Origin: Dehalogenimonas lykanthroporepellens BL-DC-9 | GTDB taxonomy: Bacteria > Chloroflexota > Dehalococcoidia > Dehalococcoidales > Dehalococcoidaceae | Length of the DNA stretch: 64,000 nt | Direction: 5' to 3' | Assembly (NCBI GenBank): GCA_000143165.1 | Contig: CP002084.1 | Location: 744,001 to 808,000, forward strand | Part shown: positions 1 through 64,000 of the stretch, one piece after another | Layout of the letters: every line of letters starts with the position of its first letter | How positions within the stretch are numbered: the stretch's first letter is position 1 | Made by a program: the position numbers and the translations under genes | The notes under the pieces: model-generated | The model's input: the letters and a program-made list of their open reading frames with translations, nothing else | Databases searched by the model: none | What the model was told of the DNA's origin: nothing

Positions 1-168
1 AGATTCAACCCGGTCGAGCGGGTTAAAGGCTGTTATCACAACGTCGTCGGTCTGCCGGTCTGTCTCCTGCTGGATACCCTGCTGAAACTGGGAGTTCACC
101 CGAAAGCAGACCTTAAGCGGATTCCGGGTGACAAATGCCCGGATTGCCGGCGCTGGCAAAGTTACTGA
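1..168 (+). CDS. maf: Maf-like nucleotide pyrophosphatase, C-terminal end (partial)
   Basis: The open frame runs in from the window edge and ends at a TGA. The visible 55 residues match the C-terminal end of the Maf/YhdE/YceF family: a VERVKG stretch followed by NVVGLPVCLLLDTLLKLG, the conserved last strand and helix. Maf proteins hydrolyse non-canonical or modified nucleoside triphosphates in the cytoplasm. The tail carries an extra CPDC pair not typical of the family. The catalytic N-terminal part lies outside the window, so the assignment rests on the C-terminal motif only. Confidence 0.6.
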   Translation, partial: RFNPVERVKGCYHNVVGLPVCLLLDTLLKLGVHPKADLKRIPGDKCPDCRRWQSY

Positions 169-183
169 GCCGGGAAATCGGCC

Positions 184-333
184 TTAAGCGCCCCTTGCCC
201 AGAGTTGTGAGTTGTCGGCGGGCAGTCCAACGATATCCCTCAGGGTGAGGTAACGAATCGACGGATTGGCGGTGTCTGCTTCCAACAGCCATTCCAGCGG
301 ATTTCCTTTGAGTAATGCCTGCCGGCAGGTCAT
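184..333 (-). CDS. small hypothetical protein coupled to nadE (49 aa)
   Basis: A 49-residue ORF, too short for usual gene calling, starts 2 nt after the nadE stop codon. A GAGGGG Shine-Dalgarno-like stretch lies about 9 nt upstream of its ATG, inside the end of nadE, so translational coupling is likely. The protein contains LLKGNPLEWLLE and NPSIRYLTLRDIVG. These resemble, from memory, the N-terminal helices of larger Chloroflexota proteins with a 'NPSVRYFTLRD' signature. It could be a real small protein or the surviving front of a truncated gene. Function unknown. Confidence 0.45.
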   Translation of the reverse strand: MTCRQALLKGNPLEWLLEADTANPSIRYLTLRDIVGLPADNSQLWARGA

Positions 334-335
334 CG

Positions 336-1961
336 TCAGGCCCCTCTAAATTTATTGGTAATCGGCAACCGTCGGTCCCTGCCGAAAGCCTTGGGTGTAA
401 TCTTCACCCCCGGCGGTGCCTGTCGCCGCTTATATTCACTGCCGTCCACCAGGCCGGCTATCCGCCGCACCGTCTCCGGATCATGTCCCAGCCCGATAAT
501 ATCGGCCACTCCCAGGTCCTGTTCGACATAGGCTTCCAGGATGGGATCCATGACATCGTACGGCGGCAGGCTGTCGGCGTCTTTCTGCCCCGGCCTCAGT
601 TCGGCCGATGGCGCCCGGTCGATGATGGACTGCGGTATCAGTGTTCGCCCGGCCGTCCGGTTGCGATAACGGCACAAATCGTACACCAGTGTCTTGGGCA
701 CGTCCTTGATAACGGCGAACCCGCCGGCCATGTCGCCGTACAGCGTAGTGTATCCGGTGGCTGTTTCACTCTTGTTGCCGGTATTAAGCACCAGCCAGCC
801 GAACTTGTTGGACAGCGCCATCAACAGGTTCCCCCGGATGCGCGCCTGTATATTTTCCTCGGTGATATCCGGGGCCTGTCCGGTGAAAACCCCAGTCAGC
901 GATTCCAGGTAAGCGGCATAAGGGCCTTCGATGGGTATTTCATTCACCCGGATTCCCAGGTTGTCAGCCAGTTCGGCGGCATAAGCCGCACTTTCCGGGG
1001 CGGAAAATCGCGACGGCATGATAAGGCCGTTAACCGCCGAAGCCCCCAGAGCATCGACTGCTACCGCCGCCACCAGAGAGGAATCGATTCCCCCCGACAA
1101 GCCGACAACCACCTGCCGGAAAGCGTTCTTCATCACGTAATCCCGGGTGCCGGTCACCAGCGCGCGATATATTTCATCATATTCATCCGGCAGTTCAGCC
1201 ACTATTCCCCGGCCGTCCCGACCGTCACCGGCCAGGTCCACAAACAGCAACTCCTCCTCGAACTGACGGGCACGGCCCAGCACCCTGCCCCCGGCGTCGA
1301 TAACCACGCTGGCACCGTCGAAGACCAGTTCATCCTGGCCGCCAACCAGATTGCAGAAAACCACCGGCACACCACCCCCGGCGGCGCGAGCCTTGAGCAT
1401 GCGCTCTCTCTGGTGATACTTGCCCCGATGAAAAGGCGACGCACTTATATTGATAATGATATCAGCGCCATCCCGGGACTGAACGACCATCGGTCCGTCG
1501 TCCCGCCAGATATCCTCGCAGACGTTGACTCCCAGTCGGAGGCCACCGGTGCCTTCGAACACCGGGCAATCGTCGCCCGGTTTGAAATAGCGTTGTTCAT
1601 CGAACACACCGTAATTCGGCAGGTGCCGCTTGTGATAGATATGCCGGATTTCCCCCTGGTGTATCACCGCCGCGGCGTTGTACAGTCCGTCAGGGGCGGT
1701 ATCGACGAAACCGACCACTGCCGTCAGGTCGCCGACTGTCCCGGCCACTTCGGCCAGGGCTTGCTGACCGGCCTCGATGAACGATGGTTTGTGAAGCAAA
1801 TCTTCCGGCGGATAACCGCTGACAGCCATTTCAGGAAAAACCACCAGTCCGGCGCCTCCGTCCGCCGCGTCTTTCAGGTAACGACGGATGAGACTGACAT
1901 TACCGACATAGTCGCCGACAGTGGTATTTATCTGGGCCAGAGCCAGGCGGATATCATTCAT
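336..1961 (-). CDS. nadE: glutamine-dependent NAD+ synthetase
   Basis: This 541-residue enzyme makes NAD+ from nicotinate adenine dinucleotide, ATP and glutamine. The N-terminal nitrilase-type glutaminase domain (about 1-265) has its Glu-Lys-Cys triad visible as E44 (FPEMAVSGYPPEDLL), K111 (KRHLPNYGVFDE) and C148 (NVCEDIW). The C-terminal synthetase domain carries the ATP-binding loop SGGIDSS at about 289-295. The frame stays open upstream, but homology starts at MNDIRLALAQ, so the ATG at 1961 was chosen. The length is usual for the two-domain type. The gene faces rnhB divergently and is followed by a tightly coupled 49-aa ORF. Confidence 0.95.
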   Translation of the reverse strand: MNDIRLALAQINTTVGDYVGNVSLIRRYLKDAADGGAGLVVFPEMAVSGYPPEDLLHKPSFIEAGQQALAEVAGTVGDLTAVVGFVDTAPDGLYNAAAVIHQGEIRHIYHKRHLPNYGVFDEQRYFKPGDDCPVFEGTGGLRLGVNVCEDIWRDDGPMVVQSRDGADIIINISASPFHRGKYHQRERMLKARAAGGGVPVVFCNLVGGQDELVFDGASVVIDAGGRVLGRARQFEEELLFVDLAGDGRDGRGIVAELPDEYDEIYRALVTGTRDYVMKNAFRQVVVGLSGGIDSSLVAAVAVDALGASAVNGLIMPSRFSAPESAAYAAELADNLGIRVNEIPIEGPYAAYLESLTGVFTGQAPDITEENIQARIRGNLLMALSNKFGWLVLNTGNKSETATGYTTLYGDMAGGFAVIKDVPKTLVYDLCRYRNRTAGRTLIPQSIIDRAPSAELRPGQKDADSLPPYDVMDPILEAYVEQDLGVADIIGLGHDPETVRRIAGLVDGSEYKRRQAPPGVKITPKAFGRDRRLPITNKFRGA

Positions 1962-2017
1962 GGTGTCGCTATCGTATGAGGCCGCCGCCGCCTTGTCAAG
2001 TACCCGGCGCTGAAAAT

Positions 2018-2026
2018 TGTTATAAT
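2018..2026 (+). promoter_or_regulatory. extended -10 promoter of rnhB, probably leaderless
   Basis: TGTTATAAT matches the extended -10 consensus TGnTATAAT exactly. Only 8 nt separate it from the rnhB ATG, which would put the transcript start at or next to the start codon. No Shine-Dalgarno sequence is present. The same 9-mer occurs before three other genes here, at 16205, 46662 and 48819 (minus). Confidence 0.55.
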
Positions 2027-2034
2027 AACCGCCG

Positions 2035-2673
2035 ATGAAAGCCCGACAACCGGTGCCCGGCTTCCGGGAAGAATCAAAACTGCACGGCAACGGCTACCGG
2101 CTGATAGCCGGTGTCGATGAAGCCGGCCGCGGCGCCCTGGCCGGCCCGGTGGTCGCCGCCGCCGTTATCCTCGGCCGCCGCCGGCGCTCCGGCTGGTTGA
2201 AAGCCGTACGGGACAGCAAACTGCTGAGTCCGGCCAACCGTGACCGGCTCTACGGACTGATCACCGAAAACGCCCTGTCCTGGGGCGTCGGCGTCGTCTC
2301 TCACCATTTCATTGACCGCCACGGCATCGTACCGGGGACCCGCCTGGCCATGGCGCTGGCGCTGGAAAACCTCGACCCCTCCCCGGAGGCTCTGTTGATA
2401 GATTACCTGACCCTGCCGGCGGTCACCCTGCCGCAGAAAGGCATCATCGACGGCGACGCCGTCTGTGTTTCCATCGCCTGCGCCTCGGTCATCGCTAAAG
2501 TCACCCGCGACCGGCTGATGATCGGCCTCGACAACCGCTACCCCGGCTACCGATTCGGCCGCCACAAAGGCTACGGCACCGCCGAACATCTGGACTGCCT
2601 GGAGCGCCTCGGCCCCTGTAGCGTGCATCGCCGTTCTTTCGCGCCGGTACAGACCTGCCGGAGTCTGCTATGA
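2035..2673 (+). CDS. rnhB: ribonuclease HII
   Basis: This 212-aa enzyme cleaves the RNA strand of RNA-DNA hybrids and removes misincorporated ribonucleotides from DNA. The family signature IAGVDEAGRGALAGPVVAAA sits at residues 24-43 and carries the first Asp-Glu metal ligands. The GRHKGYGTAEH motif near the C-terminus is also typical of RNase HII. The ATG has no Shine-Dalgarno and lies 8 nt after an extended -10 box, so the mRNA may be leaderless. The gene overlaps yraN by 4 nt (ATGA), a conserved pairing in bacteria. Confidence 0.95.
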   Translation: MKARQPVPGFREESKLHGNGYRLIAGVDEAGRGALAGPVVAAAVILGRRRRSGWLKAVRDSKLLSPANRDRLYGLITENALSWGVGVVSHHFIDRHGIVPGTRLAMALALENLDPSPEALLIDYLTLPAVTLPQKGIIDGDAVCVSIACASVIAKVTRDRLMIGLDNRYPGYRFGRHKGYGTAEHLDCLERLGPCSVHRRSFAPVQTCRSLL

Positions 2674-3026
2674 CCCGGCGTGAAACCGGCCGCCGCGGCG
2701 AAATACTGGCCCGTCATTACCTGGAGAAAAAAGGCTACCGCATCATCGATGCCAACTGGCGGGCGCGCAACGCGGAAATCGACCTGGTCGCCCGCAAGGG
2801 CAAGGAAACAGTTTTCGTCGAGGTGCGGGCCAAGTCCACCGGCAGGTTCGGCACTCCGGCCGAATCGATTACCGCCGCCAAACGGCGCCACCTGGTGGCC
2901 GCCGCCGAGTGTTATGTCGCCGAACACCGCCTGAAGGGTGAGTGGCGCATCGATTTCATCGGCGTCACCTTCGACGACGACAGATCACAGGTGGAGCATA
3001 TCCCTTACGCCATCACCCTGGACTGA
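2670..3026 (+). CDS. yraN: YraN/UPF0102 family nuclease-fold protein
   Basis: This 118-aa UPF0102 protein shows the expected order: GRRGEILARHYLEKKGYRI, then NAEIDLVARKGKETVFVEVRAKS, the PD-(D/E)xK-like core with D and ExK (E-V-R here). The family resembles Holliday-junction-resolvase-fold endonucleases, but its substrate is not settled. It overlaps rnhB by 4 nt, so the two are translated from one mRNA. Length is normal for the family. Confidence 0.9.
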   Translation: MTRRETGRRGEILARHYLEKKGYRIIDANWRARNAEIDLVARKGKETVFVEVRAKSTGRFGTPAESITAAKRRHLVAAAECYVAEHRLKGEWRIDFIGVTFDDDRSQVEHIPYAITLD

Positions 3027-3108
3027 CGCACCGCCCCCGACCCGGCGTCTTCTTCTTTACGCTTGATTGTCGTTATGCTAGAATCAATCGCATTTTGATG
3101 TTGAATGA

Positions 3109-3984
3109 ATGCCCAACGGAAATAATTTGACTCAACTCCACAGTCAGACGCTACGGGCCATCGACGCCAACCTTGACCGCGCAACCGAAGGTCTGCGCGT
3201 GCTCGAGGATATCGCCCGTTTCTGCCTGAACTCCTCCGGATATTCCCTGGCCCTCAAATCGCTCCGCCACGATCTGACCGAGAGCATCCATTATTCATCA
3301 ATCCAACTGCTGTCGGCCCGTGATGCCACCGCCGATGTCGGCCGGCGCGCCGACAACGACAAAACAGTTTTCAAGAATCTTACCGAAACTGTCAGTGCCA
3401 ACGCCCGCCGCGTCGAGCAGTCACTGCGGGTGCTGGAAGAACTGGCTCGATTGCCGGAAACCGGGCTCGCCGCCGGCTTTATCGAACAAGCCCGCTACCG
3501 GGTGTATGAAATGGAAAAAAGTCTGGCCGGAGCTCTTACCAGACAAGAACGCCTGTCAAGGCTGGGCAACTCGTATCTGGTCACCGGGTCGCCGGAAAAG
3601 GCAGCTACGGCCCTGACCCGCCAGGACACTTCGGTTCAGCTGAACGACGCGGGCAACCGCGGCGAACTGTGGCGTCAGGTGCTGGCTTTCAGCCGCTCCC
3701 GCTCCGGTGACAGCGGACTTCTGATCATTGGAGAGTATGCCGATATAGCCGTCGCCGTTTCCGCCGACGGCGTTGCCATTGACGGTGGTTCCCTGCCCCC
3801 GGACGCAGTCAGGAATCTGCTGTCGATAGATCAGCTGATCGGCTATGCTGCTACCGATGTTGCCGAAGCGGAAAGCGCGGTGTCGGCCGGGGCTGATTAT
3901 TTGATATGTGCCGCCGGCCTGAAAACCTCGCTGGCCGGCCGGGTAGAAATACCGGTAGTCCTTCCCCTGGAGGAACTGCCATGA
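3109..3984 (+). CDS. ThiD2/ThiE-type thiamine phosphate synthase-like protein, ThiE half degenerate
   Basis: The 291-aa protein has two parts. Residues about 7-135 (LRAIDANLDRATEGLRVLED, ARRVEQSLRVLEELAR) match the helical ThiD2-type domain fused to some bacterial ThiE enzymes. Residues about 145-291 follow the layout of a thiamine phosphate synthase barrel (YLVTG, ADIAVAVSADGVAIDGG, AGADYLICA) but key motifs are missing. QLREK is QLNDAG, the IINDR substrate loop is IIGEYAD, the TxTK phosphate motif is absent and the GGI strand is lost at the short C-terminus. Thiamine synthase activity is therefore doubtful. The start may be ATG 3109 or TTG 3127, which has GGAA in front. It overlaps the next gene by 4 nt. 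Confidence 0.75.
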   Translation: MPNGNNLTQLHSQTLRAIDANLDRATEGLRVLEDIARFCLNSSGYSLALKSLRHDLTESIHYSSIQLLSARDATADVGRRADNDKTVFKNLTETVSANARRVEQSLRVLEELARLPETGLAAGFIEQARYRVYEMEKSLAGALTRQERLSRLGNSYLVTGSPEKAATALTRQDTSVQLNDAGNRGELWRQVLAFSRSRSGDSGLLIIGEYADIAVAVSADGVAIDGGSLPPDAVRNLLSIDQLIGYAATDVAEAESAVSAGADYLICAAGLKTSLAGRVEIPVVLPLEELP

Positions 3985-4628
3985 CCGCAGAGAGCTTCAC
4001 CGAACGATTGGACACCATCGCCGCAACCATTCGCCGGGCTTTTGAACGCAAGGACGCCGCCCGTGAAAAAGCCCTGCCACTGTCACGTGAGGCCATCCGC
4101 TATTGTTCGCTGTCCATCCGCGCCATCCATCGGCGTCAGCTGAATGAGGCCGGCTCCCTGCTGGCAAAGGCCGAATCGTTGATTCACGAAGCCGCCTCCA
4201 GCATCGACGCCTGCGACGAACTTTCCAACATCAGCTTCTTCCGTGACGCCCAGAAGGAATACGCCGAAGGCCGCATCACCCTGGCGGTCATCGCCGGCCG
4301 GCCAATCCCATCTCCTGAAGACCTGAATGTGGATTCGGTCGCCTACCTCAACGGCATGGGCGAAGTCATCGGCGAACTGCGCCGTTATATCCTGGACGGC
4401 CTCAGGCAGGGCGACCTGTCACGGGCCGAAGAGCTTCTTGGCATCATGGACGCCATTTATGAGATACTGGTGACCATGGATTTTCCAGACGCCATCACCG
4501 GAAACCTCCGGCGCACTACCGACATGGTGCGCGGCATCCTGGAAAAGACCCGTAGCGACCTGACCCTCACCCTGCGACAACAGCGCCTGGAAGAACAGCT
4601 AAGCGTGTTTCAACAAAGGCCTCAATAA
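3981..4628 (+). CDS. translin-family protein
   Basis: This 215-aa, all-helical protein matches the translin family, which forms ring-shaped oligomers that bind and sometimes cleave RNA or single-stranded DNA. Supporting features are the N-terminal REKALPLSREAIRYCSLSIR helix, the paired-helix repeats and the C-terminal DAITGNLRRTTDMVRGILEKTRSDL block. Translins are best known from eukaryotes and archaea; bacterial members are sparser. The ATG at 3981 was chosen because it overlaps the thiE-like stop (ATGA) and homology starts there. The bacterial function is unknown. Confidence 0.75.
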   Translation: MTAESFTERLDTIAATIRRAFERKDAAREKALPLSREAIRYCSLSIRAIHRRQLNEAGSLLAKAESLIHEAASSIDACDELSNISFFRDAQKEYAEGRITLAVIAGRPIPSPEDLNVDSVAYLNGMGEVIGELRRYILDGLRQGDLSRAEELLGIMDAIYEILVTMDFPDAITGNLRRTTDMVRGILEKTRSDLTLTLRQQRLEEQLSVFQQRPQ

Positions 4629-4664
4629 TATAGAGCAAAATAAAAGAAGGAGGAATCTGAACTA

Positions 4665-6707
4665 GTGGACCCAATCATTATCGCCCTCGTCAGTGCGATT
4701 CTGGCTCTGGTGTTAGCGGTCGTTATGGCGCGGTTCGTGCTGAAGCAGGACGAAGGTAACGCCAAAGTCCGGGAAATCGCCACTGCCATCAAAGAAGGGG
4801 CAATGGCCTTCCTGGGACGGGAATACCGCATCCTGGCCATCTTCGTCGCGGTAGTTTCTATCGTTCTCCTGGTAGTCCCCGATCTCGGCTGGAAGGTGTC
4901 TCTGGCTTTTGTCTTCGGCGCCATCTGTTCCGGTCTGGCCGGATACATCGGCATGGCCATCGCTATCCGGGCCAACTCGCGGACCGCCACCGCGTCCGCT
5001 GAAAGCCTCAACAAAGGGCTGAAGGTTTCCTTTAGGGCCGGCTCGGTCATGGGTATGTCTGTGGTCGGTATCGGTCTCTTGGGCCTTTCCATCCTCTACT
5101 TCGCTTTCAACGGCGACACCAACTTCCTGGCCATTATTCCCGGTTTCGGTTTCGGCGCTTCCGCCGTGGCCATTTTCGCCCGTATCGGTGGCGGTATTTA
5201 CACCAAGGCCGCCGATACCGGCGCCGATATCGTCGGTAAGGTGGAACAGAGTATTCCGGAAGATGACCCGCGTAATGCCGCGGTTATCGCCGATTTCGTC
5301 GGCGACAATGTCGGTGATGTTGCCGGCATGGGCGCCGATCTTTTCGAATCGTATGTTGGCTCCATCGTCGCCACCATGGCACTGGGTACCATCGCTGTCT
5401 TCTCCACCCAACTTGACATGGCGCTGGTTCCCGATGAAGCCACTGCCTGGTGGTTGCCCATGATGGTCGCCGCCGGCGGTATCGTCGCTTCCATTGTCGG
5501 CATTTTCGCCGTGCGTGTCGGTGAAAAACTGCAGATGAAAGCTCTGCTCAACGCCCTGCGGCGCGGCACTTTCATCGCCGCCTTCCTGGCGGTAGTTTTT
5601 GCCTTCGCCTCGGTATCCCTCCTGGGCGCCGACATCGGCGTCTTCTGGGCCATACTGGTCGGTTTGGCCGCCGGTCTGGCTATCGGTGAAAGCACCAACT
5701 ACTTCACCTCATATGTCTACAAGCCAACCCTGAAAATTGCCGAAGCTTCGCAAACCGGCGCCGCCACCAACATCATCGCCGGTTTCGGCAACGGTCTGTT
5801 GAGCGTGGCGCCCCCGGTCATTTTCATCGTCATCGCCATCATCGTTGCCTATAATGTCGCCGACGTCTACGGCATCGCCATCGCCGCCGTCGGTATGCTT
5901 TCCACCCTGGGCATCCAGGACGCCACCGACGCTTACGGACCTGTGGCCGACAACGCCGGCGGTATTGTGGAAATGTCCGGTATGCCCCATGAAATCCGCG
6001 AACGCACCGATGCCCTGGACTCCCTGGGCAACACTACTGCCGCCATCGGCAAGGGCTTCGCCATCGGTTCGGCCGGGCTGACTGCGCTGGCTTTGCTGTT
6101 AGCCTATACCCTTGCGGTAGGTATCACCCCCTCCCAGATCAGCCTTCTCGACCCGTATGTACTGGTCGGGCTGTTCCTGGGTTCACTCCTGCCGGCGGTA
6201 TTCAGCGCTTTGACCCTTCAGGCGGTCGGTCGTAGCGGCTCCTCCATCGTCAACGAAGTCCGCCGTCAGTTCAAGGAAATCCCCGGCTTGATGGAAGGCA
6301 CCGGCAAGGCGGAATACGCCAAATGTGTCGATATCTGCACCCGTGATTCCCTCAAGCAGATGATTTTACCCAGCGTCATGACCGTTCTGGCGCCCATTGT
6401 CATTGCCTTCATCTTCGGCAAGGTCGCTCTGGGCGCTTTCCTGGTCGGCGCCACCTTTACCGGTTTCATTCTGGCGGTGGTGTTTGCCAACGCCGGCGGT
6501 AGCTGGGACAACGCCAAGAAATGGGTTGAAACCGGCGCCTACGGCGGTAAAGGTTCACTGGCTCACAAGGCAACTGTCGTCGGTGATACCGTCGGTGACC
6601 CCATGAAAGATACTTCCGGTCCTTCCCTCAATATCATGATCAAACTGGTGTCCATCATCTCTCTGGTGCTGGCGCCGGTTATCGCCAACTGGAACGGTAT
6701 CTTCTAA
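4665..6707 (+). CDS. hppA: membrane-bound proton- or sodium-translocating pyrophosphatase
   Basis: This 680-aa integral membrane enzyme couples PPi hydrolysis to cation export and has about 16 predicted transmembrane segments. The PPi-binding loop is visible as DVGDNVGDVAGMGADLFESY-like sequence (from about residue 211) and DNAGGIVEM near residue 429. At GNTTAAIGKG, residues 459-460 are Ala-Ala. Potassium-independent pumps carry Lys in this region (GNTTKA), so this is the K+-dependent type; whether it moves H+ or Na+ cannot be decided by eye. The GTG start is preceded by AAGGAGG about 11 nt upstream. Confidence 0.95.
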   Translation: MDPIIIALVSAILALVLAVVMARFVLKQDEGNAKVREIATAIKEGAMAFLGREYRILAIFVAVVSIVLLVVPDLGWKVSLAFVFGAICSGLAGYIGMAIAIRANSRTATASAESLNKGLKVSFRAGSVMGMSVVGIGLLGLSILYFAFNGDTNFLAIIPGFGFGASAVAIFARIGGGIYTKAADTGADIVGKVEQSIPEDDPRNAAVIADFVGDNVGDVAGMGADLFESYVGSIVATMALGTIAVFSTQLDMALVPDEATAWWLPMMVAAGGIVASIVGIFAVRVGEKLQMKALLNALRRGTFIAAFLAVVFAFASVSLLGADIGVFWAILVGLAAGLAIGESTNYFTSYVYKPTLKIAEASQTGAATNIIAGFGNGLLSVAPPVIFIVIAIIVAYNVADVYGIAIAAVGMLSTLGIQDATDAYGPVADNAGGIVEMSGMPHEIRERTDALDSLGNTTAAIGKGFAIGSAGLTALALLLAYTLAVGITPSQISLLDPYVLVGLFLGSLLPAVFSALTLQAVGRSGSSIVNEVRRQFKEIPGLMEGTGKAEYAKCVDICTRDSLKQMILPSVMTVLAPIVIAFIFGKVALGAFLVGATFTGFILAVVFANAGGSWDNAKKWVETGAYGGKGSLAHKATVVGDTVGDPMKDTSGPSLNIMIKLVSIISLVLAPVIANWNGIF

Positions 6708-7342
6708 CATTCCCGCCTGGGCGGATTTACCAGAAACGGATTACCCCGGCGTTCGGTTCCGATAGTAGTATCGGGGCCGTGCCCGGGGTAAACTTTTATG
6801 TCGTCATCCAGCGCCAGCAGACGCTGATTGAGGCTGTCAATCAGCGTGTCGTAGTCACCGCCGGGCAGGTCGGTTCTGCCGATGCCGCCGGCAAACAGGG
6901 AATCGCCGGTAAAAACGGCGTCCTGGCTATACAGGGCGATACCGCCCGGTGAATGCCCCGGCAGGTGGAGTATGGTGAATCGCAAGGCACCGACAGCAAT
7001 GTCCTCCCATCCCCGCAGAACTACTTCAGGCGCCGGTAGCGGCTCTACCCGGAAACCGGCCATCCGCGGCAGAAAGTCGTCATTGAGCAGACCCAGGTCG
7101 TCCTGATGCACCGCCAGCCGGGCGCCGGTGGCAGACTTGACCATTTCAGCCGCCGCCGTATGGTCGAAATGTCCGTGCGTCAGCACGATATGACCAATAC
7201 GCAAGCCCAATGCCTTTATCCGCTCGACAATGACCTCCCCGTCGCCGCCGGGGTCGATGACCAGCCCCTCCCGGCTCGCCGGATCACCCACCAGGTAACA
7301 GTTGGCCTGTATCGGTCCGACCACCAGTCGCTCAATTATCAT
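6704..7342 (-). CDS. MBL-fold metallo-hydrolase (glyoxalase II-like)
   Basis: This 212-aa cytoplasmic metallo-beta-lactamase-fold hydrolase shows the complete metal site: THGHFDH (HxHxDH), LPGHSPGG (third His), FTGDSLF (bridging Asp) and PGHGPDT (last His). The pattern fits YcbL/GloB-like thioester or glyoxalase II-type hydrolases, but the substrate cannot be named. The frame is open far upstream on the antisense of the antiporter gene. The real start is ATG 7342, preceded by GGAG and beginning MIIERLVVGPIQANCYLV, the usual family N-terminus. The gene converges on hppA, overlapping its end by 4 nt. Confidence 0.88.
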   Translation of the reverse strand: MIIERLVVGPIQANCYLVGDPASREGLVIDPGGDGEVIVERIKALGLRIGHIVLTHGHFDHTAAAEMVKSATGARLAVHQDDLGLLNDDFLPRMAGFRVEPLPAPEVVLRGWEDIAVGALRFTILHLPGHSPGGIALYSQDAVFTGDSLFAGGIGRTDLPGGDYDTLIDSLNQRLLALDDDIKVYPGHGPDTTIGTERRGNPFLVNPPRREC

Positions 7343-7421
7343 GTCCTGTCTCCTCTTCTTTGGCGTCAGTGCTCTTTTTACTATATAGTATTTGCCGAGC
7401 TGATTCACACCGGAGGTATCT

Positions 7422-9206
7422 TTGGCTGAACATGTAATGGCCGGACTGGCCCTCATCCTGGCGCTGGGCATGGTTTCCCAGGTCATCGGCTGGTACACCC
7501 GAATTCCGTCCATCGTCATCCTGATTGTCGCCGGACTCATCGCCGGCCCAATAACCGGCTGGTTGCATCCCGAAGAGATATTCGGCGACCTCCTCCAGCC
7601 CTTCATCTCCCTTTCAGTCGCCGTCATTCTTTTCGAAGGCGGCCTCAGCCTGAAGTTCAATGAAATCAAAAGTACGGCCCCGGTCGTGGTCCGCCTGATC
7701 ACGGTGGGCGTCCTGCTGACCTGGGCCGTCGGTTCGGCCGCCGCCGTCTGGATACTGGGGCTGGACTGGCCGCTGGCGGTTCTGCTGGCTTCCATCCTGG
7801 TCATCAGCGGCCCCACCGTCATCATGCCCCTCCTCCGCCACCTGCGGCTTCGCGGCGACCTGGGTCCCATCCTTAAGTGGGAAGGGATCCTCATCGACCC
7901 CATCGGGGCCACGCTTGCCCTCATCGTCTTCGGAGTCATCCTGGCCGCTGGCCCTGAAGAAGCCATAACCCAGGGTCTGACCACATTGGCCGTCAGCCTG
8001 ATTACCGGTCTGGGACTGGGCTTACTGACCGGTCTGGCCATGATACAGTTATTGCGCCGCTATCTCCTGCCGGATTATCTGCAGATACCGGTGGTGCTTT
8101 CCACGGTCATCGGCGTCTTCTTCCTGTCGGATCTGATTCAGGCTGACGCCGGTTTGTTCACCGTGGTCATCATGGGCGTAGTCATGGCCAATCAGCGCCG
8201 GGTCAACGTGGAGCATATCCTGGATTTCAAGGAAACCCTGGGCTTGATACTCATCTCCATTCTGTTCATCACTCTCTCGGCCACCATCGATATCGACGCC
8301 ATCGTCCCGCTGGCCGGCGGTATTCTGGGCTTCAGCTTGATACTGATACTGGTTGCCCGGCCGCTGGCGGTACTGGTCGCTTCCCGCGGCTCCAGGCTGA
8401 AAAGCCGGGAACGTGTTCTGCTGGGGGTTATCGCCCCTCGGGGCATCGTGTCGGCCTCGGTGGCCTCGTTATTCGGCTTCCGTCTGGCGGAAAACGGCTT
8501 CGCCGGCGCCGACATCCTGCTTCCGGTAACCTTCGCCGTAATAATTCTGACCGTTATCTCCTCCAGTGTCCTGTCCACCCTGGCCGCCCGTCTCTTCGGC
8601 ATGTCCAATACCAATCCCCAGGGGGTCGTCTTCGTCGGCGGCCAGATATGGGTCCGGGAAATCGCCACCGCTCTGGAAGAAGCCGGAGTCAGGACCTTCA
8701 TCATCGACCATTCCCGTTCCAATATCGCCTACGCCCGCCGGAAAAAACTGCCGGCGTATTATGGCAACGCCCTGGCGCCGGGTATCACCGGTGAACTTGA
8801 CCTGGCTGATTTCGGGCGTGTCCTGGCCATGACCTCGGACGACAACGTCAATCACCTGGTGGCCGCTCATTACGGCCGGGAGTTCGGTACGGCTAACGTC
8901 TATCTCCTGCCACCGGAAGAAACCGCCACCGATACAAAGAAGGAACACATCCAACAGCACCTGCCGGGACGCCTGCTATTCTCAGCCAGCTTTTCTTACG
9001 AAAAGCTGGCTGACCTCCACGCCAACGGCGCCCGGGTGAAAACCTTCGAACTGACCTCAGACTTCCCGTTCAAGGCCTTCACTTCGGATAATCCGAAAGC
9101 GGTCCCCCTGTTTTTGATTACTGCCGGCGGCGAAGTGACCGTCATCACCCCGGAAACAGAACCGGCTGACCGCGCCGACCTCACCCTGCTGGCGCTGGTC
9201 CCCTGA
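7422..9206 (+). CDS. CPA1-type cation:proton antiporter with C-terminal nucleotide-binding domain
   Basis: The first 390 residues form about 12 membrane helices with the Na+/H+ exchanger layout (PSIVILIVAGLIAGPI, FEGGLSLKF, ISGPTVIMPLLRHL, APRGIVSASVASLFGF). From about residue 397, PQGVVFVGGQIWVREIATAL starts a soluble Rossmann-like TrkA-N domain (VFVGG...ALEEAGV...FIIDHS), probably a nucleotide-sensing gate. The protein is 594 aa and starts at TTG with GGAGG upstream. It would exchange Na+ or K+ for H+ across the cytoplasmic membrane. It stands next to the pyrophosphatase, which could supply the driving gradient; that link is inference. Confidence 0.88.
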   Translation: MAEHVMAGLALILALGMVSQVIGWYTRIPSIVILIVAGLIAGPITGWLHPEEIFGDLLQPFISLSVAVILFEGGLSLKFNEIKSTAPVVVRLITVGVLLTWAVGSAAAVWILGLDWPLAVLLASILVISGPTVIMPLLRHLRLRGDLGPILKWEGILIDPIGATLALIVFGVILAAGPEEAITQGLTTLAVSLITGLGLGLLTGLAMIQLLRRYLLPDYLQIPVVLSTVIGVFFLSDLIQADAGLFTVVIMGVVMANQRRVNVEHILDFKETLGLILISILFITLSATIDIDAIVPLAGGILGFSLILILVARPLAVLVASRGSRLKSRERVLLGVIAPRGIVSASVASLFGFRLAENGFAGADILLPVTFAVIILTVISSSVLSTLAARLFGMSNTNPQGVVFVGGQIWVREIATALEEAGVRTFIIDHSRSNIAYARRKKLPAYYGNALAPGITGELDLADFGRVLAMTSDDNVNHLVAAHYGREFGTANVYLLPPEETATDTKKEHIQQHLPGRLLFSASFSYEKLADLHANGARVKTFELTSDFPFKAFTSDNPKAVPLFLITAGGEVTVITPETEPADRADLTLLALVP

Positions 9207-9261
9207 AGCCTTATTTCCATCGCTACCGCCATTTAGGGTAGAATACGGCCTGAGGTCTCAT

Positions 9262-9792
9262 GTGAATCAGAACCCGGAACCGCTCAAATTCCGCATCCGT
9301 CATATTATTCTGCCGCTGTCGGTGCTTGTTCTGACAGCGGTATTGGCCGTTTTAGCCTTCGGCCGTTTGCCGGAGGACGTCTATTTCCGCTTCGGCCTTG
9401 ACGGCGCCCCCTCCGGCGACCCGGCCGCCAGAGGCACCTTTGTCGCCATAATGCTGGCCATCCAGCTGGGGCTGGTCTTACTCGCCTGGCTGACGGTGCG
9501 CGCCATCGCCGGCGTTCGCCTTTTCCAGGAAAACATCAACAGCTTCTGGTTCGAACCGGCCAAACTGCTGACCATCATGGGCAATCTGCCGGTCATCATC
9601 CAGCTTATCCTGGGTTATGTCCTGCTGGATGCGGTGGTTTACGCCGGCGGGGAAAACCACCTCCTGCCACTATGGTTGTTCGCACTAATCGTACTGGTAG
9701 TCGGCGGCATTGTTCTGCTGGCTTATGCCGTACCGGTGGTTCTGCAAGCTTATAAAGGCTTCAACAAGCTCAAGGAAAACAACAAGGAGTAA
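9262..9792 (+). CDS. DUF1648-like integral membrane protein
   Basis: This 176-aa protein has about four transmembrane helices (near residues 13-35, 59-82, 105-127, 137-160). After helix 1, [23 protein letters not shown] resembles the DUF1648 motif, in which LP..VP.HF is followed by a G.PD stretch before helix 2. The function is unknown. It starts at GTG 9262 with TGAGGT upstream and ends 4 nt before the glyS start, so it is probably co-transcribed with glyS. Confidence 0.65.
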
Positions 9793-9796
9793 GCAC

Positions 9797-11119
9797 TTGT
9801 CACCTGAAAATCATCTGACCGACATGGATAAAATCGTTTCGCTTTCCCGGCGTCGCGGTTTCGTCTTTCAGTCATCCGAAATATACGGCGGCCAGGGTGG
9901 CTGTTGGGACTACGGCCCGCTGGGCGTCCAGCTCAAGAACAATATCAAGCAGGCCTGGTGGCAGTCCATCGTCCAGGAGCGCGATGATGTTGTCGGCGTC
10001 GATTCTTCCATCCTGATGAACCCCCGGGTCTGGGAAGCTTCCGGCCACGTCACCGGCTTTTCCGACCCCATGTCGGATTGTCTCCAGTGTAAAATGCGCT
10101 GGCGTCCGGAAGACTTCGAAGGCGACGTCTGCCCCTCCTGCGGCGGTCAGCTGACCGAGCCACGCCAGTTCAACCTGATGTTCAAGACCTTTATGGGCCC
10201 GGTGGAAGATTCGGCCGCCGTGGTCTATCTCCGCCCGGAAACCGCCCAGGGCATCTTCGTCAATTTCGAGAACGTGCTGGGCACCACCCGCAAGAAACTG
10301 CCCTTCGGCATCGCCCAGATCGGCAAGAGTTTCCGTAACGAAATCACCACCGGTAACTTCATTTTCCGCTCCCGCGAATTCGAACAGATGGAGCTGGAAT
10401 ACTTCGTCAAACCCGGTACCGATGACTACTGGCACCAGCACTGGCTTCAGGCCCGCCTGGACTGGTACACCTCCTTCGGTATCCGCCCGGAAAACCTCAA
10501 ACTGCGGGCGCACTGCGACACCGAGCTGGCTCATTACGCCAAAGCCTGTTCCGACATCCAGTACCTTTTCCCCATGGGCTGGAGCGAACTGGAAGGCATC
10601 GCCAACCGCTGTGATTTCGACCTCAAACAGCATTCCGAATACAGCGGCAAGAAGCTGGAATATTTCGATGAGGAAACCAGGGAAAATATCGTGCCTTATG
10701 TCATCGAGCCTTCCGCCGGTGTTGATCGTTCAGTGCTGGCCTTCCTCATCGACGCCTATACCGAAGAACCGGACAAGGACGAAACACGAACCGTGCTCAA
10801 GCTCCACCCCCGCCTGGCCCCTTTCAAGGCGGCCGTCCTGCCGCTGTCCAAGAAGGAGCCGCTGGCCAACCTTTCCAGAGAGATTTACGCCTCCCTGCGC
10901 AAGGCCTGGATGGTCACCTACGACGAGGCTCAGAGCATCGGACGCCGCTACCGCCGCCAGGACGAAATCGGCACCCCGTACTGCATCACCGTGGACTTCC
11001 AGTCGCTGGAAGACAACCAGGTCACCGTCAGGGAACGCGACTCCATGACCCAGGTGCGCATTCCAATTGAGGAAATCAAGGCTTACCTGTTCCCCCGCCT
11101 CAAGGGTGAACTGAAATAA
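9797..11119 (+). CDS. glyS: glycyl-tRNA synthetase (class II, dimeric type)
   Basis: This 440-aa enzyme charges tRNA-Gly with glycine. It is the single-chain alpha2 type, shown by [22 protein letters not shown] at the N-terminus and the class II motifs [29 protein letters not shown] (motif 2) and [12 protein letters not shown] (motif 3). An anticodon-binding domain follows from about residue 340. A CxxC...CxxC zinc ribbon (QCKMRW, CPSCGG) lies near residues 95-116. TTG 9797 was chosen as start because GGAG lies 7 nt upstream; ATG 9824 is the alternative. Confidence 0.95.
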
Positions 11120-11165
11120 ACGTTGATTCTTTTCGCGGCCGACAGCGCCGCGGGTGGTCGCCGAC

Positions 11166-12404
11166 ATGAAAATCATCCATTTCGCCGATCTCCACCTCGG
11201 AGTGGAAACCTACGGCCGGGTCGACCCGGCTACCGGTCTGAACACCCGCTTCCAGGATTTTCTGGAGGCGTTCGACAAGCTGGTTGATTTCGCCATCACC
11301 GAAAAGGCTGACCTGGTGCTTTTCTGCGGCGACGCCTTCAAGCACCGTGATCCCACCCAGACGCAACAGCGGGAATTCGCCCGCCGTGTCCGGCGCCTGG
11401 CTGACTCCGGGGTGCCGGTATTCCTGCTCGTCGGCAACCATGACCTGCCCGCCGCCGCCGGCCGGGCCACTTCCACCGAGATTTACGACACCCTGAAGAT
11501 ACCCGGCGTCACCGTCGCTTCCCGGCCGGAGATAACGATTATCCAGACGCCGTCCGGCCCGATACAGGTTGCCGCCCTCCCCTGGCCGCGCAAAGGCGCC
11601 CTAGAGGTCAAAGCTCAGAAGGAAGAGCAGAACCTGTCGGCAGAAGAAACCAAAAGCCGCATAGAATCCATCCTGTCCGCCACCATCGCCCGGCTGGCCG
11701 AAGAAGCCAACCCGACGATACCGGCAGTGCTGGCCGCTCACATCTGGGTTGACGGCGCCCGGCTGGGCTCGGAAAAAAGCCTGGTGCTGGGCAATGAACC
11801 CACCGTCATGCTATCCAACATCATCCATCCCGTTTTCGATTATGTCGCCCTGGGCCATCTCCACAAGCGTCAGGAGCTCAACCAGTCACCGCCGGTGGTC
11901 TATGCCGGAAGCCTGGAACGGCTGGATTTCGGTGAAGAGAAAGATGACAAAGGTTTCTATATCGTAGAAATCACCGAAGAGGCCGGCCGGCGCCGAACAC
12001 ATTTCACCTTTCACCGGTTGGACGGCCGCCGTTTCCTCACCCTGGAGTCTGCCGTAGCCGAAGACTCTCTCAACCCAACCGTCGACATCCTGAACCTGCT
12101 GGAAACCAGCAGCGATGCTATCACCGATGCCGTCGTCCAGCTGAAAATCCACCTGCCGGAGTCGCTGGTCGGCACCATACGCGATAACGCCATCCGGGAA
12201 GCCCTGAAACCGGCTCATTACGCCACCATCGCCCGCGTCGTCGAACGTCGCGCCCGCTCCCGCTTCGGCGGCGCCCCGGGTGAAAGCCTCACCCCCCGCC
12301 AGGCACTGGAACGCTACCTGGCCGGCCGGGAGATGTCCGAAGCGCATCGTAAACGTCTAATGGAATATGCCGACCGACTGCTGGCTGAAACAGGTACTTC
12401 ATGA
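11166..12404 (+). CDS. sbcD: SbcD/Mre11-type DNA double-strand break nuclease subunit
   Basis: This 412-aa calcineurin-like phosphoesterase carries the Mre11/SbcD metal motifs in order: FADLHLG, FCGDAFKHRD, LVGNHDLP, AAHIWVDG and ALGHLHKRQ. With SbcC it opens hairpins and trims protein-blocked DNA ends. ATG 11166 begins MKIIHFADLHLG; an in-frame GTG 12 nt upstream is possible. Its partner, a Rad50/SbcC ATPase, lies about 17 kb downstream rather than adjacent. The gene overlaps the next by 4 nt. Confidence 0.9.
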   Translation: MKIIHFADLHLGVETYGRVDPATGLNTRFQDFLEAFDKLVDFAITEKADLVLFCGDAFKHRDPTQTQQREFARRVRRLADSGVPVFLLVGNHDLPAAAGRATSTEIYDTLKIPGVTVASRPEITIIQTPSGPIQVAALPWPRKGALEVKAQKEEQNLSAEETKSRIESILSATIARLAEEANPTIPAVLAAHIWVDGARLGSEKSLVLGNEPTVMLSNIIHPVFDYVALGHLHKRQELNQSPPVVYAGSLERLDFGEEKDDKGFYIVEITEEAGRRRTHFTFHRLDGRRFLTLESAVAEDSLNPTVDILNLLETSSDAITDAVVQLKIHLPESLVGTIRDNAIREALKPAHYATIARVVERRARSRFGGAPGESLTPRQALERYLAGREMSEAHRKRLMEYADRLLAETGTS

Positions 12405-13201
12405 AAACACAGACCACCACCCTGCTCAAGGCGCTCCGGGACGCCGGTTGCGGTTCTCGACGGGAACTGGCCGAAGCCGTCAAGGCCGGGCGTGTCGCCG
12501 TCAACGGCACCACCGCTGAAAGCTTCTCGGCGGCAATCACTCCGGCGGATGTCATCACCCTTGACAGCCGGCCGGTCGTTACCGCCGAATCGGCCAGGGT
12601 ATATCTTCTGCTCAATAAACCCCTCGGCGTCATTACTACCACCGAAGACCCGCAGGGACGTCCCACCGTCATCGACCTGTTGCCCCCGGACTGGCAACAG
12701 AAACGGCTCTTTCCGGTCGGTCGACTGGATGAAAATACCACCGGCTTGATTATTTTAACCAACGACGGGGAACTGACCAACCGCCTGACGCACCCCCGGT
12801 ACGGTGTCGAAAAGGAATATCTGGTCGGTATTGACCGGTCACTGAATTCCGAGGATTTTGAAAAGATAAAAAGCGGCGGTCTGGAACTGGATGACGGCCC
12901 GGCTTCGCCGGCGCGGATTTCCCCGGTCAACGCCGCCCCCTTCAATTACCGCATCTCCATCCACGAGGGCCGCAAGCGTATCGTACGGCGGCTGTTCGCC
13001 GCGCTGGGCCATCAGGTACGGGTACTCAGACGCATTCGCGTCGGCTCACTCGAACTGGGTAACTTGAAGGAAGGCAACTGGCGACAGCTCACGCCCCTGG
13101 AGCTCAGGCGGCTGGAGGCAGTGCCCCGCCGGCCGGGTCGCGCCGGCGGCCGGTATCAGTCTGCGTCCGGTGACCGTCCCCGTAATCCACGTAGCCGCTA
13201 A
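12401..13201 (+). CDS. RsuA/RluB-family rRNA pseudouridine synthase
   Basis: The 266-aa protein has an N-terminal S4 RNA-binding domain (residues about 5-60: LLKALRDAGCGSRRELAEAVKAGRVAVNG). A catalytic pseudouridine synthase domain follows with GRLDENTTGLIILTNDGELTNRLTHP; the Asp of GRLD is the nucleophile. Its KRIVRRLFAALGHQVRVLRRIRVG end is typical of RluB/RsuA. It modifies a uridine in 16S or 23S rRNA, but the exact site cannot be read from sequence. A basic, Pro/Arg-rich tail follows the fold. It is translationally coupled to sbcD by an ATGA overlap. Confidence 0.9.
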   Translation: MKTQTTTLLKALRDAGCGSRRELAEAVKAGRVAVNGTTAESFSAAITPADVITLDSRPVVTAESARVYLLLNKPLGVITTTEDPQGRPTVIDLLPPDWQQKRLFPVGRLDENTTGLIILTNDGELTNRLTHPRYGVEKEYLVGIDRSLNSEDFEKIKSGGLELDDGPASPARISPVNAAPFNYRISIHEGRKRIVRRLFAALGHQVRVLRRIRVGSLELGNLKEGNWRQLTPLELRRLEAVPRRPGRAGGRYQSASGDRPRNPRSR

Positions 13202-13908
13202 TACGGCTGATTGATGCTTTTCAGATTGGGCTTGTAACGCCGGATTTCCCACTCGCGCAGACACTTCAGACCGTCATCGTCCTTCATCTCGTGCCAGTAG
13301 CGGTAGTAATAGGAAACGTAAAACTTGGGTACCAGCGCCGTATGCACCGTTATCACCTGGTCAGCTACCTTATCCACGGTGCGGACGGCCAGTTCGGAAG
13401 CCACCGGCACCGCCACCACGATGCGAGACGGCCGTCGCCGCCGCACCGATTCCACCGCCGCCATCATGGTATACCCGGAAGCCAGGCCGTCATCGACAAT
13501 GATGGCTGTCTTGCCGGCCACCACCGACAGCGACCGGTTGGGGCCGCGGAAGGACAGAGAGCGTTGCTGGATGTCGGTACGCACTTTGGCCACCTGGTAG
13601 TTAATCTGCGACTGGGTCAGCCCCATCGACTTGATGATATCATTGTTGAAAATGGTGGTGCCGTCGTCGGCTACCGCGCCGAAGCCGCCTTCCGGCCTCA
13701 ATGGAATGGGTATCTTCCGGGCGATGACCACATCCAGGTCAGCGCCGATGGCCAGGGCTACCTGCAAACCCACCGGCAGGCCGCCGTTGGGGATGGCCAG
13801 CACTATCGCCGACTCATTTTTATAAGCGCTAAGTTTTTCAGCCAGTTGTTTGCCGGCGTCGAAACGGTTTTCGAACAGAGGCTGGGGGGCGGGCGTACGA
13901 AATACCAT
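13198..13908 (-). CDS. phosphoribosyltransferase domain protein
   Basis: This 236-aa type I phosphoribosyltransferase has the PRPP loop AIIVDDGLASGYTMMAAVESVR (about residues 125-146) and an N-terminal FDAGKQLAEKLSAY helix followed by VLAIPNGGLPVG. The layout matches stand-alone PRTases often annotated as uncharacterised, and the base substrate is unknown. The start codon overlaps the stop of ade (ATGA), making it the third gene of a purine-salvage operon with hpt and ade. It converges on the upstream pseudouridine synthase gene with a 4-nt overlap. Confidence 0.82.
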   Translation of the reverse strand: MVFRTPAPQPLFENRFDAGKQLAEKLSAYKNESAIVLAIPNGGLPVGLQVALAIGADLDVVIARKIPIPLRPEGGFGAVADDGTTIFNNDIIKSMGLTQSQINYQVAKVRTDIQQRSLSFRGPNRSLSVVAGKTAIIVDDGLASGYTMMAAVESVRRRRPSRIVVAVPVASELAVRTVDKVADQVITVHTALVPKFYVSYYYRYWHEMKDDDGLKCLREWEIRRYKPNLKSINQPY

Positions 13909-15614
13909 CAGGCACCATCCTGCTTTCCGATTATTTTGAAGGCGCCGACATCCACCAGTCCCAGGTCGGTCAGCTTCAGTTCGGGAATGACCGGCAAAGC
14001 CAGGAAAGACAGCGCGGCGAACGGCGCCTTCAGGCCGGTCCCGGTCCGGACAGCCGCCGCTTCCAGAAGTTCGAAATCAGCGACCACCTCTTCCAGCGGC
14101 CGGTCGGACATCAGCCCGGCTACCGGCAAAGCCAGAGAGGCCGTCACCCGACCGCCGGTCACCACCGCCAGGCCGCCGCCCATATCGGCCACCGCCTGAA
14201 CCGCGGCCGTCATATCGGCGTCACTCGCGCCCACGCAGATGATGTTATGAGAGTCATGCGCCACCGAAGACGCCAGGGCGCCCTCTTTCAGGCCGAAACC
14301 CTGTACCAGGCCGACGCCGATATTGCCGGTACCGTGATGCCTTTCCACTACTGCGATTTTGATTATGTCGCGTGCCAGGTCAGGCACCTGAGTGATGTTT
14401 TCCTTCAGATAACGGGTGACTATCTGGCCGGGTACCAGCCCGATGACCGGCGTTTCCGTGCTGGTATTTACCGCCAGGGCATCCTCGCCGAATGGTTTGA
14501 CCCGCATGCTCCGCCTCAGCGCCTCTGGAGCCGTGATTCCCGGCTCGAACAGCGCCCGCCGGTCACGGGCAACCAGCCGGCCTTCGAAATAAACTTCGCG
14601 GACAGCGAAGGATTCCAGATCGTCGACCACCGCCAGATTGGCCCGGTAGCCGGGAGCCACCGCTCCGGTCTGCTTCAGGCCGAAGTACAACGCCGGGTTG
14701 AGGGTGGCCAGCCGGACGGCGGTCACCGGGTCCATCCCCAGCCTGACCGCCTTGCGGACAATGGCGTCCATATCGCCGTCCCGTTGCAAGTCGGAACAGG
14801 AACGGTCGTCCACCACGAAGAAACACCGGTGTGCCGTCCGTTCGTTCACAAGTGGCAGAAGCTCTTCCAGGTTCTTTTCGGTGGAACCTTCTCTTATCAT
14901 TATGTGAAGTCCACGAGCCAGTTTTTCGCGGGCTTCAGCCAGACGCGTCGATTCATGGTCAGAGCCGATGCCGGCGGCGGCGTAAGCGTTCAAATCCCGT
15001 CCCGTCACTCCGGGGGCGTGACCGTCCTTCACCCGGCCGGCGGCGAAACTCAGCTTGGTCAGCACCTGCTCATCGCCGAAAAGCACCCCCGGAAAGTTCA
15101 TCATCTCGCCCAGGCCGATAACCCCTGACAGCGACAGCACCCGGGCCACCGCTCCGGCGTCCAGCCCCGCGCCGGAAGTCTCCAGGTGGGTCGCCGGTAC
15201 GCAGGACGGAGCCATGACGTTGACGTCCAGCGGCAGATCACGGGAGGCTTCGATAATATAAGAGATCCCCTCGATGCCGGTGACATTGGCCAGTTCGTGA
15301 AGGTCAGTTACGATGCCGGTCGTGCCGCGGGCGACCACCGCCCGGGCATATTGGCCGATATCCAGCATGGAACTCTCTATATGAGTATGGCCGTCAATGA
15401 ACCCGGGCAAAAGATACTTGCCCGCCAGGTTCACGGTTTCGGCGGCTTCGGTATAATCACCGACTCCGGCGATGACGCCGTCGCATATCGCCACCGCGGC
15501 TTCCTCTATTTCCCCATTGAAGACATTGACCACACGGGCGTTGGTTAGAAGCAGGTCGGCCGATTCCAACCCCCTGGCCACGCGGATTCGACGGCTTATT
15601 CTGGCACTATCCAT
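13908..15614 (-). CDS. ade: adenine deaminase
   Basis: This 568-aa amidohydrolase deaminates adenine to hypoxanthine, which the neighbouring hpt product can salvage. Family marks are the LLPGFIDGHTHIESSML metal motif, TDLHELANVTG, the C-terminal HHGTGNIGVGLVQGFGL and VAHDSHNIICVGASDADM blocks, and the EL.LTD..LVDV end. ATG 15614 (MDSARISRRI) fits the family N-terminus, although the frame is open upstream. It overlaps hpt by 8 nt and the following PRTase by 3 nt. Confidence 0.94.
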   Translation of the reverse strand: MDSARISRRIRVARGLESADLLLTNARVVNVFNGEIEEAAVAICDGVIAGVGDYTEAAETVNLAGKYLLPGFIDGHTHIESSMLDIGQYARAVVARGTTGIVTDLHELANVTGIEGISYIIEASRDLPLDVNVMAPSCVPATHLETSGAGLDAGAVARVLSLSGVIGLGEMMNFPGVLFGDEQVLTKLSFAAGRVKDGHAPGVTGRDLNAYAAAGIGSDHESTRLAEAREKLARGLHIMIREGSTEKNLEELLPLVNERTAHRCFFVVDDRSCSDLQRDGDMDAIVRKAVRLGMDPVTAVRLATLNPALYFGLKQTGAVAPGYRANLAVVDDLESFAVREVYFEGRLVARDRRALFEPGITAPEALRRSMRVKPFGEDALAVNTSTETPVIGLVPGQIVTRYLKENITQVPDLARDIIKIAVVERHHGTGNIGVGLVQGFGLKEGALASSVAHDSHNIICVGASDADMTAAVQAVADMGGGLAVVTGGRVTASLALPVAGLMSDRPLEEVVADFELLEAAAVRTGTGLKAPFAALSFLALPVIPELKLTDLGLVDVGAFKIIGKQDGA

Positions 15615-16176
15615 TATCCGTACCTTCCTTGATGGTGTAGATTTCCGGCAGGTTCCGGTATCGCTGAGCGCAGTCCAGGCCGTAACCCACCACAAACTCA
15701 TCCGAAACGGCGAAACCGGTATAGTCAATATTGACAGACACCCGTCGTCGCGAGGGCTTGTCCAGCAGAGCGCACACCTTGACCGACGCCGGGCCCGCCT
15801 CCTTGAGGTATGTCAGCAGGGCCTCCAGGCAAAGTCCCGAATCGACGATGTCCTCGACGACGATGATGTCCCGCCCGGTCAGCCCGGCTTTCGGCCGGCA
15901 GGTAATCACCGGACGGCCGCAACTCTCGGTACCGTCGCCGTAGCTGGCGATACCGATGAAATCCAACTCGGTTTCCAACTCGATGCGCCGCACCAGGTCA
16001 GCCAGAAAAATCACCGCTCCCTTGAGAACACCGATTATCAGCGGTCGCCTGCCCCGGTAATCACGGGTGATGTCCGCCCCCAGTCGAGCCACCCGGGCTT
16101 CGATATCCGGCCGGGCAATCAGCAATTTTAGTTCGGACACAACGGCATTATAAACACTGCCCTGTTTCGTGTCCAC
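15607..16176 (-). CDS. hpt: hypoxanthine phosphoribosyltransferase
   Basis: The enzyme converts hypoxanthine and PRPP to IMP. The PRPP-binding signature is VVEDIVDSGLCLEALLTYL, preceded by IIGVLKGAVIFLADLVRRI, and the end has FAVSDEFVVGYGLDCAQRYRNLP, all typical of bacterial HPRT. The listed GTG start gives 189 aa; a second GTG (MSELKLLIARPD) about 14 codons in gives a more usual length, and neither has a clear Shine-Dalgarno. First gene of the hpt-ade-PRTase purine salvage operon. Confidence 0.9.
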   Translation of the reverse strand: MDTKQGSVYNAVVSELKLLIARPDIEARVARLGADITRDYRGRRPLIIGVLKGAVIFLADLVRRIELETELDFIGIASYGDGTESCGRPVITCRPKAGLTGRDIIVVEDIVDSGLCLEALLTYLKEAGPASVKVCALLDKPSRRRVSVNIDYTGFAVSDEFVVGYGLDCAQRYRNLPEIYTIKEGTDNG

Positions 16177-16185
16177 CGCCGGCGG

Positions 16186-16213
16186 TTGCCTGTTTTGCCT
16201 GGCGTGTTATAAT
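16186..16213 (+). promoter_or_regulatory. promoter of the zinc-ribbon gene, near-leaderless
   Basis: TTGCCT (16186-16191) and TATAAT (16208-16213) are separated by 16 nt, and the -10 box is extended (TGTTATAAT). The ATG lies 10 nt after the -10, so the 5' UTR would be only a few nucleotides. There is no Shine-Dalgarno. Confidence 0.55.
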
Positions 16214-16223
16214 AACGGCTGAA

Positions 16224-16802
16224 ATGAGTGCCGTCGACAAAGGCCATAATATCGTCACCTGCACCCGGTGCCGTACCAACATTGACACCGCCGTCGCCGG
16301 CGGTGACGTCAAGTTCTGCCCCAATTGCGGCAACCGTCTGTTCTCCCCGCCGCCGGAGCACAAGACCGTTTATTGTCCCGGTTGCGGCAAACCGCTATCG
16401 GCTCCGTTTGATTTCTGTCCCGGTTGCGGCACCGAACTGACCGGCGGCAAATCCACCGGCGGATATGTTTCACCGGAGGATTACCCGCCTACCCCGGCCG
16501 AACTGGAAACAGCCCGGAAAGGTTTCGTCGATACTTCCTATGAACCGAAACAGGTGGTCACCGACCCCAAGCTGAAGAAGCTTTACAAGCAATGGTCTGA
16601 ATACGCCGACCTGCCAGAAGAAGCCTTACCGGTCATGGAAAAACCCCGACCGGTTCACGCGCCCCGACCCCACACTCCGACCCGAACCGGACTGTCGCTG
16701 TCCGGCATCCTGGCCGAAATCCCGCCGCGCTACCTGTTCATCGGCGGCATAGTGATACTGGCGCTCATCCTGCTCATCATCCTGGCCGCTATCCTGACCT
16801 GA
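16224..16802 (+). CDS. double zinc-ribbon protein with C-terminal membrane anchor
   Basis: The 192-aa protein carries four CxxC pairs, C13/C16, C32/C35, C51/C54 and C65/C68, forming two zinc ribbons. A Pro-rich linker (about 130-160) and one C-terminal transmembrane helix (about 170-191) follow. The layout is tail-anchored with cytoplasmic zinc ribbons. No enzymatic domain is visible, and the function is unknown. The ATG follows an extended -10 box by 10 nt, without a Shine-Dalgarno. Confidence 0.7.
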   Translation: MSAVDKGHNIVTCTRCRTNIDTAVAGGDVKFCPNCGNRLFSPPPEHKTVYCPGCGKPLSAPFDFCPGCGTELTGGKSTGGYVSPEDYPPTPAELETARKGFVDTSYEPKQVVTDPKLKKLYKQWSEYADLPEEALPVMEKPRPVHAPRPHTPTRTGLSLSGILAEIPPRYLFIGGIVILALILLIILAAILT

Positions 16803-16833
16803 CCACTCACTACATGGAAGAAGCGGAGCGCCT

Positions 16834-17252
16834 GTGCGTACCGCATCGCCTTGGTGTTGTCTTTTGTCCATCGCCTACGCGGTCTTCGGGGTACCCATTC
16901 TCGGCTCCTGGCTGTTGATACTGGGGCTGGTTGTTCTGGGCGCACTGGTTTGCATCAGTCTGGGTTACGTCGTCACCGTCCGGGTCAAGACGGTCGAAGG
17001 CGCCACCCCCATCGTCAACCTGATATCCTTCCCGATGATGTTCCTTTCGGGCGTCTTCTTCCCGGTGGACATGATGCCGCAATTCATCCGGCCGGTCATC
17101 ACCGCCATGCCGCTACCTACCTGGCCGACAGCTTCCGGCAGGTCATGGTGAATTCGCCGCCGCTGTATCCCATGTCGGTCAATGTACTGGTACTGCTCGA
17201 CTGGCTGGTCGTCTGCCTCATCCTGACCATCCGCTTCTTCAAGTGGGAGTGA
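16834..17252 (+). pseudogene. ABC-2 type transporter permease remnant
   Basis: The frame starting at 16834 encodes an ABC-2 permease C-terminal half (GYVVTVRVKTVEGATPIVNLISFPMMFLSGVFFPVDMMP). The conserved 'P.TYLAD..RQVM' segment, however, continues in another frame after about 17115 (TYLADSFRQVM) to a TGA at 17250. A one-base frameshift near 17110-17120 therefore splits the gene. The first half of the permease and its ATPase partner are also missing, so this is a dead 3' fragment. Confidence 0.75.
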
Positions 17253-17554
17253 GCATTTCACGTTCCTTCTGTCATTACCCTACCCCGTCATTGCGCGCGG
17301 CCTTTGGCCGCAAAGCAATCTCGGTTCCCCGAACTTCATAAACCCCTGCTTCTATCATTGCCCTTGGAAACGGGAAATTCACACCATCGCGTTCATAGTC
17401 AGCCAGTCGCAATATACCCGGAAATACATAAGACAACAAGGAAATTGAGACATCGGCCCCCGTTTGGGACATTTGTAAATTGGGGTTTTGATATTGTCTG
17501 TTATTTGTGATTTAGGCATTAGATATTTCCCGTTATCCGGGTGTACACTAACCC
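17253..17554. other. intergenic region with REP-like element
   Basis: This stretch has no convincing gene; a 65-codon antisense frame exists but shows no recognisable protein features. At about 17284-17325, GTCATTGCG is followed by a GCGGCC-TTT-GGCCGC hairpin (17297-17311) and AAGCAATCTCGG. This resembles the dispersed 'GTCATTGCGAG...GAAGCAATCTC' intergenic repeats of many bacterial genomes. Only one copy is in the window, so repetition cannot be shown here. Confidence 0.4.
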
Positions 17555-17995
17555 ATGATGAAGAAACGTCTCCTGATCATTTCACCACTGGCCACCCTGG
17601 TGATAATAACCGGCATCTTCATAGCCTCACGCCCGGCCGCCGTCATCAAGGTAACTCAATCGGATATGGAACAGGCGGCGGCCTCCAATGGCGGCTTGAT
17701 AATCCGGGATGTTACCCTCTCCAAAGGGGATACATTTACCGCAAAACTATACGCCGCCGGTCAGGCCGGTATGCGCTGGAGTGTCAGTTTCACTAATCCG
17801 GCTGTTGTCAGACAGGACGGCGCACGGAAGTTTACCGGGGAATTCTTCTTCGGCGGCCGGAGTGGTGAAGAATGGACATTTAAAGCGGTCGATGCCGGGA
17901 CGGCCGTTATCTCAATGTCATATGCCTCTGTTGGTATATTAGATACCCCACCGCCTGTTATCAACCAGTTAATAGTCAGCATCAACGTGGAATAA
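17555..17995 (+). CDS. secreted chagasin-like (I42-type) protein
   Basis: The 146-aa protein begins with a charged MMKKR and a hydrophobic stretch (about 6-25), giving a signal peptide or membrane anchor. The rest follows the chagasin/I42 immunoglobulin-like inhibitor pattern: KGDTFTAKLYAAGQAGMRWSVSF, EEWTFKAVDAGTAVISMSYA and a final VSINVE strand. Chagasins inhibit cysteine proteases. The canonical NPTTGY loop is replaced by AAGQAGM, so inhibitory activity is uncertain. It stands alone between a permease remnant and a broken, IS-invaded region. Confidence 0.5.
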   Translation: MMKKRLLIISPLATLVIITGIFIASRPAAVIKVTQSDMEQAAASNGGLIIRDVTLSKGDTFTAKLYAAGQAGMRWSVSFTNPAVVRQDGARKFTGEFFFGGRSGEEWTFKAVDAGTAVISMSYASVGILDTPPPVINQLIVSINVE

Positions 17996-18112
17996 CAGAG
18001 CATTAAATTAACAGAACTGGGACAGAAGCTAAATCCCTATATAGCCTGACAGACACTTTTCCATGACGCATCATCCCAATGAAGATTTCCGGTATTGAAC
18101 AAATAACCCTTA

Positions 18113-18364
18113 TCATGAGCAAAATTGCCTATTCCTTCGAACTCGCTGGGCTACCAGGTTTTCATCCTGTTGCTGTTTACGAGTATGCCCTTCGCTGAAG
18201 ATACTGGCGGCTTCATCCTGGAGAGCTTTCTTCCATTTGGATACCAGATTCGGATGTATCTGGTGACGGCCGGCGATTTCAGCGATGGTTTGCTCCCCTT
18301 TGAGCGCTTCCAGGGCTACTTTAGCCTTGAAGGCTGGACTGTGTTGTTTGCGGATTCCTTTCAT
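18113..18364 (-). pseudogene. truncated IS3-family OrfA (helix-turn-helix)
   Basis: The helix-turn-helix of an IS3-group OrfA is intact (SPAFKAKVALEALKGEQTIAEIAGRHQIHPNLVSKWKKAL). The frame leaves IS homology after QQQDENLVAQ and runs into host DNA to an accidental stop. It cannot make transposase without OrfB. It differs from the OrfA at 19540-19857, so the two came from different IS3 elements. Confidence 0.7.
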
Positions 18365-18441
18365 TCTCTGCTCCTTTTCTTCGCTTATTCTAAGAGCAGT
18401 TTTCCACCTTAACAACCTGTCCGAATTTTGGGGACCACCTA
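18146..18441 (-). mobile_element. IS3-family element remnant
   Basis: The remnant holds the 5' part of an IS3-type orfA (ATG 18364, MKGIRKQHSPAFKAKVALEAL through to about LVAQ), reading leftwards. One IS end is recognisable as CCGAATTTTGGGGACCACC near 18421-18439. The rest of orfA, all of orfB and the other end are gone. The left junction (18146-18150, CTGGG) fuses directly to the UPF0280 gene piece. Confidence 0.7.
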
Positions 18442-18682
18442 ATTCATAGGAAAAGACCTGTCTGCCTTGACCACAGATGTAATAATTGAAAATGGTGGGG
18501 ACATATTCCTTCGTAGCCTCAAAAAGTGCCGTATCGGCTTATTATCTGGAGATACTTCAGTTGATTCTCATCTGAGAATCGTTACTCCTGCTTGCCCTGA
18601 TGGTTATGGGGTCTGCATCTCATCCGGTACCATGGGCCATTCCCTATCTGAGGTCGGATGTCAAATTCGGACACCAAACCTT

Positions 18683-19543
18683 TCATGCCGCCACCAGTCC
18701 TGCGTAGAATTGTTGAGCATAAGCCGCCGGCGACAAGAATCCCAGCCTGGCTTGCCGGCGTTGCCGGTTGTAGAAGATTTCGATATACTCCGTGATCTCC
18801 CGGATGGCTTCTTGTCTGGTTCTATAGCGCCGATGATTCACCAGTTCCTGTTTTAGCGTTCCCCAGAAGCTCTCCATAGGTGCGTTGTCGTAGCAGTTCC
18901 CTTTCCGGCTCATGGAAGCTCTCAAGCCAAATCGTTCCAGTAGTCGCCGGTACTCAAGGGAGCAATACTGGCTACCCCGGTCAGAGTGGTGCAACAGCCC
19001 CTCGGCCGGATGTTTAGCGGCCACCGCCCGAAGCAAAGACTCATTGACCAGGTTTCTGGTCAAGCGCTTACCCATGGCATATCCGACAATTTCGCCATTC
19101 CACAGGTCCTTGTGGCCTGCCAGATACAGCCAACCTTCATCGGTGGAAATATAGGTGATATCGGTGAGCCATACATCATTCGGCCTGGAGGCCACAAACT
19201 TCTGCGCCAACAGGTTTCCGGCTACCGGCAACCTGTGCCTGGAATCCGTGGTAACCTTGAACTTACTCTTCTGTTTGCAACGTATCCCCAGCTTTTTCCG
19301 GATACGCTTGATACGGCAAATACCCACCTTCACGCCGTGCGCTGCCAAATCCCGCTGTAGTCGCTCCGGCCCATAGGTCTGGCGCGTCCGCTTATCCGCT
19401 GCCTTGATCTCCAACTCAAGCCGCGCTTCCTCCTGACCCCGCTTCGATAAAGGCCTATCCATCCAGGCATAAAAGCCGCTACCGGAGACACCAAGCATTC
19501 GCCGGAGAATAGGGACTGGATATTTGAGCCGCAGTTCTTTCAT
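18683..19543 (-). CDS. IS3-family transposase OrfB (DDE catalytic part)
   Basis: This 286-aa integrase-core protein shows the DDE catalytic triad: LTDITYI (first Asp), HHSDRGSQY (second Asp) and NAPMESFWGTLK (Glu). The HTH_21-like segment (TYGPERLQRDLAAHGVKVGICRIKRI) precedes it. Its ATG overlaps the orfA stop (ATGA). Upstream, the frame stays open into the orfA A7 slippery run, so an OrfAB fusion by -1 frameshifting is likely the active transposase. No inactivating mutation is seen. Confidence 0.93.
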   Translation of the reverse strand: MKELRLKYPVPILRRMLGVSGSGFYAWMDRPLSKRGQEEARLELEIKAADKRTRQTYGPERLQRDLAAHGVKVGICRIKRIRKKLGIRCKQKSKFKVTTDSRHRLPVAGNLLAQKFVASRPNDVWLTDITYISTDEGWLYLAGHKDLWNGEIVGYAMGKRLTRNLVNESLLRAVAAKHPAEGLLHHSDRGSQYCSLEYRRLLERFGLRASMSRKGNCYDNAPMESFWGTLKQELVNHRRYRTRQEAIREITEYIEIFYNRQRRQARLGFLSPAAYAQQFYAGLVAA

Positions 19544-19857
19544 CGCCGCGTACCGGGCAGCGACTCCCTGGCAAAGTACGCGGCTGCTTTTTTTAATATT
19601 TCCCGCTCCATTTTGAGTTCGGCATTTTCCTTCTTTACCCGGGCCAGCTCCATCTCTACTTCTGTCAGCGGCCGGTATGACTTGCCCACTTCTTCAAGCT
19701 TGCCGGCTCTGTGTTTCCTGAGCCAGTTGTCCAAGGTGTTTGACGGCAGTGCCAGCCGCCTGGCAGCTTCCGCCACAGACAATTTATCCTCTGTCACCAG
19801 CTTCACCGCTTCCAGCCTGAACTCCCTCGTATACTTCCCGTGTGGAATCCTTTCCAT
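19540..19857 (-). CDS. IS3-family transposase OrfA
   Basis: This 105-aa protein has a helix-turn-helix (YTREFRLEAVKLVTEDKLSVAEAARRLALPSNTLDNWLRKH) followed by a leucine-zipper-like coiled coil (LARVKKENAELKMEREILKKA). The ATG has GGAGG 7 nt upstream. At the coiled-coil end, codons TTA AAA AAA GCA form an A7 slippery site. A -1 slip there leads into the orfB frame without a stop, as in other IS3 elements. Confidence 0.93.
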   Translation of the reverse strand: MERIPHGKYTREFRLEAVKLVTEDKLSVAEAARRLALPSNTLDNWLRKHRAGKLEEVGKSYRPLTEVEMELARVKKENAELKMEREILKKAAAYFARESLPGTRR

Positions 19858-20287
19858 CCTGACACCTCCGTCTCTCTATTTTACCTGACTTTGGTGTCCG
19901 TTTTATCCATCCTATCTCAATCTTTTGGTAAGGCTGATACTGTTCCGATCACCTCTCTGTTTGCTATTTTGGCTGATGCTGTCGCCACAGCATGTTGTAA
20001 TCGAGTGTATTCCGAATTGGACATCCCGACTGCATTGGAATTCGCCGGTTCCTGTTCCGGTGTTGACGGGGCTTTGATTGTTATCGGTGAGAAAATCGGT
20101 GTCTGGGGTAAAATTGAATTGGAACGCGTTTAGAGAAACTATCGTACTATGCTTCCACTATCCCGTATGTACAAGATTCTTAAGAATCGGTACTATTGTT
20201 CAATCATCACCATTACTTTCTTCCCATTTACCAATGGCGTTAAATGGTATAAAGTATATCCGAATATAGCCAGATAAGAGCCGTAAA

Positions 20288-20500
20288 ATGACAAAAACTG
20301 TAAAGGGAACCAAATATTATCGAACCGCTGAAGTCTGTCAACTCGCCGGAATAAGCCGGACTACTTTATTTCGGTGGTTGAAAAATGATTTTCTCGGCGA
20401 GACGGTTGCAAGGGATAGGCGGGGCTGGAGGCTTTTTACAGAGGAAGACGTCGACAAGCTTAAGGCTGAAGCCAATCGTATCGACCAACCCGGCATGTAA
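20288..20500 (+). CDS. small MerR-type helix-turn-helix protein
   Basis: The 70-aa protein is essentially one winged helix-turn-helix: YYRTAEVCQLAGISRTTLFRWLKNDFLGETVARDRRGWRLFTEEDVDKLK, the DNA-binding half of MerR-like regulators and excisionases. No effector domain is present. It precedes pilT by 20 nt and is probably co-transcribed with it, so a regulatory role for pilT is possible. An excisionase relic of a lost mobile element is the alternative. Confidence 0.7.
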   Translation: MTKTVKGTKYYRTAEVCQLAGISRTTLFRWLKNDFLGETVARDRRGWRLFTEEDVDKLKAEANRIDQPGM

Positions 20501-20520
20501 CCCTCAAATACGGAGTAACT

Positions 20521-21603
20521 ATGTCGCAAATTGATGAATGGTTAGGATTGCTGGTGGAGCAAGGTGGATCGGATCTTCACCTGCGGGTACCCAGCCCCCC
20601 AGTCATACGTGTTGACGGAGAATTAGTCATACTGGAGCAGTACCCGAATTTAAAAACCGGGGATTTGGAACTTATTCTGGATGAAATCGCCAAACCTGAA
20701 CAAAAAGAGACTTTTTTAAGGGAGAAAGAACTTGATTTCGCTTATGGGGTGGCCGGTCTGGCGCGATTCCGAGTCAGTGTGATGAGGCAGAGGGGCTCCT
20801 TGTCAATGGCCTTCCGGCAGGTGCCTTTCCAGATTCTGTCAATGGAGAGACTCGGTGTGCCACTAATCTGCAAAGATCTAATAATGAAGCCACGAGGTAT
20901 GATCCTGGTGTGTGGCCCCACCGGTTCCGGTAAATCTACCACCATGGCGGCGATGGTCGATTATTTGAATCAAAGCGCATCAAAAAATGTAATTACTATC
21001 GAAGACCCCATAGAATATCTTCATTCAAACAAAAAATGCCTGATTGCTCAGCGTGATCTTGGCGATGACACCAAATCTTTTGCTGTAGCCCTCAAGCATG
21101 CCTTACGACACGATCCCGATGTAATCGTTGTTGGTGAAATGAGAGACTTGGAAACCATATCGACCGCGATATCAGCGGCGGAAACCGGCCACCTGGTGGT
21201 AGGTACGCTTCACACTACCGATGCGGCCCAGACAGTTGATCGTATTATTGATATTTTCCCTTCTTCCCAGCAACAGCAGGTAAGACTGCAATTCAGTCAG
21301 GTACTGGAAGCTGTCTTGGTGCAGACGCTGGTTCCTAAAACAAACTTGAAGGGACGAGTTCCGGCCTTCGAGATCATGACCGCAACTCCTGCCGTCAGGA
21401 ACCTCATACGTGAACAGAAAACCCATGAACTAACCAATGTTATCCAACTGTCCGGGAAAGATGGGATGATGACATTGGATCAATCATTAGCCGAATTGCT
21501 GCGCAAAAACTTGGTTTCAAAGGAAGAAGCCTTGTTGAAAAGCAGTCATCCGGAAAAACTTCAGAAGCTTTTACAATACCAGGCCACAGCAGGCATGCAT
21601 TGA
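20521..21603 (+). CDS. pilT: PilT-type retraction ATPase
   Basis: This 360-aa secretion ATPase has the PilT order of motifs: an N-terminal PAS-like domain (GGSDLHLRVPSPPVIRVDGE), Walker A GPTGSGKST at 132-140, an Asp box, a Walker B region (HDPDVIVVGEMRDLETI), a His box (GHLVVGTLHTTDAAQTVDRI) and the PilT-specific AVRNLIRE (normally AIRNLIRE). It would retract type IV pili in the cytoplasm beneath the membrane. No other pil genes lie nearby. GGAG precedes the ATG. Confidence 0.9.
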   Translation: MSQIDEWLGLLVEQGGSDLHLRVPSPPVIRVDGELVILEQYPNLKTGDLELILDEIAKPEQKETFLREKELDFAYGVAGLARFRVSVMRQRGSLSMAFRQVPFQILSMERLGVPLICKDLIMKPRGMILVCGPTGSGKSTTMAAMVDYLNQSASKNVITIEDPIEYLHSNKKCLIAQRDLGDDTKSFAVALKHALRHDPDVIVVGEMRDLETISTAISAAETGHLVVGTLHTTDAAQTVDRIIDIFPSSQQQQVRLQFSQVLEAVLVQTLVPKTNLKGRVPAFEIMTATPAVRNLIREQKTHELTNVIQLSGKDGMMTLDQSLAELLRKNLVSKEEALLKSSHPEKLQKLLQYQATAGMH

Positions 21604-21811
21604 ACTTGATGCTCCTGGGATACCTGACACTGGCGGAAGTGTATGCTGATGCTATGGAGAATCCTTGTAACGACGTGGTAAAATCATCGGTAACTAAACC
21701 CGCAGGGATGGCAGAACTCTCGCTTAATAAGGTCACTATTCTGTCCTACTGATGGGGTCCACCTCAAGCAGGGTTTCACGAATCGGAGATGTTTGATGTA
21801 AAATCTGTTTC

Positions 21812-21900
21812 GGAGAGGTGTCCGAGTGGCTTATGGTGTCGCTCTCGAAAAGCGATCTCCGGTTTACGGAGCGTGGGTTCGAATCCCACCCTCTCCGCCA
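21812..21900 (+). tRNA. tRNA-Ser (CGA)
   Basis: The acceptor stem GGAGAGG pairs with CCTCTCC, and the anticodon stem TCGCT/AGCGA encloses loop CTCGAAA, giving anticodon CGA. A long variable arm (ATCTCCGGTTTACGGAG) marks a class II tRNA. The T-arm is GTGGGTTCGAATCCCAC, and the CCA end is encoded. Confidence 0.93.
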
Positions 21901-21964
21901 TATGCATCGTTGTTTGACTAACCCAAGCTGTTTCTATATGATTTACTCTCGTTCGTCTGCGTGC

Positions 21965-22054
<90 letters not shown>

Positions 22055-22062
22055 AAAAGAAT

Positions 22063-22092
22063 AAAAGCACGGGTTGGTTCCCCGTGCTTTTG
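22063..22092. terminator. bidirectional rho-independent terminator
   Basis: AAAAGCACGGG pairs with CCCGTGCTTTT around a short loop. A-rich and T-rich flanks on the two sides allow it to stop the tRNA-Ser transcript on the plus strand and the converging nuclease-family gene on the minus strand. Confidence 0.85.
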
Positions 22093-22111
22093 CCAATCGC
22101 CTTGTTTCAGT

Positions 22112-22675
22112 TCAGGATTTCCTCTTGTCGAAATCTTCCAAATCCAGATTATCTATGAAATCCCTGAACGCGCTCATTTTATTGATTTCATCTTCGCTGG
22201 CCTTCTTCCGCCGTTCAGTGACATCGGTATTATGGTCAATGTTTTCAAGAGATTCCGAGGCATCACTTTCTCTGTCAAGCACAATTCCGGCTTTGTCCAA
22301 CACCGATTCATCGGCATATATAGGGACATCAACGCGTACAGCTAAAGCCAAGGCATCGGAAGGACGGGAGTCAATTTCAACTTGGTTCCCACCTACGTTC
22401 ATGAGAATCTTGGCGAAAAACGTATCATTTTTCAGATCGTTAACAATAACATACTCTACAGAAGCCCCAAGGACTTCTATAGTAGTCTGTAACAAGTCAT
22501 GAGTCATTGGACGCTGTACCTGGATCCCTTCCTGAAGACGTATAGCAATGGCCTGGGCTTCGGCCGAGCCTATCCAGATTGGCAGATACCTGAGGGTATT
22601 TTTTTCCTTCAACATGACCACGCGCTGGTAGTTCACAAGGCTTACACGAATGCTTTCAATGGTCATTTCTATCAT
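22112..22675 (-). CDS. bifunctional nuclease family protein (DUF151)
   Basis: This 187-aa protein starts MIEMTIESIRVSLVNYQRVVMLKE and carries the DUF151 core YLPIWIGSAEAQAIAIRLQ and IDSRPSDALALAVRVDVPIYADESVL. Family members act on nucleic acids or bind regulators; the natural role is unclear. An acidic C-terminal tail follows the domain. ATG 22675 was preferred to an upstream in-frame start because the GGGGAGG site lies about 12 nt ahead of it. Confidence 0.85.
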   Translation of the reverse strand: MIEMTIESIRVSLVNYQRVVMLKEKNTLRYLPIWIGSAEAQAIAIRLQEGIQVQRPMTHDLLQTTIEVLGASVEYVIVNDLKNDTFFAKILMNVGGNQVEIDSRPSDALALAVRVDVPIYADESVLDKAGIVLDRESDASESLENIDHNTDVTERRKKASEDEINKMSAFRDFIDNLDLEDFDKRKS

Positions 22676-23020
22676 GATTAACAGGAGCCTCCCCAAGATG
22701 GTCTACAACGTACCTAACAATTCAATTCTACATTTATGGGTTTAGGGTGTCAATGAACTGTAAGGGCCCAATACATATTGGGCCCCTGAGCAAATAATAT
22801 TGTTAGTGCGAACCGTGACAGATTAAACTAAGACATTGCGTCTTCTCTGGCTATTCTAGTATTATTGTTTGTATTCCCTATTTTACCAGAAGGGACTTTA
22901 ACTACCGGGTGTTTTATAGTAGAATGTTTAACCTTTGTGAGGTAACGTTGTTGTCCATAATCCAGCGTACCTCTGCACTCAGAACAATCCAGATTCTATA
23001 TTTCGGGAAGGAGAATAGGG
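22676..23020. other. intergenic region between DUF151 gene and ppsA
   Basis: No gene is seen. A perfect 9-bp palindromic hairpin, GGGCCCAAT-ACAT-ATTGGGCCC (22764-22785), lies in the middle, with no T-tract on either side, so it is not a classical terminator. A TAGAAT box at 22920-22925 may be the ppsA -10. The rest is AT-rich and without recognisable signal. Confidence 0.5.
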
Positions 23021-25303
23021 ATGCAGAAAACCCCTGAGGCAATAGTATGGTTCAGCCAGGTAAATAAAGAAGACATACCAGTTGTCGGCGGTAAAGGGGC
23101 GAATCTTGGTGAGATGACTGCCGCCAACATTCCAGTTCCTCCCGGATTCATTGTGACAGCGCATGCTTATTATGAATTCATCCAGTCATCAGGTATTCAA
23201 AACAAAATAAAATCCCTGCTTGAGAACCTGGATGTAGAAGACTCCAAAGCGTTATCCAATGCAGCCTCTGAAGTAAAGAAATTAATCATGGGTACTCCTA
23301 TCCCTGAGACTCTGGCGATAAAAATCAAAGAAGCCTATCAAAAACTTGGTGAAGGACTGGTTGCTGTACGGTCCTCGGCTACCGCTGAAGACTTACCCGA
23401 AGCCTCCTTCGCCGGCCAACAAAGCACTTATCTCAATATCGAAGGTTCTGACTCCGTGGTTAACGCGGTTCAAAAATGCTGGGCTTCGCTTTTTGAATCC
23501 CGGGCAATTTATTATCGAGCCGACCAGGGTTTCGATCATTTTCAAGTTGGCATAGCCGTTCCAGTTCAGAGAATGGTTCAATCGGTTACCTCCGGCGTGA
23601 TCTTCACCATTGAACCGATTACCAGTGACCCAACCAAAGTTGTCATCGAGGCTATTTACGGACTGGGTGAAGGTCTGGTTTCCGGTGAAATTACACCTGA
23701 CCTGTTCATTATCGACAAAAGCGGGCCGTCGATCTTATCCAGAAGAATAAGCCGACAGACTCGGCGATTGGTGCGTAACACAGGCAACAGAGTAAATGAT
23801 AATAATCAAGAGACCAATTATTGGCAGGCCGTACCAACCGCTAAACAGGAAATTCAAAAATTAACCGATGAAGATATCCTCAAACTCGCCGAATTAGCCA
23901 TTCATATCGAAAAGCATTACGGTTCGCCGCAGGATATCGAGTGGGCCAAAGAAAATGGGGATATATTCGTAGTCCAGTCCAGACCGGTAACCGCTTTGAA
24001 GGAAAGTACCGAGATGGAGCCGGAAATCAAACAACCTATCATACTCGCCGGCGCCGCGGCCTCACCTGGTCTGGCCTCCGGTGGCGTTAAAATTGTCCTG
24101 GATCCCAACGAAATAGACCGTGTTATCAGCGGGGATATCCTGGTCGCTGAAATGACCACTCCTGATTTTGTACCGGCGATGAAAAGAGCCGCCGCGATTG
24201 TCACCAACCGAGGCGGCAGAACGTCACATGCCGCCATCGTCAGTCGCGAATTGGGCATTCCTTGTGTTGTCGGTACAGGCGAAGCCACAACCCTTTTGAA
24301 AGAAGGGCAGGTTATAACTGTCGACGGAGCCCATGGCAAGGTTTATAACGGCAAAGTCACCCGTCGAGTTCAAACCTCTTCCGTGGTCAGTCTGATGCGT
24401 GACTCGATTCTCACCAAGACCAAAGTGTATGTCAACTTGGCACAACCTGAACTGGCAGAAATCGTTGCCGCCCGCAACGTTGATGGCGTAGGTCTGCTCC
24501 GGGCAGAATTCATCATCAGCGCTATCGGCAAGCATCCCAACTATATGGTCGAACAAGGCCGACAAGAAGAATTTATTCAAAAGCTGTATGAAGGAATTCT
24601 GCCTTTCGCCAAAGCTTTCAGTCCCCGCCCTGTTGTATATCGCACCACCGACTTTAAAACCAACGAATATCGAGAACTGGAAGGCGGCGATATCTACGAA
24701 CAGCCCGAAGAAAACCCCATGCTTGGCTACCGGGGCGCTTCCAGATACATTAGAGACATCGATAGTTTCAAGCTGGAAATCGAAGCTATCAAAAGAGTGC
24801 GACAGGATTATCCTAATCTCTGGGTGATGATTCCCTTTGTGCGCACCGTTGATGAATTGAAACGCACTATCGATTTACTGGCGGCTGAAGGTCTGAAACG
24901 AGGGCCTGACTTCAAGGTATGGATGATGACCGAAATACCTGCCAATATCTTTTTAATAGATAAGTTCATTGACGCGGGTATCGACGGTATTTCGATCGGT
25001 TCCAATGATCTTACACAGTTGGTACTGGGTATCGACCGAGATTCCGAGAAACTGCAAGATACCTTCGACGAACGTAACGAAGCTGTAATGGCGGCATTGG
25101 AGATTGCGGTAACTACCGCCAGGAGAAGAGGTATTACCGCTTCAATATGTGGACAGGCCCCATCAGTATATCCGGAACTGACCGAGAAACTGGTATCCTG
25201 GGGTATAACGTCGGTTTCAGTATCGCCGGACATGATAGGTACGACAAGAGAAATAATTGCAAAAGCTGAAGCCAAACAAGGCAAACAGTTGCCTGGAATG
25301 TAG
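23021..25303 (+). CDS. ppsA: phosphoenolpyruvate synthase (pyruvate, water dikinase)
   Basis: This 760-aa enzyme converts pyruvate and ATP to PEP, AMP and phosphate, the first step of gluconeogenesis from acetyl-CoA-derived pyruvate. The N-terminal ATP-grasp domain has GGKGANLGEM and VAVRSSATAEDLPEASFAGQ. The swivel domain has the phosphorylated His in GGRTSHAAIVSRELGIPCVVG. The C-terminal PEP-binding domain has GVGLLRAEF, ENPMLGYRGASRY, SIGSNDLTQL and SICGQAPS. Length is normal. AAGGAG precedes the ATG. Confidence 0.95.
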   Translation: MQKTPEAIVWFSQVNKEDIPVVGGKGANLGEMTAANIPVPPGFIVTAHAYYEFIQSSGIQNKIKSLLENLDVEDSKALSNAASEVKKLIMGTPIPETLAIKIKEAYQKLGEGLVAVRSSATAEDLPEASFAGQQSTYLNIEGSDSVVNAVQKCWASLFESRAIYYRADQGFDHFQVGIAVPVQRMVQSVTSGVIFTIEPITSDPTKVVIEAIYGLGEGLVSGEITPDLFIIDKSGPSILSRRISRQTRRLVRNTGNRVNDNNQETNYWQAVPTAKQEIQKLTDEDILKLAELAIHIEKHYGSPQDIEWAKENGDIFVVQSRPVTALKESTEMEPEIKQPIILAGAAASPGLASGGVKIVLDPNEIDRVISGDILVAEMTTPDFVPAMKRAAAIVTNRGGRTSHAAIVSRELGIPCVVGTGEATTLLKEGQVITVDGAHGKVYNGKVTRRVQTSSVVSLMRDSILTKTKVYVNLAQPELAEIVAARNVDGVGLLRAEFIISAIGKHPNYMVEQGRQEEFIQKLYEGILPFAKAFSPRPVVYRTTDFKTNEYRELEGGDIYEQPEENPMLGYRGASRYIRDIDSFKLEIEAIKRVRQDYPNLWVMIPFVRTVDELKRTIDLLAAEGLKRGPDFKVWMMTEIPANIFLIDKFIDAGIDGISIGSNDLTQLVLGIDRDSEKLQDTFDERNEAVMAALEIAVTTARRRGITASICGQAPSVYPELTEKLVSWGITSVSVSPDMIGTTREIIAKAEAKQGKQLPGM

Positions 25304-25421
25304 CCGGTATCTCTAAGATTCATACAGTTCTTGAACTGCGGGGATTGGCGATAACTGCGCGCCCCGTGTTTTCGATATTCGGCGAAGCGAGTTAATCTAT
25401 GTCCGGCAATTGCGAAATGGT

Positions 25422-26459
25422 ATGAGCAATACCGATTATTCCATCAGGCAAAGCCTTGAACAGCGAGAAGACCAATGGTTGTCTCCATTCGCCAGCCGTT
25501 CCTCGGCGACGCGAGGGCGCCATAGGCAGGAAACACCCTGCGACCTCAGAACAGAGTTTCAACGAGACCGTGACCGCATTATCCATTCAAAGGCGTTTCG
25601 CCGACTGAAGCATAAAACGCAGGTGTTCATCGCTCCTTCCGGTGATCACTTCGTCACCAGATTGACCCATACTTTGGAAGTGTCACAGTTAGCCAGAACC
25701 ATCGCTCGTGGCCTCAACTTGAATGAAGACCTCGTGGAAGCGATAAGCCTCGGTCATGACCTGGGCCACACTCCCTTCGGTCATGTAGGTGAGGAAGTCC
25801 TGTCAGAGTTATATGCGAAAGGATTTCGGCACAATGAACAGAGTCTACGGGTCGTCGATGTATTGGAGAAAAATGGACATGGCTTGAATCTTACCTGGGA
25901 AGTCAGGGATGGCATATTAAACCATTCCAAGACACGGCAGGGAATTCTTGCCGGTAAAACCGGGAGGCCATCCACACCTGAAGGGGAAATATGTCGACTG
26001 GCTGACGCACTGGCTTACGTCAACCACGATATTGGCGACGCCATCCGGGCCAGGCTCATTACTGAGGGGGAATTACCGGCCAAAGCCACGAAAATATTAG
26101 GTTCTTCTCATTCCACCAGAATCAATACCATGGTAACGGATGTCATCACCTTTTCCTGGGGACTGTCCGGTAAAGCGTCTGACTTGCCTCCGGTGATAGG
26201 TATGAGCGAACCAGTACTGGAGGCTACAAATAGCCTCCGTGAATTCATGTTTCAAAAGGTTTACAGCCGTCAGGACGAAGAAGCCGAGGGAGCCAGAAAG
26301 ATCGTTCAATCAATGTATTCCTTCCTCCTGGCATTTCCCCATCGAATGCCTGATGAATATATTTATGAGGACGACCCGGAAAGAGGCGTTGTTGACTACA
26401 TTGCCGGAATGACAGACCTGTTCGCCTCAAGCATGGCGATGGCGTTCGGATTGATATAG
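25422..26459 (+). CDS. dgt: deoxyguanosinetriphosphate triphosphohydrolase-like protein
   Basis: This 345-aa HD-domain protein hydrolyses dNTPs to nucleosides and triphosphate. It shows RDRDRIIHSKAFRRLKHKTQVF, the HD motif RLTHTLEV...ISLGHDLGHTPFGHVGE and LADALAYVNHDIGDA, all typical of the Dgt/YpdL-type. ATG 25422 is used, with TTG 25410 an alternative; neither has a strong Shine-Dalgarno. An 8-codon frame (MSGNCEMV) ends in TGA overlapping this ATG and could couple translation. It lies 3 nt upstream of dnaG. Confidence 0.88.
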   Translation: MSNTDYSIRQSLEQREDQWLSPFASRSSATRGRHRQETPCDLRTEFQRDRDRIIHSKAFRRLKHKTQVFIAPSGDHFVTRLTHTLEVSQLARTIARGLNLNEDLVEAISLGHDLGHTPFGHVGEEVLSELYAKGFRHNEQSLRVVDVLEKNGHGLNLTWEVRDGILNHSKTRQGILAGKTGRPSTPEGEICRLADALAYVNHDIGDAIRARLITEGELPAKATKILGSSHSTRINTMVTDVITFSWGLSGKASDLPPVIGMSEPVLEATNSLREFMFQKVYSRQDEEAEGARKIVQSMYSFLLAFPHRMPDEYIYEDDPERGVVDYIAGMTDLFASSMAMAFGLI

Positions 26460-26462
26460 GAA

Positions 26463-28220
26463 ATGGATACAGTATCTGAGATAAAAAATCGGGCCGATAT
26501 TATCGAATTTATTGGCCGTTATACCAAGCTTTCTCGCTCAGGAAAAGCCCTCAAGGGATTGTGCCCTTTTCATGCCGAAAAGCATGGAAGTTTTTTCGTA
26601 TATCCGGACCAACAGTCCTGGCATTGTTTTGGAGCATGTGGCGTTGGTGGAGATATTTTTTCTTTTATCATGAAAAAAGAGGGGTTGACGTTCCCAGAGT
26701 CTGTTGAACGCCTGGCAGAAATATATGGAGTCCCAATGAACAATATTGGGGCCTCAAGCAAAACCCAAGAACAGCGAGATACCTTATTCCAGGTTAATTC
26801 TGCGGCGGCTCGACTGTTCCACGACCTGCTCTTAAATTCACCACAGGCCGAGAAAGCCCGGCAGTACCTGGGAAACAGAGGGGTTTCATCGACCAGTGTG
26901 TCGGATTTTCAATTAGGGTTCGCTCTGCCGGATTGGCAACACCTGAAGGAACATCTCAACAGCCAGGGATATCAAGATGAATTCGTCCTTGAAACCGGAT
27001 TACTGGCCAAATCCGACAGCGGGCGGATATATGACCGCTTCCGCGACAAGTTGATGATTCCGATATTCGATCATAAAAGCCGAGTCATCGGGTTTGGTGC
27101 TCGAACAATGGACGATACCTTGCCAAAGTATATCAATTCCCCTGATTCACCGACTTTTTCCAAAAGTGCCGCACTTTTCGGCATCAATATGGCAGTTTCA
27201 GATATCAGGAAAAGCGATCAGGCTATAATTGTCGAGGGTTACTTCGATGTTATTGCCAGCCATCAGGCAGGTTTCAAAAACACGGTAGCAAGCATGGGAA
27301 CCGCCATAACCGAAAGCCAGGTCAATACCTTGCGCAAGTTGACAAAAAATATAATCCTTGCGCTTGACGCCGACGAAGCCGGAGCCGAAGCTATGGCCCG
27401 TAGTCTGCCCCATGAAGCGGTACTTGGCAATGAATTGAAGGTTGCCGTTGCTCCAGCGGGGCAAGACCCCGATGATATAATCAGAAAAAATCCTGAAGAT
27501 TGGAACAGCCTTATCGGTGAAGCCAAGCCATTGATGGAGTTCATCATAGAGCGGACCAGCCATAATTATGACTTGAAAACAGCTGGAGGCAAATCAAAGT
27601 TTTCCGACGAAATATTGAATTATATTGCCGCCATCAAAGACCCGGTCCGAAAAGGTCATTATCTGGCCGAGCTTTCCCGCAAGGTGGCAATCGATACCGC
27701 TGAACTACAATATGGTCTTAACCGGCTGAAAAGAACTTCATCCAAGGCAAGCCCTGAACGGGTTGGTCCGGCCATCGCCGCCAATTCAACCAGTATCGAA
27801 GACTATCTTTTATCGATATATATACGACACCCTGAACTCAGGGCGACCTGTCAGGGAATGAAGGCGGAATTCTTCGCCGGAACTGAAAATCGGGAAATAT
27901 TCAAGAAACTGAATGATACGTCAAAAAACGCCGATAGTGCATTGGTCATCGAAGATGTTTTCAGACCGCATTATGATTATCTGATGTCCATTCAGGAACC
28001 CAAAGCATTATTACAGGAACGACTAACCGAATGCGCTTTGCGCATAGAGGAAAAATATCTGAAATCTACAGCGAGCAATATCAAGACCATCCTGGAAAAT
28101 CTGGAACCGGACGCTATCGAGGAATCGGAAAGATGTCAACACCGGTTAATTTTGATTAACCAGCGGCTGGCAGATATATTTCGGTCGAAGAATGAATTGC
28201 TACGCAGGTCACGGAGGTAA
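26463..28220 (+). CDS. dnaG: DNA primase
   Basis: This 585-aa primase makes RNA primers at the replication fork. The N-terminal CHC2 zinc finger is GLCPFHAEKHGSFFVYPDQQ...HCFGACGVGGD, with one extra residue (FGACG rather than FGCG) compared with most primases. The core follows with DKLMIPIFDHKSRVIGFGAR, PKYINSPDSPTF, the TOPRIM AIIVEGYFDVIASHQAGF and ALDADEAGAEA. The C-terminal helicase-interaction domain is less conserved. It sits between dgt and rpoD in the classic dnaG-rpoD arrangement. Confidence 0.95.
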   Translation: MDTVSEIKNRADIIEFIGRYTKLSRSGKALKGLCPFHAEKHGSFFVYPDQQSWHCFGACGVGGDIFSFIMKKEGLTFPESVERLAEIYGVPMNNIGASSKTQEQRDTLFQVNSAAARLFHDLLLNSPQAEKARQYLGNRGVSSTSVSDFQLGFALPDWQHLKEHLNSQGYQDEFVLETGLLAKSDSGRIYDRFRDKLMIPIFDHKSRVIGFGARTMDDTLPKYINSPDSPTFSKSAALFGINMAVSDIRKSDQAIIVEGYFDVIASHQAGFKNTVASMGTAITESQVNTLRKLTKNIILALDADEAGAEAMARSLPHEAVLGNELKVAVAPAGQDPDDIIRKNPEDWNSLIGEAKPLMEFIIERTSHNYDLKTAGGKSKFSDEILNYIAAIKDPVRKGHYLAELSRKVAIDTAELQYGLNRLKRTSSKASPERVGPAIAANSTSIEDYLLSIYIRHPELRATCQGMKAEFFAGTENREIFKKLNDTSKNADSALVIEDVFRPHYDYLMSIQEPKALLQERLTECALRIEEKYLKSTASNIKTILENLEPDAIEESERCQHRLILINQRLADIFRSKNELLRRSRR

Positions 28221-28223
28221 AGC

Positions 28224-29732
28224 ATGCCAGAAAAATTAAACAGATCACCGGGCGATGAGGATGAAACCAAGACTAAACCGGTAACTATCGAACAGAACGA
28301 GGAGGATGAAGACCGACCGGAACCCGACGAACCTCAAGACGTTAATCCCAGCGAATTGAACGACGATGAGGACGAAGATTCCGACTCCATACCGGAAGAG
28401 GCCGAACATATCATGCCCGACCTTGAAGTTCCGCTGGAACAACTGGAACACGGTATTGTCGATGACCCTGTCAGGATGTATCTTCACGAGATAGGCCGGG
28501 TTCCCCTGCTTAATGCTGAAACGGAAAAAATGCTGGCAAAAAAGATGGAAGCCGGCAAACGTATCCGTGAAATCAGGCAGACCTGTCGCGAAAGAGACGA
28601 ACGTAATCCCAACTCGGTGGAAGTTATTATCTGCATGCTTCAGGAGCTGGTGAAAGCGGCGGAGACGGTCGCCGTGCTCCAGAAGCAGTTGGGGCTGGAA
28701 GTTTCGACAAATTTCAAGGAAGCGGTATTTGCGCCTAAACTGAGAGCCAGCATCGAACAGGAAATCGATCAGGAATTGACCAAGAGCATCGCTGAAGAAC
28801 AGGGACAACCGGTATCTCAGATCGAGCAGGCGCTTATCGATCTGTCACTGAACTCTGAGCTTTTACCCCAGAAAGTTCTCGATGGTATTTCCCCTGAAAC
28901 GGACTTGAGCGAAATTAATGAGTTGGTGGCCCGTCCCGAATTTGTCGCCCGCCTGGAACATTACGAACACCAGTTCAAGAGCTACCTGGATACAATAGAG
29001 ATAGAGTCAGGCAAGGCAGAAAGGCATTTAATACAGGCCAACCTCCGCCTGGTGGTCAGTGTCGCCAAAAAGCACATTGGCCGCGGTATGCCCTTGCTAG
29101 ACCTTATTCAGGAAGGTAACATCGGATTGATCAGGGCGGTGGAAAAATTCGACTTCCACCGGGGATTCAAGTTTTCCACCTATGCCACATGGTGGATACG
29201 TCAGGCGATTACCCGGGCTATCGCCGACCAGGCCCGCACCATCAGAATCCCGGTACACATGGTCGAGACAATCAACAAGCTGTTATCCATAAGTCGTTCC
29301 ATGTCCCAGAAACTGGGCAGAGAACCAACTCCCGATGAAATCGCCGCCGAGATGGAACTCCCGCCGGAGAAAGTCAGAGAAATCGCCAAAGTGTCACAGT
29401 TGCCGGTTTCGCTGGAGTCTCCCATAGGTGAGGAAGAAGATTCGCACCTGGGAGACTTCATTGAGGACCAGAATGCACTACCGCCCCCCGATGCGGCATC
29501 CCGGCAGTTGCTCAAGGAGCAGATTGATAACGTTCTTGACAGTCTGACTCCGCGTGAACGTCGAGTCCTGCAATTGAGATTCGGCCTGGAAGACGGTCGT
29601 AGTCGTACTCTGGAAGAAGTCGGCAAGGAGTTTAACGTCACCCGGGAACGGATTCGGCAAATTGAAGCCAAAGCCTTGCGCAAGCTCCGCCACCCGACCC
29701 GCAGTCGCAAGCTCAAGGACTACCTGGAATAG
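28224..29732 (+). CDS. rpoD: primary sigma factor RpoD (sigma-70)
   Basis: This 502-aa sigma factor directs RNA polymerase to housekeeping promoters. An acidic N-terminal region is followed by [17 protein letters not shown] (region 1.2), [16 protein letters not shown] and [36 protein letters not shown] (2.1-2.4), and [13 protein letters not shown] (3.0). Regions 4.1-4.2 end in [27 protein letters not shown]. It lies 3 nt after dnaG with GGAGG before the ATG, and a strong terminator follows it. Confidence 0.97.
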
Positions 29733-29742
29733 TGTCGATTAT

Positions 29743-29773
29743 GCCGGGCGGTCTTTATGACCGCCCGGCTTTT
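29743..29773 (+). terminator. rho-independent terminator after rpoD
   Basis: An 11-bp perfect stem GCCGGGCGGTC/GACCGCCCGGC with a TTTAT loop is followed by TTTT. It closes the dgt-dnaG-rpoD transcript. Confidence 0.92.
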
Positions 29774-29823
29774 CTCTCAGCTATCGGGCCCATTATGATA
29801 CAATCAGCGACTAAACAAGCAAG

Positions 29824-32415
29824 ATGATACCTGTAAGACTTAAGCTGTTCAATTTCCTGCCTTATCGAGGTGATATTCAACCCTTTTCCTTTGACGGCAT
29901 TCATCTGGCATGCATATCCGGAGCCAACGGCGCTGGAAAAACATCCATCATCGATGCCATGACCTGGGCATTGTGGGGCAAGTCACGCGCAGGTTCCAAG
30001 TCCACCGGCGATGACGACCTGATCTCTCAGGGAGAAAGAGAGATGGCGGTTACGTTCGACTTCCGTACCGGAGACGGTCGGATATACAGAGTCGAAAGGC
30101 GACGCTCTCTCCCCAAAAAAGGTAAGGGCGCCGGACAGGGCTCCCTGAAGGTTTTTACAATGGAAGATGATCAGGTGACAGCTGATATTTCCGGCAGTAC
30201 CAAAGAGGAAACATCCGAAATCATCCGCCGCCTGGTAGGTCTGGACTATGAAACCTTTATCAACTCCGCTTACCTGAAACAGGGGGAAGCCGACCATTTC
30301 ACCGGACTTACTCCGGCGAAACGCAAGGAGGTTCTGGGCAGTATTCTTAACCTGGAAACTTTCGACCAACTTTCCGAGTCAGCCAAGGTAAAGGCCAACC
30401 AGGCACAGGCGTCGATTCAACTAATTAGTGAATCGATAGGCTTTGAACGCCAACGCCTGGCCGAAGAGCCGGAATTACGCCATTCTTTGGGAAAGGTTGA
30501 AACTGAACTGGAGACCGCCAAGGCCGAACAGATGAAACGGCAATCCGAATTACAGTCTTTGCGTCAACAACGTCAATCACTGGAAGCTCAGCGACAAACC
30601 GTCGAGCGAATGGAAAAAGCGGTCATGGAAATCATGGAAGACCTGGCTGTCCGTAAGCGCGAACTCAAAGACACCGAGGAAAGACTCTTACTTCACAAAG
30701 ACATTCTTGCCAACAAAGCCGATATAGAAGCCGGCTTCAATGATCTATCCGAGACAAGGAAATGTAACGACGAACTCAACCGGCAGTTGGCCGAGACCCG
30801 CGAACTGGAAAGAGAGGCCTCTAAAATCAAGTCCGTCATTGAAGCGGAACGTCAGAAATTGGAGGCACAAAGAGCCCGCTGGCAGGCTGGTTTTGAGCAG
30901 ATTCAGGAAAAAGCGGCGGAGATGGACGAACTGAATCTCCGAAAAAAAACGCTGGGACCCGAAATCGAAGCCTTGAGATCACAGGAAAAGCAAAGAGATG
31001 ATGTCAATGAGCGCATTCAGCAGGAACGCCTCAACCAGACCAGGTGTGACTCTGAAATTGCCGGGTTGAAAAACAGGCAGGCAGAAATCGCTGAAAGAAT
31101 ACGTTTGCTGGATACCGGGGACGCGGTGTGTCCGGTTTGTACCAGCGAACTCACTTCAGATAAAAAATATTCTGTCATGGAAACCTATCATCGGGAAGCG
31201 AAAGAGTGCGCCCAGAGCATCGCGGGCAAGACCACTGAAAAAACCGCGTCAGCTGAGAGACTGGCTCTTTTGCAGAGTGCATTGGAGAAACTCAGCGGTC
31301 TTGAAGCGGAGAAACGAAAGCTTTCCCAGCAGGAAGCGGCAATCGATGCCCAGCTCGAAGAGGCCAGAAAATGCGCCGACAGACTGCCGGAAGGCCAGAA
31401 AAAACTGGCCGAAATCAGCCGAGTCATCTCTGAAAAATCATTCGCCGAGGAAGAACACCGCCGCCTGGCAGAGGTTGAAGCTCGAATCGAAAAACTAGGA
31501 TATGACCCTCAAGCTCATGAAAGGACACAAGCCAAGCTTCGGGGTCTGGAGCATTTTGAGCTCAAGCAACAGGAACTGGCCCGGGCCACGGAGCGGTTCG
31601 CTCTGGAACAAGAGGCCTCCACCAGAATCCGTCGGACTATTGCCTTGCTGACGGAACGGTTGACGACGCGACGCCAGGAAGCTGAGGAGGCGAAAAAAAT
31701 GTTGTGTGACCTCCCGGACGTAACTGACGAGCAGATGGCGACCGCCGAAGCGGCAACAGCCAGTCTGGCGGAACAAGTTTCGTCCCTCAATGAGACCATC
31801 GGCAGTCTGAAACAAAGTCTGGTCCAGTTGGAACGACTAAAACAGGACATCACCACGAAGGAAGCCGAAGTCCGTAAATTCTCCGAATCGGAAGGTGTTT
31901 ATCGCGAACTGCAAAAGCATTTCGGCCGTAATGGACTTCAAGCCAATCTCATCGAAGACGCAGTGCCGGAAATCGAGGCTGAGGCCAACGCCCTGTTGAG
32001 CCGAATGACCGATAACCGCATGAGCCTGAAGCTCGAGCTACAGCGTCTTACTCGAAAAGGAGAAACTACGGAAACCTTCGATATCAAGGTGAGTGATGAA
32101 CTGGGAATCCGTGACTATGAACTTTTCAGCGGCGGCGAGGCCTTCCGTATCAACTTCGCCCTGAGGCTGGCTTTGTCGCGCCTGCTGTCACATCGTACCG
32201 GTGCGCCGTTGAGAACATTGATTATCGACGAGGGCTTCGGCACCCAGGACGCCGCCGGTATTGACAAGCTCAAGGCCGCCATCTCCAGCATTCAGGACCA
32301 ATTTGACTGCGTCCTGGTGATCACGCACATCGAAGAATTCAAAGACGCCTTCCCGGCCCGAATAGAAGTCTTCAAAACACCGGACGGGTCCGATATCCGG
32401 GTCGCCTATAATTAA
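29824..32415 (+). CDS. sbcC: SbcC/Rad50-type DNA repair ATPase
   Basis: This 863-aa SMC-like ATPase partners SbcD. Walker A is GANGAGKTSIID near residue 37. Two long coiled-coil arms flank a zinc hook DAVCPVCTSEL (CxxC, near residue 437). At the C-terminus the ABC signature FSGGEAFRINFALRLALS and Walker B TLIIDEGFGTQD close the ATPase head. Upstream, TGATACAAT resembles an extended -10 box and there is no Shine-Dalgarno. The sbcD gene is at 11.2 kb, so the pair is split. Confidence 0.92.
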   Translation: MIPVRLKLFNFLPYRGDIQPFSFDGIHLACISGANGAGKTSIIDAMTWALWGKSRAGSKSTGDDDLISQGEREMAVTFDFRTGDGRIYRVERRRSLPKKGKGAGQGSLKVFTMEDDQVTADISGSTKEETSEIIRRLVGLDYETFINSAYLKQGEADHFTGLTPAKRKEVLGSILNLETFDQLSESAKVKANQAQASIQLISESIGFERQRLAEEPELRHSLGKVETELETAKAEQMKRQSELQSLRQQRQSLEAQRQTVERMEKAVMEIMEDLAVRKRELKDTEERLLLHKDILANKADIEAGFNDLSETRKCNDELNRQLAETRELEREASKIKSVIEAERQKLEAQRARWQAGFEQIQEKAAEMDELNLRKKTLGPEIEALRSQEKQRDDVNERIQQERLNQTRCDSEIAGLKNRQAEIAERIRLLDTGDAVCPVCTSELTSDKKYSVMETYHREAKECAQSIAGKTTEKTASAERLALLQSALEKLSGLEAEKRKLSQQEAAIDAQLEEARKCADRLPEGQKKLAEISRVISEKSFAEEEHRRLAEVEARIEKLGYDPQAHERTQAKLRGLEHFELKQQELARATERFALEQEASTRIRRTIALLTERLTTRRQEAEEAKKMLCDLPDVTDEQMATAEAATASLAEQVSSLNETIGSLKQSLVQLERLKQDITTKEAEVRKFSESEGVYRELQKHFGRNGLQANLIEDAVPEIEAEANALLSRMTDNRMSLKLELQRLTRKGETTETFDIKVSDELGIRDYELFSGGEAFRINFALRLALSRLLSHRTGAPLRTLIIDEGFGTQDAAGIDKLKAAISSIQDQFDCVLVITHIEEFKDAFPARIEVFKTPDGSDIRVAYN

Positions 32416-32963
32416 AGCCCCAGGTCGTCAGCGATGCTCTGCATTGCTTCAAGCGAGAGGGTGACGAACTCATCCAGAGTCAGTCCGATTTCCGAGCACA
32501 AGGCTATCTGCTCCCGGTTGGCACCAGCGGCAAAACTCTTTTCCTTGAACCGCTTGAGTATTGAACTGGCTTTGACCACCGCCAGTTTTTTCTCCGGACG
32601 TATCAGTGCTCCGGCGGTTATCAGCCCGGTTACCGGGTCGGCGCAGTACAACGCCTTATCCATCAAACTGACCCGCGGCTCCCCAAGCATGCCGTGGCAC
32701 AAAATAGCATGGCTGACAGCTTCTGAGGCGCCCATTCCGGCGGCTATCTCAGCCGACAGGCGTCCATGTACCTTCATATCACCGTCACAGCGCTCCAGGT
32801 CAACATCATGGAGTAATCCGGCCAGCCCCCATTCATCGATATTTTCATCGAATCTGGCGGCCAGAGCTCTCATGACCGCCTCGGTGGCCAGCATATGCTT
32901 GACTAGATTCCCGTTGGGTATTTCCTGCCTGACCACCGCCAGCGCGGCTTCTCTTTCAATCAT
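32412..32963 (-). CDS. HD-domain hydrolase (HDIG type)
   Basis: The 183-aa protein shows the HD pattern HMLATEAVMRAL (first His), GLLHDVDLE (HD pair), HGRLSAEIA and CHGMLGEPR (later His ligands), then KALYCADPVTGLI with the last Asp. This is the layout of HDIG proteins often annotated as putative nucleotidyl phosphohydrolases. The substrate is unknown. It converges on sbcC with a 4-nt overlap and has GGAGG before its ATG. Confidence 0.8.
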   Translation of the reverse strand: MIEREAALAVVRQEIPNGNLVKHMLATEAVMRALAARFDENIDEWGLAGLLHDVDLERCDGDMKVHGRLSAEIAAGMGASEAVSHAILCHGMLGEPRVSLMDKALYCADPVTGLITAGALIRPEKKLAVVKASSILKRFKEKSFAAGANREQIALCSEIGLTLDEFVTLSLEAMQSIADDLGL

Positions 32964-33040
32964 CTGTTATCCTCCGTAACTTATCTTATTGATGAAGCGG
33001 CGACGTTGTCAAAAACACATCAGATTGCTATATTTGATAA

Positions 33041-33901
33041 ATGCGTCATACTGAAGGCACATTTGACAATGGTTGCTCCGGCGGTCTGTACTATCAAGTT
33101 TGGACTCCGGACAGCCCCTCAACCGGAACGGTCATTCTGGTACACGGTTTGGCTGAACATTCCGGTCGTTACCAGCCGGTGGCCGAACGGCTGGTTCGGG
33201 CCGGTTTCACCGTCCGTGCTTTCGACCAGCGAGGGCACGGGCGTTCGCCAGGCCAGCGTTGTTATGTAAACAGTTTTGAGGACCTTACCAGTGACCTGAA
33301 TCAGTTCATTCAGGCATCTTTTGAAAATCACCCCGGCAGACCGCTGTTTCTCATGGGTCACAGCCTCGGCGCCCTGGAAGTGGCGGCTTATCTGACGACC
33401 CGGCCTAAAGATATCGCCGGGGCAGTGATTTCCGGTATTCCCCTAGACATTGAAGCCAGTCTGCCCCGGATACTGGTCAAATTGGCCGATGTATTTTCCG
33501 CTCTGGTTCCCCGGTTAGGTATCCGGAAACTACCATCAACTACCATCAGCCGTGAAAGCCAGGTGGTCAGGGATTATGTCAATGACCCGCTGGTGCATAC
33601 CGGCCGGATACCGGCGCGAATGGGTGCCGAGCTGATGCGGACCGTTCGGCAGACCCGCGATAAACTTCGGCGTATCCGCGCGCCGTTGTTAATATTGCAC
33701 GGTGGCGGCGACCGTATGGCCGCCCCTGCCGGGAGCCGTCTGTTGTACCAGACGGCAGGAAGCTCCGACAAGGAACTGAAAATCATGGCCGACTGCTATC
33801 ACGAGGTCTATAATGAAGCCTGCCGCGATGAAGTATTGAATCTGGTCATCGACTGGCTGAACCGCCGCAGAATCATGATCACAGCTTCAGCAACGGCTTA
33901 A
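33041..33901 (+). CDS. alpha/beta hydrolase, monoacylglycerol lipase-like
   Basis: This 286-aa serine hydrolase has the oxyanion strand VILVHGLAEHSGRY, AFDQRGHGRSPG, the nucleophile elbow FLMGHSLGALE and a late LILHGGGDRMAAPAGSR (acid) followed by DCYHEVYNE (catalytic His). This matches the monoacylglycerol lipase/lysophospholipase family (Hydrolase_4). No signal peptide, so it is probably cytoplasmic. Its last 23 nt overlap the end of the converging uvrA. Confidence 0.85.
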   Translation: MRHTEGTFDNGCSGGLYYQVWTPDSPSTGTVILVHGLAEHSGRYQPVAERLVRAGFTVRAFDQRGHGRSPGQRCYVNSFEDLTSDLNQFIQASFENHPGRPLFLMGHSLGALEVAAYLTTRPKDIAGAVISGIPLDIEASLPRILVKLADVFSALVPRLGIRKLPSTTISRESQVVRDYVNDPLVHTGRIPARMGAELMRTVRQTRDKLRRIRAPLLILHGGGDRMAAPAGSRLLYQTAGSSDKELKIMADCYHEVYNEACRDEVLNLVIDWLNRRRIMITASATA

Positions 33902-36707
33902 GATATCCCGCTGTCGCCGACAGCGGGATATCGGCAATTTGCTCCGGAGTGCCAACGCCTACTATTTCTCCACCCCGATGACCGGCGCCCGGCCCCAGAT
34001 CGATAATCCAATCGGCATTCTTGATGATGTCCAGTTGATGCTCAATGACAACCACAGAATTGCCGACATCAACCAGTCGCTGTAATACTTTGAGCAAGGC
34101 GGCGATATCTTCAAACGACAACCCCGTGGTCGGCTCATCCAGAATATACAGCGTGTGGCCAGACGGTCGCCGGGCCAGTTCAGTAGCCAGCTTGATTCGC
34201 TGGGCTTCCCCGCCGGAAAGAGTGGGTGCCGGCTGTCCCAGCCGGATATAACCCAGACCGACGTCATGCATGCTTTTAAGTTTATTCATGACCGATGGAA
34301 TATGGGTAAAAAACTCCAGCGCATGATCCACCGTCATATCGAGCACATCGGCAATATTCTGACCCTTGAAGCGGATGTCCAGAACCTCTCTGGAATAACG
34401 GCGGCCACGACAGATTTCGCACGGAACAGTTACGTCGGGTAAAAACTGCATCTCAATCTCAATGTAGCCGTCACCCTTACAGGCTTCACACCGCCCGCCT
34501 TTGACATTGAAGGAAAAACGCCCAGAATTATATCCACGCACCCTGGCTTCAGGCAGGCTGGCAAATAAATCACGAATAGGCGTAAAGGCCGCGGTATAGG
34601 TGGCCGGATTGCTCCTGGGGGTACGCCCGATAGGCGCCTGGTCGATGGCAATTACTTTATCAATGTATTCGAGACCATCAATGCCGTCATGATCGCCGGG
34701 TTTGTCCCGGGCGCCATGAAATTCATGGGCCAGCTTCTTAAAAAGAATTTCGTTGACCAGGGTGCTTTTACCGGAACCAGAAACGCCCGAAATGCAGACG
34801 AGCCGGCCGAGGGGTATTTGAACATCTATGTTTTTCAGATTATTCTGACGCGCGCCCCTGACGACCATCTCCCTTCCGTTGCCGGTCCGCCTGACGGCCG
34901 GAAGCGGTATGGTCTTACGACCGGACAGATACTGTCCGGTTATCGAATCACGGCTATCCAGTACTTGGTCCAGCGAGCCGGAAACGACGACATGCCCCCC
35001 CCCTTCGCCAGATCCCGGCCCCATATCTACAATCCAGTCAGCGGCTCGCATCATGGCCTCATCGTGTTCGACCACGATGATGGAGTTGCCCAAATCCCGC
35101 AGGCGCAAAAGGGTATTGATCAACCGGGAATCATCAGCCGGATGCAGGCCGACGGTGGGTTCATCACAGATATAGAGTACGCCCATAAGTCCCGAACCGA
35201 TTTGAGTAGCCAGCCGTATCCGCTGGGACTCACCGCCCGACAGGGTTGCCGAGGCCCGGTCCACGGACAGGTAATCCAGACCTACATCGTGAAGAAAACC
35301 CAGCCTGGAGGTCAGTTCTTTGAGTATCTGGCGCGCAATGAGGCGTTCCTTTTCCGTAAACGGGGTATCCTGACTTTCGAGTCTTGTAACCCAACCCAGG
35401 CTTTCGGTGATGGACATGGCGGAGACTTCGGCAATGTTTTTGCCATCGATAAGAACAGCCAAGGCTTCGGTTTTCAAACGTCGCCCTCCACAGGAAGCGC
35501 AGAGTTTGTCTACCATATACCGGCCGATACCAGCCTTAACCTGTTCCGATTCCGAATCCTTGAAAAGACGTTCCAGCCGGGGGATGACCCCCTCAAAGCC
35601 GGAGGTGTATTCCCGGGTTTTACCGAACCGGTTTTTGACTTTGTAACGACGGCCGCCTTCACCATACAGCACCAAGTCCAGCTGTTCCTCGGTCAGTTGT
35701 TCAACCGGCGTGTCCAGACTGAAGCGGTGTCGTCGGGCGACATCAGCCAGCTGAGAAAAATACCATGTCTGCCATTGATACGGATGAATGGCGCCTTCAG
35801 CCAGGGTCAGCTTCCGGTTGGGGATTACAAGATCCGGGTCGAATTCCATCTTGATGCCCAGACCGGTGCAATCCGGGCAGGCGCCGTGAGGCGAATTGAA
35901 GGAAAAACTGCGGGGCTCTATTTCCCCCATCGAAATACCGCATTCGGCACAGGCAAAATTCTCAGAAAAAAGATGTTCCTGGCCGTCGATAACCGAAACC
36001 AGTACCGTGCCTTCACCCAGTTTCAAAGCGGTTTCCACCGAATCAGCCAGCCGGCTTTGAGTGTCGGACTGGCCGATAACCAGCCGGTCAACGACGACCT
36101 CAACCCGGTGCTTTTTATTCTTATCGAGTTCGATTTCTTCCGACAGATCCCGGATACCGCCATCGACCCGCACCCTGGCGTAACCGGACTTCCTCAAGTC
36201 CCTGAAAACGGCCAGGTGTTCCCCTTTTCGGTCCTTGACCATAGGCGCCAATATCATGATGCGTGAACCCTCGGGTAGTCCCTGTACCGTATCGACTATC
36301 TGCTCCACCGTTTGCATGGCGATTTCCCGGCCGCATTCGGGACAATGGGGGTGGCCGACCCGGGCGAACAACAGGCGCAGATAATCGTATATTTCAGTGG
36401 TGGTACCGACGGTGGAACGTGGGTTGCGGGAACTGCCCTTCTGGTCAATCGAGATGGACGGCGACAACCCTTCAATGTAATCGACATCGGGTTTCTCCAT
36501 GCGACCCAGGAACTGCCGGGCATAAGCAGATAGAGATTCCATATAACGGCGCTGTCCTTCAGCATAGATGGTGTCGAAAGCCAGCGAGCTTTTACCGGAA
36601 CCGGATGCCCCGGTGATGACGACCAGTTTTTCACGCGGGATGGTGACGTCTATATTCTTAAGGTTATGCTCACGCGCCCCTTTTACGATTATCTTGTCCA
36701 GCGGCAT
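33879..36707 (-). CDS. uvrA: excinuclease ABC subunit A
   Basis: This 942-aa damage-recognition ATPase of nucleotide excision repair has two ABC modules. Walker A motifs are GASGSGKSSLAFDT (about residue 33) and GVSGSGKSTLVNEI (about 640). Zinc fingers are CPECG and CxxC...CPDC in the first half and GGRCEACKGDG in the second. Signature motifs are LSGGESQRIRLATQIGSGL and LSGGEAQRIKLATELAR. Full length and intact. The start has AAGGAG upstream and a TATAAT promoter further up. Confidence 0.97.
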   Translation of the reverse strand: MPLDKIIVKGAREHNLKNIDVTIPREKLVVITGASGSGKSSLAFDTIYAEGQRRYMESLSAYARQFLGRMEKPDVDYIEGLSPSISIDQKGSSRNPRSTVGTTTEIYDYLRLLFARVGHPHCPECGREIAMQTVEQIVDTVQGLPEGSRIMILAPMVKDRKGEHLAVFRDLRKSGYARVRVDGGIRDLSEEIELDKNKKHRVEVVVDRLVIGQSDTQSRLADSVETALKLGEGTVLVSVIDGQEHLFSENFACAECGISMGEIEPRSFSFNSPHGACPDCTGLGIKMEFDPDLVIPNRKLTLAEGAIHPYQWQTWYFSQLADVARRHRFSLDTPVEQLTEEQLDLVLYGEGGRRYKVKNRFGKTREYTSGFEGVIPRLERLFKDSESEQVKAGIGRYMVDKLCASCGGRRLKTEALAVLIDGKNIAEVSAMSITESLGWVTRLESQDTPFTEKERLIARQILKELTSRLGFLHDVGLDYLSVDRASATLSGGESQRIRLATQIGSGLMGVLYICDEPTVGLHPADDSRLINTLLRLRDLGNSIIVVEHDEAMMRAADWIVDMGPGSGEGGGHVVVSGSLDQVLDSRDSITGQYLSGRKTIPLPAVRRTGNGREMVVRGARQNNLKNIDVQIPLGRLVCISGVSGSGKSTLVNEILFKKLAHEFHGARDKPGDHDGIDGLEYIDKVIAIDQAPIGRTPRSNPATYTAAFTPIRDLFASLPEARVRGYNSGRFSFNVKGGRCEACKGDGYIEIEMQFLPDVTVPCEICRGRRYSREVLDIRFKGQNIADVLDMTVDHALEFFTHIPSVMNKLKSMHDVGLGYIRLGQPAPTLSGGEAQRIKLATELARRPSGHTLYILDEPTTGLSFEDIAALLKVLQRLVDVGNSVVVIEHQLDIIKNADWIIDLGPGAGHRGGEIVGVGTPEQIADIPLSATAGYLKPLLKL

Positions 36708-36736
36708 AGGTACTCCTTGAATCGATACAGCTTTTC

Positions 36737-36766
36737 ATTATACCGCTGAAGGTGTTTTACGAACAA
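36737..36766 (-). promoter_or_regulatory. sigma-70 promoter of uvrA
   Basis: On the minus strand, TTGTTC (36766-36761) and TATAAT (36742-36737) are separated by 18 nt, about 30 nt upstream of the uvrA ATG. No obvious LexA operator palindrome is seen in it. Confidence 0.6.
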
Positions 36767-36796
36767 TCCGGGGGCTCTAAAGTTTTTCAGAGCGCT

Positions 36797-36834
36797 GGAT
36801 TCGTATTCCCGTAAAAAACGAAGGAAACGAATCC
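36797..36834. repeat. imperfect inverted repeat / hairpin
   Basis: Outer arms GGATTCGT and ACGAATCC pair perfectly over 8 bp. Inner TTCC/GGAA and CGT/ACG extend the stem with small bulges around an A-rich loop. There is no T-run on either side, so it is not a typical terminator. Its role is unknown. Confidence 0.55.
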
Positions 36835-37092
36835 CTGTTTCCGGCATTTACCGGCAGTGATAATCAAGAAAACAACCTCGATAAAATATCAGGTCGATAT
36901 CCATATTATAAATATAATTACTTGCTAATATGATACCTATTTTAGAACATATTATAGCTTTCAGCAATCATTGTCAACGGCCTTTTGTCACACCCCGAGC
37001 AAGTGCAGTAACCACCTGCCCGAAAGGCAGGCGTATTTGGCAACATCGCCTTGATTTGGTAGACTTCGGCTACTCCCGTGACGAGGATTCCC

Positions 37093-38598
37093 ATGGATTT
37101 GACAACTTTTCTTGCCGACGCGGCGCGCCGGCATGGTGATAGAACAGCATTCAAAATGGGTGACCGACTTCTGTCGTACGCCGACCTCAACACGTTATCC
37201 AACGGCCTGGCGAACGAACTGGTCAAACACGGCGTCAAGCCGGGAACCCGTATCGCTCTGTTGATGGAAAACAGCGTAGATTTCCCGGTAGTATATTTCG
37301 GCATCGTTAAAGCCGGGGCAGTGGCTGTCCCCCTGGATACCAAATACAAACCGGTCGAGCTCAAAGCTGTCTTCAACGACTGTCGTCCGAAATGGCTTTT
37401 CGTAGAACCCTCTCTGGCCAGGAAATTCAACCGGTTTTTCGAGTCATGCGACCATCTGGAGAAAATCGTGACCGTCGGAAACGGCGACGAAACCGCCACC
37501 CCCCTGAGTGCTTTGCTCCACGACTCCGAAGCGCCGCCGACAGTTACCGAGTGCCCCGAACTGGCGCACATCGCCTATACTTCAGGTCCGACCCTGCGAC
37601 CGCACGGAGTTGAAATAACCCAGCAGGCTCTTATAGAAGCCGCCGCCGGTTCCGCGGCCGGTTTCCGCCAGGATGAAAACGATACAGCCATACTCTTCGC
37701 GTTGCCGCTTCATCACACCATGGGCATCACCATCATCATGATGACCTGCCTCTTTGCCGGCAGTTCCATTGTGATGATCGGTGGAATTTCCATCGACGCC
37801 GTACTGTGCGCCATCGAACGGGAAAGAGCCACCATGTTCCACGGTGTTCCGTTTATCCACGCCATGATCGTCAACCATATCAGGAATAACGGCCTGAAAT
37901 ACGACCTGCGCTCCCTGAGAATGTGCGGCAGTGCCGGAGCGCCGATACCGGTAAATACGATTATAGCCTTCGAGGAACTTACCGGCAGGAATCTCATCCA
38001 ATATTACGGCTTGACCGAATCAGTGACGCACGTCACCTGCCAGAATGTGACCATATCGGGGCGCAACGGCAGTGTCGGCCCGGCAATACCAGGTTTCCGT
38101 GTTCGAGTGGTTGATGAGGACGGACATGACATGGCGACCGGCGAACCGGGTGAAGTAATCATCGCCGGTCCCATCATGCGAGGTTATCATAATCTGCCAC
38201 AAGAGAACCGGAAGTATATCCGCAACGGCTGGCTCTACACCGACGATATCGGCTATCTTGACGGACATGGCGAACTCTTCATCACCGGAGTTAAAAAGCC
38301 GATGCTGATCACTAAAGGCCAGAACATTTATTTTTCCGATATCGCCGACATCCTGTCCACACACCCCGACATAGAAGAAGCGGCCGCTTCAGGCATCCCG
38401 GACCCTGACGGCATGAGAGGCGAGGTAGTACTGGCGGTAGTCAGGCTCAAGGCCGGCGTCGAGCTGTCCGAGCAACAAGTCAAGAAGTATTGCCTGGATA
38501 ATCTGGCTAACTACAAATGCCCGAAGAAAGTGCTGTTCGTTCCGGAAATTCCGCGCCACGATAATGGTCAACCGGCATTATTCGGGTTGTTGGAATAA
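37093..38598 (+). CDS. AMP-binding (acyl-CoA synthetase-like) protein with altered catalytic motifs
   Basis: This 501-aa protein has the ANL-superfamily fold: LSYADLNTLSNGLANEL, YTSG at 162-165, LPLHHTMG, YGLTES and YTDDIGYLDGHGELFITG. Catalytic motifs are degraded. The phosphate loop YTSGTTGxPKG reads YTSGPTLRPHG (162-172), the hinge GRxKD reads GVKKP, and the C-terminal catalytic GK is GQ (Q493). It may be inactive, use different chemistry or serve as a ligand-binding protein. ATG 37093 has GAGG 6 nt upstream and was preferred over GTG 37078. Confidence 0.8.
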   Translation: MDLTTFLADAARRHGDRTAFKMGDRLLSYADLNTLSNGLANELVKHGVKPGTRIALLMENSVDFPVVYFGIVKAGAVAVPLDTKYKPVELKAVFNDCRPKWLFVEPSLARKFNRFFESCDHLEKIVTVGNGDETATPLSALLHDSEAPPTVTECPELAHIAYTSGPTLRPHGVEITQQALIEAAAGSAAGFRQDENDTAILFALPLHHTMGITIIMMTCLFAGSSIVMIGGISIDAVLCAIERERATMFHGVPFIHAMIVNHIRNNGLKYDLRSLRMCGSAGAPIPVNTIIAFEELTGRNLIQYYGLTESVTHVTCQNVTISGRNGSVGPAIPGFRVRVVDEDGHDMATGEPGEVIIAGPIMRGYHNLPQENRKYIRNGWLYTDDIGYLDGHGELFITGVKKPMLITKGQNIYFSDIADILSTHPDIEEAAASGIPDPDGMRGEVVLAVVRLKAGVELSEQQVKKYCLDNLANYKCPKKVLFVPEIPRHDNGQPALFGLLE

Positions 38599-38647
38599 CC
38601 GGCGCTGAAATCGCGTCAAGGGCGTTGCCCGGTCAGGCATTAATGGT

Positions 38648-39244
38648 ATGATGAAAAAGATGGCAGTTCCGGCATCGGATGTGAATAAAATCCACAGTCT
38701 GGTACCGCCGCCCCACCTCGGGGCGGTCGGCCGGCCGACACTGGTGGCCCTGGTGGGGCTTCCCGGCTCGGGAAAAAGTTATCTGGCGGCTAAACTGGGG
38801 CAGAAAACTCCCCTGGCGGTTCTGGAAAGCGACCGGATAAGAAAATCCATCATCGCCAATCCAGTTTATTCCGAAGCTGAACATACCCGCGTTTTCAATG
38901 CCATCTATACAGCCGCCGAGGAATATCTGAAATCCGGACGTGACGTCCTGATTGATGCCACCAATCTCAACCGTAAATGGCGGGCGCCACTCAGACGGAT
39001 TGCCCGGAACACCGGAGTCCGTTTCATAATTATCTACCTGGCCACGCCCAGACAGACTGCCCGGGAACGACTGGCCGGCCGGAGCCGTCAGGCGGACGCC
39101 ATTTCAGACGCCGACTGGGAAGTGTATCAGATGCTGGAAAAGCGGATGGAAGTGCCCGGCTCTCCCAACTATATAATCCATCCGGATACTGATTTATCGA
39201 CAGCAGTCGAAAAAATAGCCGGTGACATCAATAAAAACAGATAG
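38648..39244 (+). CDS. P-loop kinase / AAA-ATPase domain protein
   Basis: This 198-aa single-domain P-loop protein shows Walker A VGLPGSGKSYLAAKL (about 36-50), LESDRIRKSI, a DVLIDATNLNRKWRAPLRRI strand-helix and a LAT-PRQTARERLAGRSRQ lid with arginines. This is the pattern of polynucleotide-kinase-like or zeta-like small kinases that phosphorylate a small molecule or nucleic acid 5' end. The substrate is unknown. It ends 9 nt before pepA, and the two are probably co-transcribed. Confidence 0.75.
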   Translation: MMKKMAVPASDVNKIHSLVPPPHLGAVGRPTLVALVGLPGSGKSYLAAKLGQKTPLAVLESDRIRKSIIANPVYSEAEHTRVFNAIYTAAEEYLKSGRDVLIDATNLNRKWRAPLRRIARNTGVRFIIIYLATPRQTARERLAGRSRQADAISDADWEVYQMLEKRMEVPGSPNYIIHPDTDLSTAVEKIAGDINKNR

Positions 39245-39253
39245 TGAGGTTAC

Positions 39254-40750
39254 ATGAAAATAGAACTGCTCAAAGACAAGTCAATCAAACCTGCCGCAGA
39301 CGCGGTGATAATCGGCATCTGGGAAGAGGAGACCGATGCTATCCCCGACCCGGAATTGATGGAGTTGACCGCCCGATTACGCCGGAATAAGGAGATAAAA
39401 GGATCCGCCTCCGAGATAACCCTCATCCACGGTCTGTCCCGACCCGATGTCGGTAAATTCCTTTTACTGGGACTGGGAAAGAAAACGGAGATTACCCGAC
39501 CGAAACTGCGTTCCATACTGGCCGATGGTTGCCGGAGCGCCCATCGAAGCCGGAGCCGTTCTCTGACCTTCATCCTGCCGGACACCGGAATTAACGCCGC
39601 CGATACCGGCCACGCCCTGGCCGAAGCGGCGGTCATGGGCAGTTATGCTTTCGAGCGTTACCTCACCAAAAAGAGTGAATACCAGCCGTTTCTGTCAATC
39701 GGCCTGTCAGAAGAAACGGGGTTCGACGTTGGCGCCTTTCAACGGGGTGTGGCGCAGGGACTGGCCGTCGGTGAAGCGGTCTGCACTGCGCGCGACCTGG
39801 CCAACGAGCCTTCCAACCATATGACCCCGGCAGTGATGGCCGAAACCGCCCTGTCTATCGGCGAAGAAGAAAACATCGAGGTCGAGGTCATCGAGCGGGA
39901 AACGATGGCAGAACTGGGTATGGGCGGCCTGCTGGCGGTATCAAATGGTTCTGCTTCATCTAATCCACCGAAACTGATAATCATGAAATATCGGGGCAGT
40001 GACGATGAAGTCTGGGATCTGGGGCTGGTCGGCAAAGGACTGACGTTTGATTCCGGCGGCATCTCCATCAAACCGTCAGACAAGCTGGAAGAAATGAAGT
40101 TCGATATGAGCGGCGGCGCCGCCGTCATCGCCGCCATGAAGGCTGTCGGCCGTCTCAAACCCCGTGTGAACGTCATCGCCGCTGTGCCGGCGACTGAAAA
40201 TATGCCCGACGGCGGCGCCTTCAAACCAGGTGATGTAATCAAAATGCTCAACGGTAAAACGGTGGAAGTCATTTCCACCGATGCCGAGGGCCGCCTGATA
40301 CTGGCAGACGCCCTGACTTATATCGACCGTGAAAAGCCGAAAGCGCTAGTCGATGTGGCAACCCTGACCGGCGCAGTAATCATCGCTCTGGGCAATCAGG
40401 CCTCGGCCGCGGTTTCCAACAACCCGGAGTTGGCTGAAAAAGTCATCGCCGCCGGGGAATCAGCCGGTGAGCGTATCTGGCAGTTGCCGGCCTGGCCGGA
40501 ATACCGGGAGCAGTATAAAGGCGTTTACAGCGATATTCGGAATGTCGGCGGCCGTCCCGCCGGCACTATCACCGCCGGTCTTTTCCTGTCGGAATTCATC
40601 TCATCCGAAACGCCGTGGGTTCACCTGGATATCGCCGGCACCGCCTGGGGTGATAAGGAAAAAGGCCATCTGACCAAGGGGGCTACCGGAACTCCGGTGG
40701 CGACACTGGTGAATCTGGCCATGGCGCTGGCTGATACCGGTAATGCCTGA
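39254..40750 (+). CDS. pepA: leucyl aminopeptidase (M17)
   Basis: This 498-aa cytosolic di-zinc exopeptidase removes N-terminal residues. The catalytic domain has GKGLTFDSGGISIKPSDKLEEMKFDMSGGAAV and the M17 signature STDAEGRLILADAL (the usual NTDAEGR), containing metal ligands and the catalytic Arg. The N-terminal macro-like domain (about 1-170) is conserved in layout. GAGG precedes the ATG. Length is normal. Confidence 0.95.
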   Translation: MKIELLKDKSIKPAADAVIIGIWEEETDAIPDPELMELTARLRRNKEIKGSASEITLIHGLSRPDVGKFLLLGLGKKTEITRPKLRSILADGCRSAHRSRSRSLTFILPDTGINAADTGHALAEAAVMGSYAFERYLTKKSEYQPFLSIGLSEETGFDVGAFQRGVAQGLAVGEAVCTARDLANEPSNHMTPAVMAETALSIGEEENIEVEVIERETMAELGMGGLLAVSNGSASSNPPKLIIMKYRGSDDEVWDLGLVGKGLTFDSGGISIKPSDKLEEMKFDMSGGAAVIAAMKAVGRLKPRVNVIAAVPATENMPDGGAFKPGDVIKMLNGKTVEVISTDAEGRLILADALTYIDREKPKALVDVATLTGAVIIALGNQASAAVSNNPELAEKVIAAGESAGERIWQLPAWPEYREQYKGVYSDIRNVGGRPAGTITAGLFLSEFISSETPWVHLDIAGTAWGDKEKGHLTKGATGTPVATLVNLAMALADTGNA

Positions 40751-40845
40751 CCCGGCGAAGGGAATTGGAAATATTTGTCCGGTATTAGTACCGGGTGATA
40801 GAATAGGTTTTAAGACAGGATTAACCTACAGGGGATATCACTCGA

Positions 40846-41835
40846 TTGACCGAAGCCAGTTGCCTTGTCGGCGCCCAGGACGCCTATAACCGGCGGATTA
40901 ACTACCTCCGGATATCGGTTACCGACCGCTGTAACCTGCGCTGCATGTATTGCTCCGGCGCCAGCGTGGATCACCTGCGGCACAACGATATCCTTTCTTA
41001 CGAAGAGATAGCCCAAATCAGCCGCGTCGCCGCCGAACTGGGTGTCAACCATATCCGTCTGACCGGAGGCGAGCCGCTGGTCAGACCCGGTCTGTCCAAT
41101 CTTATCGAGCTGTTGACAGCCATACCGGGCATCGAGGATATCTCGCTGACAACCAACGGAACACTACTCAAGGCACAAGCCGCCGGATTGAAACAGGCAG
41201 GCCTGCGCCGCATAAATATCTCACTGGATTCACTCAAAAGCGACCGCTTCGAATTCATCACCGGAGGGCGTAAACTGGACGACGTGCTGGCGGGTATTGA
41301 GCAAGCTCACGTGGTCGGCCTGTCCCCGGTCAAAATCAATGTGGTGGTCATGCCGGGCCTGAACGACGATGAAATCGTCGGATTCGCGGCTAAAGCCAGG
41401 GATGAAGACTGGCATGTCAGGTTCATCGAGTATATGCCTTTCGACGGAGCTTCCACTTATGACACCATTACCGTCGCCGAAATCAAGGCTAGAATTGAAA
41501 CCGAACTCGGCTCGCTGTGGGCTTGTTGTATCAGTGGCGCCGGTCCAGCCAACTATTTCAGTTTTGGCTCCGGGCACGGCACGGTAGGGTTCATCCGCCC
41601 CATTTCCCATAATTTCTGCAGTGAATGCAACCGCCTCCGACTGACCGCCGACGGCAAACTGAGGCCCTGCCTGCTCGACGAGTCCGAAATAGAAATCAGG
41701 GATGTCATCCGCCAGGGCGGCAGCGCAAGCGACATCAGGGAACTTTTACTCAAAGCCATCGATTCCAAACCGGAACGCCACAATCTGATGGAGGCGGCGG
41801 TCAACGGACGGCAGATGAAACAGATTGGAGGTTAA
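40846..41835 (+). CDS. moaA: GTP 3',8-cyclase MoaA
   Basis: This 329-aa radical SAM enzyme starts molybdopterin synthesis by cyclising GTP. The radical SAM cluster is C29-x3-C33-x2-C36 (DRCNLRCMYC). The second, C-terminal cluster is FCSECNRLRLTADGKLRPCL. The chain ends in Gly-Gly (QIGG), as required for MoaA. It starts at TTG 40846 with AGGGG upstream. It is followed by moaC and a MOSC gene in one operon that would supply molybdenum cofactor. Confidence 0.95.
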   Translation: MTEASCLVGAQDAYNRRINYLRISVTDRCNLRCMYCSGASVDHLRHNDILSYEEIAQISRVAAELGVNHIRLTGGEPLVRPGLSNLIELLTAIPGIEDISLTTNGTLLKAQAAGLKQAGLRRINISLDSLKSDRFEFITGGRKLDDVLAGIEQAHVVGLSPVKINVVVMPGLNDDEIVGFAAKARDEDWHVRFIEYMPFDGASTYDTITVAEIKARIETELGSLWACCISGAGPANYFSFGSGHGTVGFIRPISHNFCSECNRLRLTADGKLRPCLLDESEIEIRDVIRQGGSASDIRELLLKAIDSKPERHNLMEAAVNGRQMKQIGG

Positions 41836-41841
41836 CTCGAT

Positions 41842-42321
41842 ATGGAACTATCCCATGTCGATCCGACCGGACAGGCCCGAATGGTCGATGTCGCCGGCAA
41901 AGCAGTGACCCGGCGACAGGCCGAGGCGGAGTCAACGGTACGCATGAAACCGGAGACGCTGTGCCTGATTCGGAATAACCAGTTAATAAAAGGTGATGTG
42001 CTGGCGGTCGCGCGGGTAGCTGGAATCATGGCGGCCAAGGAAACCCCTGACCTGATACCTTTGTGTCACCCGCTGATGATAAGCTCCGTAACCGTGGATT
42101 TCGAATTCGCCGGTGAGGATTGCCTTCGTATCTGCACCCAGGCATCGACCACCGGCCAGACCGGAGTGGAAATGGAAGCGCTTACCGCGGCTTCCGTAGC
42201 GGCACTGACCGTCTATGACATGTGCAAAGCGGTCGATAAAGGCATGACCATCGAAAATACCTGTCTGCTGACCAAAACAGGCGGCAAGAGCGGCGAATAT
42301 CGGAGACGGACTGATGGGTAA
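41842..42321 (+). CDS. moaC: cyclic pyranopterin monophosphate synthase MoaC
   Basis: This 159-aa partner of MoaA converts the cyclised GTP to cyclic pyranopterin monophosphate. Family marks are [76 protein letters not shown] and a final [11 protein letters not shown]. It begins 6 nt after moaA and overlaps the MOSC gene by 8 nt. Confidence 0.96.
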
Positions 42322-42757
42322 GATCATCGGAGTTTGCACCAGTTCCAAAAAAGGCACCAAAAAACGGGACATCGGCAGTGGTGTTCTCAAAGCCGACTTC
42401 GGCCTGAGCGGGGACGCTCATGCCCGGCAGGGCTGGCATCGCCAGATCAGTCTGCTGGACAATTCCAGTATCGACAAGATGCGGGCCAAGGGATTGACCC
42501 TTACGGCCGGCGATTTCGCCGAAAACCTGACCACCGAAGGTCTGGAATTGAAGACACTGCCCATCGGCTCGAGACTGCGCACCAGCCGCGGCGTCGAACT
42601 GGAAATCACCCAGATCGGTAAGGAGTGCCATCAACACTGTCAGATTTATCACCAGGTCGGCATGTGCGTCATGCCCCTGGAAGGCGTGTTCTCCCGCATC
42701 GTCACCGGCGGTGATGTGGTAGCCGGCGACGATATCGAAGTAATCAGCCAGGGCTAG
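42314..42757 (+). CDS. MOSC-domain protein
   Basis: This 147-aa protein is a stand-alone MOSC domain: [86 protein letters not shown]. The conserved Cys of the domain, used for sulfur transfer, is within GKECHQHC. With moaA and moaC upstream, a role in delivering or sulfurating molybdenum cofactor is likely (inference). It overlaps moaC by 8 nt and converges on GAPDH with a 4-nt overlap. Confidence 0.85.
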
Positions 42758-43893
42758 AACGGCTCTTCAGCGCCCTTGTAGCCTTCATCACGGTATTCGT
42801 CTCTCTCCGCTTTCAACGCCTCGCCGATGGCCGCGTGAACCGCCGCCTCGGGTATCGTCCTGGGCAGGAAACTCTTGACTACGCCAAGGGCGGCATCCGT
42901 TTTGGCCATCGAGCGCGCCGGATCTGTTTCGATGCCAGTCACGGCCCGGATGGCGTCGACGTTCTCCGGTATAGTCACCGCTTCGTTGTGAACCTGGAAA
43001 ACCAGGTAAGCTTCACGCTCATCCACCGCCAGCGCGTCTTCCCAGATACCTACTTCCCACATATCGTTTCGAGGCCGTCCCAAATCACGCATCAGTTCGA
43101 TGACCGAATTCATGGCCACCAGCCCGTCGGACGACCGGACAAAAGCCAGACGCGGCTCTTCCCACAGCGCATGGCGCAGTTCTGTCAGACTGACCGGGTT
43201 TTGTGTTTCCACCATGGCGTAGTGCATGTGGCTCAAGTTGAACGGCCCGGCACCGGCCATTGTGGTTATGTCCAGCCCGTTGATGACAGTTCGGGCATCA
43301 GGCCCCTGGTGTGAAGGCACCCTGGTTTCGGGAATAACGGTGTTGATCATGCCGTCACGGTGGCTTTCCCAGGGATCAGTGCCTCGGCGCAGTATCATCA
43401 CCCTGGCTCTTTTGACCCAGCCCCGTTTATTGAAGGCGTTCATCACCCGGCACAGAGCGGTTGTGTTGCAGGACACCACCCGGGCGAACTGCCGGTTCAG
43501 GGCTGTGGTGTAATTGACCTGAGCGACAAAGGACAACCCGGCGACTTCATGCTTTTCCGCGCCCTGGAAAATCACCTTAACACCGGCGGCCGAATACACC
43601 TCTTTCAAGCCGGCGCCTATACCTTTGGGCGTGCAATCGACAATCACATCCACCTTTTTCAACAGGTCATTCAAGCCGCCTTCAGCCGGTATTCCGGCTT
43701 CCTTGAGCATGGCCGTTTTTTCGGAAACCGCTCCGTACACCGGATAGCCACGTTCAACGGCCACCCGAACCCGGTAATCGGCATTGACCGCCGTGACCCC
43801 GGCAACTTCCATATCGTCCTGAAGGGCCACAGCATCAGCCACCCGTTTGCCGATGACACCGTACCCGTTGATGCCTACTCTGATTTTCGCCAT
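42754..43893 (-). CDS. gap: type II (archaeal-type) glyceraldehyde-3-phosphate dehydrogenase
   Basis: This 379-aa enzyme interconverts glyceraldehyde-3-phosphate and 1,3-bisphosphoglycerate. It is the archaeal class rather than the bacterial GapA type. It starts IRVGINGYGVIGKRVADAVALQDDMEVAGV, the catalytic Cys is in VSCNTTALCR, and HYAMVETQNPVSLTELRHAL and WEVGIWEDALAVDEREAYL are archaeal-type blocks. ATG 43893 (MAKIRV) has GGAG 10 nt upstream. Its presence fits gluconeogenic carbon flow together with PEP synthase (inference). Confidence 0.92.
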   Translation of the reverse strand: MAKIRVGINGYGVIGKRVADAVALQDDMEVAGVTAVNADYRVRVAVERGYPVYGAVSEKTAMLKEAGIPAEGGLNDLLKKVDVIVDCTPKGIGAGLKEVYSAAGVKVIFQGAEKHEVAGLSFVAQVNYTTALNRQFARVVSCNTTALCRVMNAFNKRGWVKRARVMILRRGTDPWESHRDGMINTVIPETRVPSHQGPDARTVINGLDITTMAGAGPFNLSHMHYAMVETQNPVSLTELRHALWEEPRLAFVRSSDGLVAMNSVIELMRDLGRPRNDMWEVGIWEDALAVDEREAYLVFQVHNEAVTIPENVDAIRAVTGIETDPARSMAKTDAALGVVKSFLPRTIPEAAVHAAIGEALKAERDEYRDEGYKGAEEPF

Positions 43894-43980
43894 AGCACAC
43901 AATCTCCGTAACCGTTTTTTCTAATATTGCTCCCCTTTAATTTATCCGATGAGGACCGACGATGCAAATGTTGTTTTCAG

Positions 43981-44009
43981 TTGCGCAGATACGCCTATTT
44001 TGTTAAACT
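43981..44009 (+). promoter_or_regulatory. probable promoter of tRNA-Lys
   Basis: TTGCGC (43981-43986) and TAAACT (44004-44009) are spaced by 17 nt and end 12 nt before the mature tRNA. Matches to consensus are moderate. Confidence 0.45.
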
Positions 44010-44021
44010 CATTAGTCTCAT

Positions 44022-44094
44022 GGGCCGTTAGCTCAGTTGGTAGAGCACCTGACTTTTAATCAGGGTGTCACAGGTTCGAGACCTGTACGGCCTA
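44022..44094 (+). tRNA. tRNA-Lys (TTT), integration target of the island
   Basis: The cloverleaf is complete: D-arm GCTCAGTTGGTAGAGC, anticodon stem CCTGA/TCAGG with loop CTTTTAA (anticodon TTT), T-arm ACAGG TTCGAGA CCTGT. The acceptor GGGCCGT pairs with ACGGCCT but G1 faces U72, and no CCA is encoded, unlike the other six tRNAs here. Its last 42 nt are repeated at 46569-46611. Confidence 0.93.
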
Positions 44095-44095
44095 C
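44053..44095 (+). repeat. attL-like 43-bp direct repeat inside tRNA-Lys
   Basis: The sequence runs from CTTTTAATCAGGG in the anticodon loop to ACGGCCTAC just past the tRNA. It is identical over 43 nt to 46569-46611. The flanking bases differ, so the match limits are clear. Confidence 0.92.
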
Positions 44096-44182
44096 GTTCA
44101 ACCCCTTCCCCTTTTGCTAACCGTTTTCAAGCAATTCCTGTTTGGCAGGCCTCTCTTCTAATAAAGTATCGATGATATATTA

Positions 44183-44210
44183 TTGACTCTTGCAATTCGA
44201 GCAATACAAG
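44183..44210 (+). promoter_or_regulatory. possible promoter of the island operon
   Basis: TTGACT (44183-44188) and TACAAG (44205-44210) are spaced by 16 nt. A TTGC...GCAA dyad (44190-44204) lies between the boxes and could be an operator. About 100 nt of leader would precede the HNH gene. Only moderate consensus. Confidence 0.35.
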
Positions 44211-44307
44211 GGTTGTAGGTTCAGTATCAGAATTCATTTTTTGACTTTTTCTTGCGTTAGCGTTCCCGCCGGTTTAAAATCGTTTAATCTACTTTGGGGG
44301 GGTAACC

Positions 44308-44817
44308 GTGGCTCGAAACAAAAAAGTAAAAGATGATTTTATATTTGCTGTCATTTTTATCAGTCTCATAGCTTTAGCCCTCATCATGGATTGGTGGAAG
44401 GCAAACGCTGTGTTAGGATGGACTATTATTGGTATCGTGGCTGTTTCGACTGGTTTCTTTCTGTATAAATCAGGGCGATTCAGAGCTAGTATTAAAAATG
44501 CTACCAAATCCACAGCTACCAAATTGGTATTTGAAAACGAAGCTAATGAAAGAGAACCGTTGCCACCCCAAGTACGTCAAGAGGTCATGAGGAGGGCAAA
44601 GCATAGATGCGAAAATGAAGAATGTTCTTATTCTCGCACTCTTCATATCCACCACATTGATATGGACAATTCGAACAATCGACTTTTTAACTTGATTGCG
44701 CTCTGCCCCAATTGTCACAAGGATGCTCACAACGGATATATCACGTCAACCCAATGCAGAAATTGGGTTAATCGAGACTATCATCAACTAAAAGTATCTC
44801 GATTCAGGAAATTCTGA
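44308..44817 (+). CDS. membrane-anchored HNH endonuclease (island gene 1)
   Basis: The 169-aa protein has two N-terminal transmembrane helices (about 11-29 and 36-53) and a cytoplasmic HNH domain (about 85-145). The nuclease motif is complete: C101/C106 and C133-PN-C136 zinc ligands, the catalytic H115-H116 pair (HIHHID), N124 in the middle and H137/H141 at the end. A membrane-tethered DNA nuclease fits a defence effector that degrades incoming DNA at the membrane. It starts at GTG with a GGGGGGG Shine-Dalgarno. Composition is AT-rich. It lies 61 nt upstream of the DUF262 gene. Confidence 0.82.
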   Translation: MARNKKVKDDFIFAVIFISLIALALIMDWWKANAVLGWTIIGIVAVSTGFFLYKSGRFRASIKNATKSTATKLVFENEANEREPLPPQVRQEVMRRAKHRCENEECSYSRTLHIHHIDMDNSNNRLFNLIALCPNCHKDAHNGYITSTQCRNWVNRDYHQLKVSRFRKF

Positions 44818-44878
44818 TGATGTTTTAGTCCTTGAAACAATAACATATGCATATACCCAATTAATTAGAGAGGTCATT

Positions 44879-45976
44879 ATGGTGAATTCAAGCAATTTTA
44901 ACCCTGAGAGACAAGTCATTGATGAAGCGTCAAAGGATGACACTGTTGTTCCTATAAAATATGAAATAACTTCTTTTGGTGCCGACTACGACGCTGAAGG
45001 ATTGGTGAAAAGACTTATTCGAGAAGACATATATATTCCACCATTCCAAAGAGCGTATGTTTGGAATATCAACGAAGCCTCACGTTTTATCGAGTCGCTT
45101 CTACTAGGATTACCCGTTCCTGGGATTTTTTTAGCAAAAGAATCGGAATCAAATAAATTGCTCGTGATCGATGGACAGCAAAGACTTAAATCACTTGAAT
45201 TTTTCTTCAAAGGATATTTTCAGCCTGACCCGGAAACCTCTTCAAGAAGAGTATTTCGATTATCAAATGTTCAAAAGAAATATCTCGATAAGACCTATGA
45301 TACCCTTGACCCAAGCGACAAAGTCGCATTAAACGATTCAATAATACACGCAACAATCGTCAAACAAGAATCACCAAGAGAGGATGATTCGAGCATCTAC
45401 CACATCTTTGAACGACTAAACAATACTGGTAGAAAACTTGCCCCTCAGCAGATAAGAGTAGCGATTGACCATGGAGATTTCGTAGACACGCTTCATGAAT
45501 TAAATAACGAACCCAATTGGAGAACAATATTTGGTTCTAAAAGCCTTATTCTGAAAGACCAAGAATTAATTTTGCGCTTTCTCGCTTTATATTTTGAGCA
45601 TGAAACTTATTTTAGACCAATGGAAGAATTTCTCAATCAATTTAGTCGGAAACATAGGCACTGTTCTCAAGAATTTTGTACTGAGGCTTCGACTATTTTT
45701 AAAAACACTGTTTCTCTTATCAATGAGACTGTCGGTAAACGGGCTTTCAGAACAAAAGCGCCCAGAGCTCTCAATGCGGCTGTCTTTGATTCAGTAATGG
45801 TTGGGTTAGCAAAACGTATTTCCTCGAACACACAAATTGACAAAGAATCTGTTGTTCGGCAATATTCGGCTCTTTTACAAAACAATTCTTATAGGGAGTC
45901 TGTAGAGAAAGCTACATCAAACGAAAATAGTGTAAAAACGCGCATCGATATAGCTATCAGGACTTTTCAGGTTTAA
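44879..45976 (+). CDS. DUF262 (ParB/GmrS-like) protein (island gene 2)
   Basis: This 365-aa protein has the DUF262 signature: IPPFQRAYVW (about 53-62), LLLGLPVPGIFLA, DGQQRLKSL (98-106) and FERLNNTGRKLAPQQIR (177-193). DUF262 is the nucleotide-hydrolysing GmrS half of GmrSD type IV restriction enzymes. The DUF1524 HNH half that normally follows is absent, and the C-terminus is helical without known motifs. A separate HNH nuclease is encoded just upstream, so the two may work as a split GmrSD-like pair (inference). The stop is 1 nt before the HEPN gene start. Confidence 0.85.
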   Translation: MVNSSNFNPERQVIDEASKDDTVVPIKYEITSFGADYDAEGLVKRLIREDIYIPPFQRAYVWNINEASRFIESLLLGLPVPGIFLAKESESNKLLVIDGQQRLKSLEFFFKGYFQPDPETSSRRVFRLSNVQKKYLDKTYDTLDPSDKVALNDSIIHATIVKQESPREDDSSIYHIFERLNNTGRKLAPQQIRVAIDHGDFVDTLHELNNEPNWRTIFGSKSLILKDQELILRFLALYFEHETYFRPMEEFLNQFSRKHRHCSQEFCTEASTIFKNTVSLINETVGKRAFRTKAPRALNAAVFDSVMVGLAKRISSNTQIDKESVVRQYSALLQNNSYRESVEKATSNENSVKTRIDIAIRTFQV

Positions 45977-45977
45977 A

Positions 45978-46448
45978 ATGCGTGACGCCGAACTAGTCAG
46001 TCAACTTCAAAGTATCCAATCATTAATTAACAAATCTGGTATTGCAACCAACGACGATATTGAGATGCGCGGCCATTGGGCAAGATATCTTTGTGTTCTT
46101 TGTGCAGGACTATTGGAAAACGCTATCGGCTTGGTCTATCGGAAATATATTAATGATTCTTCAAATCCTAAGGTTGCTGATTTTTCCAATTCTGTTCTTT
46201 CGAAGATAACAAATCCGAATATGAAAAAATTTATTGAGGTTCATAAAATATTTGATATATTATGGGCTGAAGAATTAGAGGCATTTAGTGACGAAAATGG
46301 GGGTAAAGAGGCTATCGATGCAATTATGGCAAACCGTCACAGAATAGTTCATGGTAAATCATCAGATATTTCAATCGCTAGAATCGATGAATATCTAAAA
46401 AGGGCTATCAAAATTATCGAGTTTATGGAGAGCCAAATATATCACTAA
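45978..46448 (+). CDS. HEPN-domain protein (island gene 3)
   Basis: This 156-aa all-helical protein ends with the HEPN active site NRHRIVHG (R120-x4-H125) followed by DISIARIDEYLKRAIKIIEFM. This is the layout of HEPN proteins of the RiboL-PSP/MAE type, commonly RNases in abortive infection and toxin systems. The N-terminal half has an ENAIGLVYRKY helix. It starts 1 nt after the DUF262 stop, so they are translationally coupled and likely form one complex, with HEPN as RNase effector. It may instead be a non-catalytic partner. Confidence 0.8.
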   Translation: MRDAELVSQLQSIQSLINKSGIATNDDIEMRGHWARYLCVLCAGLLENAIGLVYRKYINDSSNPKVADFSNSVLSKITNPNMKKFIEVHKIFDILWAEELEAFSDENGGKEAIDAIMANRHRIVHGKSSDISIARIDEYLKRAIKIIEFMESQIYH

Positions 46449-46568
46449 CATTTTGCTAGCCAAATATTTGGGGAGACCCATTACCCAACGCAACGCCTTG
46501 ATGCTTTCCAATAGGAAATATAACCTCGTTGGTACTACTCAGCACGCTGTTTTACGTTTGTTTTGTAT

Positions 46569-46611
46569 CTTTTAATCAGGGTGTCACAGGTTCGAGACCT
46601 GTACGGCCTAC
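46569..46611 (+). repeat. attR-like 43-bp direct repeat (tRNA-Lys 3' fragment)
   Basis: An exact copy of the last part of tRNA-Lys (anticodon loop to 3' end) lies without the 5' half, so it cannot form a tRNA. It marks the right end of the island; host-like GC-rich sequence resumes shortly after. Confidence 0.92.
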
Positions 46612-46661
46612 ATTCCCCTTCTTTCCCCATCCGGCTGACCCGTTTCTTCCCTTCACGAAAG

Positions 46662-46670
46662 TGTTATAAT
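46662..46670 (+). promoter_or_regulatory. extended -10 promoter of the winged-helix regulator
   Basis: TGTTATAAT is identical to the boxes at 2018 and 16205. A CACGAAAGTG dyad lies just upstream (46655-46664). The start codon is 27 nt downstream, leaving room for the AGAGGCACC Shine-Dalgarno region. No clear -35. Confidence 0.5.
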
Positions 46671-46697
46671 TAATTCACCTAGTATTCCAGAGGCACC

Positions 46698-47483
46698 ATG
46701 TCGGATATACTGCAAAATAAAAACTCATCAACCCGATTCCAGATACTGGTGGAGATAGCGGCCAAGGGGCCGGCGGTCGAGCAGAAAACCATCGCCACTC
46801 AACTTGAGATAACCCCCCAGGCGGTATCCGAGTACATCAAGCAACTCATGGCCGACAAACTGGTAACTTCGGAAGGCCGCTCCCGGTATCGCTTGACCTC
46901 CAACGGCGTCAACTGGATGCTCCACCAGTTGCGCGACCTCAATAATTATGTTGAACTGGCCGAACGCGCCGTGACCGATATCACCGTCAATGCCGCTCTG
47001 GCCCTGGACGATATCGCCGATGGCCAGGAAGTAGGCCTTTTAATGAAGGACGGCATTCTGGTAGCCGGCACCGGCATCGACACCGGAGCCAGGGGAATTG
47101 CCACCACCAGCGCCAGCCAAGGAGAAGACGTTGGCATTACCGGTATCCGGGGCATTGTCCCGCTGAGTCCCGGCACCGTTTTCGTGGCCGCTGTTCCAGG
47201 CATCCGAGAAGGTGGATCTTCCATGGCCGATATTGACCGGCTGATGCTGTTGGTCAGAAGCCAGCGGCATATCGCGGCTATAGGTATCGAGGCTTATGCC
47301 GCCTTAAAAAAAGCCGGCACCGCGCCCCACTATTTTTACGCGGTTACCGAAACCATCATAGAAGCGGCTCGCTATGGGCTGGAAGTGGTGGTGGTTACCG
47401 TGACCGAAGAACTGCCGGATCTCATCAAGGCTTTGAGTGAAGCCGGTATTGAGCCTCATTTCATCGACCTTCGTCCGGATTAA
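46698..47483 (+). CDS. winged-helix transcriptional regulator, archaeal-like
   Basis: The 261-aa protein starts with a winged helix-turn-helix (about 10-75: STRFQILVEIAAKGPAVEQKTIATQLEITPQAVSEYIKQLMADKLV). The remaining 180 residues form a ligand-binding-like domain with Gly-rich strands (GLLMKDGILVAGTGIDTGARGIATT, ITGIRGIVPLSPGTVFVAAVP). The combination resembles regulators better known from methanogens. No effector can be named. AGAGG precedes the ATG. It lies just right of the island repeat and so probably belonged next to tRNA-Lys before insertion. Confidence 0.72.
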   Translation: MSDILQNKNSSTRFQILVEIAAKGPAVEQKTIATQLEITPQAVSEYIKQLMADKLVTSEGRSRYRLTSNGVNWMLHQLRDLNNYVELAERAVTDITVNAALALDDIADGQEVGLLMKDGILVAGTGIDTGARGIATTSASQGEDVGITGIRGIVPLSPGTVFVAAVPGIREGGSSMADIDRLMLLVRSQRHIAAIGIEAYAALKKAGTAPHYFYAVTETIIEAARYGLEVVVVTVTEELPDLIKALSEAGIEPHFIDLRPD

Positions 47484-47508
47484 GCCGACCAGGACAGACG
47501 CCGACAGC

Positions 47509-47537
47509 TTGACCGGGTCAGACTAAACGGCTACAAT
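47509..47537 (+). promoter_or_regulatory. sigma-70 promoter of the four-tRNA cluster
   Basis: TTGACC (47509-47514) and TACAAT (47532-47537) are spaced exactly 17 nt. The first tRNA starts 18 nt after the -10. Both boxes match consensus at five of six positions. Confidence 0.75.
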
Positions 47538-47555
47538 ATCTTGCGTTGTTCAGGC

Positions 47556-47631
<76 letters not shown>

Positions 47632-47659
47632 AGTACCTTTAAATGATTCGGCTGAAGAA

Positions 47660-47747
47660 GCCGGAGTGGCGGAATGGTAGACGCGGCAGTCTCAAAAACT
47701 GCTAGGAGGCGACTCCTGTGTCGGTTCGAGTCCGACCTCCGGCACCA
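47660..47747 (+). tRNA. tRNA-Leu (CAA)
   Basis: Acceptor GCCGGAG/CTCCGGC, anticodon stem GCAGT/ACTGC with loop CTCAAAA (anticodon CAA), long variable arm AGGAGGCGACTCCT, encoded CCA. Confidence 0.95.
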
Positions 47748-47772
47748 GGCGCCTGCCATTACCGGTTCTCGT

Positions 47773-47846
47773 TGCCGAGTTGTGTAGTGGTAGCACGAAG
47801 GACTTTGAATCCTTTTGCCCAGGTTCGAATCCTGGCTCGGCAGCCA
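47773..47846 (+). tRNA. tRNA-Gln (TTG)
   Basis: Acceptor TGCCGAG/CTCGGCA, anticodon stem AAGGA/TCCTT with loop CTTTGAA (anticodon TTG), T-arm CCAGGTTCGAATCCTGG, encoded CCA. The U1-A72 pair is typical of tRNA-Gln. Confidence 0.95.
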
Positions 47847-47859
47847 CAACCTATTGCGT

Positions 47860-47934
47860 TCCCGAGTAGCTCAGCGGTAGAGCGGTCGGCTGTTAACCGA
47901 TTGGCCGAAGGTTCGAATCCTTCCTCGGGAGCCA
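47860..47934 (+). tRNA. tRNA-Asn (GTT)
   Basis: Acceptor TCCCGAG/CTCGGGA, anticodon loop CTGTTAA with anticodon GTT, T-arm GAAGGTTCGAATCCTTC, encoded CCA. Last tRNA of the cluster. Confidence 0.95.
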
Positions 47935-48055
47935 GCTTTTTGCCTTCTCAGATAATTTTCCCTTAACCTTCCCCTGACGGTCTTTTGCTCGGTTATGGTT
48001 GGTGCTATACTGACGCTCAAAAAGACACCGGTTGGATTCCGGTCAGGGGAGAAAA

Positions 48056-48163
48056 ATGGACGAACAAGCGCAAAGCCTGATCTTTTTCATTATTTTTATC
48101 CTAGTTTGCGGCGCCCTGCTATTCGGTATCGGCCGGGGCTTGATGAAACGATCGAAAAAATAA
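48056..48163 (+). CDS. 35-aa single-pass membrane microprotein
   Basis: The frame encodes MDEQAQS, a hydrophobic helix (about residues 8-28, SLIFFIIFILVCGALLFGIG) and a basic RGLMKRSKK tail, giving an N-out/C-in topology by the positive-inside rule. An AGGGGAG Shine-Dalgarno lies 5 nt before the ATG and a terminator follows, both favouring a real gene. Family and function are unknown. Confidence 0.6.
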   Translation: MDEQAQSLIFFIIFILVCGALLFGIGRGLMKRSKK

Positions 48164-48176
48164 CAGAATAATTCAA

Positions 48177-48216
48177 TAAAATAGCGGCCGGCTTTTGAGC
48201 CAGCCGCTATTTTATA
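48177..48216. terminator. bidirectional rho-independent terminator
   Basis: AAAATAGCGGCCGGCT and AGCCAGCCGCTATTTT form a long stem with one mismatch and a TTTG loop. A/T-runs flank both sides, so it can serve the microprotein gene on the plus strand and the PAP2-like gene on the minus strand. Confidence 0.85.
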
Positions 48217-48799
48217 TAACCTGGTATTGTCGGAATATCACCAGAACGATTATGGCTGACAAAAGAGCGCCGGCAACCACCTGGCCGACCGTATGCTGGG
48301 CCAGTTGAACCCTGGCCCACCCCATCGCCGGTACCAGCGCCAAAGTCGGAACAGCCCACCAGCCGAAAAAGATGTGCATGATGATGACGAAGGCGGAGAT
48401 GGTCGAGGTATGAACGCTGATCTTCCACCAGAGGTTGATTGCGGCAAAACTGACTACGGTTATCAAACTGACAACCAGGACGGCGATGATGGCCGACGGC
48501 GCCTCGAGCCAGTTCAGCAGTAAAATGCTCATCACGGTAAAAAACAGGCCGATGACATAGATGCGATGTCGCTGATGCCTGCGGTTGGAAAACAATGCGT
48601 CCATCCGGCCGGTGCGCACCAGAAATATGGCCACACCCAGTACCGGCAAAATGGTCACCGCCGTAACCAGAACGAACCAGAGAACCGCCTGGCCGAAAGA
48701 TTCGGTTACATTCAGGGAAACGACGGCCAGCATGATGAGACTGAGCACCAGCGGGTTCAGTATGTCGGAGATATAGTTGGCAATTCTGGGTGTATTCAT
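48212..48799 (-). CDS. PAP2-like membrane phosphatase
   Basis: This 195-aa protein has about six transmembrane helices. Late in the chain, WWKISVHTSTISAFVIIM and ARVQLAQHTVGQVVAGALLS correspond to the second and third PAP2 phosphatase motifs (SxH and RxxxxxHxxxD; the final Asp is replaced by Gly-Gln here). It is probably a lipid or pyrophosphate phosphatase, though changed motif 3 leaves activity open. The ATG is 11 nt from an extended -10 box and lacks a Shine-Dalgarno. Confidence 0.7.
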   Translation of the reverse strand: MNTPRIANYISDILNPLVLSLIMLAVVSLNVTESFGQAVLWFVLVTAVTILPVLGVAIFLVRTGRMDALFSNRRHQRHRIYVIGLFFTVMSILLLNWLEAPSAIIAVLVVSLITVVSFAAINLWWKISVHTSTISAFVIIMHIFFGWWAVPTLALVPAMGWARVQLAQHTVGQVVAGALLSAIIVLVIFRQYQVI

Positions 48800-48810
48800 T
48801 CGGGTTGTAT

Positions 48811-48819
48811 ATTATAACA
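48811..48819 (-). promoter_or_regulatory. extended -10 promoter of the PAP2-like gene, probably leaderless
   Basis: The minus strand reads TGTTATAAT, identical to the boxes at 2018, 16205 and 46662. Only 11 nt separate it from the ATG at 48799, leaving at most a few nucleotides of leader. Confidence 0.55.
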
Positions 48820-48844
48820 CAATATTTTCGGTACGGAACCAGAT

Positions 48845-49390
48845 TCAATCCCCATGGTTTCGCAGTTGATTCACGAAGTCCGCAACAACCCCGGAACGAC
48901 GGATGACGGCATACTCAATGCCGTGGCGGTTTTTCAGACGCAGAGGGACACAACAGCAGGTACAGCAATTACAGATGGCATAGTAGTGGCCGTAGCACTG
49001 CATCATCATCGGTATCAATCGCCTTTCCCGACACTGCTTGAGAATTTCAACCGCTTCGGTTAAGGAAACCTCCCGATATTGTTCCGGCACTCCGGAATAC
49101 ACCTCGGCGCCGAAACCGACTACAATCTCCGCTTCTACCTCGGCGTCACAATTATGAAATGTTTCCCGGCAGGTGCAACGCCCCACAGCTACCCAATCGG
49201 AAAGTCTGACAATTTCTTCGGCTTCGTCGGCAGTCAGGGCAACAGCGCCATGAGTAACCTGGGCGTAACGATTGGCGGCCGACTTTATCCAGCGCCCCAG
49301 TAATGGCACTCCAGCCAGCCAGCCCAATGCCATATAGGCTTTCAGGAACCGCGCCTGGTGACGGCCGTAAAATGGTAAGGTGTGATGCAT
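48845..49390 (-). CDS. cysteine-rich putative Fe-S protein
   Basis: This 181-aa protein has eleven cysteines: C72, C74 and C81 (RCTCRETFHNC), C120, and a dense C132...C140-N-C-C-T-C-C-C147 cluster. The order CxCR..x..C, then EAVEIL, then ICNCCxCCC matches a domain that in other anaerobes usually precedes two 4Fe-4S ferredoxin domains. Here those are absent and the protein ends 34 residues later. An N-terminal amphipathic stretch may bind membrane. It is divergent from the fhs operon, which suggests a redox link (inference). Confidence 0.6.
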   Translation of the reverse strand: MHHTLPFYGRHQARFLKAYMALGWLAGVPLLGRWIKSAANRYAQVTHGAVALTADEAEEIVRLSDWVAVGRCTCRETFHNCDAEVEAEIVVGFGAEVYSGVPEQYREVSLTEAVEILKQCRERRLIPMMMQCYGHYYAICNCCTCCCVPLRLKNRHGIEYAVIRRSGVVADFVNQLRNHGD

Positions 49391-49399
49391 ATAGGTTAT

Positions 49400-49428
49400 T
49401 TGACAGGGCCTTCCGCACTTAATATACT
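49400..49428 (+). promoter_or_regulatory. near-consensus sigma-70 promoter of the fhs-acs operon
   Basis: A perfect -35 TTGACA (49400-49405), a 17-nt spacer and a -10 TATACT (49423-49428, five of six matches). Transcription would begin near 49435, leaving about 95 nt of leader before fhs. It is the strongest promoter match in the window. Confidence 0.82.
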
Positions 49429-49529
49429 TGGATTATCGAGGAATTACAAACGGTTCGGCATCACCTTTTCTGCCCGTTTTTCCATCGGGACGCCCAGACC
49501 GATTCCACGATTCTTGAGAGGCTTTTCGT

Positions 49530-51296
49530 TTGACAGAACCAGGTCCGCTGACATTGAAAGATTGGGAACTGGCCGACCGCGCCGAATCCGACATGAAGAC
49601 GGTCAGGCGTTTGGCGAGCGATTGGGGTTTACACGAAGAGGAACTGTTACCCTACGGTCATTACCTGGGAAAGATCGATTACGCCACGGTTCTCGACAGA
49701 CTGAAGTCCCGCCCGAACGGCAAATACATCGATGTGACCGCCATCACGCCGACACCTCTGGGCGAAGGAAAAAGCACCACCACCATGGGACTTGTGCAGG
49801 GCCTCGGCCGTAGAGGTCTCAATGTTTCGGGGGCCATCCGGCAACTATCCGGCGGGCCGACCTTTAATATCAAGGGTAGCGCCGCCGGCGGCGGCCGTTC
49901 CCAGTGTATTCCCCTGACGCCGTTTTCCCTGGGGCTGACGGGAGATATCGACGCCATCAACAATGCCCATAACCTGGCAATGGTTGCCCTCACCGCCCGG
50001 ATGCAACATGAGGTCAACAACTCCGATGAGTTCCTGGCCGGACGCGGTTTGAAACGTCTCAATATCGACCCGAACAACATACCGATGCGCTGGACCATCG
50101 ATTTCTGCGCCCAGTCCCTGCGGGATATCGTCATCGGCCTCGGCGGCAAAAACGACGGTTACATGATGCGTTCGGGATTCACCATCACGGTCAGTTCGGA
50201 AATCATGGCCATTCTGTCGGTTTTCAATGACCTGGCGGACCTGCGGCAGAGGATGGGACGAATAGTAGTTGCCTATAACCGGCAGGGAAAACCGATAACC
50301 ACCCGTGACCTGGAAGTTGACGGGGCGATGACCGCCTGGATGGTGCGCGCCTCTAATCCGAATCTGCTTCAGACGATGGAAGGACAACCGGTACTGGTTC
50401 ATGCCGGCCCCTTCGCCAATATTGCCGTGGGCCAGTCATCCATTGTAGCCGACCGAATCGGTTTGAAGCTGTCGGATTATCATGTTACAGAGAGCGGATT
50501 CGGCGCCGATATCGGGTTCGAGAAATTCTGGAACATCAAGTGCCGCCTCAGCGGCTTGAGGCCGGACTGTGCTGTTATCGTAGCTACGGTCAGGGCTCTC
50601 AAGATGCATGGGGGTGGCCCCAGGGTTATGCCGGGGAAGGCGCTGGACTCGGTGTATACCAGTCCTGACCCATCCCTGGTCGAAAAAGGATTGCCCAACC
50701 TGCTGTCCCACATCGAAACCGTTAAAAAGTCCGGCGTTAATCCCGTAATCTGTATCAATCATTTCCATACCGATTCGGAAGACGAACTGGCTGTCATCAG
50801 ACAGGCTGGCGAGGCTTCCGGCGCCCGGGTCGCTGTATCCCGCCACTGGCTGAACGGGGGTGACGGCGCCCTGGACCTGGCCGATGCCGTCAAGGACGCC
50901 TGTGAGACGCCGGGTGATTTCAAGTTTCTTTATGAAGACGCTACCCCTCTCCGACAGAGGATAGCCGTCATTGCCAGAGAAGTTTACGGCGCCGATGCCG
51001 TCAGTTACACGCCTGAAGCCCAGGCCAGGGCAGAAGCGATAGAACAAGACACGACCATAAATAAATTTGCCACCTGCATGGTCAAGACTCATCTGTCGCT
51101 GTCGCACGACCCGGTGTTGAAGGGTAGGCCAGAGGGCTGGACACTGCCGATACGGGATATAATGAGTTACGACGGCGCCGGCTTCATCGTTCCGGTTGCC
51201 GGAGATATCAAGTTGATGCCCGGGACCGGCTCCGACCCGGCTTTCCGAAGAATAGATGTCGATGTAAAGACCGGCAAAGTGACCGGTCTGTTTTAA
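49530..51296 (+). CDS. fhs: formate-tetrahydrofolate ligase
   Basis: This 588-aa enzyme joins formate to tetrahydrofolate using ATP, the entry step of the methyl branch. It shows the P-loop [20 protein letters not shown], the signature [34 protein letters not shown]-like CAQSLRD, and the late [21 protein letters not shown]. It starts at TTG with GAGAGG 8 nt upstream. Length is slightly above the usual 555-560 aa because of a short N-terminal extension. First gene of the nine-gene one-carbon operon. Confidence 0.96.
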
Positions 51297-51308
51297 TCAT
51301 AGGCAGAC

Positions 51309-53207
51309 ATGTCTGAACCAACGACATACCGAGTGATGTTGATGCCCGACGGCCTGATCCTGACCGCCAGCCAGGGAGACAATCTGCTGGACCTGCTGAG
51401 GAAGGGCGGTGTCGGCATCGCCGCCGCCTGCGGCGGTGATGGTATCTGCGGCACCTGTCGGGTTGTGGTGGAACAGGGTGAAGTAGCCGGGAGCGACCGG
51501 GGCATGCTGACCGACGAGGAGTATAACGCCGGTTATCGGCTGGCCTGCATGTCCGAAGTCATCGAGGATATCAGGATTCGAGTTCCGGAACGTTCCAGAC
51601 GACCAGCGGAAGAAGGTCATCTGCGAGGGCTGGCCACCAGCCAGGAGACACTGGCGGCAGACGGCTGGCGTTTTGCGCCGCCCGTTTTCAAACTTTACGT
51701 CAAGCTGAACCCGCCTACACCTGAGGATAACACCGCTGACCTTTCACGCCTGGAAAAAGCCCTGTCGGACATGGGTATATCCGGGTATCGTATTACCCTT
51801 CCGGTTTTACAGCAGTTGTCCGACTGTCTGCGTCAGGGAGAGTGGGCGGTTACCCTGACCTTATTCAAAGGTCCGGAGCAACTGGTAGTTACCGCTGTCG
51901 ATGCCGGTGACAGCCGGAACCGGCTGTATGGCGCCTCATTCGATATTGGCACCACCGGTGTCAGAGGAGAAATCCTGGACCTGGTGGAGGGACGGGTTCT
52001 GGCTCAGGGCGTGGAGTATAACGGCCAGGGCGTCTACGGCGCCGACGTCATCAGCCGAATTGCCTATGCCGGCAAGCCGGGGGGTCTGCCGACTCTTCAA
52101 CAGGCTATCGTCGGCACGATGGATAAGCTCGTCAGGGGAATGAGCGCCAGAGCCGGTATCGAGACAGGTGAACTGAGTCATATCATGATAGCGGCCAACA
52201 CTACCATGGTTCATCTGCTGACCTGCCTCACCCCGAGGAACATTCGGCTGGCGCCGTATGTTCCTTCAGCGACGCATATCCCGTCGGTTTATGGAACGGA
52301 AATCGGTCTCAAAACCGCCGCGAACACTCCCATCAGTATGTTCCCGGCTGTTTCCAGCTATATCGGCGGCGATATTGTGTCCGGGTTGGTCGGCACCGGT
52401 ATTTTCCAGCGCGATGAAACGGTGCTGTACATCGACATCGGGACCAACGGTGAGATAGTGGTCGGCAACCGGGAATGGATGGTCAGCGCTTCCTGCTCGG
52501 CCGGGCCGGCTTTCGAAGGCGGCGGCATCCGACACGGCATGATAGCCACATCCGGCGCCATCGAAAAGCTCAGCATAAACAGCACCGACGGCAGTATAAC
52601 CGTCAGTACCATAGGCGGGAAACCGGCGGCCGGTATCTGCGGCGCTGGACTGATTTCCACGGTGGCGGCACTGCTGGATGCCGGTTTCATCGACCCTCGG
52701 GGCAAATTTCAGGCCGACGAATCTTCTCTCATCAGGAATACGGGTGAAGGGCCGGAATTCGTCCTGGTCAAAAGCGATGCTACCGCTGACAATCGGGATA
52801 TCGTGCTGACCGAAATCGACCTGGATAATCTGATTCGGGCCAAGGCGGCCATGTTTGCCGGCTACCGGACGCTTCTGGGGAGCGTCGGGCTGGATTTCAA
52901 CAATCTCGACCGCGTGGTGGTCGCCGGCACCTTCGGTAATTATCTGAATGTCGAAGACGCGATTAAAATCGGCTTGTTGCCGGATATAAAACGCGACCGG
53001 TTCCTGTTCGTCGGCAACGGTTCCCTGCTGGGCGCCCGCCTGGGCAGTTACTCCACCGAACTGATCGCCGCCGGCAGACAGGTCTCCGGAATGGTGACCA
53101 ATATCGAACTGGGCGATAACGCCCTGTTCACCGATAATTATATGGCGGCCATGTTCCTGCCTCATACCGATGACACCCTTTTTCCCGGCCGAGGCCGGCA
53201 GACATGA
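51309..53207 (+). CDS. corrinoid activation protein (RACo-like, ASKHA family)
   Basis: This 632-aa protein has an N-terminal 2Fe-2S ferredoxin domain (CGGDGICGTCRVVVE...YRLAC, about 33-80), a linker and a large ASKHA ATPase domain (GASFDIGTTGVRGEIL, YIDIGTNGEIVVG, CSAGPAFEGGGIRHGM, VAGTFGNYLNVEDAIKIGLLP). This is the architecture of the reductive activator that uses ATP to return Co(II) corrinoid iron-sulfur protein to Co(I). It begins 12 nt after fhs and overlaps cooC by 4 nt. Confidence 0.9.
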   Translation: MSEPTTYRVMLMPDGLILTASQGDNLLDLLRKGGVGIAAACGGDGICGTCRVVVEQGEVAGSDRGMLTDEEYNAGYRLACMSEVIEDIRIRVPERSRRPAEEGHLRGLATSQETLAADGWRFAPPVFKLYVKLNPPTPEDNTADLSRLEKALSDMGISGYRITLPVLQQLSDCLRQGEWAVTLTLFKGPEQLVVTAVDAGDSRNRLYGASFDIGTTGVRGEILDLVEGRVLAQGVEYNGQGVYGADVISRIAYAGKPGGLPTLQQAIVGTMDKLVRGMSARAGIETGELSHIMIAANTTMVHLLTCLTPRNIRLAPYVPSATHIPSVYGTEIGLKTAANTPISMFPAVSSYIGGDIVSGLVGTGIFQRDETVLYIDIGTNGEIVVGNREWMVSASCSAGPAFEGGGIRHGMIATSGAIEKLSINSTDGSITVSTIGGKPAAGICGAGLISTVAALLDAGFIDPRGKFQADESSLIRNTGEGPEFVLVKSDATADNRDIVLTEIDLDNLIRAKAAMFAGYRTLLGSVGLDFNNLDRVVVAGTFGNYLNVEDAIKIGLLPDIKRDRFLFVGNGSLLGARLGSYSTELIAAGRQVSGMVTNIELGDNALFTDNYMAAMFLPHTDDTLFPGRGRQT

Positions 53208-53965
53208 CCGTAAGTATCGCCATGGCCGGCAAGGGCGGCACAGGTAAGACTACGCTGGCCGCGCTGGTTATTCGGGCTCTGGTCAAACGCGGGTTGGGGC
53301 CGGTACTGGCAGTCGACGCCGACCCTGCGTCCAGCCTGGGGCTCAGCCTTGGACTGACATTGGAGCGTACGATAGGCTCGGTTCTGGCCGAATTCAACAT
53401 CGAGAAAATGTCGATTCCGGCGGGCTTCACCAAAGAGTCTTACCTGGATTTCCGGCTCAATGAGACCATCGTGGAAAGCCGGGATGTCGATTTGATAACC
53501 ATGGGCCGGGGTGAAGGCGCCGGATGTTACTGTTTCCCCAATAATGTCCTGAGGCATTTCATTGACCGCCTGTCGGCCAATTACCGATACCTGGTCTTGG
53601 ACAATGAGGCTGGGCTGGAGCATATAGCCCGCGGCACGACCGGCCCGGCCGACCACCTGATACTGGTATCCAACCCTTCCATCAAGGGGGTCCGAACTCT
53701 GGAGAGCATAATGGGGTTGATCCGGGATATCGGTCTTTCCATCGACGATACTCAGGTGGTCATCAACATGAGCAATGAAGAACCGGAGCCGCGGGTAACC
53801 GCCGAGATGTCTAGAATGGGCATTCGTCCGGACATGACGGTTCCCTTTGACCAGGCGATAATGGATTTTGACTGGGAACAGAAGACACTGCTGGAAATGC
53901 CGGGTGAATCCCCGGCGGCGGCGGCAGTCGACCGATTGGTATCGAAGATACTGCCAAGTTCATAA
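53204..53965 (+). CDS. cooC: CooC/AcsF-type nickel insertion ATPase
   Basis: This 253-aa MinD-like ATPase has a deviant Walker A AGKGGTGKTTLAAL at residues 8-21, VDADPASSLGLSLG and a late VINMSNEEP strand. A Cys pair appears in GAGCYCFPNN, the metal-binding CxC of the family. CooC proteins mature CODH; AcsF homologues insert nickel into the acetyl-CoA synthase A-cluster. With no CODH gene here, the AcsF role is more likely. Overlaps the activator gene by 4 nt. Confidence 0.88.
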   Translation: MTVSIAMAGKGGTGKTTLAALVIRALVKRGLGPVLAVDADPASSLGLSLGLTLERTIGSVLAEFNIEKMSIPAGFTKESYLDFRLNETIVESRDVDLITMGRGEGAGCYCFPNNVLRHFIDRLSANYRYLVLDNEAGLEHIARGTTGPADHLILVSNPSIKGVRTLESIMGLIRDIGLSIDDTQVVINMSNEEPEPRVTAEMSRMGIRPDMTVPFDQAIMDFDWEQKTLLEMPGESPAAAAVDRLVSKILPSS

Positions 53966-53987
53966 ATATAGCATCAAGAGGTAGCGT

Positions 53988-54875
53988 ATGACAGCCAGAA
54001 TCATCAGCGGCACAGAGACCGCGCGTTGCATTCGTGAAGAATTGAAAGCAGAAGTGGCGGCTTTGAAGGACCGGCACGGTATCGTTCCCGGACTGGCTAC
54101 GGTAATCGTCGGCGACGACCCTGCTTCACAGACTTATGTCGGCAGTAAAATCAGAGCCTGCAAGGAGCTGGGGATACACTCGGCCAATTTCCCCATGCTG
54201 GCGGAAACCACCGAAGTTGAACTGCTGGAGCTTATCGACCGACTGAATACTGACCCGGCTATCCACGGCATACTGGTTCAGGTACCGCTACCGAAACATA
54301 TCAATGAGCATCGGGTGCTGGTGGCCATCAGCCCGGATAAGGATGTCGATGGCTTCCATCCAGTCAGCGTCGGCCGTATGGTCATCGGCGAGCCCGGGTT
54401 CCTGCCCTGTACGCCGCACGGCATCCAGGAACTGCTGACCCGAGGCGGCGTCAGTACTGAAGGCGCTGAGGTGGTGATAGTCGGCAGGTCCAATATCGTG
54501 GGCAAGCCGGTGGCCAACATCCTGATGCAGAAAGCGCCTGGAGCTAACGCCACCGTAACGGTATGCCATTCCGCCACCAGGGACATTGCCGCTCATACCC
54601 GCCGGGCCGATATTCTCATCGCCGCCATCGGCCGCCCGAAATTCATCACTGCCGACATGGTTAAACCCGGTGCCGCCGTCATCGACGTGGGCACCAACGA
54701 AATCGGCCGGACAGCGGAGGGCAAGCGAATCTTGACCGGCGATGTGGATTTTGATAATGTTAAAGAAGTAGCTGGCGTCATCACCCCGGTTCCGGGCGGT
54801 GTCGGCCCGATGACCATCGTAATGCTGATGGCCAATACCGTTAAGGCGGCCAAAATGGCCAACCGCCTGGCCTGA
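53988..54875 (+). CDS. folD: methylene-tetrahydrofolate dehydrogenase/cyclohydrolase
   Basis: This 295-aa bifunctional enzyme interconverts 10-formyl-, methenyl- and methylene-tetrahydrofolate. It shows VIVGDDPASQTYVGSKIRACKELGI (catalytic Lys in YVGSK), LVQVPLPKHIN, PDKDVDGFHPVSVG, PCTPHGIQELL, VIVGRSNIVGKPVANIL and the C-terminal PVPGGVGPMTIVMLM. All expected motifs are intact. It connects fhs products to the methyl level; no methylene-THF reductase gene lies in this operon. Confidence 0.96.
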   Translation: MTARIISGTETARCIREELKAEVAALKDRHGIVPGLATVIVGDDPASQTYVGSKIRACKELGIHSANFPMLAETTEVELLELIDRLNTDPAIHGILVQVPLPKHINEHRVLVAISPDKDVDGFHPVSVGRMVIGEPGFLPCTPHGIQELLTRGGVSTEGAEVVIVGRSNIVGKPVANILMQKAPGANATVTVCHSATRDIAAHTRRADILIAAIGRPKFITADMVKPGAAVIDVGTNEIGRTAEGKRILTGDVDFDNVKEVAGVITPVPGGVGPMTIVMLMANTVKAAKMANRLA

Positions 54876-54940
54876 AAACGACCCTCGACAGGAGTTCATC
54901 CCGGACGGCCGGAATACTGAATTCACAGATGGAGGCAACA

Positions 54941-55891
54941 ATGACCGTTGAAATACCCCGTATCAATTATAACGGCGCCATCAGGAGCATTATTCTGGGC
55001 GATGGCGAGGCCACGGTAACCACCGGCGGCCAGACGAGTTACCCGTTTTACCTCTTCGAAGGTGATATGCCGAACCTGCCGCGTATCGCCATGGAAATAT
55101 ATGATGAACGCCCGACCGACTGGCCGGACGCGGCGGCGGCGCCTTTCCGGGATGTCTGGGATAACCCGGCGGCCTGGGCGGCCCGGTGCGTAAATGATTT
55201 CGGCGCGGAGATGATCTGCCTCCAGCTTCAGGGAACCGACCCTAACGGCTCGGACCGGAGTGCCGCCGAAGCAGTAGCGACCGTAAAAGCGGTTTGCGAA
55301 GCGGTTCGGGTGCCGCTGATAATCTGGGGGACTTCCAACCTGGACAAGGATACCGAAGTGCTACGTGCGGTAGCCGAGAGTGTTGCTGACCGGCGTCTCT
55401 GCATCGGGCCGGTGGAGGAAGGCAATTATAAGAAAATCGGTGCTGTCGCCATGGCGTACAATCATGTTGTTATCGCTTCCAGCCCCATCGACATCAACCT
55501 GGCCAAGCAGTTGAATATCCTGATGAGCAACCTGGGGGTTCGGGAGCAGGATATACTTATGGATCCTACGGTCAGTTCCATCGGCTATGGTATCGAATAC
55601 GCCTATTCCGTCATGGAGCGTATCCGGATGGCGGCGCTGACCCAGCAGGACGAAAAACTGCAGTATCCCCTGATCTGCAACATCGCCCGTGAAACCTGGA
55701 AAACCAAGGAAGCCCGGGCACTCGAAGCTGAAGACCCCGCCATGGGTGACGACGCCCTGCGTGGCATCACCCTGGAAGCGATGAGCGCTTCCCTGCTGGT
55801 GATGGCCGGCGCCGATGTCCTTATCATGCGCCACCCGGAAGCGGTCAAGGAAGTGGGAGAGCTGATCAGGGCATTATCACAGACTGCCTGA
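54941..55891 (+). CDS. acsD: corrinoid iron-sulfur protein small subunit
   Basis: This 316-aa TIM-barrel subunit pairs with AcsC to form the corrinoid iron-sulfur protein. Its family marks are YPFYLFEGDMPNLPRIAMEIYDE, the barrel strands GAEMICLQLQGTDPNG, ILMDPTVSSIGYGIEYAYSVMERIR and VLIMRHPEAVKEV. ATG 54941 (MTVEIPRINY) sits 5 nt after GGAGG; the ATG 12 nt upstream overlaps that site and was rejected. Confidence 0.93.
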   Translation: MTVEIPRINYNGAIRSIILGDGEATVTTGGQTSYPFYLFEGDMPNLPRIAMEIYDERPTDWPDAAAAPFRDVWDNPAAWAARCVNDFGAEMICLQLQGTDPNGSDRSAAEAVATVKAVCEAVRVPLIIWGTSNLDKDTEVLRAVAESVADRRLCIGPVEEGNYKKIGAVAMAYNHVVIASSPIDINLAKQLNILMSNLGVREQDILMDPTVSSIGYGIEYAYSVMERIRMAALTQQDEKLQYPLICNIARETWKTKEARALEAEDPAMGDDALRGITLEAMSASLLVMAGADVLIMRHPEAVKEVGELIRALSQTA

Positions 55892-55922
55892 AACCGAAAT
55901 CCAGGGAAAGTGAGTTGATATC

Positions 55923-58121
55923 ATGTCTTTTATCATAGCCGCCGGCGCCATTCGCGGCGCTTATGAGCTTGTCGAGCAGGCCGAAGCGGCGTGGCGGAAC
56001 TCATCATCCGGGCACCCGCCGGAAACAGCGGTCGGTTTCCCCGATACCGCTTATTACCTGCCGGTGATATTCGGGGTGACCGGCAGAAAGGTCAGGACAC
56101 TGGGTGAACTGGAACCGGTACTGGCTCATTGCCGAAAGCTTTTGCCGCCGGTCATTACAGAGGAAAGCCAGCTGACTTCACTGACCTCGGTGCTGGAAGC
56201 CGGCCTGGCGGCGTTATTCGCCGCCGAAATCGTCGAAGCCTTGCGTTATGTAGACTGCCCCGACCATTACGCCGGCGGAGAATTTCCGGATGAAGCCCGG
56301 CCGTGGCTGGGCGCCGCTGATGACGTTATCCTTCGCAAGCGTGGGGTGGAGTTTGTCGACGGGAGTGTCCCCGGTTTCGCCGCTATTCTGGGCGGTACTG
56401 ACAGTGACGAAAACGCGGAAAAAATAGTACTGGAACTTCAGAAACGTAATCTGTACGTTTTCATGAGCGCCGGAGGCCAGCGGCAACTGGCGAAACAACT
56501 GCGCCGGCGCGGTATACAACCGGGGTGGAATTCCCGCCTGGTGCCGTTCGGCGATGAAGACACTGCCACCGCTTTTGCCTTCGGTTTCGCCATCAGAGTG
56601 GCGCTGTCTTTCGGCAACGTATCAGCGGGCGATACCGAGCGCCTGTTTACTTATACCCGCGACCGGGTTCCGGCTTTCGTCATGGCGCTGGGAGAAGTCA
56701 GCGACCGCTGGTATGCCCTGGCGGCCGGGGCTCTTAACTTCGGTTTCCCGGTAATCGCCGATACGCCCATCCCGTCATTGAGCGCGGGTGAACCCCCTTC
56801 GGAACTGGTGGTTGGCGGAATTTCTCTCGACAACATCGTAGCCCGGGCAACCGAAATCAGGGGCATCAAGACCATCGTTACCGAAGTGCCGGTTCCGGTA
56901 GCCTACGGCCCGGCTTTCGAGGGGGAGCGGGTCCGTGGCGACGATATCTATCTGGAATGCGGCGGCGGCCGCACCGCGATGCTGGAATGGGTGACCACCA
57001 GGCCGTCATCGGCAATAACCGACGGTCAGGTCGAAGTAATCGGCCCGGAGATAACGGATGTCACTGCCGGCAGTAAGCTCCCGCTGGCAATTGTCATCGA
57101 AGTTGCCGGGCGGCAGATGCAGGAAGACTATGAACCGATACTGGAACGGCAGGTTCATCACCTGATCAATTACGCCCAGGGAGTAATGCATATCGGTCAA
57201 CGCGACCTGGCCTGGCTCAGAATCAGCAAGGGAGCGGTGGAAAAAGGTTTCCGGTTGGAACATATAGGCCGACTGCTCCACGCCAGACTGCACCAAGACT
57301 TCGGGCGCATATTCGAAAAGCTCCAGGTGAAGATTTACACCGGGGAAGATGATGTCGCCCATGTTGCGGTACCGGCGGGGCAGGCTTATACTGCCCGGGA
57401 CAAGCGCATCGAGGGGATGACCGATGAGTCGACCGATGTTTTTTATTCCTGTCTGATGTGTCAATCCTTTGCTCCCTCGCATGTGTGCGTCGTCAGCCCG
57501 GAGCGCACGGGACTGTGCGGTTCCTATAACTGGATGGACTGTAAGGCCTCGTACGAAATCAATCCCACCGGTCCCAACCAGCCGGTAACCAAGGGCGCCA
57601 CTCTGGACGCCCGGCTGGGTCAGTGGCAGGGCGTCAACGAATATGTTCAACAGGCCTCACGGGGCAAGGTTGACCATTATAATTTTTACAGTATCATGAC
57701 CGACCCGATGACCGCCTGCGGCTGTATGGAGTGCATTTCGGCATTGGCGCCGATGTGTAACGGGGTAATGACGGTCAGCCGGGAACACAATGGAATGACG
57801 CCTTGCGGTATGAAATTTACCACCCTGGCCGGCACCATCGGCGGCGGAGTTACCACACCGGGATTCGTTGGTCATTCCAAGTTCAACATCACTCAGCGCA
57901 AATTCCTCGCCGCCGAAGGCGGCATCAAACGGCTGGTCTGGATGCCTCGGGCACTGAAGGAAGAAGTGGCCGAGCGCTTCAACCGCCGGGCGGCGGAACT
58001 CGGCATTCCCGATCTGCTGGACCGGGTAGCAGATGAAACCGTCGGTACTACAGAAGAAGAAATACTGACCTTTCTGACCGAAAAAGAGCACCCCGCGCTG
58101 ACCATGGAGCCTCTTATCTAG
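55923..58121 (+). CDS. acsB: CO-methylating acetyl-CoA synthase
   Basis: This 732-aa nickel enzyme makes or cleaves acetyl-CoA from a methyl group, CO and CoA. The A-cluster cysteines are visible: C-x2-C-x8-C-x9-C in the C-L-M-C...V-C...L-C block (about 517-539) and CGC in MTACGCMECI (about 601). Length is full, so the N-terminal domain that docks to CODH in acetogens is kept (about 1-310) although no CODH gene is seen here. Fourth structural gene of the operon, 31 nt after acsD. Confidence 0.95.
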   Translation: MSFIIAAGAIRGAYELVEQAEAAWRNSSSGHPPETAVGFPDTAYYLPVIFGVTGRKVRTLGELEPVLAHCRKLLPPVITEESQLTSLTSVLEAGLAALFAAEIVEALRYVDCPDHYAGGEFPDEARPWLGAADDVILRKRGVEFVDGSVPGFAAILGGTDSDENAEKIVLELQKRNLYVFMSAGGQRQLAKQLRRRGIQPGWNSRLVPFGDEDTATAFAFGFAIRVALSFGNVSAGDTERLFTYTRDRVPAFVMALGEVSDRWYALAAGALNFGFPVIADTPIPSLSAGEPPSELVVGGISLDNIVARATEIRGIKTIVTEVPVPVAYGPAFEGERVRGDDIYLECGGGRTAMLEWVTTRPSSAITDGQVEVIGPEITDVTAGSKLPLAIVIEVAGRQMQEDYEPILERQVHHLINYAQGVMHIGQRDLAWLRISKGAVEKGFRLEHIGRLLHARLHQDFGRIFEKLQVKIYTGEDDVAHVAVPAGQAYTARDKRIEGMTDESTDVFYSCLMCQSFAPSHVCVVSPERTGLCGSYNWMDCKASYEINPTGPNQPVTKGATLDARLGQWQGVNEYVQQASRGKVDHYNFYSIMTDPMTACGCMECISALAPMCNGVMTVSREHNGMTPCGMKFTTLAGTIGGGVTTPGFVGHSKFNITQRKFLAAEGGIKRLVWMPRALKEEVAERFNRRAAELGIPDLLDRVADETVGTTEEEILTFLTEKEHPALTMEPLI

Positions 58122-58138
58122 CTTTAAGGAGATAATCA

Positions 58139-59497
58139 ATGGGACTATCAGGCATCGAGATTTTCAAGTTTCTGCCCCGCACCAACTGCGGCGAATGCGG
58201 CGTGCCGACCTGCCTGGCCTTCGCCATGAGTCTGGCCGCCGGCAAAGCCGAACTGTCGGCTTGCCCATACGTGACTGAGGAATCCAGGGCCCGACTGGAA
58301 GAGGCTTCGGCGCCGCCGATACGGCCGGTGGGATTGACCATGAAAGGCCGGTCGCTCAAAACCGGCGGTGAGACGGTCATGTTCCGTCATGAAAAACGAT
58401 TTGAAAACCCGCCCGGCCTGGCGATCCTCATCAGCGACATCATGGATGACGACGAAATACAGCGCCGCCTGATGTCGTTCGAGCGTTATACCTACACCCG
58501 GATCGGTGCGACACTTCAGCCGGAAATAGCGGCACTCAAATTCGAGTCCGGCGACCCGGAACGCTTCTCTGACCTGGCCCGCAGGACAGCGGCTGAAACC
58601 GATGCCGCGATAATCCTAAAGTGCGAAGACGCCGCCGTGGCCAGAGCCGCGGCTGAGGCCTGCGGTGAGCGCAAGCCGCTTCTGGATGCCGTGACCGACG
58701 CCAACTTCGACGAAATGGCGACCCTGGCGGCGGAGATGAGTCTCCCGGTAGTTGCCCGGGGGACGCTGGATGAACTGGCGGGAATTACCGACAGACTCAA
58801 TGACCGTGGTATCAAGGACATTATCCTGGACACCGGAGCCCGGGACATCAGGCAGGCGCTTACTGACCAGGTTTCACTACGCAGACTGGCGCTGACCCGG
58901 AAATTCCGGGCGCTGGGTTATCCGACCATCGTCTTTCCGTCGGAAATGACCGACAATACCCTGCGTGAAGCCCTGTACGCCAGTGTATTAATGGCCAAAT
59001 ATGCCGGCATCATCGTACTGTCCGATTTCCAGGGGGAGACGCTGTTCCCCCTGCTGGTGGCCCGGCTGAATCTGTATACCGACCCTCAAAGGCCGCTGAC
59101 CACCACTGAGGGTATCTACGATATCAATGGCCCGGATGAGAATTCTCCAGTGGCTGTTACCTGTAACTTCTCGCTGACTTATTTCATCGTTTCCGGAGAA
59201 ATCGAGAATACCCGGATGCCGGCGCATCTGCTTATCAAGGATACTGAAGGTCTTTCCGTGATGACTGCCTGGGCGGCCGGAAAATTCGGCGCCGACAATA
59301 TTTCCGGCTTTATCAAAAAGAGCGGCATCGCTGACCGGGTGAAACATCGCAAGTTGATAATTCCGGGTTACATCGCCATGGAAAGCGGCGGTCTGGAAGA
59401 GGAACTACCCGACTGGGAGATAATGGTCGGGCCTCGGGAAGCGTCGCAGTTGCTGGCCTATCTCAAAGCCAACTGGAAGACACCGGAGAGCCGATGA
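58139..59497 (+). CDS. acsC: corrinoid iron-sulfur protein large subunit
   Basis: This 452-aa subunit carries an N-terminal 4Fe-4S domain with C-x2-C-x4-C-x16-C spacing (LPRTNCGECGVPTCLAFAMS...SACPYV, about 13-45), a TIM barrel and a C-terminal B12-binding domain (SVMTAWAAGKFGADNISGFIKK). The cobalt of its corrinoid accepts the methyl group from AcsE and passes it to AcsB. It follows acsB by 17 nt and overlaps acsE by 4 nt. Confidence 0.95.
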   Translation: MGLSGIEIFKFLPRTNCGECGVPTCLAFAMSLAAGKAELSACPYVTEESRARLEEASAPPIRPVGLTMKGRSLKTGGETVMFRHEKRFENPPGLAILISDIMDDDEIQRRLMSFERYTYTRIGATLQPEIAALKFESGDPERFSDLARRTAAETDAAIILKCEDAAVARAAAEACGERKPLLDAVTDANFDEMATLAAEMSLPVVARGTLDELAGITDRLNDRGIKDIILDTGARDIRQALTDQVSLRRLALTRKFRALGYPTIVFPSEMTDNTLREALYASVLMAKYAGIIVLSDFQGETLFPLLVARLNLYTDPQRPLTTTEGIYDINGPDENSPVAVTCNFSLTYFIVSGEIENTRMPAHLLIKDTEGLSVMTAWAAGKFGADNISGFIKKSGIADRVKHRKLIIPGYIAMESGGLEEELPDWEIMVGPREASQLLAYLKANWKTPESR

Positions 59498-60375
59498 CCG
59501 TCCTGATTGCCGAAAACATCAACGTCATATCCAAGAGTATCGGTCCGGCCATCCGGGAACGACAGGCGGCGCCGATATTGGAGTTGGCGTCAGCCGCCTT
59601 TGCTGTCGGCATGGATTACCTGGACCTGAATATCGGCCCAGCACGAAAGAACGGCGCCGAAACCATGAGATGGCTGGTCGAAACCGTGCAGAACGATGTC
59701 GAACTGCCGCTGTCACTGGACACGACGAACGCAGAAGCAATAAATGCCGGTTTGGAGGCCTCAAACCAGCCGGCACTGGTGAATTCGGTGTCAATGCAAC
59801 CTGAGCGCCTGGAGGCGCTTCTGCCGCTGGTGGCGCGCTACCAGGCTGATATGATTGGACTGTTATGGGGCACCGAGGGGATGCCCCGTGACGCTGACGA
59901 ACGAGCCATGTTGGCTGTGGAACTGGTGTATGCCGCCAACCAGGTCGGTATTCCAAACGAAAGAATCTGGATTGACCCTATCGTGACGCCGGTCAGCGGC
60001 GACATTAACCAGTTGAATGATTGTCGCCGGTTTCTGGCCATGTTGCCGGACATCGCCCCCGGGTGCAAATCTGTCGTTGGGCTTTCCAACGTTTCCAACG
60101 GCAGTCCCGGCCGACTGCGGGCTATCCTCAACCGCACCTATTTCATCATGCTGAAGCACGAAGGTCTCCTAGCCGCCATCGTCGATTCACAGGATATGGA
60201 ATTGACCGATATCGCCCGAGGACGCCGGCCGGATATCGTCGAGGCGGTGACGGCCTCACTGGAAGATGAAAGAGTCCGGCCGGTTGACTTTCCGCCAGAA
60301 CTCAGTGATTATGTCAAGACCGTACAGGTGCTTACCGGCAGGACCCTGTACTCCGACTCCTGGCTGGACATCTGA
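59494..60375 (+). CDS. acsE: methyl-THF:corrinoid iron-sulfur protein methyltransferase
   Basis: This 293-aa pterin-binding-fold enzyme moves the methyl group between tetrahydrofolate and the corrinoid protein. It has the dihydropteroate-synthase-like order ENINVISKSIGPAI, YLDLNIGPARKNGAETMRWLVETV, LPLSLDTTNAEAINAGLEA, IWIDPIVTPVSGD and SVVGLSNVSNGSPGR, with the N of LDTTN in the methyltransferase position. It is about 30 aa longer than the best-known acetogen enzyme, at the C-terminus. It overlaps both neighbours. Confidence 0.93.
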   Translation: MTVLIAENINVISKSIGPAIRERQAAPILELASAAFAVGMDYLDLNIGPARKNGAETMRWLVETVQNDVELPLSLDTTNAEAINAGLEASNQPALVNSVSMQPERLEALLPLVARYQADMIGLLWGTEGMPRDADERAMLAVELVYAANQVGIPNERIWIDPIVTPVSGDINQLNDCRRFLAMLPDIAPGCKSVVGLSNVSNGSPGRLRAILNRTYFIMLKHEGLLAAIVDSQDMELTDIARGRRPDIVEAVTASLEDERVRPVDFPPELSDYVKTVQVLTGRTLYSDSWLDI

Positions 60376-60995
60376 TGCCGAGTGCTGAAATGCCCGGTTT
60401 TGCCTCAGCTTACCGAGAATCAGTCGCAAATGCATTGACGCTGATTGGCCGGCAACGGTTGGTAGATATCTGCCGCCGTTCGGGAGCCACCCGCTCCGAT
60501 GAGCACCTGCTATCACTTCAGTACCTGGGTCACGAAATATCGATAAACCTCGAACGGTGCGAGTTCTTTGACAGCGACCAGGAGCTATCCTCGGCCGACC
60601 GGTTGATAATACTGCATTACCTGGCCGGCGCCGGCCCGGTTTGTACAGAAGGCTCTCTAATAACCTTCAAGGAACTGGCCGGCGGACTGGTTTATTATCC
60701 TTCTTTTGAAAAGAGGGCGATATCACCGCTCCTGGCGGTTTTCGGTGAAGAAGCAAGCGGCCTGGCCGAAGCCGGTCACAGGCTGGGAGCGGTGGAAACG
60801 GGGCAAGGTGATTTCGGTATCCAAATTCCGGTGTTGCCGAAAATCAGCGTCAATTTGGCGCTATGGCAAGCGGACGGAGAACTACCGGCTTCAGGAACGT
60901 ATTATTTTGCCGACTCCATCGGTGCCTACCTGCCGACCGAAGATGTGGCCGTACTATGCCAATCGATTACAGGACGACTGACCGGTTGCCTGTAA
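60375..60995 (+). CDS. DUF3786 domain protein
   Basis: This 206-aa protein matches DUF3786: YLGHEISINL, DRLIILHYLAGAG, LITFKELAGGLVYYPSFEKRAISPLL, PVLPKISVNLALWQADGELPASGTYYFADSIGAYLPTEDVAVL. No catalytic motif is visible. The ATG overlaps the acsE stop by one base (TGATG), so it is translated as part of the acs operon. DUF3786 genes occur with corrinoid or CODH/ACS genes in other anaerobes, which suggests an accessory role (inference). Confidence 0.8.
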   Translation: MPSAEMPGFASAYRESVANALTLIGRQRLVDICRRSGATRSDEHLLSLQYLGHEISINLERCEFFDSDQELSSADRLIILHYLAGAGPVCTEGSLITFKELAGGLVYYPSFEKRAISPLLAVFGEEASGLAEAGHRLGAVETGQGDFGIQIPVLPKISVNLALWQADGELPASGTYYFADSIGAYLPTEDVAVLCQSITGRLTGCL

Positions 60996-61006
60996 GTTGA
61001 GGCCTT

Positions 61007-61090
61007 TTAGCTACCGCGCCGTTTCACTACGAAGAATATTACGCCGATTATTACGACGATAATGATAATCTCGGGTATTCCCAAACGCAT
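61007..61090 (-). CDS. 27-aa TatA-like membrane microprotein
   Basis: The frame encodes MRLGIPEIIIIVVIIGVIF, then FVVKRRGS: a short N-terminus with a GIPE motif, one hydrophobic helix and a basic end. It recalls the N-terminal helix of TatA/TatE (GxxELLIIL) without the amphipathic helix. GAGAGG lies 8 nt before the ATG, and a TATAAT box (61130-61125) sits upstream. It could be a real microprotein or a truncated tatA. Confidence 0.5.
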   Translation of the reverse strand: MRLGIPEIIIIVVIIGVIFFVVKRRGS

Positions 61091-61133
61091 TGGTGCGGCC
61101 TCTCAATGATTGATACGGGGTTCATTATATAAC

Positions 61134-61166
61134 AAAAGGCCCCGGTGGCATAACCGCGGGGCCTTT
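61134..61166 (-). terminator. rho-independent terminator of the thrS-rplT operon
   Basis: AAAGGCCCCGGTGG and CCGCGGGGCCTTT pair around CATAA with one mismatch. On the minus strand the stem is followed by TTTTG, 16 nt after the rplT stop. Confidence 0.82.
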
Positions 61167-61181
61167 CAGTTTGGTCGAATA

Positions 61182-61529
61182 TCAGGCCTTGACGCTTTTG
61201 GCCAGTTCGGCGAAGGCTTCGGGCTGAGTCACTGCGAGGTCAGCTAGAACTTTACGATTCAGTTCGACACCGGACTGCGCCAGACCGGCCATGAACTGGG
61301 AATATGTCAAACCGTTGAGACGGGCGGCGGCGTTAATGCGGGCAATCCACAAACGCCGGAAATCCCCCTTGCGATCGCGCCGATGCGCATGAGCGTATGC
61401 CAGAGCATGAAGCTGACTTTCCTTGGCGCGGCGGTAATTATGGTTGCGCTGTCCACTATGCCCTTTGGTCAGTGCCAGTACCGACTTATGCCGTTTTTTG
61501 GTAGCGACGCCACCTTTTATTCTTGCCAT
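61182..61529 (-). CDS. rplT: 50S ribosomal protein L20
   Basis: This 115-aa protein binds 23S rRNA early in large-subunit assembly. It shows ARIKGGVATKKRHKSVLALTKGHSGQRNHNYRRAKESQLHALAYA and FRRLWIARINAAARLNGLTYSQFMAGL. L20 is a known repressor of rpmI-rplT translation in other bacteria, but no such leader is identified here. Last gene of the operon. Confidence 0.97.
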   Translation of the reverse strand: MARIKGGVATKKRHKSVLALTKGHSGQRNHNYRRAKESQLHALAYAHAHRRDRKGDFRRLWIARINAAARLNGLTYSQFMAGLAQSGVELNRKVLADLAVTQPEAFAELAKSVKA

Positions 61530-61546
61530 TTTCTTCTTCTCCTAAT

Positions 61547-61747
61547 CTAAGTCCCGTAAGGTACCAGGCGGCTTAGTCTTTTAACATCGGCCTTGGCCAC
61601 GGGAATCATTTCATCAAACAGTCTGCGGGTGCGTGGAGATTTCTTCCGTCGCAGATGGGACTTGGGCCCCTTAACTCGCATCATTTTGCCGTTGCCGGTG
61701 AATTTGAACCGGTTCTGGGCGCCTTTATGTGTCTTGATTTTCGGCAT
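61547..61747 (-). CDS. rpmI: 50S ribosomal protein L35
   Basis: This 66-aa basic protein starts MPKIKTHKGAQNRFKFTGNGK, the L35 signature, and contains the HLRRKKSPRTRRL tract. Its start lies 23 nt inside the end of infC, an unusually long overlap that suggests translational coupling. Confidence 0.97.
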   Translation of the reverse strand: MPKIKTHKGAQNRFKFTGNGKMMRVKGPKSHLRRKKSPRTRRLFDEMIPVAKADVKRLSRLVPYGT

Positions 61748-62291
61748 TATCTGTCTGCCCTTCCTTATTTTTAGCTTTGGCTGCCGGTTTCGGCACCAGC
61801 ATCAAATGGATGCGGGAACCGAGCAATGTCGGCTGTCCTTCTACGTTGGCAACATCGGAAAGCTCCTCGGCGGCTCGTTTCAGTATCTTGATACCCAGCT
61901 CAGAATGGGTTATCTCCCGGCCCCGGAACATGATGGTTACCTTGACCTTATCCCCGGCTTCCAGCTGTTTTCGGATACTGCGAACTTTGGCATCGTAATC
62001 ATGGGCTCCGATCTTGGGCCTCAGGCGAACTTCCTTCAAAAGCGACAGCTTCTGATTTTTTTTGGTATCCCGCTCTTTTTTAGTCTGTTCATAGCGGAAT
62101 TTTCCATAATCCATCAGGCGACACACAGGCGGCACCGAAGTGGGCGCTACCTCCACCAAGTCCAGATTGTTCCGACGCGCCATTTCCTTTGCCTGAGCCA
62201 CCGTCAGAATACCCAGCTGTTCGCCTTTTTCACCTACAACCCGAACCTCACGGCCCAGGATTTTGTCGTTTACCCTAAGTTCTTTAACTAT
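61725..62291 (-). CDS. infC: translation initiation factor IF-3, probable ATA start
   Basis: IF-3 checks the start codon-initiator tRNA match on the 30S subunit. The protein has the N-domain KELRVNDKILGREVRVVGEKGEQLGI, CRLMDYGKFRYEQTKKERD, and the C-domain KEVRLRPKIGAHDYDAKVRSIRKQLEAGDKVKVTIMFRGRE. A TTG start at 62324 is open but would place the GGGGAGG site (62308-62302) inside the gene. ATA at 62291, 10 nt after it, begins the homologous VKELRVND segment. Non-canonical infC starts allow IF-3 to repress itself; most use ATT, so ATA would be unusual. Confidence 0.9.
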   Translation of the reverse strand: MVKELRVNDKILGREVRVVGEKGEQLGILTVAQAKEMARRNNLDLVEVAPTSVPPVCRLMDYGKFRYEQTKKERDTKKNQKLSLLKEVRLRPKIGAHDYDAKVRSIRKQLEAGDKVKVTIMFRGREITHSELGIKILKRAAEELSDVANVEGQPTLLGSRIHLMLVPKPAAKAKNKEGQTDNAENQDT

Positions 62292-62356
62292 GTGCCGACT
62301 ACCTCCCCGAAAATTCAATGCCAATTTGAAAATATAGCATATTTACGAAGGCAAAT

Positions 62357-64000
62357 TCAAATCTGCAAAGGCAGATTTGAGCTTCTTTCTTCTATCACCT
62401 GCCGGATAAGGGTAACGAAATCGTTGGGCGGAACGCCGAATTTCTGCTGTCCGGTGCGAAGACGCACCGCCAGCGTTCCCTTTTCCAGTTCCTTGTCCCC
62501 TATGACCACAATATAAGGAATCTTGTCCAGTTGTGCCTGCCGGATTTTCATATTCACCGTTTCGGAACGGTCGTCCAGCGCCACCCGAACCCCGGCTTTT
62601 TTCAGTTTGGCGGTAATCTCCTGAGCGTACTCAAGATGCCGGTCAGCTATCGGCAGAACTGCCACCTGTTCCGGATGCAACCAGACCGGGAAAGCGCCGC
62701 CGTAATGTTCGATAAGAAGGCCGAAAAAGCGTTCCCAGGAACCCAGCAGTGCCCGGTGCACCATGTATGGGCGGTGCTCTTGTCCGTCCTGCCCGGTATA
62801 TACCATATCAAAGCGTTCGGGGAGATTGAAATCGAACTGAATGGTGGTCATCTGCCATTCCCGGCCGAGAACGTCGCGAACCTTGATGTCTATTTTGGGA
62901 CCGTAGAAGGCGCCGCCGCCTTCATCCAGCGAATACTCAAGTCCCCGGGCGTCCATGACCCGGCGCAACGCGTCCGAGGCCTGTTGCCACTGCAGGTCGG
63001 TGCCTATCGCCTTTTCCGGCCGGGTGGCCAGAAATAGTTTGAGGTCGGTGAAACCGAAAGTGCGCCACATCTCAAAAGAAAACCGCAGGACTTCGTCAAT
63101 TTCGGTCTCAATCTGTTCCGGGGTGCAGATGATATGAGCATCGTCCTGAGTAAAACCACGCACCCGCAACAGGCCATGAAGCACACCGGAACGCTCATAA
63201 CGATAAACTGTGCCCAGTTCTGCCCAGCGGAGAGGCAGATCACGATAGGACCGCATTTGCGATTTGTAGAACAATATATGGAAGGGACAGTTCATCGGTT
63301 TGACATAGTAGTCCTGCCCGTCGATATCCATGGGAGAATACATGATATCCCGATAATTCTGCAGATGGCCGGAGGTCTCCCAGAGATTGGAGCGGCCGAT
63401 ATGGGGCGTATAAAGCAGTTCGTAGCCGTGGTCATAATGAGCCTTGCGCCAGAACTCCTCGACGGTGGTGCGTATTCGGCCCGCTTTCGGCCCATAGATG
63501 ACCAGACCGCCGCCGACATCTTCCGGGGTGACGAACAAGTTGAGCTGTTTATTGATACGTCGATGGTCGCGGGCTTCGGCCTCGGCCAGGCTGGTCAGAT
63601 ACTCATCGAGTTCAGTCCGGTTGCCAAAGGCGGTACCGTAAATGCGCTGAAGCATGGGGTTTTTTTCATCGCCCCGCCAGTAGGCGCCGGCAATTGACAG
63701 CAGTTTAAAAGACTTGACCCTTGCAGTGTGGGAAACGTGAGGCCCGCGGCACAGGTCAAAGAAATCACCATTGCGATAGATGGTGATTTCTTCGTCATTC
63801 GGCAGTTCCCTTATCAATTCCAGTTTGTACGGCTGGGAGGCGAACAATTCTTCTGCCTGTTGCCGGGTGACGGTTTCTCGGCTAAACGGCTGATTCTCCT
63901 TGACGATGGCCGTCATGCCGGCCTCTATCTCTGCCAGGTCTTCCGGCACCAGGGGCCGTGGCAATTCGAAATCATAATAAAAACCGTTGTCTATGGCCGG
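62357..64000 (-). CDS. thrS: threonyl-tRNA synthetase (5' end outside window)
   Basis: The visible 547 codons hold most of the enzyme. They include the tail of the editing region (NGFYYDFELPRPL, DLCRGPHVSHT with the zinc-site Cys and His), the class II catalytic core (MNCPFHILFYKSQMRSYRDLPLRWAELGTVYRYERSG) and RVRGFTQDDAHIICT. The anticodon domain is PEQVAVLPIADRHLEYAQEITAKLKKAGVRVALDDRSE. The frame stays open to the window edge, so the start lies beyond. First visible gene of the thrS-infC-rpmI-rplT operon, 65 nt upstream of infC. Confidence 0.96.
   Translation of the reverse strand, partial: PAIDNGFYYDFELPRPLVPEDLAEIEAGMTAIVKENQPFSRETVTRQQAEELFASQPYKLELIRELPNDEEITIYRNGDFFDLCRGPHVSHTARVKSFKLLSIAGAYWRGDEKNPMLQRIYGTAFGNRTELDEYLTSLAEAEARDHRRINKQLNLFVTPEDVGGGLVIYGPKAGRIRTTVEEFWRKAHYDHGYELLYTPHIGRSNLWETSGHLQNYRDIMYSPMDIDGQDYYVKPMNCPFHILFYKSQMRSYRDLPLRWAELGTVYRYERSGVLHGLLRVRGFTQDDAHIICTPEQIETEIDEVLRFSFEMWRTFGFTDLKLFLATRPEKAIGTDLQWQQASDALRRVMDARGLEYSLDEGGGAFYGPKIDIKVRDVLGREWQMTTIQFDFNLPERFDMVYTGQDGQEHRPYMVHRALLGSWERFFGLLIEHYGGAFPVWLHPEQVAVLPIADRHLEYAQEITAKLKKAGVRVALDDRSETVNMKIRQAQLDKIPYIVVIGDKELEKGTLAVRLRTGQQKFGVPPNDFVTLIRQVIEERSSNLPLQI

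Follow-up and report, generated by a model that had tools for sequence, protein, structure and literature searches.

We identified, within a stretch of 64,000 nucleotides of the Dehalogenimonas lykanthroporepellens BL-DC-9 genome (the window), a gene for a 501-residue protein of the ANL fold, which varies a familiar enzyme fold, is conserved, and is widespread in one order, the Dehalococcoidales. Judged from its residues, this protein may activate free acids with ATP poorly or not at all, and may instead handle acyl groups that have been activated elsewhere, most likely in the setting of membrane-lipid synthesis; we give this reading a probability of roughly 45%. The losses on the ATP side concentrate on the P-loop, the hinge and motif A10, and the residues of the acyl pocket, the Mg/AMP site and the thioester side are invariant. 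Since the sites on the triphosphate side have been released while others have tightened, the ATP activation of free acids would appear to be lost or poor.

The open reading frame runs from an ATG to a stop codon that ends at its last base, and is preceded by GAGG 6 bases 5' of the ATG; an in-frame GTG 15 bases upstream is a possible alternative start. A promoter-like site lies upstream of the gene at 37037-37065, and 7 such sites were found in the scanned stretch versus 3.7 +/- 2.4 in shuffled sequences, so that this site carries little information. The Pfam domains AMP-binding (PF00501, 264 bits) and AMP-binding_C (PF13193, 59 bits) cover most of the protein, and both fold and homology (an N domain plus a C domain) place it in the ANL superfamily. 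It matches 106 NCBIfam families, the best being PRK06187 with 353 bits versus a cut-off of 476, and none of the best 25 of these families attains its curated cut-off. As Pfam and NCBIfam place the protein with the acyl-CoA synthetases, its automatic annotation is likely to be fatty-acid activation. The BL-DC-9 genome (1,686,510 bases, one contig) encodes one more homologue, which is distant (25% identity). The features discussed here are collected in the following table.

Features of the gene, its product and its recurrent neighbours, in positions of the window
Feature	Position	Strand	Basis
ANL-fold acyl-CoA-synthetase-like protein, 501 aa	37093..38598	+	Pfam; AlphaFold2 mean pLDDT 91.5; the 50 structural matches listed are ANL proteins
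Altered P-loop (A3), residues 162-172, YTSGPTLRPHG; canonical S/T166, G168 and K171 lost	37576..37608	+	alignment
His208 (A4), acyl pocket, retained	37714..37716	+	46/46 in clade; motif-matched to His207 of 4-chlorobenzoate:CoA ligase
Glu309 (A5), Mg site, retained	38017..38019	+	46/46 in clade, 81/81 outside
A7 motif, residues 383-385, TDD for TGD; ribose-binding Asp385 kept	38239..38247	+	alignment
Altered hinge (A8), residues 399-403, GVKKP; R400 lost (V400)	38287..38301	+	alignment
Clade signature KGQN, residues 408-411	38314..38325	+	each residue 46/46 in clade
Clade signature Asp416 (Glu outside)	38338..38340	+	D 46/46 in clade; E 79/81 outside
Clade-invariant Arg442	38416..38418	+	R 46/46 in clade, 13/81 outside
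A10 site, residues 492-493, GQ; catalytic Lys lost (Q493)	38566..38571	+	alignment
AAA_33 P-loop kinase-like protein, 198 aa, recurrent neighbour	38648..39244	+	same-strand run in 23/54 clade loci
Leucyl aminopeptidase (M17), recurrent neighbour	39254..40750	+	same-strand run in 25/54 clade loci

An AlphaFold2 model built from a 40-row alignment has a pTM of 0.92, and the 50 best matches listed by a structure search are all ANL proteins, with Z scores up to 49.5. The model superposes full length on 4-coumarate:CoA ligase with bound AMP and CoA (5bsr), with 491 residues at 2.3 Å. However, the model of a relative with canonical motifs (locus L103), which served as a control, superposes alike (497 residues at 2.5 Å). 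Therefore, the predicted arrangement is no evidence for a role in the thioester step only, and we dropped the conformation of the model as functional evidence. Compared with fatty acyl-CoA synthetases of the FadD13 and PRK06187 type, the protein shares the fold, the domain order, both Pfam domains, the pocket His, the Mg-site Glu and the ribose Asp, but differs in lacking the canonical P-loop, the A8 Arg and the A10 Lys, and in its NCBIfam score.

We aligned 46 clade members, which are a sample of the orthologues, with L103 and 81 relatives from outside the clade; one locus (L183) is cut by a contig end. The three changed motifs pointed out in an earlier note on this DNA, in the P-loop, the hinge and the A10 site, are all present in the translation. 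The P-loop, TSGPTLRPHG, departs from the A3 consensus [ST]G[ST]TGxPK. S/T166 is kept in none of the 46 clade members (P in 43, A in 3) versus 75 of the 81 outside relatives, G168 in none versus 79, and K171 in 5 (R in 19, H in 15) versus 77. The hinge residue R400 is kept in 25 clade members and lost in 21, and the A10 residue K493 is kept in 15 and lost in 31, whereas each is found in 76/81 outside. All five residues occur together in 72/81 relatives outside but in 0/46 of the clade; of the nine outside rows without the full set, one is truncated at the end of its contig and six are members of two further groups with deviant motifs. K171, R400 and K493 are jointly lost in 15/46 clade members, including the BL-DC-9 protein, and the clade members L054 and L064 stop short of the A10 site. 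Of the hallmark residues of a functional acyl-CoA synthetase, the protein has the A5 Glu and the A7 Asp, but neither the A8 Arg nor the A10 Lys.

Other positions have been retained or fixed. The remaining P-loop sites are largely kept in the clade (T163 in 41/46, G165 in 42/46, P170 and G172 in 46/46), and H208, E309, T383, D385, G409 and N411 are each found in all 46 members. G384 of motif A7 is kept in 36/46, and TDD at 383-385 is common to the BL-DC-9 protein and its seven orthologues from the same genus. K408 is likewise invariant in the clade versus 3/81 outside, and Q410, found in 46/46, is not among the six commonest residues at its position outside the clade. A Lys at the K408 position is also present in the 4-coumarate:CoA ligase and firefly luciferase families. 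Enzymes of these two families keep the P-loop, the A8 Arg and the A10 Lys.

To avoid choosing sites beforehand, we took all sites at which one residue reaches at least 85% (weighted) in 75 outside relatives, leaving out six deviant rows (L104, L105, L109, L110, L111 and L119), and considered a site lost if that residue falls below 60% in the clade. By this measure 45 of 53 sites are retained and eight are lost, namely, T166, T167, G168 and K171 in the P-loop, R400 and D403 in the hinge, K493 in A10, and E416, so that the three motifs hold seven of the eight; T167 is marginal (T 56%, S 27%). Repeating the test without weights on all 81 outside rows, where 55 sites qualify, returned the identical eight. 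Sites of the P-loop, the A8 Arg and A10 are lost in 6 of 9 cases versus 2 of 44 for the others (Fisher p 9e-5, for a nine-site set that was grouped post hoc). Beyond the lost sites the protein is conserved. The earlier note had overlooked a fourth change, the TDD of motif A7. Newly conserved in the clade are S187, F191, F202, L204, G231 and S233, along with Q410 and R442; the first six probably lie near the acyl pocket, to judge from their closeness to motif A4.

We then placed these changes on a maximum likelihood tree of 83 rows (47 clade rows including L103, and 36 of the 81 outside rows; LG+C20, quick search, SH-aLRT supports), from which the motif columns had been left out. The 47 rows fall on one side of a branch with support 99, and the 46 are grouped within them (99), leaving L103 as their sister; the method infers no root, and we took the polarity from L103 and the outside rows. 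L103 keeps the canonical motifs (TSGTTGNPKG, R400 and K493), yet it already has Q410, N411, D416 and R442, with Ala in place of K408. Within the 47 rows, S/T166 and G168 changed once each, and the hinge Arg requires 3 changes and the A10 Lys at least 12. As the sister has canonical motifs yet most of the signature, these data suggest an order in which most of the thioester-side signature would have arisen first, followed by the P-loop change on the stem, and then by the A10 and hinge losses. The earlier note had the three sites changing together. They are indeed altered jointly in the 15 members mentioned above, but not by one event: the P-loop change is clade-wide, and the hinge and A10 changes came later, the latter repeatedly. 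Likewise, its question whether orthologues share the substitutions has a divided answer, as the P-loop is altered in 46/46, but the hinge Arg and the A10 Lys are lost only in part of the clade.

Two further deviant groups were noticed among the relatives. The class contains a second group of deviant acyl-CoA synthetases (L187, L188, L212 and L214; relatives L104, L105 and two more), whose P-loops are of the YTSGVLGKQKG type in three of four and YVAGMSGKPKG in the fourth, and in which the hinge Arg is found in none of four; L187 and L188 adjoin fatty-acid-synthesis genes. In the other group, from Smithella and other deltaproteobacteria (L109, L110, L111 and L119), the P-loop Lys is replaced by Leu in all four; at the A10 site, two of the sequences have already ended and one more lacks the Lys. 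Since these four stand apart from the clade in the tree, their similar losses may be independent.

How costly such losses are can be gauged from mutants in Table 2 of PMC8388817, apparently numbered after 4-chlorobenzoate:CoA ligase, with counterparts matched here by motif. According to this table, activity drops 2,000-fold for Thr161, 1,000-fold for Gly163, and 500-fold each for His207 and Asp385, and no activity is left for Pro168, while mutants of Gly166 (14-fold) and Lys169 (4-fold) are cheaper and Arg400 costs 100-fold. The BL-DC-9 protein keeps the counterparts of the costliest sites in that table (T163, G165, P170, H208 and D385), and has lost those of Gly166, Lys169 and Arg400, as well as the A10 Lys. 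In the P-loop, the clade as a whole has likewise mostly retained the costly positions and given up the cheaper ones. Because this homologue can do without some of the P-loop residues that are missing here, the protein might still be a working but weak or unusual ligase. Adenylation would then proceed with the altered P-loop, a different residue would do the work of the A10 Lys, and the reaction would perhaps be slow or use some other nucleotide. Retention of T163, G165, P170, H208, E309 and D385, mostly costly sites in PMC8388817, speaks for such an enzyme, as does the A10 Lys of 15/46 members, and the clade-invariant K408 and R442 could substitute for it elsewhere. However, K171, R400 and K493 are gone together in the BL-DC-9 protein and 14 other members, L054 and L064 terminate before the A10 site, and the superfamily is described in PMC6122825 as having an invariant A8 Arg and a fully conserved A10 Lys. 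On balance we doubt this explanation, while giving it some weight.

The genes around the orthologues bear on what the protein may do instead. We examined 54 clade loci, several of them cut by contig ends and one (L067) a partial orthologue; L118 and L195 are probably one contig counted twice, and neither has any counted neighbour in its run. Neighbour families were named by Pfam on one or two representatives each and extended via blastp clusters. Besides the kinase and the aminopeptidase, the same-strand runs contain DegV (13 loci), ATP-grasp_5 (13), FabF (7), PadR (7), HAAS (7) and PlsY (4). The fullest operon, L060, reads ATP-grasp, the ANL gene, FabF, PadR, HAAS, DegV, PlsY, kinase and aminopeptidase, and L061 is similar; in L103, the gene is followed by FabF. 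Of these neighbours, the three genomes from other genera of the family have DegV, the kinase and the aminopeptidase beside the ANL gene, and the eight Dehalogenimonas genomes only the kinase and the aminopeptidase. The run of the BL-DC-9 gene itself contains neither DegV, ATP-grasp, FabF nor PlsY, and uvrA (33879-36707, -) precedes it on the opposite strand. A 525-aa open frame (34689-36266, +) antisense to uvrA is probably a side effect of the uvrA coding frame. Farther along the window, at 44308-46448, inspection of the translations by eye suggests an HNH-endonuclease-like ORF, then a DUF262-like one and a small one, which may be an insertion of mobile or defence-related nature.

Operons with DegV, PlsY, FabF or ATP-grasp, although a minority of the loci, suggest membrane-lipid metabolism. 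DegV proteins are FakB-like. In Firmicutes, as described in PMC12594616, a fatty acid bound by FakB is phosphorylated by FakA, and the resulting acyl phosphate is a substrate of PlsY. All four component types of this FakAB-PlsX-PlsY pathway are matched in the BL-DC-9 genome, and DegV or PlsY adjoin some orthologues; on the other hand, no ANL-type protein is among the components of the pathway as that paper describes it. Elsewhere in the BL-DC-9 genome we found PlsX, two FakA-type matches and five DegV matches, and FabF-like genes close to PlsY-like ones. One of the DegV matches is a remnant with four in-frame stops (G000:C1:929827-930186), just after a FakA-type gene; in several relatives, the DegV gene at this place is intact. 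ATP-grasp as an obligate partner was rejected, as no ATP-grasp_5 match was found in the genomes of BL-DC-9 and G004 among the 11 genomes searched.

Taken with the residue pattern, the reading that we favour is that an ANL protein would have lost the adenylation half of acyl-CoA synthetase chemistry while retaining the acyl pocket, the Mg/AMP site and the thioester-side loop. It would bind and pass on acyl groups pre-activated by other enzymes (as acyl phosphate, acyl-ACP or acyl-CoA), rather than spending ATP of its own on free acids, and its role would lie in membrane-lipid synthesis, through either the thioester half-reaction or acyl binding alone. Against this stand the minority of loci with lipid-gene neighbours, none of which accompany the BL-DC-9 gene with its kinase and aminopeptidase partners, and the persistence of the A10 Lys in 15/46 and of the hinge Arg in 25/46 members, along with the marginal status of T167 and the low cost (14-fold and 4-fold) of the mutants that correspond to two lost P-loop residues.

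Binding alone would make the protein a non-catalytic binder or regulator, such as a sensor of acyl-CoA or acyl-AMP, or a scaffold. The adenylation residues are gone while the pocket is retained, the newly conserved S187, F191, F202, L204 and G231, placed near the pocket via motif A4, would fit one fixed ligand, and some operons include PadR and HAAS genes. However, no clade member deviates at E309, D385, N411 or G409, whose counterparts in relatives contact Mg, ribose or AMP according to PMC8388817, which is more than a lipid binder needs; we thus regard a purely binding role as rather unlikely. Less probable still, in its specific form, is a half-enzyme that carries out the second half-reaction only, moving an acyl group from a ready-made mixed anhydride (acyl phosphate from FakAB/PlsX, or acyl-AMP made elsewhere) to or from CoA or ACP, with K408, D416 and R442 as putative new active-site residues. 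On this reading, an ATP-grasp protein encoded on its own directly upstream could combine with the ANL protein into a composite ligase.

It is very unlikely that the protein stands in for FabH (KAS III) by starting fatty-acid synthesis where FabH is absent. FabH is strongly matched (90-107 bits) in only 6 of the 156 genomes of the order, against 143 with a FabF-type domain, and the deviant relatives L104 and L105 lie in clusters that jointly hold ACP, FabD, FabG, FabF and carboxyltransferase. The other 42 genomes with FabH matches score at most 39 bits, and those matches are probably other proteins of the thiolase superfamily. However, the orthologue is absent from 69 of the 143 FabF-bearing genomes, 64 of which also have no strong FabH match; therefore, replacement of FabH fails as a general rule.

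All eight genomes of the genus carry an orthologue with a full-length open frame and an identical P-loop motif, the other seven being 64-73% identical to the BL-DC-9 protein, and the protein is present in all 11 genomes of the taxonomic family. Across the order, a list compiled by hand includes 78 of 156 genomes with orthologues at 38% identity or more (eleven of them partial matches), whereas the listed paralogues reach at most 34%. In the class, where we searched 393 genomes with a profile of 40 sequences and scored at most three candidates per genome, full-length clade members score at least 673 bits, all others among the matches listed score at most 444, and clade-level scores beyond the order occur only in G252 and G163. 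In the phylum, 12 of 301 genomes match at 1e-150, all from the order. A scan of the genome_contigs collection with the single protein gave no match; with the alignment, at least 595 loci matched, of which the 80 best include two clade members, L118 and L106, the latter from a Dehalococcoidales bacterium. Among the genomes searched, hardly any member of the protein family thus falls outside one order. Our searches of open-licence PMC papers listed no title or abstract on it.

Selection was assessed from dN/dS (Nei-Gojobori), which is 0.078, 0.080, 0.134, 0.120 and 0.101 for five pairs with dS below 1, and 0.089 for one more pair (dS 2.0); two pairs are saturated, one of them being the BL-DC-9 gene and its nearest relative. 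These values point to purifying selection on the orthologues, and for the BL-DC-9 gene itself this would rest on its relatives. With dN/dS of 0.08-0.13, drift to a pseudogene in the family is clearly disfavoured. Recent decay, which the earlier note would have concluded from canonical motifs in orthologues, does not fit either, since S/T166 and G168 are kept in none of the 46. We accordingly rejected a decaying pseudogene, despite the lost motifs, given the open frames and identical P-loop in all eight genomes of the genus and the low dN/dS.

If the ATP half is truly gone, the assignment to fatty-acid activation would mislabel the protein in about half of the 156 genomes searched in the order, which includes the organohalide-respiring Dehalococcoides and Dehalogenimonas. 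Moreover, the stepwise losses, together with a close relative that has all motifs, provide a natural series with which individual ANL residues might be assigned to one half-reaction or the other, and the same series bears on how an ATP-driven enzyme might turn ATP-independent.

Follow-up and report, generated by a model that had tools for sequence, protein, structure and literature searches.

The window examined here is a 64-kb stretch of the Dehalogenimonas lykanthroporepellens BL-DC-9 genome, which consists of a single contig of 1,686,510 bp. ARAGORN identified an intact tRNA-Lys(TTT) gene (tRNA-Lys(UUU)) with its anticodon at gene position 34, which places position 44053 at the start of the 7-nt anticodon loop (CTTTTAA). 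Exact sequence comparison showed that the 43 bp from this base to the end of the tRNA gene are repeated downstream in direct orientation without a mismatch, and that the bases flanking the two copies differ on either side (A/T and G/A). By our own estimate, the number of perfect 43-bp direct repeats expected by chance in 64 kb is about 1e-17, so a chance origin was dismissed. When up to three mismatches were allowed, a 27-base stretch of the repeat was found at only two sites in the whole genome. The original prediction described a mismatch-free repeat beginning in the anticodon loop of tRNA-Lys, and both points hold. The two copies enclose 2,473 bases (the 2.5-kb island) with a GC content of 38%, compared with about 56% in the flanks. 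The only genes found inside are three open genes running in one direction, which encode transmembrane-HNH, DUF262/GmrSD_N and RiboL-PSP-type HEPN proteins (Table 1); as had been noted from the sequence beforehand, there is no integrase among them.

Table 1. Features of the tRNA-Lys island and its flanks, with positions in the window.
Feature	Position	Strand	Description
GAPDH-like host flank gene (glyceraldehyde-3-phosphate dehydrogenase)	42754..43902	-	86% aa identity to the gene in the same place beside tRNA-Lys in G001
Intact tRNA-Lys(UUU)	44022..44095	+	ARAGORN; 5′ half host, 3′ half island-supplied; 74/74 identical to G001 tRNA-Lys
Core repeat, attL	44053..44095	+	Starts with the anticodon loop and extends to the tRNA 3′ end
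Left arm	44096..44126	+	31/31 identical to left end of the G006 element; TTTGCTAAC at 44113-44121, second repeat degenerate
Transmembrane-HNH gene, 169 aa	44308..44817	+	Closest homologue in the order (50% aa identity) lies inside the G010 tRNA-Lys element
DUF262/GmrSD_N (ParB-like NTPase) protein, 365 aa	44879..45976	+	Pfam PF03235, 1.1e-27; IDGQQR motif intact
RiboL-PSP-type HEPN protein, 156 aa	45978..46448	+	Pfam PF18735, 5.4e-15; Rx4H (RHRIVH) intact
Right arm	46445..46568	+	CTAACATTTTGCTAGC motif 124 bp before the core, terminating in TTTTGTAT; first motif overlaps the HEPN stop codon
Core repeat, attR	46569..46611	+	Displaced original tRNA-Lys 3′ part; downstream flank aligns to the G001 empty-site flank
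MarR-like HTH + DUF7839 host flank gene	46698..47483	+	Follows tRNA-Lys in relatives; 60-77% identity in six genomes of the genus

The original prediction looked to close relatives for an empty tRNA-Lys site with a single copy of the repeat, and G001, a sister species of the same genus, provides one. A GAPDH-like gene, tRNA-Lys and a MarR-like gene (77% aa identity to that of the window) follow each other there in the same order with nothing inserted between them, and the island is thus not fixed in the relatives. When the window flanks were joined at the repeat they aligned to G001 as a single block, and the occupied window gave two aligned blocks that overlap on the repeat. This indicates that the right copy is what was originally the 3′ part of the gene, now displaced, and that the left copy was brought in by the island, in agreement with the earlier suggestion that the island restored the 3′ half of an intact left tRNA. 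The MarR-like gene is also found closely 3′ of tRNA-Lys in G002, G003, G004 and G007, all of the same genus. Many genomes of the order carry solitary tRNA-Lys 3′ fragments that start at or near the anticodon loop, and in at least 10 of these genomes tyrosine integrase genes directly adjoin tRNA-Lys. Larger elements with an integrase gene, which the original prediction had also proposed looking for, occupy this tRNA-Lys in two further genomes of the genus and in many of the order. The tRNA-Lys gene is a hot spot for integration in this order.

The tRNA-Lys(UUU) gene itself varies within the genus. In four of its genomes, G003, G004, G005 and G006 (L107, L108, L105 and L104, respectively), the 5′ half of the gene is nearly unchanged and the 3′ half is different (GGTTGTGCTGGGTTCGAGCCCCAGGCGGCTCAC), which is accompanied by a compensating change in the acceptor stem. 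These altered halves may reflect past replacement of the 3′ half by islands.

The tyrosine integrases adjacent to tRNA-Lys fall into two types, A and B, that can be distinguished by their domains and in a tree. Type B integrases are about 320-400 aa and codirectional with the tRNA; in G005, a 42-bp repeat closes a 38-kb island with such an integrase at tRNA-Lys. G010 has three identical copies of a type B integrase (L042:16857-17816, L045:5445-6404 and L044:2087-3046), which lie far apart, each behind either tRNA-Lys or a 3′ fragment of it, in keeping with the repeated tRNA-Lys island reported from Dehalococcoides strain 195. Type A integrases are about 400-435 aa, convergent with the tRNA, and combine PF14657 (Arm-DNA-bind_4, arm-binding), PF14659 (SAM_3) and PF00589 (Phage_integrase). 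They are carried by G006 (same genus), G010 (same family), G021 and G144, and form a fully supported clade with one additional tRNA-Lys(CUU)-type member; the integrases of this clade adjoin tRNA-Lys genes. The type A ORF runs antisense through the tRNA-Lys att site in G006 (L104:4508-5782) and G021 (L046:1911-3185), and its last ~25 residues are therefore encoded by the att site and could differ between the integrated and excised states. Right ends like those of type A elements (TGTATCTTTTAATCAGGGTGTC) also occur at L112:485-506 in G030 and L118:9457-9478 in G058, joined to non-tRNA DNA. The sequence after these ends is the same in both genomes and resembles the 3′ end of a dapA-type gene, which is possibly a second attachment site.

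The type A element of G006 is intact, 3.8 kb long and located at the orthologous tRNA-Lys between perfect 44-bp repeats, with the same MarR-like gene following. It encodes the type A integrase (Int), a 73-aa HTH_17 protein whose placement is excisionase-like (Xis-like), a 340-aa HUH-type Rep (REP_ORF2-G2P), a LuxR/GerE protein and two small ORFs. The type A element of G010 is 7.4 kb long and comes second in a tandem array located behind tRNA-Lys. Int, HTH_17, Rep and LuxR genes are present as in G006, and after them come a membrane-HNH gene, a 183-aa ORF, a TetR gene, a reductive dehalogenase gene (PF13486, 5e-61) and a 90-aa ORF in rdhB-like position. Between the window island and this element there are three collinear homologous blocks, namely the left arm, the HNH gene and the right arm. 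The idea that the autonomous type A element is a virus was rejected, as its Rep has no match among viral contigs.

The ends of the window island resemble those of both elements. Beyond the left arm, which is identical to that of G006 at every base, the ungapped identity across the right arm is 77/124 to the G006 element and 69/124 to the G010 element, compared with a shuffle mean of 32-33 (for G006, a mean of 32 and a maximum of 53 in 20,000 shuffles). The motif CTAACATTTTGCTARC lies at exactly equal distance from the core in the window, G006 and G010. Type A elements have two direct copies of the nonamer TTTGCTAAC at their left end, spaced 11 bp apart, as expected of putative arm-type integrase sites. 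In a scan of 393 genomes of the class for the composite right end, defined as the right motif followed by 85-115 bases and then the start of the core, only three genomes had it: the window genome, G006 and G010, the latter two of which encode the integrase. These ends also bear on whether the island could be an assembly artefact or contaminant, a concern given that the public BL-DC-9 record was suppressed over a contamination warning (PMC13390414). Both flanks are syntenic with the sister species, however, and the island ends match elements of the same genus and the same family at this very tRNA, and we regard an artefact as very improbable.

In G026, a 134-bp stretch with left-arm and right-arm-like sequence is duplicated (99%) at L041:2083-2240 and 14903-15035. 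The duplicates bound a 13-kb island at tRNA-Lys. No integrase was seen in it, but the sequence has four assembly gaps, and G026 is at most a candidate for a second integrase-less case.

Within the window island, the HEPN gene begins after a gap of 1 nt from the DUF262 gene, and based on their domains the two probably form an anti-phage operon. Using PADLOC, the DUF262 protein matched NsnA (6.4e-64) better than PD-T4-2_A (9.8e-52), and the HEPN protein gave no PADLOC match to PD-T4-2_B at E-values up to 1, with only the general PF18735 HEPN family fitting; for this reason we term the pair PD-T4-2-like and not PD-T4-2. It is like PD-T4-2 of E. coli (PMC9519451, PMC10952713) in being a two-gene DUF262 and PF18735 HEPN system whose DUF262 protein matches PD-T4-2_A, and unlike it in the two PADLOC results above and in the membrane HNH gene that precedes the pair. 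A GmrSD type IV restriction system would call for DUF1524, to which none of the three island proteins has a match, the island HNH being a separate protein of another family. Nor does the island contain a packaging-hijack or helper-induced gene, as would be expected of phage satellites (PICI, P4-like and similar). In the PDB, the HEPN protein weakly matched a TALE construct (26 residues), a hit that we regard as spurious.

Pairs of DUF262 and HEPN genes are also carried by plasmids of Kocuria and of Hymenobacter, in the latter next to an HNH gene, and in E. coli DUF262 is found beside an unannotated 180-aa partner. A scan of genome contigs found no identical cargo elsewhere. Relatives of the DUF262 protein in the order are 28-43% identical, and the att context is absent in the four that were looked at. 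Among 156 genomes of the order the best HNH homologue is the gene in the G010 element. Other HNH homologues exist as lone genes outside such elements, which makes this gene a weaker marker, and it was rejected as a strict marker of the element family.

Since the island ends match those of integrase-encoding elements at the same tRNA gene in relatives, the island can be read as a stripped-down, integrase-less member of their family. The three blocks collinear with G010 together with the HNH homology make a family element lacking int-xis-rep-luxR the simplest account. CIMEs are defined as elements that have lost their integration and transfer genes and kept attL and attR (PMC5704250), and both properties are found here: the perfect 43-bp repeats and the ends common to the G006 and G010 elements correspond to attL and attR of a recognised family, and integration and transfer genes of its own are absent, the HNH, DUF262 and HEPN genes being all that the island holds. 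The att repeats, the empty site, the restored tRNA, the integrase-encoding element at the orthologous tRNA-Lys, and the ends and HNH gene held in common can all be read directly from the sequences. We are confident, though short of certain, that the two 43-bp copies arose as attL and attR when DNA integrated site-specifically into tRNA-Lys(UUU), and that the island is a CIME from the type A tRNA-Lys element family that kept its att ends and lost int-xis-rep-luxR. No full-length parent with the same cargo plus an integrase was found among the genomes searched, and so we infer the former existence of one, from which the recombination and replication module would have been lost by deletion.

In this reading, a type A integrase (PF14657 + PF14659 + PF00589) would have exchanged strands within the anticodon loop, and integration would have swapped the tRNA 3′ half for an identical copy and pushed the original 3′ half to its present place at the right end. 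Deletion of the int-xis-rep-luxR module would then have retained both att ends, the HNH gene and the DUF262 and HEPN cargo. The island could in principle be mobilized in trans, with the Int and Xis of an incoming type A element excising it; alternatively, a type A element integrating adjacent to it could mobilize it in cis. The window genome itself has no type A integrase. It does have three tyrosine recombinases, which could point to a host XerC/XerD-like enzyme mobilizing the island, but these have the Xer layout without an arm-binding domain and sit elsewhere in the tree, distant from the tRNA-Lys integrases, and the core is a tRNA anticodon loop and not a dif-like site. Host Xer recombinases were rejected as the driver by domain layout and tree, and their involvement is extremely improbable.

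Two further explanations are sub-cases of the CIME origin, and their probabilities overlap with the one we give to it. It is possible that an autonomous element lost its integrase in place and left a dead relic that is no longer excisable, with genes that persist either by chance or because they are of use in defence. Of the four expected arm motifs, only the one at 44113 is perfect. The motif at 46452 differs by a single mismatch, the left end no longer has its second repeat, and the first right repeat is altered at its overlap with the HEPN stop codon. The alteration of three of the four motifs is compatible with a decayed, immobile relic. The helper integrase is absent from the genome, and CIMEs arising by decay have been described (PMC5704250). 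On the other hand, the two core repeats match perfectly, none of the three reading frames is interrupted, their catalytic motifs are intact, and the spacing of the right arm is exactly preserved, and we see the relic as a serious possibility that falls somewhat below an even chance.

The other sub-case is a true satellite that arrived without an integrase, depended for its insertion in trans on an integrase-encoding element in the same cell, and belongs to an integrase-less travelling lineage. The retention of both ends alone out of the recombination module is in line with this, as is the way the cargo reaches the right arm, with its stop codon overlapping the first motif. However, a second integrase-less copy with the same ends was not found in 393 genomes of the class, and a satellite in this strict sense is unlikely. 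The original prediction proposed a satellite moved by the recombinase of another element; this idea is supported, since both of the checks proposed with it had a positive outcome and the ends match one integrase type specifically, but we favour a deletion derivative, that is a CIME, over a long-standing satellite. In a wider version, integrase-less mini-elements, this island among them, would form a lineage that exploits the tRNA-Lys-specific Int/Rep elements of the Dehalococcoidales and exchanges defence and dehalogenase operons via shared att ends; this strikes us as improbable. If true, genes for immunity and for organohalide respiration would be spread by the same borrowed recombinase.

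With the island taken as a probable CIME, a single tRNA-Lys element family in organohalide-respiring Chloroflexi has a reductive dehalogenase as cargo in one genome and, in another, a probable defence operon. The island provides a concrete case of an integrase-less element whose likely helper integrase is identified through a sister genome. A 2019 paper reportedly dealt with extrachromosomal rdh circles in Dehalococcoides.

CIME-type islands are already known, and the window island adds another member. Like the CIMEs and CIME-ICE/IME accretions described previously (PMC5704250), it keeps its att ends at a tRNA gene where related elements encode integrases. Unlike them, it is known from sequence alone, its autonomous relatives carry Rep and not a known conjugation module, and its cargo is a probable defence operon. 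Closer at hand, ssrA-specific islands of Dehalococcoides without an integration module exist beside integrase-bearing ones and have been proposed as CIMEs (PMC3146451). These integrase-less islands come from the same bacterial family, but theirs is a serine recombinase at the tmRNA gene with rdhA cargo, whereas the window island belongs to a tyrosine-integrase family at tRNA-Lys and has probable defence cargo. tRNA-Lys was already known as an island site in Dehalococcoides strain 195 (PMC2764846), and the repeated island there shares both the site and a tyrosine integrase beside the tRNA. Its integrase is of type B, however, and the relative of the window island is the neighbouring type A element of G010, with its 7.4 kb and rdhA. 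To this the present analysis adds a likely helper family, the match between the ends, and the presence of dehalogenase and probable defence cargo within one element family.
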